NCBI GenBank assembly: GCA_947478455.1
Contig: CANJWR010000018.1
Coordinates: 1-40,137 of the forward strand
Reading direction: 5' to 3'
DNA: 40,137 nt
Origin: Beijerinckiaceae bacterium
GTDB lineage: Bacteria > Pseudomonadota > Alphaproteobacteria > Rhizobiales > Beijerinckiaceae
The notes under the pieces are model-generated. The model saw only the letters and a list, made by a program, of their open reading frames with translations. It did not search any database and was not told where the DNA came from. Positions 1 to 40,137 of this stretch are shown here, piece after piece (the first letter of the stretch is position 1; every line of letters begins with the position of its first letter). The translations under genes and the position numbers were made by a program.

Positions 1-185
1 ATGAGGCTCATTTCTGCGGTCGTATCGAGCAGTCGGGCAAACACCTCGACCGAAATAGACCCTGACAGGAAAGGCTCGATTGTCGACGCCATGCGTTCGG
101 CAGATGCCGCGCGCCGTTCGCGGCAGCGGTTGTGAACTACAGCGAACATGCCGGCCGATTTGCCGCAGAAAACACAGGCGCCCAT
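1..185 (-). CDS. Small zinc-ligand protein, N-terminal part only (function unknown)
   Basis: A reading frame without stops runs leftward from an ATG at 185-183 off the window edge, giving 61 residues. A good ribosome binding site (GGAGAG, about 5 bases upstream) supports the start. The N-terminus has Cys4-x2-Cys7 and His18-x2-Cys21, a spacing that fits a small treble-clef or zinc-ribbon site. The remainder is basic, then helical-looking. I do not recognise the family and the C-terminus lies outside the window. The divergent spacing and the neighbouring methyltransferase gene say nothing about its role. Confidence 0.5.
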   Translation of the reverse strand, partial: MGACVFCGKSAGMFAVVHNRCRERRAASAERMASTIEPFLSGSISVEVFARLLDTTAEMSL

Positions 186-333
186 CTGATCTCTCCAGAC
201 GCCCAGTTAACCCGCAGAGACTAAAGCGACTGTAAAAATCAGCGGTTGGAATGTCTGCGTCGACCACAGGGTAAACGATCCGCCTACACGGCGGGTTAAT
301 TGGTAAAGATCGGAGACCGCCAGCGCCTGCGCG

Positions 334-1092
334 TTAGGGTTTTACGAACAAATAGCCCGACTTCGCCTCGAAACACGGGAACGGCAGTTTGGTCAAAAAC
401 TCCGTGCGGGGCGCGCGCTGGATCGAATCCCGTCGCACCCGATAATGTTCCCAACCGCTGAACATCCGAAACACGCGCCGGGTCATCGGGAACGAACGAT
501 GCAGCCGGAAGCCGCCGCCAGCCGCAAAGCGCGGATGGAATGCGATCAGGACGGCAATTTTCGGCCTTGCCAGCAGCGAACCGAGCGCCGGCACGATCTC
601 GTATTCGGCCCCCTCCACGTCGATCTTGATGAACAGCGGCGCATCGGGAGCGATCATCGCCTCGACCGAGGCCGGCGTGATGGCTTCGACTTCCCAGCTC
701 ACCTCGGCGTCTGTGTGCATCATGCTCGACATGGAATCGCCGGGAGCCGTGCGGGCCCCCATCCGGAGTTTGCCGGCCACCGGCCAGACGGCCTTGTCGA
801 GCACCTCGATCTTCGGCGCTAAAGTCGGATTGAGCTCAATGTTCGTCCGCAACTGGCGCAGGGCCTCGTGGTCAGGTTCGAACGAAATGACGCGCTTCGC
901 CTTCGAAGCCGCATAGAGCGTTACGGGCCCAATCCAGGTTCCGAAGTCCAGGAATGTCGTTTCCGGCGTCAGATGCCGTCCGATAGCCTCGAAAGTCGCC
1001 GGCTCCCACGTTCCTGCCGAAACCTGACTCCAGAAACCCGCATTATCGTCACCGACCTGAAAGGTGACATCGCCTGCCTTGACCGTACCCAC
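334..1092 (-). CDS. FkbM-family SAM-dependent methyltransferase
   Basis: A 252-residue protein of the FkbM methyltransferase family, which typically O-methylates sugars or other small hydroxylated molecules in the cytoplasm. Visible signs are a SAM-binding motif I variant (LDFGTWIGPVTLYAA, about residues 48-62), the acidic end of strand 2 (ISFEPDHEAL) and the family's characteristic FIKIDVEGAEYEIV block around residue 155. The start is a GTG at 1092 preceded by AGGGG seven bases upstream. There is no signal peptide. It stands alone with about 150 bases on either side, so context does not reveal the substrate. Family assignment is firm; the substrate is unknown. Confidence 0.85.
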   Translation of the reverse strand: MGTVKAGDVTFQVGDDNAGFWSQVSAGTWEPATFEAIGRHLTPETTFLDFGTWIGPVTLYAASKAKRVISFEPDHEALRQLRTNIELNPTLAPKIEVLDKAVWPVAGKLRMGARTAPGDSMSSMMHTDAEVSWEVEAITPASVEAMIAPDAPLFIKIDVEGAEYEIVPALGSLLARPKIAVLIAFHPRFAAGGGFRLHRSFPMTRRVFRMFSGWEHYRVRRDSIQRAPRTEFLTKLPFPCFEAKSGYLFVKP

Positions 1093-1256
1093 CGAAATCC
1101 CCTGACGCCCTGAAGGGCCTACGTTGCACGCTACAGGGCCAAGCCGCCCCTGTTAAGCCAAGCGATGTCCGATCGGCGATTATTTTCCCGACAGATTGTC
1201 CAATGGCGTTTCCGCGCGAATTGGGAGAAAGTGCCTCTAGCGACAGGCGGCGCGCG

Positions 1257-2768
1257 ATGACCCAGAACCAGAGCGGAATGATCGACTTCCTCCAGGCCCT
1301 GCTGGGCGACAGGAATGCGGCCCGGATTGATACGCATATTTCAACTGTGCTGATGGCGGGCAACAGCGTTTTCAAGCTCAAACGCGCTGTAAAGCTCCCC
1401 TACGCGGACTTCTCGACCCCTGCCCTGCGGTTAGCGGCCTGCGAGGACGAGTTCCGCCTCAACGCCCGGATCACCGCCCCGCTCTATGTGGGCGTTCGAC
1501 GCCTTACCCGCTCCGCAGAAGGCGCGCTGATAATGGACGGAGACGGCGAGCTCGTGGACGCTGTCGTCGAAATGCGCCGTTTCCACCAGCGCGATTTGTT
1601 CAGCCGCATGGCCGACGAAAGCCGCCTGACGCCGGACCTGATCAAACTGGCAGCGGCGCGCATCGCCCGTTTTCACCAGAGCATACCGCCTGAGACGGAC
1701 TGCGACGGCGCGACGTCCATGGCCTATGCGATGGACATCAACCGCAAGCAGTTGTTTGCGGCCAGATTGTTTCCTGCAGCGCGGGTCCGGACCGTTTTGG
1801 CGAAATTCGACGCGGCCTTTTCGCAAAACGCTTCTGTTCTTTCCGAGCGATCTCGCGCCGGCTTCCTGCGCCATTGCCACGGAGACCTTCATCTGGCGAA
1901 TATCTGCCTGTATGAAGGCGCACCAACGCCGTTCGACTGTCTTGAGTTCAGTCCACGCCTTGCGAAGACGGATGTTCTGTACGATCTCGCCTTCCTGCTG
2001 ATGGATCTCTGGCATCGCGCCCTGCCGCACCTGGCCAATGCGGCGTTCAATCGCTATCTCGACGAGACCCGGGACATCAATCACCTAGGCCTCATGGGTT
2101 TCCTCATGGCGGTGCGGGCCGCTGTGCGGGCGCATGTTCTGGCCGCGCAAGCTGGCCAGAGCGCAATGCCGGACCCTTTGAAAGAGGATGCGGCGTTGCG
2201 TTATTTCGCGCTTGCTGACGAACTGCTCGGCGAAAGCCCCAAACGTCTGGTGGCCATCGGCGGCCTGAGTGGCTCGGGCAAATCCTCGACGGCTGCAAAG
2301 TTGGCCAGTGGAATCGGCGCGCCGCCTGGCGCCCGCATCGTGTCGACCGACCGCCTGCGCAAGGCGCATTTCGGCGTCGCTGCCATGACGCGACTGCCGG
2401 AGGAAGCGTATCGACCGGAAGTATCCCGGTTGGTTTACGAAAAGCAGCGCGAGATCGCCGGGTGCGTCCTGCGCGGCGGCCATAGCGCCATTGCTGACGG
2501 GGTGTTTCTGAAACAGGAAGAGCGCGCGGCTATCGCCAAAACCGCCTCAGACCATAGGGCAACCTTCAGGGCCATATGGCTGACCGCCCCGCAGGACACG
2601 CTCGTACGTCGCGTCGAACAACGCGTCGGCGATCCGTCGGACGCAACCGCCGATGTGGTGGCGCTACAGGAGCGTCATACGCCATCGAAAATGGATTGGC
2701 CTTCGGTCAAAACCAACCGGTCGCAGCCGGATATTATCCGCGCTGCCAAGGAGATTCTTGAAAGCTGA
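1257..2768 (+). CDS. Two-domain protein: aminoglycoside-phosphotransferase-like fold plus P-loop kinase
   Basis: A 503-residue protein. Its N-terminal half carries a phosphotransferase-like Brenner motif (HGDLHLANI, residues 208-216), followed by a DVLYDLAFLLMDL segment as in APH/choline-kinase-like enzymes. Its C-terminal half is a P-loop kinase with Walker A GGLSGSGKSS at 335-344 and an IVSTDRLRK segment after it. This fusion is widespread in proteobacteria and annotated as a bifunctional aminoglycoside phosphotransferase/ATP-binding protein; the physiological substrate is not established and antibiotic resistance should not be assumed. The ATG at 1257 (AGGCGG seven bases upstream) is preferred over an in-frame ATG at 1203, which lacks a binding site and adds a non-conserved extension. 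It converges with the binding-protein gene to its right. Confidence 0.8.
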   Translation: MTQNQSGMIDFLQALLGDRNAARIDTHISTVLMAGNSVFKLKRAVKLPYADFSTPALRLAACEDEFRLNARITAPLYVGVRRLTRSAEGALIMDGDGELVDAVVEMRRFHQRDLFSRMADESRLTPDLIKLAAARIARFHQSIPPETDCDGATSMAYAMDINRKQLFAARLFPAARVRTVLAKFDAAFSQNASVLSERSRAGFLRHCHGDLHLANICLYEGAPTPFDCLEFSPRLAKTDVLYDLAFLLMDLWHRALPHLANAAFNRYLDETRDINHLGLMGFLMAVRAAVRAHVLAAQAGQSAMPDPLKEDAALRYFALADELLGESPKRLVAIGGLSGSGKSSTAAKLASGIGAPPGARIVSTDRLRKAHFGVAAMTRLPEEAYRPEVSRLVYEKQREIAGCVLRGGHSAIADGVFLKQEERAAIAKTASDHRATFRAIWLTAPQDTLVRRVEQRVGDPSDATADVVALQERHTPSKMDWPSVKTNRSQPDIIRAAKEILES

Positions 2769-2779
2769 TTGCAATCAGC
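2764..2779. repeat. Perfect 16-bp palindrome spanning two convergent stop codons
   Basis: GCTGATTGCAATCAGC is its own reverse complement. It contains the TGA of the rightward kinase-like gene and the TGA (read as TCA) of the leftward binding-protein gene. There is no T-run on either side, so it is not a classical rho-independent terminator. It may still act as a bidirectional transcription end or RNA-stabilising hairpin. Confidence 0.5.
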
Positions 2780-3836
2780 GGCGATTGACGAATGTATCGC
2801 GATACAGCTTCGTCCATTTTTCGGATTCGTCCAGCAGCGGCGGAAAGCTGACGAATTTCAGATCGACGCCTGCCGGCGGCGGCTTGATCTTGGTATTCGT
2901 GGGGTTCACGCCGCGCTCGAAATAAAGCTTCTGACCATCGTCCAGCATGAATTCGTAGAATAGCAGAGCCGCATGGGGATGCGGAGCGCGTTTCGCGACG
3001 CCGATACCGGTCGGCTGGCCGAAGACCGGTGGCATATAGATGAGTTCAACCGGCGCGCCCTCGGACTTCATCAGGGTGATGCGGTTGTCGTAGGCCGTCA
3101 TGCTCAATGGCACTTCGCCCGAAGCAATCAGATTGGCGAGCAGCGTATAGCCGCGTCGCACGGAAATGCCGTTGCGCTGAACGATGTCGCGGAAAAGCTT
3201 CAGACCCTTTTCCTCGCCCATGTCGGTGACGACGGCGGAGAACCAGTCGATCGATCCGTCCTCGACGGCGATCTTGTTCTTGAATTTGGGGTCAAGCAAA
3301 TCCTCCCACTTAGTAGGAGCGTCCTTCTTTGCAATCGAATTGGTGTTGTAGGCCATGGCGAAGATGTTGAGACGTGTTGCGACCCATTCCTTATGCGGGA
3401 AAGACGCCTGCGGCATGAGATTTGTGGTCGAGGGCGTGTTGATCGCTTGAAGCACACCTTCACGATGGAAAATTTCCATCACGAGTCCCGTCGTCTCGTA
3501 AGTGTCGACATCGCTGCGCCCTGCCCGGAATTCGCCCAGGGTGCGCGCCGACAGGTCTTCGGAGCTGCCACGCCACAATTTCACCTTGACGCCGTATTTC
3601 TTTTCAAACGCGCCGGTAATGATTGTCATGTCTTCCAGCGTCGCGGATGTGTAGATGCTGAGCTGGCCTTCTTTCTTCGCGCCGTCGATCAGCTTCTGCA
3701 TACGGTCTGGACCGGAAATTGCAGCAACATCTGCGGCGGTTTGCGCAATCGCTGCTCCAGCAAACATGCCTGAGCAAAATGTCAGAACACATGCGACGCC
3801 GCGCAAGGTCTGCATTGCGGATGATTGACCAAACAT
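2775..3836 (-). CDS. ABC transporter periplasmic substrate-binding protein, family 1 (second of two)
   Basis: A 353-residue periplasmic solute-binding protein of the extracellular family 1 (Fe3+/organic-anion type). A signal peptide is visible: hydrophobic core LRGVACVLTFCSGMFAGAA, cleavage after AIA near residue 31. Typical blocks are QKLIDGAKKEGQLSIYTSA, AYNTNSIAKKDAPTKWEDLLDPKFKNK (split here into family landmarks YNT and WEDLLDP) and HPHAALLFYEFML. I see no tandem tyrosine pair like that of the iron-binding FbpA proteins, so an organic ligand is more likely than iron. The ATG at 3836 has AAAGGA eight bases upstream; the frame is open further upstream without support. It lies 17 bases after the permease gene and is the last gene of the minus-strand cluster. 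Confidence 0.85.
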   Translation of the reverse strand: MFGQSSAMQTLRGVACVLTFCSGMFAGAAIAQTAADVAAISGPDRMQKLIDGAKKEGQLSIYTSATLEDMTIITGAFEKKYGVKVKLWRGSSEDLSARTLGEFRAGRSDVDTYETTGLVMEIFHREGVLQAINTPSTTNLMPQASFPHKEWVATRLNIFAMAYNTNSIAKKDAPTKWEDLLDPKFKNKIAVEDGSIDWFSAVVTDMGEEKGLKLFRDIVQRNGISVRRGYTLLANLIASGEVPLSMTAYDNRITLMKSEGAPVELIYMPPVFGQPTGIGVAKRAPHPHAALLFYEFMLDDGQKLYFERGVNPTNTKIKPPPAGVDLKFVSFPPLLDESEKWTKLYRDTFVNRR

Positions 3837-3853
3837 AGGCTTCGTCCTTTTGG

Positions 3854-5602
3854 CTAACGAACGGCGAGTCCGAAACGGCGGATGAACATAAAAAGGAACA
3901 GGCTGACGGCTGTCATGAACAGTGTCCACAGAACCCCTATGGCGCTGAGTTCGCCCATCAGGCCATTCTGCCACATATCGAACAGAGCGACCGCCACCAC
4001 GCGAGAGTTTGGGCCAGCCAACAGGATCGGGATCGACACGGCCTTCACGCTGACGAGAAACACAAAGAGGCCGCCCGCCACAAGAGCCGGCGCCACCAGC
4101 GGCACGACGATGCGAAGAAAGATCGTCGGCGCGCGCGCGCCGCTGACGGCGGCGGCCTCTTCCAGTTCGCGATGGATTTGCAGAATTCCCGCATAGGAAT
4201 AGCGCATTCCATAGGGCAGATAGTGGATGGCGGACGCAATGATGATCGACAGAAGCGTGCCGTAGATCGGAACCGGCAGGTTGAGAAAGATCTCAAGCAT
4301 AGCAACGGCCATGACGATCGCCGGAAAGATCAGCGGCGCGCTGCAAAGCTGATCAAGAACCCAAGCGCCGCGAAAGCGCCGCGTCACAAGCCAGGCGCAG
4401 ACAGCCGTAAAAGTCGCCACCACAAAGGCCGTCGTTGCGCCAAGGATCAAGGTGTTGACGATGGCCTCGCGAAACGACTCGCTACCGAAGACGGAGCGAT
4501 AATGCTTCAACGTCAACATCCCGAAAGCAGCCAGATTTATGCCCTCATAATATGGCTGAAACGAAACCCACAGCAGCATCGTCATGGGAATGACAACAGT
4601 AATCGAAAAAACCGTCACGAGGATCGCGAATGTCAACCAGCGCCAGCGGCCAAGATCGATGATGCGCGGACGAAATCCCTTGCCGCTGATCGTCTGGAAG
4701 CGCGCTGCGTTTCTGGCTGTGTAGGAATAAACGAACAGCAACACAGCCACAATAATCAGAAGGATCATGGAAAACGATCCCGCCTCGCCATAATCAGGCG
4801 GCGAGTGCTGCATGGTGCCGTAAATGTCCGTCGTCAGAACGTCGACGCGTCCTGGCCGGCCCACAAGAGCGGGCGTCTCGAAAGCCTCAATGGCGCGAAT
4901 GAACGTCAGGATCAGCAGGGCAAAGATGCCCGGCAGCGCCAGACGCAATGTGATGCGCCGCAGGATCTGCGCAACGTTAGCGCCCGACATCATGGCCGCT
5001 TCTTCAAGCGCCGGATCATTGTTGCGAAACACCGCCGACAGAAGCAGGAAGCAAAGTGGCGCAAACTCGATTCCCTCGACGAGGATCATACCGCCAAGCG
5101 AATAGATGTTCAGTACTGGTTCGGACTGACCGAGCAACGCCATCAGCATCTGATTCACGGGGCCTGTCTTGCCGAGGATCAGGAGCAGCGAAATCGTATA
5201 GAGCACCGTCGGCACACCAAGAGAGACAATCGCCACGCACAGCACATATTGCCGACCGGGCGTGTTGGTTCGCTCCACGATCCAAGCCTGCAATCCGCCG
5301 ATGAACAGCGCCGTGATGGCGGATCCAAGCGCAAACAGCGCCGAAGTCGTCAGATGGCGAAAGAAGCGCGCACCGCCGAGCAGGTTCTTGTAATTATCAA
5401 CCGTGAACGCGCCCATCGAGCCGTCGTAATTCGTCTCGTGAAGGCTCGCCATCACGAGAAAAATCAACGGTGGCACGACGCAGATCAGCAGGATTGAAGC
5501 CAGAATGACAACCGACGGCGAATAGCCCGCCCACAGGCGCATGCGAGGCGCAACTGGCGCAACGCCCAGCGAGGAACCCGACATGGTAGCCTGATCTGTC
5601 AC
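3854..5602 (-). CDS. ABC transporter permease, fused two-domain (AfuB/FbpB type)
   Basis: A 582-residue inner-membrane permease made of two fused BPD_transp_1-like halves with about twelve hydrophobic segments in all. Each half shows the EAA loop that docks on the ATPase: EEAAMMSGANVAQILRRIT in the first half and EEAAAVSGARAPTIFLRIV in the second. This layout is that of Fe3+-type and related organic-acid importers. The frame opens at a GTG (5602); an ATG at 5584 is an alternative start and neither has a strong binding site. It is sandwiched between two binding-protein genes (24 and 17 bases). No ATP-binding subunit gene is nearby, so the ATPase must come from elsewhere in the genome or be shared. 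Confidence 0.9.
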   Translation of the reverse strand: MTDQATMSGSSLGVAPVAPRMRLWAGYSPSVVILASILLICVVPPLIFLVMASLHETNYDGSMGAFTVDNYKNLLGGARFFRHLTTSALFALGSAITALFIGGLQAWIVERTNTPGRQYVLCVAIVSLGVPTVLYTISLLLILGKTGPVNQMLMALLGQSEPVLNIYSLGGMILVEGIEFAPLCFLLLSAVFRNNDPALEEAAMMSGANVAQILRRITLRLALPGIFALLILTFIRAIEAFETPALVGRPGRVDVLTTDIYGTMQHSPPDYGEAGSFSMILLIIVAVLLFVYSYTARNAARFQTISGKGFRPRIIDLGRWRWLTFAILVTVFSITVVIPMTMLLWVSFQPYYEGINLAAFGMLTLKHYRSVFGSESFREAIVNTLILGATTAFVVATFTAVCAWLVTRRFRGAWVLDQLCSAPLIFPAIVMAVAMLEIFLNLPVPIYGTLLSIIIASAIHYLPYGMRYSYAGILQIHRELEEAAAVSGARAPTIFLRIVVPLVAPALVAGGLFVFLVSVKAVSIPILLAGPNSRVVAVALFDMWQNGLMGELSAIGVLWTLFMTAVSLFLFMFIRRFGLAVR

Positions 5603-5626
5603 GGCCGGCTCACAAGCGATCGGCCA

Positions 5627-6721
5627 TCAGCGGAAATATTCCTTGTAGAGCGCCTCCGCCTTGCGCTTGTTGTCGAGCAACGCCTGATCGCTGATATAAT
5701 TTTCCTTCATGTTGACCAGGGCGGGCGTGATCGGCTCAAGCTGCTTCAATGGCTTCACGCTGTCGATGACCGGAAAATATTGCGCATCGCGCATCACTTC
5801 CTGCCCCTCCTTCGAAATGAAGAAATCGAGAAACAACATGGCCGCATGGGGGTGTTTCAACCCCTTCGGGATCACCAGCGTTCCGGCCACGGACGGCACA
5901 GGCTCCATACCCTGCGCGCCGGCGGGCGCGCCCTCGGTCGCGCTGATCACCGGATGATGCAGGAAGATGTTGAGGCCGATGAGATATTCGCCTTCGATCA
6001 CGCGATTGACGAGCGTACGGGCGCTACCGTTGAAACTGACGATGTTCTGCCCGACTAGTTTTTTCAGATAGGCCTCCGTGGCGGGCTCGCCGCGCGTCAT
6101 CAGAAGATTGGTGATGAACAGAATGGCGCCGCTGACCGAATCCTCGCGCCACGCAAGCTTGCCCTTCCATTTCGGATCGAGCAGATCGTCGTAGGTTTTG
6201 GGCTGCGTGCCGGGCGGGACGAGCTTGGTGTTGTAGGCGATGCCGAAGAAATTCAGCCGGCTCGCGGCGGAAAGTTTTGTCTTGTCCTGATAGCGCTCCG
6301 GAATGGCCTCCGCATAGGGCGATTCAAACGGCAGCAACGCATTGGCACGTGACAATGTGCCGGCGACGCCGACGCTTTCCACCACATCGACCTGCACATT
6401 ATTGGCGCGCTGTTCCGCCAGCACTTTTTGCGAGATCTGGATTTCGGTGCCGCGCCAGAATTCCGTTTTGATAAAAGGATATTTCTTGGCGAACGCGTTG
6501 ACCTCGGCGCGAAGTCCCTGATCCACCGTCAGGGCGGAATAGAACATCAGCGAGCCTTCCTTGCGCGCGCCCTCTTCGAGCATTTTCTGGCGGTCAGGGC
6601 CTTTTGCGGTCAATACGTCCGAGATCGCGTCGGCCCTGGCGGGGCCGGCGAAGACCATCAACGCAGCTAACGTCAAGGCAGTTCCACAAGACGCAATTCG
6701 AGTCCAGGCTGCTTCACGCAT
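5627..6721 (-). CDS. ABC transporter periplasmic substrate-binding protein, family 1 (first of two)
   Basis: A 364-residue secreted binding protein. A signal peptide (hydrophobic stretch CGTALTLAALMVFAGPARA, cleavage after ARA near residue 31) is followed by the same family-1 blocks as its neighbour: GPDRQKMLEEGARKEGSL, the YNT landmark, TYDDLLDPKWKGKL and HPHAAMLFLDFFI. The ATG at 6721 has GGGAG about eight bases upstream. It precedes the permease gene by 24 bases. It is clearly homologous to the second binding protein but not a close copy (FWRGTEIQISQKV here against LWRGSSEDLSART there), so the pair probably binds different or related ligands. It follows the enolase-type gene by 65 bases, suggesting a shared transcript. 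Confidence 0.87.
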   Translation of the reverse strand: MREAAWTRIASCGTALTLAALMVFAGPARADAISDVLTAKGPDRQKMLEEGARKEGSLMFYSALTVDQGLRAEVNAFAKKYPFIKTEFWRGTEIQISQKVLAEQRANNVQVDVVESVGVAGTLSRANALLPFESPYAEAIPERYQDKTKLSAASRLNFFGIAYNTKLVPPGTQPKTYDDLLDPKWKGKLAWREDSVSGAILFITNLLMTRGEPATEAYLKKLVGQNIVSFNGSARTLVNRVIEGEYLIGLNIFLHHPVISATEGAPAGAQGMEPVPSVAGTLVIPKGLKHPHAAMLFLDFFISKEGQEVMRDAQYFPVIDSVKPLKQLEPITPALVNMKENYISDQALLDNKRKAEALYKEYFR

Positions 6722-6786
6722 GGTTTTCTCCCTGTGAATTCGATAGTGAGGCGGCGGCTCTGGGGCCGCCTGCCGTTTGCGATTTT

Positions 6787-7875
6787 CTACTTGCGCGGAT
6801 AGATGCTGCCGGCCTTCGGCTTAACGCCGCATCCCGGAGAATCGGTGACGTGGATGACCCCGTCCTTCAGCACCATGCCTTCCCAAGGATCGGCCACGAG
6901 ACCTTCGAACTCGGACAGTTCCGACGCATACCAGATGTTCGGCAGAGCGGCCGCAAGCTGGGACGCGTGCGCGGCCAGAATTTTTGGACCGGAATGTGCG
7001 CCCATACGGTATTTCACACCGCCCGCCTCGCAGATCATCGCCGCCGCATAGGTTTTGCGCAGGCCGCCAATCTTGCTGAGCTTCAAAGACACCGCATCCG
7101 CCACGCGCTCGCGCACGATGGTGGTGATCTGTTCGAGCGAATAGGCCGCCTCGTCCGCCTCGACAGGAATCGATACCGCGTCGGTCACCATCTTGAGGCC
7201 GTAGAGATCGCCGGCCGGTACAGGTTGTTCGGCGAGTTCGATGTTGAACGGCTCCATCAGCCGGATCGCCGTGATGGCGCTCTTGACCGTGTAGGACTGG
7301 TTGGCGTCGATGGTCAGGTGAATGTCGGGGCCGACTTCCTCGCGGATCGCCGCCACGCAGGCGACGTCTTCCTTGACGTTGCCGTGCACCTTGATCTTGA
7401 GATGCTTGACGCCCTCGTTGACGAGCTTGCGCGCATTGGCGGCCATTTTCTCGGGCGACTTGATCGGCAGGATGCGCAGGGAGGAAATTTCCGTCACCGC
7501 GGCGCCGCCGAACAATTCGCAGATCGGAATGCCGAGACGGCGCGCCAGAAGGTCATGCAAAGCGCAATCGATTGCCGATTTTGCCTGATTATTGCCGACA
7601 ACGTCGTGATCAAGTTCGTCCATGATCCCGGCGATCTTGCGCGAATCCTTGCCGACGATGCGCTTGGCGAAGCGATCCAGATTGGCCTTCACGGCTTCCA
7701 GAGGCGCGCCATAATGCGCCATGGCGGAGCCATATCCGTAACCGATCGTGCCGTCCTCAGCGATGATCGAACACACCCAGCCCTGTGATTGTGGACTTGC
7801 CGCAAGAGCAAACTTCCATTCCGGATCGTGCTTTTCCAGAATCGATGCATCGATGCGCACTTCGGCAATCTTCAT
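6787..7875 (-). CDS. Enolase-superfamily enzyme, muconate-lactonizing (MLE) subgroup
   Basis: A 362-residue TIM-barrel enzyme that abstracts a proton alpha to a carboxylate. The catalytic signature is complete for the MLE subgroup: K160-x-K162 (HLKIKVHG), metal ligands D190 (TIDANQSY), E216 (ELAEQP) and D241 (VEADEA), and the opposite-face lysine K265 (SLKLSKIGG). A GAHSGP segment occupies the barrel's next strand. Members include cycloisomerases, dipeptide epimerases and acylamino-acid racemases, and sequence alone does not choose between them. The ATG at 7875 is preceded by GGGAG seven bases upstream. With a transporter on one side and two dehydrogenases on the other, it probably isomerises or lactonises the imported compound. 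Confidence 0.85.
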   Translation of the reverse strand: MKIAEVRIDASILEKHDPEWKFALAASPQSQGWVCSIIAEDGTIGYGYGSAMAHYGAPLEAVKANLDRFAKRIVGKDSRKIAGIMDELDHDVVGNNQAKSAIDCALHDLLARRLGIPICELFGGAAVTEISSLRILPIKSPEKMAANARKLVNEGVKHLKIKVHGNVKEDVACVAAIREEVGPDIHLTIDANQSYTVKSAITAIRLMEPFNIELAEQPVPAGDLYGLKMVTDAVSIPVEADEAAYSLEQITTIVRERVADAVSLKLSKIGGLRKTYAAAMICEAGGVKYRMGAHSGPKILAAHASQLAAALPNIWYASELSEFEGLVADPWEGMVLKDGVIHVTDSPGCGVKPKAGSIYPRK

Positions 7876-7924
7876 TCTTCACTCCCGGGCGTTAATTGTT
7901 GTAGCCGAATTGTCGGGGTTAGAA

Positions 7925-7943
7925 GCCGGACTGTCAATCCGGC
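7925..7943. repeat. Short hairpin between the MFS and enolase-type genes
   Basis: GCCGGA and TCCGGC form a 6-bp stem around a 7-base loop in the 115-base gap. On the minus strand it is followed by CTTCTAA rather than a clear T-run, so it is at best a weak terminator. It may mark a partial break between the upstream (dehydrogenase/MFS) and downstream (enolase/ABC) halves of the cluster. Confidence 0.3.
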
Positions 7944-7990
7944 GTTGCTGACGCAGGACGGGACAGGATCACTACGAAATGCCCGAACGC

Positions 7991-9199
7991 CTACTTGCGC
8001 CTTTGACTCACGAAAACAGCCAGTCCGGACGCCGCGACCGACAAGCCGATCAGACCCAGCACGCCGGCGGCCCCAGTCGCCGAAGCCGCAACGCCCGCCA
8101 GCAGCGGCAAAGCCACCTGGCCCACGCGATTGCCGGTGATGCGAAGCGTCACGGCCGTCCCCTGCGCCTCCGGCGGCGCGAGATCGACGATGCTGGACAA
8201 GGCCAAAGCAGTCGCGATTCCGAGACCGACGCCCGTGACGGTCATGCTCAGAATCATGAGCCAGACTGGCGACGGAACGACAAAAACTGCGAACGCAGCT
8301 CCTGACATAAGCAGGCAGATCACCATCAACCGCACGCGTCCCACTTTGCGCACGAGCGGAGAAAAGAAAGCCCGCGTGGCGACCGAGACGCCGGTGCGGA
8401 CCGTCAGCAGCATGCCAATCACGCTTGCGTCGATTTGTCGTTCCGCGCCCATCAGCGGCATATAGACGACAAGCAGATCCAGCGATGTCACCGTTATGAC
8501 GCTGGCGAGCATCATGGGCATGAAACCACGAATCGCGAGCAGGTCCTTCAGCGGGACTTTTATGACGTTGCCATGACGACGCGCGGGCGCGGGCGCCTTC
8601 TGCACCAAAAACGAGATTGCAAGCGCAATCACGGCCGACGCCGCAGCTATGCCAAACAAGGGCGACGAAGGCGCAACGGACGTGCCGCGCGCGATGACGC
8701 CGACCACAATCGGCCCGATGCCCTGCCCGACCGCAATGCCTACCATATAGGTGCCAAACACGGAGTCTCGATTGCGCGGTTCGGCGCAGCGGATCGCCAG
8801 AGTCTGCTGGCCTGCCATGATGAAAAGATAGCCCACGCCCATCAGCAGCATATAGAAAATCATCGTCGCTTCGGTCAGCGCATCGATCCAGAAGCCGAGG
8901 CAGGAGACCACCATCAGGAGCGAGCCGGCGCGCAACGCCTGCGCGTCCTTGCCCTTGTCCAGCCAACGCCCCAGAGGCACAGCGAGAAAGATCGGCAACA
9001 GAGCAAAGCTGCCGGTGATGACGCCCAGCGCTTCGACCGAAAACCCTAGTTCGAGGCTGCGGTACGACGTCGCCAGCCGCGCCAGCCCGACAATGGCTTG
9101 TGAAAACAGAACATGGATCAGAAACGTAATGTAGAGTCGATAATTATAGCCGCTGCGCGAAAAGCCCGATGCTGAAGCGTCCCGGACCGGCTCGTTCAT
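7991..9199 (-). CDS. MFS transporter (12 transmembrane segments)
   Basis: A 402-residue major facilitator protein. Hydrophobic helices run through the whole length, and the loop between helices 2 and 3 carries a motif-A-like LGRWLDKGKD (usual form GxLaDrxGrk). A long central loop around QKAPAPARRHGNVIKVP separates the two six-helix halves. The ATG at 9199 overlaps the stop of the preceding 152-residue gene by one base (TGATG), indicating translational coupling; an in-frame TTG one codon upstream is less likely. Its place among catabolic genes suggests transport of the pathway compound or export of an intermediate, but the substrate cannot be read from sequence. Confidence 0.85.
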   Translation of the reverse strand: MNEPVRDASASGFSRSGYNYRLYITFLIHVLFSQAIVGLARLATSYRSLELGFSVEALGVITGSFALLPIFLAVPLGRWLDKGKDAQALRAGSLLMVVSCLGFWIDALTEATMIFYMLLMGVGYLFIMAGQQTLAIRCAEPRNRDSVFGTYMVGIAVGQGIGPIVVGVIARGTSVAPSSPLFGIAAASAVIALAISFLVQKAPAPARRHGNVIKVPLKDLLAIRGFMPMMLASVITVTSLDLLVVYMPLMGAERQIDASVIGMLLTVRTGVSVATRAFFSPLVRKVGRVRLMVICLLMSGAAFAVFVVPSPVWLMILSMTVTGVGLGIATALALSSIVDLAPPEAQGTAVTLRITGNRVGQVALPLLAGVAASATGAAGVLGLIGLSVAASGLAVFVSQRRK

Positions 9200-9657
9200 C
9201 AATCTGCCACGAAGGTGCGGTGGCGCGGCTTGTCGGCACCGCGCATTTCACCGAGGCGCGGATCGTGTTCGATGATGGCCTGCGCAATTTCGCGAAATTT
9301 CGCCGCGTCGGCATGGGCGGCGAGTTCGTCCTTCAGGACCTTATCGCCCAGAAAGGACATTTCGGGAAACGTCGGCAGGTAGGGATCGATGGGTTCGAGA
9401 ACCGGCGCATCCCGACCGGGGCGCACGGAATAGGCCAGCGACAAGCGGTCGGACGCCATTGTGTCGCCCGACCAGAGACCCACCACGAGGCCCAGACGCA
9501 GCATGGGAAAATTGATCATGCCGCTGGGCTCGGCGAAGTAGACGGCCAGCGCCTCTTCGCCCTCATACACAAAGCCCCGAACGCCCGGCATTCCGGCACA
9601 GCATGAGCAGGAAACGACCTCGTCTTCCTCGCTGGGTTTGACGGTGAACCTGCTCAC
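9199..9657 (-). CDS. Unrecognised 152-residue protein with a CxCC motif
   Basis: A soluble-looking protein of 152 residues that I cannot place in a family. Near the N-terminus it has a cysteine cluster, SCSCCAGMPG (Cys17, Cys19, Cys20), followed by a beta-rich stretch (VRGFVYEGEEALAVYFAEP) and a mid-section MLRLGLVVGLWSGD. The C-terminal third is helical and charged. There is no signal peptide or membrane segment. The start is a GTG at 9657, five bases after the stop of the alcohol dehydrogenase gene, without a convincing binding site. Its stop overlaps the MFS start by one base. Tight packing says it is a true gene working with this cluster; a metal-binding or redox role is only a guess from the cysteines. 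Confidence 0.75.
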   Translation of the reverse strand: MSRFTVKPSEEDEVVSCSCCAGMPGVRGFVYEGEEALAVYFAEPSGMINFPMLRLGLVVGLWSGDTMASDRLSLAYSVRPGRDAPVLEPIDPYLPTFPEMSFLGDKVLKDELAAHADAAKFREIAQAIIEHDPRLGEMRGADKPRHRTFVAD

Positions 9658-9662
9658 TTATT

Positions 9663-10760
9663 CTATGCCCACGGATCAATGGAAATATGGATCGGACGCT
9701 CTTCGGTCTGACCGCCGACCATATGCAAGGCGCGATCCACATCCTTGAGCCCGAGCAGGTGTGTGGACATGAGGTCGAGCGGCAGGCGCTTGCTGGCCAT
9801 CAGGCTCAGGGCCATCTCGACCGCATTGTAGCTGTGGCCGCGCAGCCCCTTGAGGGTAAGCTGGTAGACGATCATGCGTTCAGCGTCGAACTTCTCGGCG
9901 GACCCGTGACGCGAAACCATCAGCAGCGTGCCGCGCTTGCGCAGCAGCGGCAGCGACGGGTTGATGTTCTCAGGCCCGAGGCCGCTGGTGTCGAGCACGA
10001 TATCGGCCATGTGGCCGTTGGTGATGCGGGCCACGGCGACGCCGAGGTCTTCCTTGTCGACCGCGACCGTATGGGTCGCGCCGAGCGCCTTCGCGAGTTC
10101 GAACCGTTTCTCGTCACGCGACAGGCCGGAGACGATGATGAGGTCCGCGCCACCGATCTTGGCCGCGATCACGCCGCCGAGGCCCTGCTGGCCGGGGCCC
10201 TGAATCACAACCACCTTGCCGGGGCCGGCGCCGCCGTCGAAATACATCCACTGGAAGCCGTTGCCGATGGGCAGGCACATGGACGCGACGCGGGGCGCAA
10301 CGCCAGCCGGCACCTTATGGACGATGGTGCGCGGGTGCATGTAGGCATACTGGCTGTAGCCGCCCCAAAGGCTGGGAGCCACGTCGACCGAGGTGGAGCC
10401 GAAGCGGATCGAGTTCGGACGCGTCTGGTCGGTTTCCAGACAGGAGCGGATTTCGCCGCTGCGGCAATATTCGCAATGGCCGCAGGGCAGATATTCCTCA
10501 AGGGCGACCAGATCGCCTTCCTTGACGCCCCAGCGATATTTGGCGGCTGCGCCGATCTTTTCGACATAGCCGACCATTTCATGGCCAAGGATGCGGGTTC
10601 CGCGCGCCATGCTCTGGTACATGTTCCAGTCGCTGGAACAGATGCCGTTCACAGCCATGCGCAGAAGGCCGCCATCGGTGGGGACTTCCGGTAGCGGTAG
10701 TTCCCGCAGTTCGGTTTTCCGCTTGTCGACCATCACCGCAGCCAGCGTTGTACCCGCCAT
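9663..10760 (-). CDS. Zinc-dependent alcohol dehydrogenase (MDR family)
   Basis: A 365-residue medium-chain dehydrogenase. Catalytic zinc ligands are visible as Cys41 (NGICSSDW) and His60-Glu61 (LGHEMVGYVE). The structural zinc site is intact as Cys93, Cys96, Cys99 and Cys107 (PCGHCEYCRSGEIRSC). The cofactor-binding turn is VVVIQGPGQQGLGG. The ATG at 10760 has an ideal GGAGGAAAGAAA before it; the frame is open for another 120 codons upstream but that part is noise. It follows the Gfo/Idh/MocA gene by 101 bases. The role is probably NAD(P)-dependent oxidation of a hydroxyl group on the cluster's substrate; the exact substrate is unknown. Confidence 0.9.
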   Translation of the reverse strand: MAGTTLAAVMVDKRKTELRELPLPEVPTDGGLLRMAVNGICSSDWNMYQSMARGTRILGHEMVGYVEKIGAAAKYRWGVKEGDLVALEEYLPCGHCEYCRSGEIRSCLETDQTRPNSIRFGSTSVDVAPSLWGGYSQYAYMHPRTIVHKVPAGVAPRVASMCLPIGNGFQWMYFDGGAGPGKVVVIQGPGQQGLGGVIAAKIGGADLIIVSGLSRDEKRFELAKALGATHTVAVDKEDLGVAVARITNGHMADIVLDTSGLGPENINPSLPLLRKRGTLLMVSRHGSAEKFDAERMIVYQLTLKGLRGHSYNAVEMALSLMASKRLPLDLMSTHLLGLKDVDRALHMVGGQTEERPIHISIDPWA

Positions 10761-10861
10761 TTTCTTTCCTCCGCCAGAAGACTTGCCCTTGACCGCACCT
10801 GCGCGCGGCCTGTCCTCTGCCATTCGCATGCAGGGCGTTTCGGGTAAACCGAAATTTGCCC

Positions 10862-12019
10862 TCAGGGGGCCGTGGTCTGGAATTGCAGGCGCACATCCGC
10901 CCCGGCCAGCGCCGATTGCCGGATCGCCAGACAGGCCTCCAGTGTCGCCTTGCCCCAGAGCCCGTCCGGGAACACGGTGCGGCCCGCCGCCAGCGCATCG
11001 CGCAATTCGAGGAGTTCGGCAGCCCGGCCGCGATCCGGCGGACAAAGGATTTCCTCGCAGCCAACGGCGGAATAGACGAACAGCCCGTCTGGCGATTGCC
11101 GGATGGCGCCGCGCTCGCAAGTGACGATCGTCAGGCCGAAAAAAGGTTGTTTTTCGCCCCTTCCGCCGAAGGCCGGGCTCTCCGCAGCGGCGGCCCCGTA
11201 TTTGAGAGCTGGATCGAGCGGGCCTGTCCGGCGGGCTTTCGGCGTTCGGCGGCGAAGATCGCCATGATCCTTGCCGGAGACGCCGATGTTCCAGTTGAGT
11301 TCGTTGCTGTCGAACCAGCCGTAACCGACGAGGCTGATCGAGGCGGTCGCGCCGCTCTCGAAGCCCATCAGGACCGAATAATGGCCCTCGGCGTGGAACT
11401 CCGGATCGCCGCGCGCGACGCTGGAGCGCAGCCAGGCGGCCTTGTGGCCGACGATGTAGCGCACGATATCGATCTGGTGCGGCCCCTGCCGCAGCACGAT
11501 GCCGCCACCCGCTGCGGGATCGAGTTCGGCTTCGAGGCGCGGTCTCTGGAGCCAGTCGTTGTGCAGCAGCGTATCGATATGAACGACTGCGCCCAGACGT
11601 CCACTTGCGACAATCTCGCGCATCTTGCGAACCGGCGGATCGAACACTTTCGAATGGCCCTGCAGCAATTGCACCCCGGCCCTACCGGTCGCGGCGATCA
11701 TCCGGTCGCATTCGTCGAGCGTCACTCCAACGGGCTTGGCGCAGATGGCATGTTTATGAAATCGCGCCGCCTGCAGAACGTGTTCGCAGTGAAGGTGGTT
11801 TGGGGTCTCGACCCAGATCGCGTCGACGCCCTCCCAGGCGCAGAGTGCCTCGACAGAATCGAAGGCTGGCAGTCCGTAGCGGTTCGCGAATTCCTCCCGG
11901 GCGGCGGAACGCATGTCGGCGGCAGCCGCAAGCTCGACGCCCGGCGCGTCGTCAAAGCACGGCAGGACCAGCGCCGACGCGGCCCCGAGGCCTGCAATTC
12001 CCACCCTGAGCCCTGCCAT
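10862..12019 (-). CDS. Gfo/Idh/MocA-family NAD(P)-dependent oxidoreductase
   Basis: A 385-residue dehydrogenase with an N-terminal Rossmann fold (VGIAGLGAAS, residues 6-15) and a C-terminal alpha/beta sheet domain. The family's EKP loop appears as CAKPVG, so Lys95 is kept but the usual Glu is Ala. The catalytic region GPHQIDIVRY supplies His181 and Asp184. The ATG at 12019 (GGAGG just upstream) is preferred to a TTG at 12058. It is the promoter-proximal gene of the minus-strand catabolic run and is divergent from the photolyase gene with 140 bases between. Relatives act on sugars, inositols and dihydrodiols such as those of phthalate degradation; I cannot decide among these. Confidence 0.85.
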   Translation of the reverse strand: MAGLRVGIAGLGAASALVLPCFDDAPGVELAAAADMRSAAREEFANRYGLPAFDSVEALCAWEGVDAIWVETPNHLHCEHVLQAARFHKHAICAKPVGVTLDECDRMIAATGRAGVQLLQGHSKVFDPPVRKMREIVASGRLGAVVHIDTLLHNDWLQRPRLEAELDPAAGGGIVLRQGPHQIDIVRYIVGHKAAWLRSSVARGDPEFHAEGHYSVLMGFESGATASISLVGYGWFDSNELNWNIGVSGKDHGDLRRRTPKARRTGPLDPALKYGAAAAESPAFGGRGEKQPFFGLTIVTCERGAIRQSPDGLFVYSAVGCEEILCPPDRGRAAELLELRDALAAGRTVFPDGLWGKATLEACLAIRQSALAGADVRLQFQTTAP

Positions 12020-12093
12020 CCCGCCTCCGTCCCCAAGGAAGCCCGTCGCGGCGCGCAACCTTTTGTGGAAAAGCTATTCTACCCTGATCGGCT

Positions 12094-12121
12094 TCATCCG
12101 GACACCGGCGATCTGCGTAGA
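12094..12121 (+). promoter_or_regulatory. Candidate ECF sigma-E (ChrR-partner type) promoter for the photolyase operon
   Basis: TCATCC (12094-12099), a 16-base spacer and CGTAGA (12116-12121) lie 39 bases ahead of the GTG start of the photolyase gene. The sigma-E promoters of Rhodobacter sphaeroides, as I recall them, have TGATCC and a TA-containing -10 at the same spacing; here one -35 base differs. The same architecture (TGATCC, 16 bases, CGTATG) is found ahead of the ChrR-like gene at the far end of this locus, which is the main reason for calling it. Confidence 0.45.
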
Positions 12122-12159
12122 CGCATTGCCACCAGACAGCAAAGCGGAGTTCAGGGAAA

Positions 12160-13623
12160 GTGACAGGACAAGCGCCGGCCATCGTATGGTTTCGCGACGA
12201 CCTTCGTCTGTCGGATCAGCCCGCCCTTCAGGCTGCGGTGGAGACCGGCGCGCCGATCATTTGTCTCTATGTTTTCGACGAAGTCAGTTCAGGGCTCCGC
12301 CCTCCAGGCGGCGCGTCGCGTTGGTGGCTACATCACTCTCTGGCGGCGCTGGCGACGTCGCTCGATAAGATCGGTGGACGGCTTGATATTTTGCGCGGCG
12401 CGGCGAGCGAACTGATTCCGCAACTTGCAGCCGCGAGCGGCGCAGCAGCGGTTTTCTGGACGCGCCGCTATGGCGCAGCCGAAATCGCCCTCGACACCGC
12501 GATCAAGGAGGCGTTGCGCCGCAACGGCGTGACGGCACAGAGCCACAACGGGCAATTGCTGTTCGAGCCGTGGCAATTGAAAACGAAAGCCGGCGGGCCG
12601 TTCCGGGTATTCACGCCATTCTGGCGCGCTGCGCTCGCCCTGCCCTCACCGGCGCATCCTGCGCCCGCCCCGAAGGCGATCAAAGCCGCCGACTGGCCGG
12701 GTAAGATCAAACGTTTAGCGCTGGATGACCTCGGCCTGCTTCCCCTAAAGCCCGACTGGGCCGGCGGATTGCGCAAGGCGTGGCGACCGGGTGAGGCCGG
12801 CGCGCAGGCGCAGTTGCGCCATTTTCTCGAATCGCGCCTTGCTCGCTATGCGGCGGACCGCGACCGGCCCGATGTGGAGGCGACATCGCGCCTCTCGCCG
12901 CATCTGCGCTTTGGCGAAATATCGCCCCGCCAGATTCTCGCCGCGACACGCCACGCGCAGGACTCTGGAGACGCTTCTCCGCAGGGCGTGGCTAAATTCA
13001 CCGCCGAAATAGGCTGGCGGGAATTCTCGTATCACCTGCTCTACCAATCGCCCGATCTGGCGACGCGGAACTTCCAGAAGCGTTTCGACGTCTTTAAGTG
13101 GCCAGAACCCAACCCCGATCATCTGCGCCTTTGGCAGCGCGGGCAGACGGGCTATCCGATTGTCGACGCCGGCATGCGCGAACTTTGGCAGACCGGCACA
13201 ATGCACAATCGCGTACGGATGGTCGCCGCCTCCTTCCTCATCAAGCACCTGATGGTTCGCTGGCGGCGTGGCGAGGAATGGTTCTGGGATACTCTGTGCG
13301 ACGCCGATCCGGCCAGCAATCCGGCCAGTTGGCAATGGGTGGCGGGCTCGGGGGCGGACGCTGCTCCCTATTTCCGCATTTTCAACCCAATCCTGCAGGG
13401 CGAAAAATTCGATCCGGATGGGGCTTACGTGCGTAATTACATTCCAGAACTGGGAAACATGCCTGCCAAATGGATTCACAAGCCCTGGACCGCGCCTCCA
13501 TTCGTCCTCAAGGAGGCAGGCGTCAGCCTCGGATCATCCTATCCGTCGCCGATCATCGATCACGATCGGGCGCGTCAACGCGCGCTCGCGGCTTTTGCTG
13601 AATTGGCGTTGACCAATGGCTGA
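12160..13623 (+). CDS. phrB: Deoxyribodipyrimidine photo-lyase (cryptochrome/photolyase family)
   Basis: A 487-residue flavoprotein that uses blue light to split UV-induced pyrimidine dimers. The N-terminal antenna domain opens with IVWFRDDLRLSDQPAL. The C-terminal FAD-binding domain shows GEISPRQIL, ARYAADRDRPD, the NRVRMVAASFLIKHL block, and WRRGEEWFWDTLCDAD followed by NPASWQWVAG, all typical of class I CPD photolyases. The start is a GTG at 12160; AGGG lies close upstream and the codon just follows a candidate sigma-E-type promoter. A 69-base gap separates it from the flavin oxidase gene, so co-transcription is likely. In Rhodobacter the photolyase gene belongs to the singlet-oxygen regulon, which fits the neighbours here. 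Confidence 0.92.
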   Translation: MTGQAPAIVWFRDDLRLSDQPALQAAVETGAPIICLYVFDEVSSGLRPPGGASRWWLHHSLAALATSLDKIGGRLDILRGAASELIPQLAAASGAAAVFWTRRYGAAEIALDTAIKEALRRNGVTAQSHNGQLLFEPWQLKTKAGGPFRVFTPFWRAALALPSPAHPAPAPKAIKAADWPGKIKRLALDDLGLLPLKPDWAGGLRKAWRPGEAGAQAQLRHFLESRLARYAADRDRPDVEATSRLSPHLRFGEISPRQILAATRHAQDSGDASPQGVAKFTAEIGWREFSYHLLYQSPDLATRNFQKRFDVFKWPEPNPDHLRLWQRGQTGYPIVDAGMRELWQTGTMHNRVRMVAASFLIKHLMVRWRRGEEWFWDTLCDADPASNPASWQWVAGSGADAAPYFRIFNPILQGEKFDPDGAYVRNYIPELGNMPAKWIHKPWTAPPFVLKEAGVSLGSSYPSPIIDHDRARQRALAAFAELALTNG

Positions 13624-13692
13624 GGCCGCTTCTACTTCCGAAATGAATGCGCGCAGCAGCGCGTTTCTGCCCTTTGCCCTGACAGGACGTTT

Positions 13693-15003
13693 ATGAAAAT
13701 CGCAATTGTTGGAACTGGCATTGCCGGCAATGCCGCCGCTCTCTCGCTGACGCTCGGCGACCCTTCCAACCACCTTGTTGTCTATGAACGCGATCTACGT
13801 CCGGGCGGGCATTCGGCCACAGTGAACGTCGACTATCGCGGTGCGCAGATGGCGGTCGACACGGGCTTCATCGTTTATAACGAGGAAAACTATCCGAACC
13901 TCACCGCTTTGTTCGAGTTTCTCGACGTCGCCACACAGCCGACGAACATGAGTTTTTCGGTCTCGGCCGATGCCGGGCGTTTCGAATGGTGCGGTCGCGA
14001 CGGCGTCGATGTGGTTAGCGGGCTCTTCGCGCAATGGACCAATGCGCTTTCGCCCTCCTATCTCAACATGCTGGTGCAGATCCTGCGCTTCCAGAAACAG
14101 GCCAAGGCCGATCTGAACAGCGGGAAGCTGGGAGATGTTTCGCTCGGCGACTATCTGGCGCGGTTCAAATTCATTGGCCGCCTGCGCGACGATTATCTTG
14201 TGCCGATGGGCGCGGCGATCTGGTCGACTTCGCCACATGACATGCTGAACTTTCCTGCCGAGAGCTTTCTGTCCTTCTTCGACAATCATCGCCTGCTCGA
14301 CTGGAATCGCCCGCAATGGCGCACCGTGACCGGCGGCAGCCGTTCCTATGTCGAGCGCATCACGCGCTTCTACAAGCAGCATATGCGGCTGGGCGCGGCG
14401 GTTGTGTCGGTCGAGCGCAAGCTGGAGGGCGTCGAGGTGGTCGACAGCCTCGGGCACAAGGATATGTTCGATCAGGTCATCATCGCCGCCCATGCGCCCG
14501 ATTCGCTCGCAATGCTGACGGCGCCGACACAAGACGAGCGAGACATTCTCGGCGCCTGCGGCTATTCGGACAATGTCGTCTACCTGCATCACGACGAACG
14601 GCTGATGCCAAAGCGAAAGCGCGCCTGGGCCGCATGGAATTTCTTGCGCGAAGGCCGGGACGCCTCCCGCAAGGTCTCGGTTTCCTACTGGATGAATTGT
14701 CTGCAATCGCTCGACGAAACGCGCCCGCTCTTTGTCACGTTAAATCCTCCCATCGAACCGGACCCAAACAAGACCTTCGGGCGTTACGTTTACGCACATC
14801 CACAGTACGATGCGGCCGCGCTTCGCGCCCAGTCTCGTCTCAACGACATTCAGGGCAAGGACCGGATCTGGTATTGTGGCGCATGGACCGGTCACGGCTT
14901 CCATGAGGATGGTCTTGTGTCAGGCTTAAAAGTCGCGGAAGCTCTCGGGGCGGCGCTTCCGTGGCGAAAGGACAAGACTGCCATGCAGATCGCAGCTGAA
15001 TGA
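13693..15003 (+). CDS. FAD-dependent oxidoreductase, amine-oxidase/desaturase-like (COG2907 type)
   Basis: A 436-residue flavoprotein starting directly with the dinucleotide-binding fold: IAIVGTGIAGNAAALSL (residues 3-19) and the acidic end of strand 2 (VVYERDLRPGGHSAT). The C-terminal FAD contact is WYCGAWTGHGFHEDGL. There is no signal peptide. AGGAC lies upstream of the ATG. Its stop overlaps the next start (ATGA). Proteins of this type are regularly found with DUF1365 and CFA-family genes. Known work on the Rhodobacter locus links such genes to modification of unsaturated fatty acids, including furan fatty acids, and to the singlet-oxygen response. I infer a membrane-lipid redox step; the actual reaction is not readable from the sequence. 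Confidence 0.85.
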   Translation: MKIAIVGTGIAGNAAALSLTLGDPSNHLVVYERDLRPGGHSATVNVDYRGAQMAVDTGFIVYNEENYPNLTALFEFLDVATQPTNMSFSVSADAGRFEWCGRDGVDVVSGLFAQWTNALSPSYLNMLVQILRFQKQAKADLNSGKLGDVSLGDYLARFKFIGRLRDDYLVPMGAAIWSTSPHDMLNFPAESFLSFFDNHRLLDWNRPQWRTVTGGSRSYVERITRFYKQHMRLGAAVVSVERKLEGVEVVDSLGHKDMFDQVIIAAHAPDSLAMLTAPTQDERDILGACGYSDNVVYLHHDERLMPKRKRAWAAWNFLREGRDASRKVSVSYWMNCLQSLDETRPLFVTLNPPIEPDPNKTFGRYVYAHPQYDAAALRAQSRLNDIQGKDRIWYCGAWTGHGFHEDGLVSGLKVAEALGAALPWRKDKTAMQIAAE

Positions 15004-15884
15004 CAACGGGAACTTCGGACAATGCCATGACGCAAGCGCCCCCCGCAGAGGCGGTTGCGCTCTATGTCGGCGACGTCACCCACGCGCGGATGAAGCCTTT
15101 CACGCACCGCTTCAAATATCGTGTGTTCTCCATCCTGATCGACATTAACCGTCTGCGGGATGCAGACCGGCTTACCAAGGTTTTTTCTGTCGGTGGCTTT
15201 AATCTTCTGTCGTTCAGCGAAAAAGATCACGGCGCACGCGACGGATCACCGCTGCGCGCCCATGTGGACAGGTTGCTGTCGGAATCAGGCGCTAATGTAT
15301 CAGTAAAACGAGTGATGCTGCTGTGCTATCCGCGCATTCTCGGAATGGTGTTCAATCCGCTATCTGTCTATTATTGCTTCGACGAATCTGGCGAGATGAC
15401 AGCGCTTGTTTACGAGGTGCGCAATACATTCGGCGACATTCACTCCTATGTCGCGCCGATCCGACAGAAGGGCGAAAAGACAGCCGGCGGCATCCGGCAG
15501 GAACGCGACAAGCTCTTTTATGTCTCGCCGTTTCTCGAAATGACCATGCGGTACAAGTTCCGCCTGTTGCCGCCCGGCGACGCATTGAAACTGCGTATCC
15601 TCGAAGTGGACGCCGAAGGTCCCATTCTGGCGGCAGCATTCTCGGCGCAGCGCCGGCCCTTCACGACAGCTTCTCTGCTGCGCGTCTTTTTTGCGATACC
15701 CTTGCTGACGCTCAAGGTCGTCGGCGGCATCCATTGGGAAGCCTTGAAATTATGGTTGAAGGGCGCAAAACTTCAGCCGAGACCGACGCCGCCCGGTCGC
15801 GCGAGCTTTAACGAACACAGGCTCGCAACGGACAAGGGTAGCGCGGAGACGCCAATTCCCTTGATCGTTCGTCCTCATTCGTGA
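15000..15884 (+). CDS. DUF1365 domain-containing protein
   Basis: A 294-residue protein recognised as DUF1365 by its N-terminal YVGDVTHARMKPFTHRFKYR segment and by the following blocks GMVFNPLSVYYCFDE, VRNTFGDIHSY and KLFYVSPFLEMTMRYKF. The ATG at 15000 overlaps the previous stop by four bases; a second in-frame ATG at 15027 is possible. A hydrophobic stretch (TASLLRVFFAIPLLTLKVVGG, residues near 222-242, slightly over membrane length) suggests membrane association near the C-terminus. DUF1365 genes almost always sit beside flavin oxidase and CFA-type genes as here, so a role in the same lipid modification is likely, but its biochemical activity is not known to me. Confidence 0.88.
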   Translation: MTTGTSDNAMTQAPPAEAVALYVGDVTHARMKPFTHRFKYRVFSILIDINRLRDADRLTKVFSVGGFNLLSFSEKDHGARDGSPLRAHVDRLLSESGANVSVKRVMLLCYPRILGMVFNPLSVYYCFDESGEMTALVYEVRNTFGDIHSYVAPIRQKGEKTAGGIRQERDKLFYVSPFLEMTMRYKFRLLPPGDALKLRILEVDAEGPILAAAFSAQRRPFTTASLLRVFFAIPLLTLKVVGGIHWEALKLWLKGAKLQPRPTPPGRASFNEHRLATDKGSAETPIPLIVRPHS

Positions 15885-17149
15885 ACGGGGCGCACATGAA
15901 AGTCACCATCACTACTGCTGACAACCAGACCTTTACGGTTACGCCGGATAAAATCGCGGGCGAGTGCGGCGACTATCCGTTTGCGGTCCGGCACGCGCTG
16001 ACGCTCGCGTCCAATCTCGAAAAGGGCCGGCTCGACATCAATATGCCTGACGGGCGCATGTTCAGGTTCGATACCGGCCAGCAAGGCGCGATTGCTGAAA
16101 TGTACGTGCGCAACATGGCTTTCGCAAAACGTCTCGCACAGGGCGGCGACATCGGCATCGCAGAAGCCTATCTGCACGGCGACTGGGATACGCCCGATCT
16201 GCCGCGCTTTCTTGAATTGTTCTGCAGCAATCAGTCCGTCATGACAAAGATGCTGGAAGACAAGCCGATCGTACGCTTTTTCCAGATGATCCGTCACTGG
16301 CTGCGACGTAACACCAAGTCCGGCTCTCGCCGCAACATTCACGCTCACTACGATCTCGGCAATCGCTTCTACGAAGCATGGCTCGATCGGACGATGACCT
16401 ATTCGTCGGCTCTTTTTGTCGACGGCGCTAACGATCTCGCCAGCGCACAGACGAGCAAATATCGCGAACTCGGCGACAAGCTGAAGCTCGGCGCAGACAA
16501 AAGCGTTCTGGAAATTGGCTGCGGCTGGGGCGGCTTCGCAGAATTCGCCGGCAAAGAATATGGTTGTCACGTCACCGGCCTGACGATCAGCCGCGAGCAG
16601 CACGATTTCGCCCAAAAGCGTATTTTTGAAGCTGGTCTCGCCGACAGGGTCGAGATCAGACTGCAGGACTATCGCGACGAAAAGGGTTCGTTCGACGCTA
16701 TCGCATCCATCGAAATGTTCGAGGCGGTTGGGGAGGCCTACTGGCCTGCGTATTTCAAGCAGCTGCACGACCGGCTGAAGCCGGAAGGCCTTGCGGGCCT
16801 ACAGGTCATCACCATCGACGAATCCCTGTTCGACCAATACCGGCGCGAGCTGGATTTCATCCGTCGCTATATTTTCCCCGGCGGCATGTTGCCGACCGGC
16901 ACGATCATGCGGCAACTCGGCGACAAATACGGAATGCCGCTGGCGGGCGAACGCGTCTTCGGCCTCGATTATGCGGCGACGCTCAGCCAGTGGCGCGATC
17001 GTTTCTATGCCGCATGGCCGAGCCTGACAGGGCTGGGCTTCGACGAACGTTTCCGGCGCATGTGGGAATATTATTTGTCCTACTGCGAAGCGGGCTTCCG
17101 GGCCGGCACTATCGACGTACGGCAAATGGTGTTCGCGAAGGGAACGTAG
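15881..17149 (+). CDS. Cyclopropane-fatty-acyl-phospholipid synthase-family methyltransferase
   Basis: A protein of 422 residues (417 if the ATG at 15896 is used instead of the overlapping GTG at 15881). The SAM-binding core reads VLEIGCGWGGFAEFAG, and the family's substrate region appears as NIHAHYDLGNRFYEAWLD and TYSSALF. Further blocks are SIEMFEAVGEAYWPAYF and FIRRYIFPGGMLPT. It adds a methylene or methyl group to the double bond of an unsaturated acyl chain in membrane phospholipid. Known relatives include classical Cfa and the methyltransferase that starts furan-fatty-acid synthesis; with a flavin oxidase and DUF1365 gene directly upstream, the second is a real possibility. It precedes the MFS gene by three bases. 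Confidence 0.88.
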   Translation: MNGAHMKVTITTADNQTFTVTPDKIAGECGDYPFAVRHALTLASNLEKGRLDINMPDGRMFRFDTGQQGAIAEMYVRNMAFAKRLAQGGDIGIAEAYLHGDWDTPDLPRFLELFCSNQSVMTKMLEDKPIVRFFQMIRHWLRRNTKSGSRRNIHAHYDLGNRFYEAWLDRTMTYSSALFVDGANDLASAQTSKYRELGDKLKLGADKSVLEIGCGWGGFAEFAGKEYGCHVTGLTISREQHDFAQKRIFEAGLADRVEIRLQDYRDEKGSFDAIASIEMFEAVGEAYWPAYFKQLHDRLKPEGLAGLQVITIDESLFDQYRRELDFIRRYIFPGGMLPTGTIMRQLGDKYGMPLAGERVFGLDYAATLSQWRDRFYAAWPSLTGLGFDERFRRMWEYYLSYCEAGFRAGTIDVRQMVFAKGT

Positions 17150-17152
17150 CGA

Positions 17153-18478
17153 GTGCGCGCAGAACCCGGTCGTTGGATGCTGGCGGCCTATGCGTTGCCT
17201 GCCTTGCCGCTGGCGATGCTGACGTTACCGTTCTACGTGGTGGTTCCGGCCTTTTATGCGCGCACACTGGGGCTGCCGATTGCGGCTGTCGGCGGCGCAC
17301 TTCTGATTGTTCGTCTGGTCGATGCCGTGAGCGATCCGCTCGTCGGCTATCTGGCGGATCGCTGGCGGCCCGCCTTCGGCCGACGCCGGTTGTGGACGCT
17401 GGCTGCGTCCTTTCCGACGGCTTTCGCGGCCTACCAGATCTTCGCGCCGCCGAATGACGCGACACTGCAACACCTGACGTTTTGGGGCATTCTGCTCTCG
17501 GTCTTCTGGACCTCTGTTTTGGTGCCCTACACCGCATGGGGCGCGGAACTCTCGACCAGCTATGCGGGCCGAACGCGCATTGCGGCATGGCGGGAAATGT
17601 TCGCCGTCGTTGGCACACTGGTGGCTCTCGTGGTTCAGGCGGCGGCGCTCTGGGCCGGGCAGTCGGAACGTTTTGCGCTTCTGACCACAGGGTTGCTGAT
17701 CGGCTTCGGACTACCGATTGCGGCGCTGATGACGGTTTCGGCGACGCCGGAACCATTTGACGCAACGCAGAAACGCCTGCCGGTTCGTGATGGTTTCGCG
17801 CTCATGGCCAGCAATGCCCCTTTCGTGCGCCTGCTGTTTGCGTTCTTTCTGAACGGATGCGCCAACGGCTTTCCGGCAACGCTGTTTCTTTTCTTTGTCT
17901 CGGAAAAATTGCAGGCGGAAACATGGGCCGGCCCTCTGCTGGTCATCTACTTTCTATGCGGGGTGCTGGGCGTGCCGCTCTGGCTGAAGATGGCGCAGCA
18001 GACATCAAAGCATCGCGCATGGTGCGTGGCGATGATCGGCGCCTGCGCGTTCTTCGCCATCGCGCCATTCCTGCAGGCCGGCGATGCACACTGGTTTGCG
18101 CTGGTCTGCATCGGAACGGGACTGGCGCTCGGCGCGGATGTGATGCTGCCTCCAGCCATTCAGGCGGATGTGATCGATGTCGATACAGCCGCCTCGGGCG
18201 AACAGCGCGCCGGTCTTTACTTTGCGATGTGGAGCCTCACGACGAAACTGGCTCTCGCACTGGCTGTCGGCGTTGCGTTTCCGGTTCTGGCCTTGTGGGG
18301 GTTCGATCCTGCCGCCAATCTGCGAACAAATTCCGGCCTTGCGATGCTCGGGTTTCTTTATGCGGGCGCGCCTGTGCTGCTCAAACTCGCATCTATCGCG
18401 CTCATGTGGAACTTTCCGCTCGACGCTGCGGCGCAGGCTCAATTGCGCGCCACGATCGACGCACGTCAGAAAAGCTGA
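17153..18478 (+). CDS. MFS transporter, sugar:cation-symporter-like (COG2211 type)
   Basis: A 441-residue membrane protein with about twelve hydrophobic segments. Features of the melibiose-carrier-like group are the early VRLVDAVSDPLVGYLADRW segment and the PYTAWGAEL block. The start is a GTG three bases after the stop of the methyltransferase gene, so it is the last gene of the photolyase operon. Its TGA abuts the convergent stop of the short-chain dehydrogenase gene with no base between (TGATCA). A carrier of this kind is a regular member of the ChrR-type locus. Whether it moves lipids, osmolytes or something else is unknown. Confidence 0.85.
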   Translation: MRAEPGRWMLAAYALPALPLAMLTLPFYVVVPAFYARTLGLPIAAVGGALLIVRLVDAVSDPLVGYLADRWRPAFGRRRLWTLAASFPTAFAAYQIFAPPNDATLQHLTFWGILLSVFWTSVLVPYTAWGAELSTSYAGRTRIAAWREMFAVVGTLVALVVQAAALWAGQSERFALLTTGLLIGFGLPIAALMTVSATPEPFDATQKRLPVRDGFALMASNAPFVRLLFAFFLNGCANGFPATLFLFFVSEKLQAETWAGPLLVIYFLCGVLGVPLWLKMAQQTSKHRAWCVAMIGACAFFAIAPFLQAGDAHWFALVCIGTGLALGADVMLPPAIQADVIDVDTAASGEQRAGLYFAMWSLTTKLALALAVGVAFPVLALWGFDPAANLRTNSGLAMLGFLYAGAPVLLKLASIALMWNFPLDAAAQAQLRATIDARQKS

Positions 18479-19255
18479 TCAGGCCCCGCCAGTCCGCCAT
18501 CGCAGCAAGCGGAAATAGACGCTGTAGGGCAGCATGTTGAGAAATTTCAGCGACCACGCCATGCGGCGCGGAAAAGCAATTTCAAATCCCGCCTTTTCGA
18601 AACCGTCGCAGATGCGCTGCACGGCGTCGTCCAGTTCGAGCAGAAATGGCATGTCATAGGGGTTGAGATCGGTCAGCGGCGTCTTCACAAAGCCCGGACA
18701 GACGACCTGCAGATTGACGCCGACCTTGTCGAGATCGAATTTCAACGCCTCGCACATCGCGATCAGCGCGGATTTCGAAGCCGAATAGGCTATAGCGCGC
18801 GGCATCCCGCCATAACCGGCGACCGAAGACGTTACGGCGATCTGGCCCTTGCGGCGCGCGCTCATCGCCCGAACCAGAGGCGCGAGACAATTCAATGTTC
18901 CCTCAAGATTCAGATGCAGCGTTTCGCGGAACCCATCGCCGCCGAAATCGCCGGGTTTGTCGGCCACGTAGGTTCCGGCGTTGAGAAAGGCCAGCGCGAT
19001 AGGCCCGTGAGCGCTCTCGATGTCGGCAACCATCGATTCCATTGCGAGGCGGCCGGTAATGTCGCCGGGTGCGGGAATGATCCGGCCCCTGAGCCCGCCC
19101 GCCTCGGCGGCGAGCTTTTCAAGTTCTCCGGCCCGGCGGGCCGTCGCCAAAACTTTGTAGCCGCGCCGCGCGAGCTCCAGAGCTACGCCACGCCCTATGC
19201 CGGAACTTGCGCCCGTGACCCACGCCGCGCCTTCTGCCGGATTGGCGCGATACAT
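18479..19255 (-). CDS. Short-chain dehydrogenase/reductase
   Basis: A 258-residue classical SDR. The cofactor motif TGASSGIG is at residues 14-21, NAG at 92-94, and the catalytic triad is Ser143 (VTSSVAGYG), Tyr157 and Lys161 (YSASK). The tail is arginine-rich with a hydrophobic patch (FLNMLPYSVYFRLLRW), suggesting possible membrane contact. It starts 12 bases after the stop of the ChrR-like gene, so the two form one leftward unit. Same-type SDR genes occur in the corresponding Rhodobacter cluster. A role in reduction or oxidation of lipid-derived or other stress products is inferred from context only. Confidence 0.88.
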   Translation of the reverse strand: MYRANPAEGAAWVTGASSGIGRGVALELARRGYKVLATARRAGELEKLAAEAGGLRGRIIPAPGDITGRLAMESMVADIESAHGPIALAFLNAGTYVADKPGDFGGDGFRETLHLNLEGTLNCLAPLVRAMSARRKGQIAVTSSVAGYGGMPRAIAYSASKSALIAMCEALKFDLDKVGVNLQVVCPGFVKTPLTDLNPYDMPFLLELDDAVQRICDGFEKAGFEIAFPRRMAWSLKFLNMLPYSVYFRLLRWRTGGA

Positions 19256-19267
19256 GGCGAACTCCTG

Positions 19268-19930
19268 TCAGCGCGGACCGAAAAACCGGTCAATAATCCG
19301 GCCCACAGGACCGGTCAGGTGCAGATGGCCTTCGGTGACGGCGAAGCAGAGACAATCGCCGCCCTTGTCCACCGTGGGGCGATGATCGATTTCGGCATCG
19401 GCGATCACGATGTCGCCGCGCCCGTAGTTGCCGTTCAAATCAGAAAACGCGCCCTGAAGCACCAGGGTAGTTTCCGACCCTTCATGGGTATGGGACGGGA
19501 TGGCCCGCCCTGCCCCAATCCAGAACAGGCTCGCCTCAATCCCGTCAGCCGCATTCACTTTGCACTCGCGGACGCCCGGAAGCAGGGATCTCCACGCAAT
19601 CGCATCAAGATCGCGCCCCACGTATCGGCGGATGGAGGCAGGAAGTTGCGAGGACGCAGAAGACGGCGCCCGGGGCTTCTGGGCAAGCTCCTCCCCGAAG
19701 ATCCGCGCCAAACAGGCATCTCGCGTCTCAACATCTGTCAGCGGCATCTCGAGAAGGCGCTCGCCCTCAAGCCCTTCCAGCGCCTGAACGAACCGCCGAT
19801 TATCCGGCTTGAGTTCGAGATGCGCCTGAACCAGCGCATACAGAGCGGGATCAAGAGCCCCGGCGGCGTACCGACCAAGCAGAGCGTCGAGCGGGTTCGC
19901 GTCGGAGTTGCGAGCGTATTCGGCGGGCAT
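19268..19930 (-). CDS. ChrR-like cupin protein with a degenerate anti-sigma zinc site
   Basis: A 220-residue homologue of ChrR, the zinc anti-sigma factor that releases sigma-E on singlet-oxygen stress. The C-terminal cupin domain keeps all metal ligands: His147, His149 and Glu153 (PSHTHEGSE) and His183 (DHRP), and also the two cysteines Cys193 and Cys195 (DCLC). With a constant six-residue offset to R. sphaeroides ChrR (recalled from memory), the anti-sigma domain ligands align to Asn12, His37, Lys41 and Asn44: only the histidine survives and the CxxC is gone. The helix motif LLGRYAAGALD is retained. It is transcribed with the SDR gene and has a candidate sigma-E promoter 90 bases upstream. 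No sigma gene adjoins it. It may be a cupin sensor or enzyme rather than a working anti-sigma factor. Confidence 0.85.
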   Translation of the reverse strand: MPAEYARNSDANPLDALLGRYAAGALDPALYALVQAHLELKPDNRRFVQALEGLEGERLLEMPLTDVETRDACLARIFGEELAQKPRAPSSASSQLPASIRRYVGRDLDAIAWRSLLPGVRECKVNAADGIEASLFWIGAGRAIPSHTHEGSETTLVLQGAFSDLNGNYGRGDIVIADAEIDHRPTVDKGGDCLCFAVTEGHLHLTGPVGRIIDRFFGPR

Positions 19931-20019
19931 TGCTATTCATCCATCAAAACGCCGGGCTTCGGGCGCCGAGCCAGGCGAGATCGGGGACTCGGATTTCACA
20001 TACAACTTCTGTTAGACCG

Positions 20020-20047
20020 CATACGGGTTGGTCAAGGGATCGGATCA
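20020..20047 (-). promoter_or_regulatory. Candidate ECF sigma-E (ChrR-partner type) promoter for the ChrR-like/SDR unit
   Basis: Read on the minus strand, TGATCC (20047-20042), a 16-base spacer and CGTATG (20025-20020) precede the ChrR-like gene by about 90 bases. The -35 is identical to the recalled sigma-E consensus of the ChrR system. Together with the similar element before the photolyase gene, it suggests that both arms of the locus respond to the same ECF sigma factor. Confidence 0.5.
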
Positions 20048-20132
20048 CGGGAATTCGAACGTTTCTGTCGATTCCTTCGCTTGCGCGCCGACCAGCCTCC
20101 CCATATAGCGAGTCGAAACCGGGCTGGGTGAG

Positions 20133-21164
20133 ATGCAGATCAATCAGGACGTTATCGGGGCCATTGGAAACACGCCGCTCATCCGGCTGCGCAAGGCGTC
20201 GGAACTGACCGGCTGCAACATTTTGGGCAAGGCGGAGTTCATGAATCCGGGCGGTTCCGTCAAGGATCGCGCGGCGCTGGCCATCGTGCAGGATGCATTG
20301 GCCAACAGGCGGCTCGCGCCCGGCGGCCTGATTGTCGAGGGCACGGCCGGCAATACGGGCATCGGGCTCGCGTTGGTCGCCAACGCCATGGGCTTCCGGA
20401 CCGTGATCGTGATCCCCGAGACCCAGTCGCAGGAAAAGAAGGACATGCTGCGCCTGCAGGGCGCGGAACTGATCGAGGTTCCGGCTGTCCCGTATTCGAA
20501 CCCGAACAACTACGTGAAAGTCTCGGGCCGTCTGGCCGAGCGACTGGCCAAAGAGCATCCGCAGGGCGCGATATGGGCTAACCAGTTCGACAATGTGGCC
20601 AATAGGGCAGGCCATATCAGCACAACGGGACCGGAAATCTTCGCCCAAACTGACGGCAAGGTGGATGGCTTCACATGTGCGGTCGGCACCGGCGGCACAT
20701 TGGCCGGGACAGGCATGGCGCTGAAAGAGCGGAATCCGAACATCAAGATCGCGCTGGCGGACCCGATGGGGGCCGCGCTCTACAGCTACTATACGACCGG
20801 CGCGCTGAAATCGGAGGGGACGTCGATCACCGAGGGCATCGGTCAGGGCCGTATCACGGCCAATCTGGTCGATGCGCCCATTGATATGGCCTTCCAGATC
20901 ACCGATGAAGAAGCGCTGCCAATCGTGTTTGATTTAGCCGCCGAAGAAGGCCTGCTGCTGGGCGGGTCGTCCGGCATCAACGTCGCCGGCGCGATCCGAC
21001 TGGCGCGCGAAATGGGCCCTGGCCACACCATCGTGACAGTTCTCTGCGATTCCGGCGTGCGCTATGCGTCCAAGCTGTTCAACCCGGCATTCCTTCGCGA
21101 AAAGAACCTGCCAATTCCTGCGTGGATGGATCGTGCGCCGACGATCAAGGCTGATCTGGTCTAG
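20133..21164 (+). CDS. cysK: Cysteine synthase A (O-acetylserine sulfhydrylase)
   Basis: A 343-residue PLP enzyme that makes cysteine from O-acetylserine and sulfide. The Schiff-base lysine is Lys44 in NPGGSVKDRAA, the substrate loop is EGTAGNTGIGLA, and the PLP-phosphate loop is GTGGTLAGTG. The C-terminal GGSSGINVAGAI block completes the fold. The length is slightly above the 310-320 residues of enteric CysK but normal for the longer form common in alphaproteobacteria. It begins 202 bases from the divergent ChrR-like gene, with GGGTGAG before the ATG. No terminator was seen after it. Confidence 0.9.
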   Translation: MQINQDVIGAIGNTPLIRLRKASELTGCNILGKAEFMNPGGSVKDRAALAIVQDALANRRLAPGGLIVEGTAGNTGIGLALVANAMGFRTVIVIPETQSQEKKDMLRLQGAELIEVPAVPYSNPNNYVKVSGRLAERLAKEHPQGAIWANQFDNVANRAGHISTTGPEIFAQTDGKVDGFTCAVGTGGTLAGTGMALKERNPNIKIALADPMGAALYSYYTTGALKSEGTSITEGIGQGRITANLVDAPIDMAFQITDEEALPIVFDLAAEEGLLLGGSSGINVAGAIRLAREMGPGHTIVTVLCDSGVRYASKLFNPAFLREKNLPIPAWMDRAPTIKADLV

Positions 21165-21397
21165 AAATCCAACGATCAGCGTCACGCAGCCAAAGAATTT
21201 CGCAGCATTTTCATTCGCGCCGGGCGGCGACAAAACCGGAAGATTTCAGTGCGAGTCCGGATTGCCCAGTTTTTGGCCAACCGGGACAAACTGGCGCAGG
21301 CACAGCCACAAATATCAGACAGATTTATAGCAAACGATGCCATGCCGGGAGGAAGGACCGCTAGCGGCATCAATTTGGCTGCCAGGACTCCTTCGGA

Positions 21398-21487
21398 CTA
21401 TCCGTGCCCTAACATCCATCCGAAGGCCAAAATCCAGCTTGCGAAGATCAGCAAGGGCGAGGTCATGTTGTTGCGGGCGGCGTCCAT
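21398..21487 (-). CDS. Possible 29-residue membrane miniprotein
   Basis: An ATG at 21487 with AGGGA eight bases upstream opens a 29-codon frame. After a short polar start (MDAARNNMT) it contains one hydrophobic segment, SPLLIFASWILAFGWMLG, long enough to cross a membrane, and then ends in HG. It lies in the otherwise gene-free stretch before glnB, on the opposite strand. Length, binding site and a single clean membrane segment are in favour; tiny size and lack of recognisable relatives are against. Confidence 0.3.
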   Translation of the reverse strand: MDAARNNMTSPLLIFASWILAFGWMLGHG

Positions 21488-21568
21488 TGTGAAGATCCCT
21501 GTCTCGACCTGCCGTTTTGTCCGGCTTCGGCCATGGACACACATTGGCTGACCAAAACCCGCCCGGCT

Positions 21569-21582
21569 GTGCGCAAGCGCAC
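21569..21582. promoter_or_regulatory. Inverted repeat, possible NtrC-type activator site
   Basis: GTGCGC-AA-GCGCAC is a perfect 6+6 inverted repeat with a 2-base centre, about 150 bases upstream of the sigma-54 promoter of glnB. NtrC sites are dyads with GC/GTGC-type arms, so the position and symmetry fit, but the spacing between arms is shorter than in the enteric consensus. Confidence 0.3.
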
Positions 21583-21666
21583 CTGACGCCAAAGGCAGTC
21601 AGAAACCCGCACGACCACTCATTGTGCACGAATGATTAGTTTTTAGGCATTACGGCTATTTCTTGA

Positions 21667-22164
<498 letters not shown>

Positions 22165-22242
22165 CGCTCCCGCCTTACGCATTTCCAACCAGCACTCGTT
22201 AAACCCACACTCGACACGAGCAAAAAGCAGAGAGGCTAGAAC

Positions 22243-23652
22243 ATGAAGACCGCCAAGGACGTCCTGAAGGCGATCAAGGACAATGACGTCAAGTATGTCG
22301 ACCTGCGTTTCACCGATCCGCGCGGCAAGTGGCAGCACGTCACGTTCGACCAGACCCTGGTCGACGAGGATATGTTCTCCGAAGGCACCATGTTCGACGG
22401 CTCCTCGATCGCCGGTTGGAAGGCCATCAACGAATCCGACATGATCCTGATGCCGGATCCGACCAGCGCCTGCATGGACCCGTTCTTCGCGGCCTCCACC
22501 ATGGTCATCAACTGCGACATTCTCGAGCCGTCGACCGGCCAGCCCTACAACCGCGATCCGCGCGGCATCGCCAAGAAGGCCGAGGCCTATCTGAAGTCGA
22601 CCGGCATCGGCGACACCTGCTTCGTGGGTCCGGAAGCCGAATTCTTCGTGTTCGACGACGTTCGCTTCAAGGCTGACCCTTACAACACGGGCTTCGAACT
22701 CGACTCCATCGAACTGCCGACCAACATGGACACCGCTTACGAAGGCGGCAACCTGGGTCACCGCGTCCGCACCAAGGGCGGCTACTTCCCGGTCCCGCCG
22801 ATTGACTCTGCTCAGGACATGCGCGGCGAAATGCTGGCGGCCATGGCGTCGATGGGCGCCGTCGTTGAAAAGCATCACCACGAAGTGGCGTCGGCCCAGC
22901 ATGAACTCGGTCTGAAGTTCGGCACACTCACCACGATGGCCGACCACATGCAGGTCTACAAGTACTGCATCCATCAGGTCGCGCAGAGCTACGGCAAGAC
23001 GGCCACCTTCATGCCGAAGCCGATCTTCGGCGACAACGGCTCGGGCATGCACGTCCACCAGTCGATCTGGAAGGCCGGCAAGCCGGTGATGGCCGGCAAC
23101 AAGTACGCCGACCTGTCGCAGGAATGCCTGTGGTACATCGGCGGCATCATCAAGCACGCCAAGGCACTGAACGGCTTCACCAACCCGTCGACAAACTCCT
23201 ACAAGCGTCTCGTCCCGGGCTATGAAGCTCCGGTGCTGCTGGCCTATTCGGCCCGTAACCGCTCGGCCTCGTGCCGTATTCCGTGGACGCAGAACCCGAA
23301 GGCCAAGCGCGTGGAAGTTCGCTTCCCCGATCCGACCGCAAATCCGTATCTGGCTTTCGCCGCGATGCTGATGGCCGGCCTCGATGGCATCAAGAACAAG
23401 ATCGATCCGGGCGCAGCCATGGACAAGGATCTGTACGACCTGCCGCCGAAGGAACTGAAGAAGATCCCGACCGTGTGCGGTTCGCTGCGTGAAGCCCTGT
23501 CGAACCTCGACAAGGACCGCGCCTTCCTCAAGGCCGGCGACGTGTTCAACGACGACTTCATCGACAGCTACATCGAACTGAAGATGACCGAAGTGATGCG
23601 TTACGAAATGACCCCGCATCCGATCGAATTCGACATGTACTACAGCTGCTAA
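22243..23652 (+). CDS. glnA: Glutamine synthetase, type I
   Basis: A 469-residue enzyme that forms glutamine from glutamate, ammonia and ATP, active as a dodecamer. Landmarks are FDGSSIAGW (residues 51-59), the metal-ligand block [12 protein letters not shown] (127-138), the [16 protein letters not shown] block (259-274) and NRSASCRIP (339-347). The adenylylation site is Tyr398 (DLYDLPPKE), so activity should be switched off by adenylylation through GlnE and P-II. GAGAGG precedes the ATG. It is co-transcribed with glnB and ends in a strong terminator. Confidence 0.97.
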
Positions 23653-23673
23653 TCAGCATCTGCATTAACGATC

Positions 23674-23703
23674 GAAAGGGCGGCCCTCGGGTCGCCCTTT
23701 TTC
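23674..23703 (+). terminator. Rho-independent terminator of glnBA
   Basis: AAAGGGCG and CGCCCTTT form a stem around a GC-rich loop, followed directly by a T-run (TTTTTCG), 22 bases after the glnA stop. Confidence 0.85.
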
Positions 23704-23909
23704 GTTTATAGCTTCCCTGCAGCCATCATTTGCAAATTGGCACGATCCGAATTCCATTCGCTAACGCGCCATTAAGGTTGCCTCTTTCGATTCTGTTAGC
23801 CATCCCTCGCATTCCCTTGGCAACCTTTACGCCGGTTAACCTTTTCTTCTGCGTGAAGGTGGATATTCCGCACATGCCGGGTCACGGTTGCTTAAGAAAG
23901 GTTGTTCCC

Positions 23910-24647
23910 ATGCGTAGCATTCTCCTCGTCTCCGTTGCCGCCACTGCCCTCACGGCTGGCGCTGCAATCGCAGCCGATCTGCCGAACCGTTCGGATCCTC
24001 CGGTTTTCGCGGCTCCCATCGCCCGCTCCGCTAATTTCGACTGGACCGGTTTCTACGCTGGTCTCAACGCCGGCTACGGCTGGAACACGAGCCGCTGGTC
24101 GGCTGTCGCCCCGACCGTCTTCACGGCGTTCAACACTGACGGCAACGGCTTTGTGGGCGGCGGCTTCGCCGGCTTCAACTGGCAGATGAACCAGTTCGTG
24201 TTCGGCCTTGAAGGTCAGGTGAAGTATGCCGGCACGCGCGGCACCAATACCTGCGCCGGGGCTGTCGGCACCGTCTGCCGCACCACTCAGAACATGCTCG
24301 GCGACATCGACGCCCGCCTCGGCTTCGCGGCTGATCGCGCACTGATCTTCGCCACCGGCGGCGTTGCGTTCACGAACTACTCGTTCACCAACCCGTCGCC
24401 GGCTCCGACCGCCGCCTGGGGCGCCGGTTCGCGCACTGGTTGGACTGTCGGCGGCGGCATTGACTACGCCGTCACCAACAACTGGATCGCCGGTATCGAA
24501 TACAAGTACTACGACTTCGGCAGCTCCACCTCGAACTCGACGCCGGCCGGCACAAACGTGCGCTTCAAGGAAAGCGAAAGCACGCTGCTGGGCCGCATCA
24601 GCTACAAGTTCGGCGGCCCGGCCTCGCCGGTCGCAGCACGCTTCTAA
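23910..24647 (+). CDS. Outer-membrane beta-barrel protein (Omp25/Omp31-like porin family)
   Basis: A 245-residue outer-membrane protein. A signal peptide (LLVSVAATALTAGAAIAA, cleavage after AIA near residue 21) is followed by a short linker with DLPNRSDPP, then the WTGFYAGLNAGYGW landmark of the small Rhizobiales barrel proteins. Alternating hydrophobic strands continue to a C-terminal phenylalanine, as needed for outer-membrane insertion. Cys residues in the NTCAG and TVCRT segments could form a loop disulfide. The ATG at 23910 has AAGAAAGG eight bases upstream. It is monocistronic, with a terminator before and after. The role is structural or slow diffusion; the substrate is unknown. Confidence 0.9.
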   Translation: MRSILLVSVAATALTAGAAIAADLPNRSDPPVFAAPIARSANFDWTGFYAGLNAGYGWNTSRWSAVAPTVFTAFNTDGNGFVGGGFAGFNWQMNQFVFGLEGQVKYAGTRGTNTCAGAVGTVCRTTQNMLGDIDARLGFAADRALIFATGGVAFTNYSFTNPSPAPTAAWGAGSRTGWTVGGGIDYAVTNNWIAGIEYKYYDFGSSTSNSTPAGTNVRFKESESTLLGRISYKFGGPASPVAARF

Positions 24648-24683
24648 GACTAAAACTCCAAGCTAACCGACCTGGCTTCGAGG

Positions 24684-24712
24684 AACCCCGTCGCAATTGC
24701 GGCGGGGTTTTT
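24684..24712. terminator. Terminator between the barrel protein and the convergent MFS gene
   Basis: AACCCCGTCGC and GCGGCGGGGTT form an 11-bp stem (one G-T pair) with loop AATT, followed by TTTTTCG in the rightward direction. The A-pair on the other side gives only a weak T-run leftward, but the MFS gene ends seven bases away and may share it. Confidence 0.85.
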
Positions 24713-24718
24713 CGTTGG

Positions 24719-25939
24719 TCAGTTTGCGGGCCAGGACTTCGGCCTGCCGGTCAGCGCCACCACAAGGCTGGCGACAATCAATATGGCGGCCAGCACATAC
24801 CCCGTTCCGGGGAACGATTGCGCCGCAAGGCTCGCTGCAAAGACCTGGGTGAAGAAAACCGGCCCGATCATTCCGGATATTCCACGCAGGCTGCCAATAG
24901 CGCCTTGCAATAATCCTTGCTGATCGGCCCCAGCCTCCCTCGACATCAGCGCCTGTTCCGCCGGACCCGCCAGTCCCCAGATCGCCCCGAAGGGAATGCC
25001 GGCCAGAAAGATCGCTCCGGTCGGTGCCAACCCGTAAATGGCAAAACCGATGGCGCCCGAAACCAGCCCAATGGTCAGCGCACGCCATTCGCCCAGTCGT
25101 TTGACGGCAGGCCTGACGACCGCCCCCGACACAATCGTCGACGCAATGCCAACCAGCGTCAAAACAATGCCGACCATTGCGGCGTCCCACTGGTAACGCG
25201 CGTCCGTATAGAGCACGAAAATACTCGGCAGCGACTCATGCGCCAGAAAATGCAGAAACGTGGATACGCCCAGCGCCACAAGCACCGGCTTCGAGCGAAG
25301 CAGGGCGAAACCGCCTGCGATATTTGCGCTTCTCCACTGGAATTTCTTCGTCCGATTTTCAGGCTGAAGCGATTCCGGCAGCACGAACAAGCCGTAGCAG
25401 AAGTTCAGGAGGCTCAAACCGGCCGCACACCAGAAAGGCGCGCGAAGATCGTAGGAGCCAAGCCATCCGCCCAGCGCCGGGCCAATCACGAAACCAAGTC
25501 CGAATGCTGCGCCCAGCATTCCGAACCGCCCTGCCCGTTTTTCCGCCGGCGTGATGTCGGCAATATAGGCGCTGGCGGTGGAAAAACTCGCCGCCGTAAT
25601 CCCCGACACAATGCGCCCGATGAAAAGCCAGATCAGGTTTGGCGCGAGCGCCATCAGGATATAGTCGAGCCCGAGCCCGAGATTGGAAAGCAGTACCACG
25701 GGGCGTCTGCCAAACCTGTCGGACAATGCACCCAGCACAGGTTGAAACAGAAACTGCATCAACGCCCAGGCGAAGCCGAAAACCCCGACAGCCACCGAGG
25801 CGCGCGCAAGATCGCCACCCTCGAAGGTCACGATGAGTTTCGGCAAGACTGGAATCATCACGCCGAGCGCCAGCATATCCAGCGCTACGGTTGCAAAAAT
25901 AAACAGGAATGCCGCGCGGCCCGGTTGGGAAACTGTCAT
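24719..25939 (-). CDS. MFS exporter, TetA (tetracycline-resistance) subfamily
   Basis: A 406-residue 12-segment major facilitator protein. MFS motif A is intact (GALSDRFGRRPVVL), and helix 5 shows GPALGGWLGSYDLRAPFW, the drug:H+ antiporter motif C region typical of TetA-like proteins. The ATG at 25939 is chosen; an in-frame TTG at 25960 is possible and neither has a clear binding site. There is no tetR-type regulator beside it, so this is more likely a chromosomal efflux pump of unknown substrate than an acquired tetracycline determinant. Confidence 0.85.
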   Translation of the reverse strand: MTVSQPGRAAFLFIFATVALDMLALGVMIPVLPKLIVTFEGGDLARASVAVGVFGFAWALMQFLFQPVLGALSDRFGRRPVVLLSNLGLGLDYILMALAPNLIWLFIGRIVSGITAASFSTASAYIADITPAEKRAGRFGMLGAAFGLGFVIGPALGGWLGSYDLRAPFWCAAGLSLLNFCYGLFVLPESLQPENRTKKFQWRSANIAGGFALLRSKPVLVALGVSTFLHFLAHESLPSIFVLYTDARYQWDAAMVGIVLTLVGIASTIVSGAVVRPAVKRLGEWRALTIGLVSGAIGFAIYGLAPTGAIFLAGIPFGAIWGLAGPAEQALMSREAGADQQGLLQGAIGSLRGISGMIGPVFFTQVFAASLAAQSFPGTGYVLAAILIVASLVVALTGRPKSWPAN

Positions 25940-26053
25940 GTTGTGTGAATCGTGCTGCAATTGACCATCAGGTCGTCGAACACGAATTCACCGCAGGCGC
26001 AAGGCGAAGCGCTCCTGTCGGATTTGGATTGCGCGTGAAAACACGCCGATCGT

Positions 26054-27079
26054 TCAGCTCAACCGGGCAAACAGATCTTCGTATTGGCGGGCAGCATCGT
26101 CCCAGGTGAACTGGGAGGCGCGCAGCAGCCCAGCCGCCGATAATTGCCCCCTCAAGTCGCTGTCGCGAGCCATGCGGACGATCCCTGCGGCGATGCTGTC
26201 GGTTGAAGTCGGATCGACCAGCAGCGCGGCCCCACCGGCGATTTCACCGGTCGCGCTGGCGTCGGCGGTCAAAACTGGCGTGCCGCAACTCATCGCCTCG
26301 ATGATCGGCAAGCCGAAGCCCTCATAGAGCGAAGGAAACAGGAAAAACTCCGCGCCCGCCATCAGCGGCCCCATATGTTCCTCGGCCACATAACCCAGAA
26401 GGCAGGTGCGCGGCGCCTGGGCAACATCGCCCAGATCGCCAAAGACATGGGAGCGCCCAAGATTGCCGGAGGCGGCGAGATGAAGGTCCTCAGGCAGCTC
26501 TGGCTGCGCCTGTGCCCACGCTGCAAAGGTCTGCTGCAAATTCTTGCGCCGGTCCGACGTCGCCTGCAATAACACATAGCGCTTGGGAAGATTGAGCGCT
26601 TTTCGCGTTACGTCGATTTCGTCAGCGGAATAGATGCGAAAAACGTCCGTGACGCCATTGGGAATGACGATCACCTTGTCTTCGGGCAGGCCCAGGCGCT
26701 GGATAATCCGTTGGCGGGAAAATTCCGAAACCGTGACGACGATTGCGCAGCGGCGCACCAGCAAGGGGATCAGCGCTCCATAGAAGGCGCGGAACGACGC
26801 GCTGAAAAACTCCGGCACATCGAAAAACGCAATGTCGTGCAGAGTGACCACTTGCCGGGATTTCAGGATCGGACCGGTCGCGGAGGGCGACCACAAAAAC
26901 TCGCCGCGTGTCCGGAACGGGAGAACAAGCTGCTCCCAAAGATGGCCCATAGCGCCGCCGAGCGGCTTGGCGGGCGCAACCATGTTGACATTGTGCAGGC
27001 GCTTCAGGATTTCGGCAGCCACGCGCTGCTGACCACCTGTCGCAAAGGCCGTGACCCGCGCGTTGACCGCGATACGCAT
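26054..27079 (-). CDS. Glycosyltransferase family 4 (GT-B fold)
   Basis: A 341-residue glycosyltransferase. The C-terminal nucleotide-sugar half has the EX7E motif in EGFGLPIIEAMSCGTPVL (Glu253 and Glu261). The N-terminal half contains VTLHDIAFFDVPEF and VTVSEFSRQRII, common in mannosyl- and rhamnosyl-transferases of this family. There is no signal peptide; the protein acts at the cytoplasmic face. AGGGCTC precedes the ATG at 27079. It stands alone, so the acceptor (polysaccharide, lipid or other) is unknown. The nearest gene on the left is the TetA-like pump, about 115 bases away. Confidence 0.9.
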   Translation of the reverse strand: MRIAVNARVTAFATGGQQRVAAEILKRLHNVNMVAPAKPLGGAMGHLWEQLVLPFRTRGEFLWSPSATGPILKSRQVVTLHDIAFFDVPEFFSASFRAFYGALIPLLVRRCAIVVTVSEFSRQRIIQRLGLPEDKVIVIPNGVTDVFRIYSADEIDVTRKALNLPKRYVLLQATSDRRKNLQQTFAAWAQAQPELPEDLHLAASGNLGRSHVFGDLGDVAQAPRTCLLGYVAEEHMGPLMAGAEFFLFPSLYEGFGLPIIEAMSCGTPVLTADASATGEIAGGAALLVDPTSTDSIAAGIVRMARDSDLRGQLSAAGLLRASQFTWDDAARQYEDLFARLS

Positions 27080-27155
27080 ACAAGAGCCCTTACGTCGAAA
27101 CCAATGCGCGTGACGCTACGCCAAGGGTTTCAAGGGCGAGTAAACGTGGCTTGAT

Positions 27156-27365
27156 TCAGATGACCCACCAGATCACCGCCATCGCGGTGAACCCGACACC
27201 GCAAGTCAGCGGCCCATAGGACATGAGGCCGGCAAAATCCCACCCCCTGACGGCGGGCGCATCATCCTCGGAAGGGCCTACAAAGGCCATACCGGCCGCA
27301 TCTGCTGCGCCCTGCAGCCCCGCGATGGACGCAAATTGCTTGTAGGGAGATTCGATCTTGATCAT
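27156..27365 (-). CDS. Small hypothetical protein with C-terminal membrane segment
   Basis: A 69-residue frame from an ATG at 27365. The middle is acidic (PSEDDAP) and the C-terminus is hydrophobic (LTCGVGFTAMAVIWWVI), fitting a tail anchor. The frame is open further upstream to 27629 but that part overlaps parE antisense and looks like noise. No strong binding site precedes the ATG. I do not recognise a family. It lies divergently from parE, 160 bases apart. Confidence 0.5.
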   Translation of the reverse strand: MIKIESPYKQFASIAGLQGAADAAGMAFVGPSEDDAPAVRGWDFAGLMSYGPLTCGVGFTAMAVIWWVI

Positions 27366-27493
27366 GCAATGAGTGTCGCGCGCGATTATTGCCAATGAAT
27401 GACAATTTTTAGGCGTTTGCGTATTTTTTCGCCAATAGCCCAACCAAAATTCGTTTATGTTTCGTTCTCTCCTTTCGTCATTAGGTATCCTAT

Positions 27494-27508
27494 ATTCGCA
27501 AAACGAAT
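27494..27508. repeat. Short inverted repeat just ahead of parE
   Basis: ATTCG-CAAAA-CGAAT is a 5+5 inverted repeat ending 17 bases before the parE ATG, inside an AT-rich stretch that probably holds the parE promoter (TATCCTATATT nearby). It could be a repressor site or a weak hairpin near the ribosome binding site. Confidence 0.3.
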
Positions 27509-27525
27509 CATTCGAGTGAGTATCC

Positions 27526-29592
27526 ATGGCAGCCAGTGATCTGTTCGGGGGCGGCGACGAGCCGCGTAAACCCGAAAGCGGAAAGTCGTCCAAAGGAAAA
27601 GGCCCGGACAAGTCCGCGCCTGCACCCAAAGCGCAACCGCGCGGCGAAGTCGTCTATGACGCCTCTTCCATCGAGGTGCTGGAAGGCCTTGAGCCTGTGC
27701 GCCGCCGCCCCGGCATGTATATTGGCGGCACCGACGAAGCAGCCCTGCACCACCTCTATGCCGAGGTTCTCGACAATGCCATGGATGAGGCGGTCGCCGG
27801 CCATGCGAGTTGGATCGATGTGCGCGTCGAAGAAGGCGGCTGGCTGAGCGTCGCCGACAACGGTCGCGGCATTCCGGTCGGTCTTCACCCGAAATTTCCG
27901 AAGAAGTCGGCGCTCGAAGTCATCATGACCACCCTTCACGCGGGTGGAAAATTCGACTCTGGCGCCTATCAGACATCTGGCGGCCTGCATGGCGTTGGTG
28001 TGTCTGTCGTGAATGCGTTGGCGGAGCGGCTGGAAGTGGATGTGGTGATCGACCAGACCCATTATCGGCAATGCTTCGAGCGCGGCCATCCGGTTACAAA
28101 ACTGGAGAATTTGGGTCGTGCGCCCAACAAGCGCGGGACAAAGGTCCGTTTCAAGCCGGACCCGCAAATATTTGGCGCAACAGCGAAATTTCAGCCCGCC
28201 CGCCTGTTCCGGATGAGCCGTTCCAAGGCCTATCTGTATGGCGGCGTCGAAATCCGCTGGCACTGCGCGCCGTCGCTTCTGGAAGGTAATTCGGCGACGC
28301 CGGCCGAGGCCGTGCTGCACTTCCCGGGCGGGTTGCGGGATTATCTGGCGCAGGAGATCGACGGCAAAGACCTCGTCACCGACCAGATTTTTACTGGCAA
28401 GGTCGACAAGCCGGGCGGCCACGGCTCGCTCGAATGGGCCGTTTCCTGGCTCGCGGGCGACGACGGGTTCGTCCATTCATATTGCAACACGATCCCGACG
28501 CCGGACGGCGGCACGCATGAGAGCGGTCTGCGGTCCGCCATCATGCGGGCCCTGAAGGACCATGCCGAGCGCGTCGGTCAGGCAAAGCGGGCAGCAGCCG
28601 TTACGTCGGACGACATCATGGTCACCTGCGCGGCGATGATATCCGTCTTTCTGCGCGAACCGGAGTTTCAGGGGCAGAACAAAAGCCGCCTGATGACCGT
28701 CGAGGCGACCCGCATCGTCGAGAATACGGTGCGCGACGCCTTCGACCACTGGCTCGCCGCCTCGCCCTCGCAAGCCAACAAGCTACTGGACTGGGCCATC
28801 GAGCGCGCCGAGGAGCGTTTGCGCCGCAAAGCCGAGAAGGACGTGCAGCGCAAGACCGCGACGCGCAAGCTACGCCTGCCCGGCAAGCTCGCAGATTGCT
28901 CGAACTCTTCGATGCAAGATACTGAAATATTTATCGTCGAAGGCGATTCTGCCGGCGGGTCCGCCAAGCAGGCACGCGACCGCGCCAGCCAGGCGATCCT
29001 GCCGCTGCGCGGCAAGATTCTGAACGTCGCCAACGCCACACGCGACAAACTCAACGCCAACCAGCAACTGTCCGATCTGGCGCAGGCGCTGGGCTGCGGC
29101 ACCGGAAGCCACTACAAGGAAACCGAACTTCGCTACGGACGCGTCATCATCATGACGGACGCCGACGTGGACGGAGCCCATATTGCATCGTTGCTGATCA
29201 CCTTCTTCTACCGGCAGATGCCGAAACTGATCGAGGGCGGTCACCTTTATCTGGCGGTGCCGCCGCTTTACCGCCTCACGCAGGGCTCGAAAAACGCCTA
29301 TGCGCGCAATGACGCCCACAAGGACGAGTTGATGCGGACCTTCTTCACCGGCAAGGGGAAGATCGAGGTCGGCCGTTTCAAGGGACTGGGCGAGATGCTG
29401 CCGGCGCAGCTCAAGGAAACCACCATGGACCCCCGCAAGCGGATGCTCCTGAAGGTCGCCATCGCAAACGACGACCGCGAGGCGACTGCGGATTCTGTCG
29501 AACGCCTGATGGGTTCAAAGCCGGAAGCTCGTTTCGCCTTCATTCAGGAGCGGGCCGCCTTCGCGGCGGAATCTGATCTGGTCGATATTTAA
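27526..29592 (+). CDS. parE: DNA topoisomerase IV subunit B
   Basis: A 688-residue ATPase subunit of topoisomerase IV, which with ParC unlinks daughter chromosomes. After a charged, low-complexity N-terminal extension (about 40 residues) comes the GHKL ATPase domain: RRRPGMYIGG, DNAMDEAV (catalytic Glu88, Asn84) and the lid region GGLHGVGVSVVNALA. The TOPRIM domain has EGDSAGG (472-478) and the acidic metal motif TDADVDGAHI. Length and the lack of a GyrB-type insert favour ParE over GyrB. GAGTGAG precedes the ATG. It is followed by cytochrome b561 after 86 bases. Confidence 0.95.
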   Translation: MAASDLFGGGDEPRKPESGKSSKGKGPDKSAPAPKAQPRGEVVYDASSIEVLEGLEPVRRRPGMYIGGTDEAALHHLYAEVLDNAMDEAVAGHASWIDVRVEEGGWLSVADNGRGIPVGLHPKFPKKSALEVIMTTLHAGGKFDSGAYQTSGGLHGVGVSVVNALAERLEVDVVIDQTHYRQCFERGHPVTKLENLGRAPNKRGTKVRFKPDPQIFGATAKFQPARLFRMSRSKAYLYGGVEIRWHCAPSLLEGNSATPAEAVLHFPGGLRDYLAQEIDGKDLVTDQIFTGKVDKPGGHGSLEWAVSWLAGDDGFVHSYCNTIPTPDGGTHESGLRSAIMRALKDHAERVGQAKRAAAVTSDDIMVTCAAMISVFLREPEFQGQNKSRLMTVEATRIVENTVRDAFDHWLAASPSQANKLLDWAIERAEERLRRKAEKDVQRKTATRKLRLPGKLADCSNSSMQDTEIFIVEGDSAGGSAKQARDRASQAILPLRGKILNVANATRDKLNANQQLSDLAQALGCGTGSHYKETELRYGRVIIMTDADVDGAHIASLLITFFYRQMPKLIEGGHLYLAVPPLYRLTQGSKNAYARNDAHKDELMRTFFTGKGKIEVGRFKGLGEMLPAQLKETTMDPRKRMLLKVAIANDDREATADSVERLMGSKPEARFAFIQERAAFAAESDLVDI

Positions 29593-29678
29593 GGGCGCCA
29601 AGAACAGTCCCCGAGTGTCAGCTTGCTGTCAGGCTGGCGCGATTTACTGGACGACCTTGGTATTTCGGGAGCGATAAC

Positions 29679-30206
29679 GTGGAAAATCGCTATAGCGGCG
29701 GGGCGATCGCCTATCACTGGATCATGGCGGTCTTGATCGGTTTTCTGTGGATTCAGGGCTATGCGATCGATCTCGGCCCCAACGCCACAAAAGCCTGGTG
29801 GGTCAACCTCCATTCGGCTGTCGGGGTTATCGCCACGCTCGCGCTGTTTGGCAGAATCGCCTGGCGCGTCGGCCACCGCCCGCCAGACCTGCCGACCGGA
29901 ACAACCCCACTGGTTCGCATTAGCTCACATGCCGTTCACATGCTGCTTTACGCACTCATGCTGGTCATTTGCATCAGTGGTTTCTTGAACATTTTCGCGC
30001 GCGGCCGCGGCATCGACTTTGGGTTCTTCCAGTTTCCCGCAATCATGGCGTCGGACCGGGCGATCACCCGCCCGGCGGATACAGCGCACAAATACCTCGC
30101 TTATGCGACTTTTGCGCTGACGATTCTGCACATCCTCGCCGCCCTGTGGCACCAGTTATTTCTAAAGGATCACCTTTTGCTGCGCATGATGCCGGGCAAA
30201 AAATAG
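29679..30206 (+). CDS. Cytochrome b561
   Basis: A 175-residue inner-membrane di-heme cytochrome with four hydrophobic segments. Candidate heme ligands lie in the helices as His13 (AIAYHWIM), His45 (VNLHSAVG), His84/His87 (SSHAVHML), His137 (TAHKYLAY) and His151 (LTILHIL). It would pass electrons between ubiquinol and an acceptor such as superoxide or a periplasmic partner. The start is a GTG at 29679 with GGGAG eight bases upstream. There is no cytochrome c or YceI gene beside it. Confidence 0.88.
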   Translation: MENRYSGGAIAYHWIMAVLIGFLWIQGYAIDLGPNATKAWWVNLHSAVGVIATLALFGRIAWRVGHRPPDLPTGTTPLVRISSHAVHMLLYALMLVICISGFLNIFARGRGIDFGFFQFPAIMASDRAITRPADTAHKYLAYATFALTILHILAALWHQLFLKDHLLLRMMPGKK

Positions 30207-30302
30207 CTGGCTGGTGCATAATAAGGTTAAATCGCCGCGTTTTATAAACCGGCGGTTTACCATAGGAGAGCAGTTTAGCCTCACAATCAGCGTGGGGCTT
30301 TC

Positions 30303-30599
30303 ATGAACAGATTGCGGTCTTTCCTTTCCGATCAACGTGGCAATGCGACGGTCAAAGTGGCTTTTGCAGCCTGCGCCCTGTCGTTTGTGGCTGTGCTGAG
30401 TGCAGTATCGCTTGACCGAGCCGCCCGGGACGGGAGCCTGTCGCGCTACGCCCAGTCGGTGTTCGGCAAGGGCAATGTCCAGACCGCTTCGAACCGCCCT
30501 CGCCAGAACGGCCAGTTCGATTACACGCCTACCGGCACCGTGGTTGAGGCGGCTCGCAATGTGCTGCTCGATCCCTGCCTGGGCATGCCAAAGAACTGA
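30303..30599 (+). CDS. Small protein with a Flp-pilin-like N-terminus
   Basis: A 98-residue protein. The N-terminus (MNRLRSFLSDQRGNATVKVA) looks like a type IVb prepilin leader: a basic start, then Gly followed by a hydrophobic helix (AACALSFVAVLSAVSL). The glutamate at position +5 of mature Flp pilins is absent; Lys stands there. The C-terminal half is polar and ends near a lone cysteine (DPCLGMPKN). GGGG lies before the ATG. No tad/cpa genes are in the window. It could be a pseudopilin-like or simply membrane-anchored protein; I am sure only that it is membrane-associated. Confidence 0.6.
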   Translation: MNRLRSFLSDQRGNATVKVAFAACALSFVAVLSAVSLDRAARDGSLSRYAQSVFGKGNVQTASNRPRQNGQFDYTPTGTVVEAARNVLLDPCLGMPKN

Positions 30600-30617
30600 G
30601 TTTTGGTCACTTCAGGC

Positions 30618-30652
30618 ATTGCCGGGCGTTAATTGGTTGACTTCCCGGCAAT
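30618..30652. repeat. Inverted repeat between the pilin-like and helicase genes
   Basis: ATTGCCGGG and CCCGGCAAT are perfect 9-bp arms around a 17-base spacer; outer GGC and GCC extend the pairing with an AAA bulge. It begins 18 bases after the preceding stop. No T-run follows, so it is not a standard terminator. It may be an operator, or an RNA hairpin at the start of the long helicase leader. Confidence 0.45.
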
Positions 30653-30800
30653 AAAGCCTATCTGTGAACTTGGCGTACGAGAGGCTAGCGCGTGCCCGTC
30701 GCCCGTTCCGCAGCAAACCAGCTCGCGAAATTCTTCCTTGATAGGACGCGCAGGAAGCGAAAACGGATAAAATTCCGTCCGCTCTGGATAAAACCACATA

Positions 30801-32405
<1,605 letters not shown>

Positions 32406-32416
32406 TCGCGGTTCTG

Positions 32417-32446
32417 GCGAAGGACCGATCCGGTCCTTCGCGTTTG
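32417..32446 (+). terminator. Rho-independent terminator of the helicase gene
   Basis: GCGAAGGACCG and CGGTCCTTCGC form a perfect 11-bp stem with loop ATC, followed by GTTTGT, 12 bases after the stop. The leftward side has no T-run, so it mainly serves the helicase gene. Confidence 0.85.
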
Positions 32447-32457
32447 TCGAGCGCCTC

Positions 32458-33108
32458 TCAGCCGGCGGTCGTCGCAGCCGATGCTGCGTGCTTGTCGGCC
32501 AGGGCCGCATCGAACTCGCGCACTTTCGCGACCGATGGTCGTGCGCCAACGCGCGCCACATAATCCATGATGACCGGCAGTTTCGGCACGATGCCGAATC
32601 CGGTGGTCCATGCCAGACCTGTTCCCCACAGAACGTCCGCCGCCGTGAAGCGGGAGCCGAGAATCCATGGCCCCTGCGCCAACTGGTCGGTGATGGTCTT
32701 GAGCAACGTATCGAAATCGCCATAGACGCTCATCGACGACGCGCCGCCATCGCGCTTCATGGCGCGGTCGACCAGCGCCGGTTCGAACGACGAGCCATAG
32801 ATCGCCATCCACCGGAGATAGGGACCGCGTAGCGGATCGTTGACGATTCCCGGCGCAAGGCGCGCCTCCGCCCAGAGATCCGCCAGATAGAGAAACACCG
32901 CCACTTGTTCGGTGACCAATGCGCCCTCATGCAGAATAGCCGGGACTTTCCCCATCGGGTTCACGGCCAGATAGGCCGGCTGGCGCTGCTCGCCGGCCTT
33001 CATGTTCAACACATGCAATTCGAAATCTGCGCCCAGTTCGTGCAGCAAAGTCAGCGCTGCGGACGAGCGCGTGTTGGGCGAATGAAAAAGTGTGACGCGG
33101 CGTGACAT
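32458..33108 (-). CDS. Glutathione S-transferase family protein
   Basis: A 216-residue GST. The N-terminal thioredoxin fold reads VTLFHSPNTRSSAALTLLHE, with the glutathione-binding cis-proline in GKVPAIL and TEQ at the usual E-S site. The C-terminal helical domain has LGSRFTAADVLWGTGLAW, matching the family N-capping box (FTAADV). The ATG at 33108 has AGGAG seven bases upstream; the frame is open 38 codons further but unsupported. It is divergent from aat (about 107 bases). Likely roles are detoxification or disulfide handling; the substrate is unknown. Confidence 0.9.
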   Translation of the reverse strand: MSRRVTLFHSPNTRSSAALTLLHELGADFELHVLNMKAGEQRQPAYLAVNPMGKVPAILHEGALVTEQVAVFLYLADLWAEARLAPGIVNDPLRGPYLRWMAIYGSSFEPALVDRAMKRDGGASSMSVYGDFDTLLKTITDQLAQGPWILGSRFTAADVLWGTGLAWTTGFGIVPKLPVIMDYVARVGARPSVAKVREFDAALADKHAASAATTAG

Positions 33109-33215
33109 CAATAACTCCTGTTGAAGACTGCATATTGGAACAAAATAGGAACATGCGCAAGCAGGTCGGAAATTCTCCATCTTGACGCGGGGCGCGCCTG
33201 TGCCACCCTGAGGAC

Positions 33216-33896
33216 ATGTCAAATGCCGGCCAGTCTCCGGAAATCACCCCCCAATTGTTGCTTCGCGCCTATTCCATCGGGATGTTTCCCATGGCGGAGG
33301 GCGCGGACGACCCGACCTTGTTCTGGGTGGATCCCGACGAGCGCGGCATTTTCCCGCTGGAAGCCCTGAAGGTCTCCCGCAGCCTCGCGAAGCTGGTGCG
33401 CTCGGATCGCTTTGTGGTGAAAGTGGACCATGATTTCGAGGGCGTGATCGAGGGCTGTGCCTCCGCCGCCACCGGCCGCCCCGACACCTGGATCAACGAC
33501 CGGATTCGCAAGCTCTACGGCGACCTGTTCGGGATGGGGTTCGTCCACACAATCGAAACATGGACGCCCGAGGGAGAACTGGTCGGCGGTCTTTACGGCG
33601 TCGCTATCGGGGCCGCTTTTTTCGGCGAGAGCATGTTCCATCGGGCGACCGACGCGTCGAAAATGGCGCTCGTGCATCTTGTGGCGCGGCTGCGGGCGGG
33701 AGGCTTCGAATTGCTCGACACCCAGTTCGTCACCCCACATCTGGCGACGCTCGGGGCTATCGAGATTCCACGCGACGCCTATCTGGTCGCGCTCGACGCC
33801 GCTATCGGGCGGCGGGCGGATTTTTTCCACTGGCCGAAGAAACAGCCCGTATCGGGCGTTCAGGCGCTCGCTGCCGTCATGGCGGGGAGAGACTGA
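33216..33896 (+). CDS. aat: Leucyl/phenylalanyl-tRNA--protein transferase
   Basis: A 226-residue enzyme that adds Leu or Phe from tRNA to the N-terminus of proteins carrying Arg or Lys there, marking them for ClpS-ClpAP degradation. Landmarks are [16 protein letters not shown] (15-30), [14 protein letters not shown] (35-48), and the central [18 protein letters not shown] followed by [24 protein letters not shown] closes the active site. The length is normal. A GAGG lies close before the ATG. Its stop nearly touches that of the convergent DUF2155 gene, a pairing common in Rhizobiales. Confidence 0.94.
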
Positions 33897-33897
33897 C

Positions 33898-34599
33898 CTA
33901 GTTTCCCAATGGCCCGGTTGTGGTCGGGAAGAAGGTCTGGGCCGGCGCGCCGCGTTGCTGCTGTTGATTGTTCGTACGCTGGGCAGGCGGCGCGGGAGCG
34001 CGCGGGCGCGGTGGAGCAGCGCCGGGAGCCGCGCCGACTTCGACTGGCGCGCCAAGCGCGCCCGCCGGATTGGCGGCCGGGCGCGGCAGACGTTGGGCCG
34101 GGCGCGTTGTGCCGGGCTTGGGCAGAGGCTGGACGAATTCCGTCTCGCGCACCTGCTGCCCGCCGTCGGGACCGACTCTCACGATGGTCGGACCGCCTTT
34201 GCAACTGGTCATCCAGGCGTCATAGACAGGGTGCTCGATGCCGTGCAGGCCGGGACTGGCGGCAAACATCCAGCCGGAGAAGATGCGCTTGTACTCATTG
34301 GTCGCGGAAACTTCGTCCACTTCCACAAAAGCATCCGTCAAAGGCGCTTCGGTCGGTGGGCGCGTGTAGCAGGCGCGCGGCGTGATCTGCAGCGAGCCGA
34401 ACTGCACGGTCTCGTCGATCGCGACCTCAAAACTGATGATGCGGCCGGTGATCTTGTCGAGCCCGGCAAAAACGGCGCTCGGATGTTTGATGTAATCCGC
34501 GACGGCAGGCGAGGCCGCTCCAGACGCAAGCAAAATCGCCAGAGGCCGGGCGATCTGCCGCAACAGACATCCGCGAAAATTGAAATTCATTCGCCGCAC
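33898..34599 (-). CDS. DUF2155 domain-containing secreted protein
   Basis: A 233-residue exported protein. A basic start and hydrophobic stretch (ARPLAILLASGAASPAVA, cleavage after AVA near residue 34) form a signal peptide. The DUF2155 core follows: LDKITGRIISFEVAIDE, QFGSLQITPRACYTRPP, FSGWMFAASPGLHGIEH and VYDAWMTSC, with Cys residues that could pair. The last 75 residues are a Pro/Ala/Gln-rich tail (PPRPRAPAPPAQ, NNQQQQRG), probably disordered. The GTG at 34599 is favoured because AGGA lies eight bases upstream; an ATG at 34590 is possible. The function of DUF2155 is unknown to me; it is conserved beside aat and the NDUFA12-type gene in alphaproteobacteria. Confidence 0.88.
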   Translation of the reverse strand: MRRMNFNFRGCLLRQIARPLAILLASGAASPAVADYIKHPSAVFAGLDKITGRIISFEVAIDETVQFGSLQITPRACYTRPPTEAPLTDAFVEVDEVSATNEYKRIFSGWMFAASPGLHGIEHPVYDAWMTSCKGGPTIVRVGPDGGQQVRETEFVQPLPKPGTTRPAQRLPRPAANPAGALGAPVEVGAAPGAAPPRPRAPAPPAQRTNNQQQQRGAPAQTFFPTTTGPLGN

Positions 34600-34764
34600 C
34601 GGGAAATTCCTGCCGTCGATTCGTCCCGCAGGACCTCAGTTAACGATGTAACACGCCCAATTCCTGCACGAAAGACACGGCAAAATCTTGACCGCAAAAC
34701 AGATTCTTCAGGAATTACCTATAGCTATGCACCCTGTCGTGCCATTTGGCCGGGAGAGATAGCC

Positions 34765-35244
34765 TTGCGCGGTGGTCGTTTTTTTCTGGTTGGAACTATG
34801 TTGGCGCCGCTCCTGACGGGCTGTGGCTCTGAGCCGGAACTTGGAACTGCGCCGGTGGCTCAGTTACATGGCGCTTGGCATCTGACCAATCGCGCAGCCG
34901 ACTGCGAGTATACGCTCGCCACTTTCGGGCACGCCGGCTTTTTCAAGCTGTTCAACGACAACAGGCCGCGCCAGAAATATTTCGACATCAAGCAATTCGG
35001 CGTCGGCGTCGGATTTGTGGTGCTCGACGTCGAGAATCTGGCCCTGGAGCCAAATACGCAGCTGAAGATGAAGTTGGCTGTCGAGAACGACGCGTTAAAG
35101 CTGACGGATCTCACGACCATGGAAGGCGCGAGCTTCAAGTCGCCACCGGCCGGAACCCCGCCTGCCCTCACGGCTCATATGAAAGACGTATACAGGCTCG
35201 CCGAGGCGAAGTTCACCATGAAGCGCTGCCCGGCGTCAGCCTAG
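34765..35244 (+). CDS. Putative lipoprotein starting with TTG
   Basis: A 159-residue protein from a TTG at 34765, with GGGAGAG seven bases upstream. The N-terminus has Arg residues, a hydrophobic core (FFLVGTMLAPL) and the lipobox LLTGC, so it should be lipid-anchored after cleavage before Cys. The mature part begins with a flexible GSEPELG and then a beta-rich domain (HGAWHLTNRAADCEYTLA, VGVGFVVLDVENLALEP). The two-strand GxW opening recalls small metalloprotease-inhibitor (AprI/Inh) lipocalin-like folds, but this is a weak resemblance. The last four bases overlap the convergent small secreted protein gene (shared CTAG). Confidence 0.7.
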   Translation: MRGGRFFLVGTMLAPLLTGCGSEPELGTAPVAQLHGAWHLTNRAADCEYTLATFGHAGFFKLFNDNRPRQKYFDIKQFGVGVGFVVLDVENLALEPNTQLKMKLAVENDALKLTDLTTMEGASFKSPPAGTPPALTAHMKDVYRLAEAKFTMKRCPASA

Positions 35245-35555
35245 CGGCACTGCGCTTCGGTCTGGCCTTTCAGCTTCTGCATCTTGCCGATGAAGCTCTT
35301 GCGCTTGGGTTCGTCCATTTTTGCCAACGAAGCCCGAAAGGCTTCGCCGTTACCCCGCATGGCGACAATCGCCATCTGACGTTCCTGCGGGTTGAAACCG
35401 GTGCGGGCGAGCTTCGCCTGACACTCGCAAACCGAGCGTGAGGCATTGCCGCGCGCCATGCAGGCGTCAGCAAAAGTGTCGGGCGCAGACTGGGCCGAGC
35501 CAGTGGCGGCGACAAGAACCAGCAAATTTGCGGCGAAGAAGGACAGACGTTTCAT
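35241..35555 (-). CDS. Small secreted cysteine-containing protein (hypothetical)
   Basis: A 104-residue exported protein: signal peptide FFAANLLVLVAATGSAQSA, cleavage near residue 24. The mature part has four cysteines (ACMARG, VCECQ and the penultimate residue), suggesting two disulfides, and is otherwise helical and basic (KLARTGFNPQERQMAIVA, EPKRKSFIGKM). Its stop shares the palindrome CTAG with the convergent lipoprotein gene. I recognise the general type common in Rhizobiales genomes but no function. Confidence 0.75.
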   Translation of the reverse strand: MKRLSFFAANLLVLVAATGSAQSAPDTFADACMARGNASRSVCECQAKLARTGFNPQERQMAIVAMRGNGEAFRASLAKMDEPKRKSFIGKMQKLKGQTEAQCR

Positions 35556-35641
35556 TGCGGTCTCGCTGGCGCGGCGATGCCGGCGCGTCGGGATGAATCA
35601 GAACGCTTTACGAAACGCAGACTGATGCTGGATGGCGGCGT

Positions 35642-36049
35642 CTATGCGCCGGGCGTCCAAGGCTGGTAATCGCCGGTGGCGGCCGGACGCTTCGCGGTGC
35701 TGAGGGTCGAGCCCTGCGGACGGTAGGCGGCTGGCGTGCCGGTCTGGTTGGCCAGATGCGGCATTTCCCAGTCGCGCGCCTTGTAGGTTTCCTCAGTCGG
35801 CGGCACATCGACCGTATGATGCAGCCAGCCATACCAGCCGGGAGGCGTCTGCGACCCGTCCGATTCGCCAGTATAGATCACCCAGCGCCGCTCGAAGCCC
35901 AGAACCGGGTCAATCGCCCCGCCCTTCTGTCGGTAATAGGAATTGCCGAATTCATCGTGTCCGACCAGCTCTCCGTTCCGCCACGTATGGAAGCGGGTGT
36001 TGAGGGTCTGACCATTCCACCAGGTCAAAATCTGGATCAGCCATTTCAT
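35642..36049 (-). CDS. NADH:ubiquinone oxidoreductase accessory subunit, NDUFA12 (B17.2) family
   Basis: A 135-residue protein homologous to the mitochondrial complex I accessory subunit B17.2, present in alphaproteobacterial complex I. The core reads WWNGQTLNTRFHTWRNGELVG (family block split at WRNG), DEFGNSYYR, RRWVIYTGE and PPGWYGWLHHTVD. The C-terminal part is Pro/Thr-rich. The ATG at 36049 matches the family start MKW; a GTG five codons upstream is less likely. There are no other nuo genes in the window, as usual for this gene. Confidence 0.9.
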   Translation of the reverse strand: MKWLIQILTWWNGQTLNTRFHTWRNGELVGHDEFGNSYYRQKGGAIDPVLGFERRWVIYTGESDGSQTPPGWYGWLHHTVDVPPTEETYKARDWEMPHLANQTGTPAAYRPQGSTLSTAKRPAATGDYQPWTPGA

Positions 36050-36551
36050 GGGAAGAATCCGCACAGAAGCGAGGCATCAAATTGCGCCGGACTATGGCGA
36101 GCGCGCTTGCGCCTGTCCATACGGAAGAAAGTCGCTTGCCGCAATGCACAAACCCCCAGCCGAAAAATCATCCCCATGGTTGGGCGCCCTGTGGGAAAAT
36201 ATTTTTGCGCCGCCCTGCTCCGGCAGTTGAGACCGCGCGGGCTTGCCCGATTGACCGATTCTCGAGAGTTGCTTTGGGCCATCGCAACAGGTTGAAAAAG
36301 GACACCGGTCAGGATCATGTCCGGCCTGGTAGGTCGGGTATCCCAAAGTGAGGCGCAGACGCTACATCTGGTAGTCATGGTTAGCGAATTGTGAATTAAT
36401 TTTGACGGTCCCGGTTCTTCACGCGTCACTTGAGAAGTTTTCCGAAATTCCCGCCGCGTCAAAGACTTGTTGAAACGACCCGATGCGAATCCCCGCTGTC
36501 CACAGCCCTGCACAACATTTTGTGCCCACCCGTCAAGCGGGCCACAAGTCC

Positions 36552-36581
36552 TTGACGCATCCGGAGCTGCGAGCCTAGTGT
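36552..36581 (+). promoter_or_regulatory. Candidate vegetative promoter of nrdJ
   Basis: TTGACG (36552-36557), an 18-base spacer and TAGTGT (36576-36581). The -35 is good, the -10 poor. Transcription would start near 36588, leaving a leader of about 175 bases before nrdJ. Confidence 0.35.
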
Positions 36582-36725
36582 GATCTCGCTGCTTGAGCAC
36601 CCGCCAGCGCCGCACCAGCGGCCGTTCAGACGGGCGGTAGAGCCAAAGTATCAGGCCCCCAGTCAATGGGCGGCCATTGCGTTTCGGGGACATTAAACGG
36701 GGCACAGGGGCCGGAATTTGGCCTC

Positions 36726-36746
36726 ACGCAGACTTATTGTCTGCGT
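36726..36746 (+). promoter_or_regulatory. Perfect stem-loop in the nrdJ leader
   Basis: ACGCAGAC and GTCTGCGT form an 8-bp stem with loop TTATT, ending five bases before the AGGAAG ribosome binding site. CTTTC follows the stem. A second element, GGCC-N7-GGCC, lies just upstream. Such a pair could act as an attenuator or control ribosome access. Confidence 0.5.
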
Positions 36747-36763
36747 CTTTCAGGAAGAATTCT

Positions 36764-39700
36764 ATGCGGATCGAACGCCGGTACACGAAAGCCAACCAGT
36801 CTCCCTATGCGGACATCACTTTCCGCGAGGCGAAGAGTGAAATCCGTAACCCGGACGGTTCGGTGGTATTCTCCAAGTCGGGCGTTGAAGTCCCCGCCGA
36901 CTGGAGTCAGGTCGCCTCCGACGTCATCGCCCAGAAGTATTTCCGCAAGGCCGGCGTTCCGGCGCGCCTGAAGAAGGTCGAGGAAAATTCCGTCCCGTCC
37001 TTCCTCTGGCGCTCGGTCCCCGACGAGGCGGAACTCGAAAAGCTCCCGAAGGCCGAACGCTACGGCTCGGAATCCACCGCGCAGCAAGTGTTCAACCGCC
37101 TCGCCGGCACGTGGACCTACTGGGGCTGGAAGGGCAAGTATTTCGACACGGAAGACGACGCCCGCGCCTTCTATGACGAGATGTGCTTCATGCTGGCCAA
37201 GCAGATTGCCGCGCCGAATTCGCCGCAATGGTTCAACACCGGGCTGCACTGGGCCTATGGCATCGACGGCCCCGGTCAGGGCCATTATTACGTCGATTAC
37301 GCCACCGGCAAGCTGACGAAATCGAAATCTTCCTACGAGCATCCGCAGCCGCACGCCTGTTTCATTCAGGCCGTGCAGGACGATCTCGTCAACGAAGGCG
37401 GCATCATGGACCTCTGGGTTCGTGAAGCGCGCCTCTTCAAATACGGCTCCGGCACCGGCTCGAACTTCTCGCGCATTCGCGGCGAGAACGAGAAGCTCTC
37501 GGGCGGCGGCTCGTCCTCCGGCCTGATGTCCTTCCTGAAGATCGGCGACCGCGCAGCGGGCGCGATCAAGTCTGGCGGCACCACGCGCCGCGCCGCCAAG
37601 ATGGTGGTGGTCGACGCCGACCATCCGGACATCGAGGCCTATATCGCCTGGAAGGTGAAGGAAGAAGAGAAGGTCGCGGCGCTCGTCACGGGTTCCAAGA
37701 TCGTCAAGAAGCACATGAAGACAATCATGCGCTCCTGCGTGAATTGCGAGGGCTCTGGCGACGATTGCTTCAACCCGGAAAAGAACCCGGCGCTGAAGAA
37801 GGCCATCAAGCTCGCCCGCCGCGACACCGTGCCGGACAATTACATCAAGCGCGTGATCCAGTTCGCCAAGCAGGGCTATACGGAGATCGAGTTCGACACC
37901 TATGACACCGACTGGGATTCGGAAGCCTATCTGACCGTCTCGGGCCAGAACTCGAACAATTCCGTGCGCGTCACCGACGACTTCCTGCGCGCGGTCGAGA
38001 CCGACGGCAACTGGGATCTCATCCGCCGCACCGACGGCAAGATTCACAAGACCCTGAAGGCCAAGGATCTCTGGGAAAGTATCGGCGAAGCCGCATGGGC
38101 CTCCGCCGATCCGGGCATCCAGTACCACACGACCATCAACGACTGGCACACCTGCCCGGCTTCGGGGCCGATCATCGCCTCGAACCCCTGCTCCGAATAC
38201 ATGTTCCTCGACGACACGGCCTGCAATCTGGCCTCGATGAACCTGCTGCAGTTCCGCGACGCCCAGAGCGGCGTGCTCGACATCGATGCTTACGAACACG
38301 CCGTCCGCCTGTGGACCGTGGTGCTCGAAATTGCCGTCCTGATGGCGCAGTTCCCGTCGAAGGAAATCGCCAAACTGTCCTACGACTACCGTACGCTCGG
38401 CCTCGGTTACGCCAATGTCGGCGGCCTGCTGATGTCGTCCGGCATCGGCTACGATTCCGACGAAGCCCGCGCCATCGTGGGCGCGTTCACGGCCGTCATG
38501 ACCGGCGTGTCCTACGCAACCTCCGCCGAAATGGCGAAGGAGCACGGCGCGTTCCCGAGCCATGCGCCCAACGCCCAGCACATGCTGCGCGTCATCCGCA
38601 ACCATCGCCGCGCCGCCTATGGCGAGGCCCATGGCTACGAGAAGGTGAACACGCCGCCGGTCGCGCTGGACCATGCGACGCTCGCCAAACTCGGCCAGAA
38701 CGGCAAGACGCTTTCGGACCGCGCCCGCATGGCGTGGGACAAGGCCCTGTCGCTCGGTGAACAGCACGGCTATCGCAATGCGCAGGTCTCGGTCGTCGCC
38801 CCCACCGGCACGATCGGCCTCGTGATGGATTGCGACACGACCGGCATCGAGCCCGACTTCGCGCTTGTGAAGTTCAAGAAGCTCGCCGGCGGCGGCTATT
38901 TCAAGATCATCAACCGCGCCGTGCCGGAAGCGCTGCGGGTGCTCGGCTACACGCCGGCGCAGATCGCCGAGATCGAGGCCTATGCGGTCGGCCATGCGTC
39001 GCTGGCGCAGTCGCCGGGCGTCAACAACAATACGCTGAAGGCGCGCGGCTTCACCGACGAGCGCATCGAAGCTCTGGGCAAGACGCTCGCGGGCGCGTTC
39101 GACATCAAGTTCGTGATGAACAAGTGGACGCTCGGCGAGGACTTCCTCAAGAACGGCCTGAAAGTCCCGGCTGACAAGCTCGACGATCCGTCGTTCGAAC
39201 TCCTGCCCTTCCTGGGCTTCTCGAAAGCCGAGATCGAGGCCGCCAACATTCACGTTTGCGGCGCGATGACGCTGGAAGGCGCGCCGCACCTGAAGGTCGA
39301 GCACTATCATGTGTTCGATTGCGCCAATGCGTGCGGACGCACCGGCAAGCGTTATCTCTCTGTCGACAGCCACATCCGCATGCTGGCCGCCGCGCAGCCC
39401 TTCATCACCGGGGCGATTTCGAAGACCATCAACATGGCCAACGACGCGACGGTGGAAGACTGCAAGAACGCCTACATGCTGTCGTGGCGTCTGGGCCTCA
39501 AGGCCAATGCGCTCTATCGCGACGGCTCGAAGCTCTCGCAGCCGCTCAATTCGCAGCTCATTCAGGACGACGAGGAAGAAGACGACGACTCGCTCGAACA
39601 GCTGATCGCGCAGCCGATGGCGACCCGCACCGCGCAGGTGACGGAAAAAATCGTCGAGCGCATCATCGAGCGCGTGCAGGTGACGCGCGAGCGCGAACGT

Positions 39701-40137
39701 CTGCCGGACCGTCGCAAGGGCTATACCCAGAAAGCCGTGGTGGGCGGGCATAAGGTCTATCTGCGCACCGGCGAATATCAGGACGGCCGCATCGGCGAAA
39801 TCTTCATCGACATGCACAAGGAGGGCGCTGCCTTCCGGTCGTTGATGAACAATTTCGCCATCGCGATTTCAGTCGGCCTGCAATACGGCGTGCCGCTCGA
39901 CGAATATGTGGACGCCTTCACGTTCACGCGCTTTGAGCCGGCGGGTTTCGTGCAGGGCAATGACGCGATCAAGAACGCCACGTCGATCCTTGACTATGTG
40001 TTCCGCGAACTGGCGATCTCCTATCTGGGCCGCAACGACCTCGCGCATGTGGAGCCGAGCGAAATCGGCCACGACGTGCTCGGCAAGGGCGACGACCAGA
40101 GCCGCGCGCCTTCCGCTGCTGCGGCGGCGGCCGCCAC
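36764..40137 (+). CDS. nrdJ: Adenosylcobalamin-dependent ribonucleotide reductase, class II (3' end outside window)
   Basis: The first 1124 residues of a class II ribonucleotide reductase, which makes deoxynucleotides with a radical formed from coenzyme B12 and so works with or without oxygen. The active site is N474-P-C476-S-E478, with the redox cysteine pair Cys199 (PHACFIQ) and Cys487 (TACNLASMN). Other blocks are [22 protein letters not shown] and [17 protein letters not shown]. An acidic stretch (DDEEEDDDS) followed by a charged helix ([16 protein letters not shown]) separates the core from a TSCPD-like C-terminal part, and an alanine run ends the visible part. AGGAAG precedes the ATG at 36764. 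The C-terminal CxxC would lie beyond the edge. Confidence 0.95.

Follow-up and report, generated by a model that had tools for sequence, protein, structure and literature searches.

What can a protein of the ChrR family do when its cupin half has kept the metal ligands and its anti-sigma half has lost the zinc site? The protein that raises this question is encoded in a window of 40,137 nucleotides, by which we mean the whole stretch of DNA analysed; it is contig C18, one of 317 in an assembly of 4.6 Mb that is 92% complete and whose closest named relatives belong to the Beijerinckiaceae / Hyphomicrobiales. The chrR-like gene (19268..19930, minus strand) is an open reading frame of 220 amino acids with an ATG start. 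A phmmer search of the PDB aligned residues 14-204 of its product with residues 8-198 of R. sphaeroides ChrR (2z2s_B; E 7.9e-36), and the TIGR02451 model, 'ChrR family anti-sigma-E factor', scored 164.3 bits against a cut-off of 124.5 over profile positions 3-215 of 216, in agreement with the descent from ChrR proposed in the original prediction. NF051881, the NCBIfam equivalog of characterised stress ChrR, gave 131.3 bits, below its cut-off of 300; among Pfam models, Cupin_7 scored above its cut-off and zf-HC2 below. The profile search matched no membrane family. Judged by its sequence, the protein is confirmed as a full-length member of the ChrR family, with an anti-sigma domain devoid of zinc ligands at approximately residues 1-85 and a cupin domain at approximately 95-205.

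The reference ligands in R. sphaeroides ChrR, as given in excerpts of PMC6852236, are His6, His31, Cys35 and Cys38 for zinc and His141, His143, Glu147 and His177 for the cupin. An alignment of 72 genomes placed N12, H37, K41 and N44 at the four zinc positions of the chrR-like protein and H147, H149, E153 and H183 at the cupin positions, with C193 and C195 also present, so that both the intact cupin site and the replacement of three of the four zinc ligands, His37 alone being kept, were found as they had been predicted. The residues N12/H37/K41/N44 depart from the ZAS motif H/C-X24/25-H-X3-C-X2-C. The predicted constant offset of six residues to R. sphaeroides ChrR was recovered in both domains; between approximately residues 60 and 82, two compensating two-residue gaps shift the numbering by two. 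An in-frame stop lies two codons before the ATG (frame L001:1435-2100, ATG at 2094), and since just two codons separate stop and start, no N-terminal CxxC can be hidden there. A CxxC elsewhere in the N-terminal domain, which the original prediction had named as counter-evidence, was likewise ruled out by the reading frame and the clade alignment.

The TIGR02451 search of the window genome returned a single protein, that of the window; three further Cupin_7 matches failed TIGR02451, which speaks against a second complete chrR in this genome, as far as the 92% complete assembly shows. The genome-wide check suggested at the outset, for a second complete chrR beside an ECF11 sigma gene, thus came back empty. 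As predicted, no sigma gene adjoins the chrR-like gene: of eight Sigma70_r2 matches in the genome, none is on contig C18. The ECF11-type sigma factor of this genome is encoded on contig C40 (25785-26354, minus strand) and matched R. sphaeroides RpoE with 161.7 bits, against 72.7 bits for the next best solved chain; the gene that follows it is of the alcohol-dehydrogenase type, not chrR. These results bear on the proposal that the protein is a side protein tuning a 'real ChrR', that is, a second, complete ChrR-sigma pair. The window genome has one TIGR02451 match and its ECF11-type sigma gene is followed by no chrR. Among 101 genomes, the window's own and 100 relatives, TIGR02451 matched in 82, above cut-off in 69 and twice above cut-off in none. 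The proposal is disfavoured on these grounds, and we give it scarcely any probability, even though genomes of other families, described below, do hold one ChrR-family protein beside a sigma and a second one apart.

From the 82 matching genomes 72 were read, and ten (G011, G045, G053, G058, G059, G066, G080, G086, G093 and G095) were left out for weak cupin-only or fragment matches. Two kinds of ChrR were found. In 28 of the 72 genomes chrR touches an ECF11-type sigma gene, and the zinc positions are His/His/Cys/Cys in 27 of these; the remaining one, G079, reads Arg/His/Asn/Thr and appears to have lost the zinc site independently, with the sigma gene still adjacent. In the other 44, the window's and 43 relatives, chrR has no sigma gene in the stretch read. 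Canonical ChrR is absent from all 44 genomes with the zinc-less unlinked form, and an ECF11-type sigma gene lies elsewhere in 43 of them, the exception being the fragmented assembly G014, in which no sigma was found. In the one-contig genome G100 the chrR and sigma genes are approximately 1 Mb apart. Two further fragmented assemblies, G017 and G018, contain an orphan ECF11-type sigma and no ChrR by TIGR02451 or by the zinc-less alignment. Within this set the trees split once into linked and unlinked forms, with SH-aLRT support of 100 for ChrR (43 unlinked rows) and 88 for sigma (45). The loss of the zinc site is common to the whole clade and so does not represent the chance decay of one gene.

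A further survey of 80 loci from the genome collection, 79 of them readable, gave the same picture. At 78 of the 79 loci the protein is zinc-less and the stretch read contains no sigma gene; the exception, from Ruegeria, has both the zinc site and an adjoining sigma gene. The zinc-less loci of this survey comprised 49 new ones and 30 whose proteins were already in the first set. An ECF11-type sigma (183-259 bits) was found in each of the 24 named zinc-less genomes searched, two of which (G106 and G124) are repeats of G060 and G100.

Could the anti-sigma domain still bind zinc or another metal through different ligands, the site having moved rather than vanished? The second zinc His, His37 in the window protein, is invariant in all 43 unlinked proteins with a readable N-terminus, and a His occurs at position 41 or 44 in L185, L186 and L203 and at position 12 in L174. 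Against this, Cys was found at 41 or 44 in none of the 43, these positions being mostly K/R/S/N and N/S, respectively, and the clade alignment contains no other conserved Cys or His column in the anti-sigma domain. We regard a moved site as very improbable.

The zinc-less anti-sigma half is itself well conserved. L17, G24, L26, L33, H37 and L38 are invariant among the 43 unlinked proteins, and Y21 (41/43), R45 (40/43) and V48 (41/43) are nearly so; in the predicted helix IV, L74 is kept in 44 of 44, R70 and I77 in 41 each and F78 in 40. Because 33 of the 44 unlinked genomes belong to one genus, conservation was recounted in the 11 outside it: L17, G24, L26, L33, H37, L38 and L74 remained invariant (11/11), followed by I77 (10), R70 (9) and F78 (7). 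The same six N-terminal residues and L74 are invariant in a 24-row alignment (A1). Among these 11 proteins, mean pairwise identity was 0.43 in residues 14-58, 0.40 in helix IV and 0.50 in the cupin, compared with 0.11 in the linker; for 17 linked proteins outside the genus the values, in the same order, were 0.41, 0.21, 0.41 and 0.10. According to passages of PMC6852236, in the known complex helix IV contacts sigma region 2.1; the helical bundle can be held by zinc or by protein-protein contacts. As far as these alignments tell, the anti-sigma half of the unlinked ChrR is not decaying.

This conservation weighs on a different reading, that sigma binding has been lost and the protein is now a cupin sensor or enzyme within the regulon, acting for instance on oxidised lipids of the neighbouring cluster, with the sigma factor controlled otherwise. 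Such a role would suit the cupin ligands, kept in all 42 unlinked proteins complete at the C-terminus, the lipid-modifying genes that adjoin the chrR-like gene, and the disappearance of three zinc ligands, zinc being essential in R. sphaeroides ChrR, which needs it to inhibit according to excerpts of PMC6852236; the last point also speaks against any zinc-free anti-sigma. However, conservation of the anti-sigma half, helix IV included, greatly exceeds that of the linker, and the cupin site, being shared with linked ChrR, is no specific sign of an enzyme. We consider a protein that has ceased to bind sigma unlikely, and two further lines of evidence against it, the zinc-less proteins beside sigma genes and the neighbours of the orphan sigma, are given below.

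The placement of promoters distinguishes the two arrangements. The motif TGATCC-N16-CGTA was derived from the upstream regions of relatives and then counted over 250 bp, with no more than one mismatch tolerated in the first hexamer and with first-order Markov sequences as controls; a different promoter pattern had no match in the window. An exact copy, conserved in relatives, lies at 20022..20047 (minus strand) and ends approximately 90 bp before the ATG of the chrR-like gene. The motif precedes 39 of the 44 unlinked chrR genes (Markov-shuffled mean 0.05), the misses including G036, which has no upstream sequence, and 24 of the 28 linked sigma genes of sigma-chrR operons (0.2), where we take it to resemble the published sigma-E motif. 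It was found within 250 bp of none of the 45 unlinked sigma genes (0.05). The first set had helped to define the motif, so the 49 new loci and eight unlinked genes of a class-wide sample served as later counts: the motif precedes chrR at 47 of the 49 (41 exact; shuffled 0.15) and seven of the eight (four exact). The motif thus stands before both genes in the operon form and before chrR in the split form, so that in the latter the inhibitor alone carries the promoter.

Exact sites were also counted genome-wide. The window genome has 11 against none in the reversed control, and other genomes have 1-22 against 0-5, with the control equalling or exceeding the motif count in G063, G067 and G107, so the genome-wide pattern is to be read as noisy. 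Exact sites of the window genome (L257, L258 and L252) precede an RpoH-type sigma-32 gene, a rubrerythrin-type gene and a small ORF that resembles a membrane protein and has no NCBIfam match. In R. sphaeroides, sigma-E is linked to a second RpoH.

Zinc-less ChrR also occurs beside sigma genes. A class-wide sample of 387 genomes included 161 with a TIGR02451 match at E 1e-20, from which 69 loci were read, 30 as the best-scoring and 39 picked for a late-starting or low-scoring profile match. Of these, 41 have the full zinc motif and an adjacent sigma, 20 an incomplete motif and an adjacent sigma, and eight an incomplete motif and no linked sigma; as the sample was enriched for odd N-termini, the loss of the zinc site in 20 of 61 sigma-adjacent ChrR is not a frequency. 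Loss of zinc and adjacency to sigma are compatible, which argues against the view that a ChrR deprived of its zinc site has become a mere cupin sensor or enzyme. The eight unlinked loci come from eight genomes, each with an ECF11-type sigma. In five (G140, G253, G282, G402 and G463) the stretch read around the sigma contains no ChrR. In the other three, G227 (L306, L321), G229 (L303, L348) and G314 (L305, L349), which belong to other families than the window's, a second ChrR directly adjoins the sigma, and the unlinked copy is preceded by an exact TGATCC-N16-CGTA; none of these six loci has the full zinc motif. Since linked and unlinked forms coexist there, an unlinked copy is not necessarily the only anti-sigma; these genomes are real candidates for one ChrR tuning another, and they favour both the tuning role of the original prediction and a cupin protein that has lost sigma binding. 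Two side observations belong to this sample. In L299, L300, L304 and L307 (G402, G140, G253 and G463; one family, genomes of 1.7-2.0 Mb, ECF11-type sigma elsewhere without a nearby ChrR) the unlinked zinc-less ChrR has Tyr in place of the last zinc His. G386 has two TIGR02451 matches, one of which was read (L313).

We also inspected the surroundings of the orphan sigma genes (45 loci). A divergent gene lies upstream at 37 of them, and the downstream genes vary, the commonest being of the alcohol-dehydrogenase type (12 genomes). We take the divergent gene (37/45 genomes; L084 among the loci) to be IalB-like. No other anti-sigma candidate recurs in the ten largest neighbour clusters, which rules out an alternative inhibitor there and disfavours a sigma controlled otherwise than by ChrR. 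Distances of ChrR and sigma were correlated, both in 42 unlinked pairs (r 0.92) and in 28 linked ones (r 0.68). When cysK was used to represent the species tree, the partial correlation was 0.88 in 34 genomes (0 of 2000 permutations). The short-chain dehydrogenase (SDR) encoded next to chrR served as a control in 23 genomes and behaved similarly (0.81 for ChrR-SDR versus 0.86 for ChrR-sigma, given cysK), which weakens the tree correlation as proof of partnership; with both covariates the values were 0.59 for ChrR-sigma (given cysK and SDR) and 0.33 for ChrR-SDR (given cysK and sigma). Co-evolution of ChrR and sigma is suggestive only on this comparison of sequences.

The SDR gene of the window (18479..19255, minus strand) begins 12 bp downstream of the chrR-like gene and is probably co-transcribed with it; an SDR of the same type is present at 68 of 79 loci (L142-L220), and we presume it to be the likely counterpart of R. 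sphaeroides RSP1087. Beside it lies a plus-strand cluster, assigned by domain matches, which runs from a photolyase/cryptochrome-type gene (12160..13623) through a flavin amine-oxidase-type gene (13693..15003), presumably the counterpart of UfaD, a gene for a DUF1365 protein (15000..15884; Pfam PF07103) and a cyclopropane-fatty-acid-synthase-type methyltransferase (CMAS) gene (15881..17149) to an MFS_2 / GPH-type transporter gene (17153..18478). DUF1365 is the domain of UfaO, of furan fatty acid synthesis (excerpts of PMC7380195), and the neighbourhood of SDR, MFS, CFA-synthase-type, DUF1365, amine-oxidase-type and photolyase genes is in keeping with the place of furan fatty acids in the known regulon. 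A possible ECF11-type promoter before the photolyase gene, TCATCC-N16-CGTA (12094..12119, plus strand), has one mismatch and is weak taken alone; in some relatives exact sites precede the photolyase or amine-oxidase gene (two of 11 photolyase genes of the first set). On the other side of the chrR-like gene a divergent cysteine-synthase-type (PALP) gene (20133..21164, plus strand; domain match), found at 59 of 79 loci (L142-L220), marks the conserved location and is not thought to be part of the circuit; a plasmid search with this cysK-type gene gave one partial match. Further along the window, a 1027-aa frame without a Pfam match (36734-39817, minus strand) may be spurious.

The sequence, the loss of ligands, the conservation, the co-occurrence with sigma, the placement of promoters and the exclusion of canonical ChrR among relatives were all computed directly. 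In view of them we think it likely that the chrR-like protein is a working, zinc-independent anti-sigma that acts in trans on the orphan ECF11 sigma with the cupin as its sensor. The two would form a stress system of the ECF11 (RpoE/sigma-E) type whose genes have come apart, with the sigma gene on contig C40 and lacking an ECF11-type promoter within 250 bp of its start. The chrR-like protein would be made from its ECF11-type promoter, presumably by the C40 sigma itself, so that free sigma would drive its own inhibitor plus protective genes in a pure negative feedback. The anti-sigma domain may fold by helix packing rather than around zinc, as in RseA, and would hold sigma regions 2 and 4; the cupin, with its metal site kept, may sense singlet oxygen or an oxidised lipid, and the signal would lead to release of sigma or turnover of the chrR-like protein. 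The claim that the anti-sigma role had been lost fares poorly against the conserved domain, the ECF11-type promoter, the sigma gene elsewhere and the zinc-less ChrR proteins that adjoin a sigma. Its companion, a separate cupin sensor or enzyme, survives in part: a cupin acting as the sensor fits the explanation that we prefer, its separation from an anti-sigma role does not.

We lean slightly towards a broader claim, that such a rewired circuit is widespread in Hyphomicrobiales, with a sigma freed from ECF11 self-control, an unlinked and self-controlled inhibitor lacking the zinc finger, and sensing by the cupin. If the rewired inhibitor works without an anti-sigma zinc finger, sensing must run via the cupin, perhaps through lipid products of the neighbouring cluster. 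A role of the zinc finger in singlet-oxygen sensing is under debate and is supported with a model peptide in passages of PMC6432622, the ChrR cupin is stated to be the sensor in part of PMC4960319, and the precise role of zinc in ChrR is called unknown in excerpts of PMC6852236. A clade without the finger and with the cupin, the sigma and the promoter offers a natural test of finger versus cupin as the singlet-oxygen sensor, and its named strains (Stappia, Roseibium, Bosea) make the question directly testable. The split also indicates how an operon in which sigma and anti-sigma share self-control can give way to a circuit with feedback on the inhibitor alone, and that searches restricted to the surroundings of sigma genes can miss anti-sigma factors. 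A stress switch that normally depends on zinc and is encoded beside its target has, in a large bacterial group, lost both features, with signs that it does the same job. In the literature consulted we found no account of an unlinked ChrR clade lacking the zinc site, nor of an ECF11 feedback confined to the inhibitor; papers on the evolution of ECF11 regulons or on ECF reclassification could mention the clade.

The nearest known system is R. sphaeroides ChrR (PDB 2Z2S, 2Q1Z; ZAS-type, ECF11 sigma-E), with which the chrR-like protein shares the two domains, a near full-length alignment, TIGR02451, the cupin ligands and the Cys pair. Unlike it, the chrR-like protein has lost the anti-sigma zinc ligands and is not encoded with a sigma, and the promoter stands before chrR alone instead of before sigma-chrR. 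In having no zinc in the fold, the anti-sigma domain would resemble the zinc-free class I anti-sigma domains of E. coli RseA and M. tuberculosis RskA. These are membrane-anchored and are not cupin proteins, whereas the chrR-like protein is a ChrR by sequence and matched no membrane family. Zinc and non-zinc anti-sigma domains are mixed across the tree, and approximately 72% of the soluble ones have the motif (passages of PMC7406223); since non-zinc class I domains are known and common there, losing the zinc site is in itself nothing new. That survey, as described in the same passages, gathered anti-sigma factors near sigma genes, a procedure that would fail to pick up an unlinked one together with its cognate sigma. 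The gene neighbourhood, finally, recalls the R. sphaeroides RSP1087-1091 / ufa operon in its DUF1365 (UfaO domain), amine-oxidase-type, CFA-synthase-type and SDR genes; it differs in that the cluster is joined with a photolyase gene and the chrR-like gene, the likeness being one of gene types. In R. sphaeroides, the furan fatty acid genes are part of the core sigma-E regulon (excerpts of PMC7380195 and PMC6852236).
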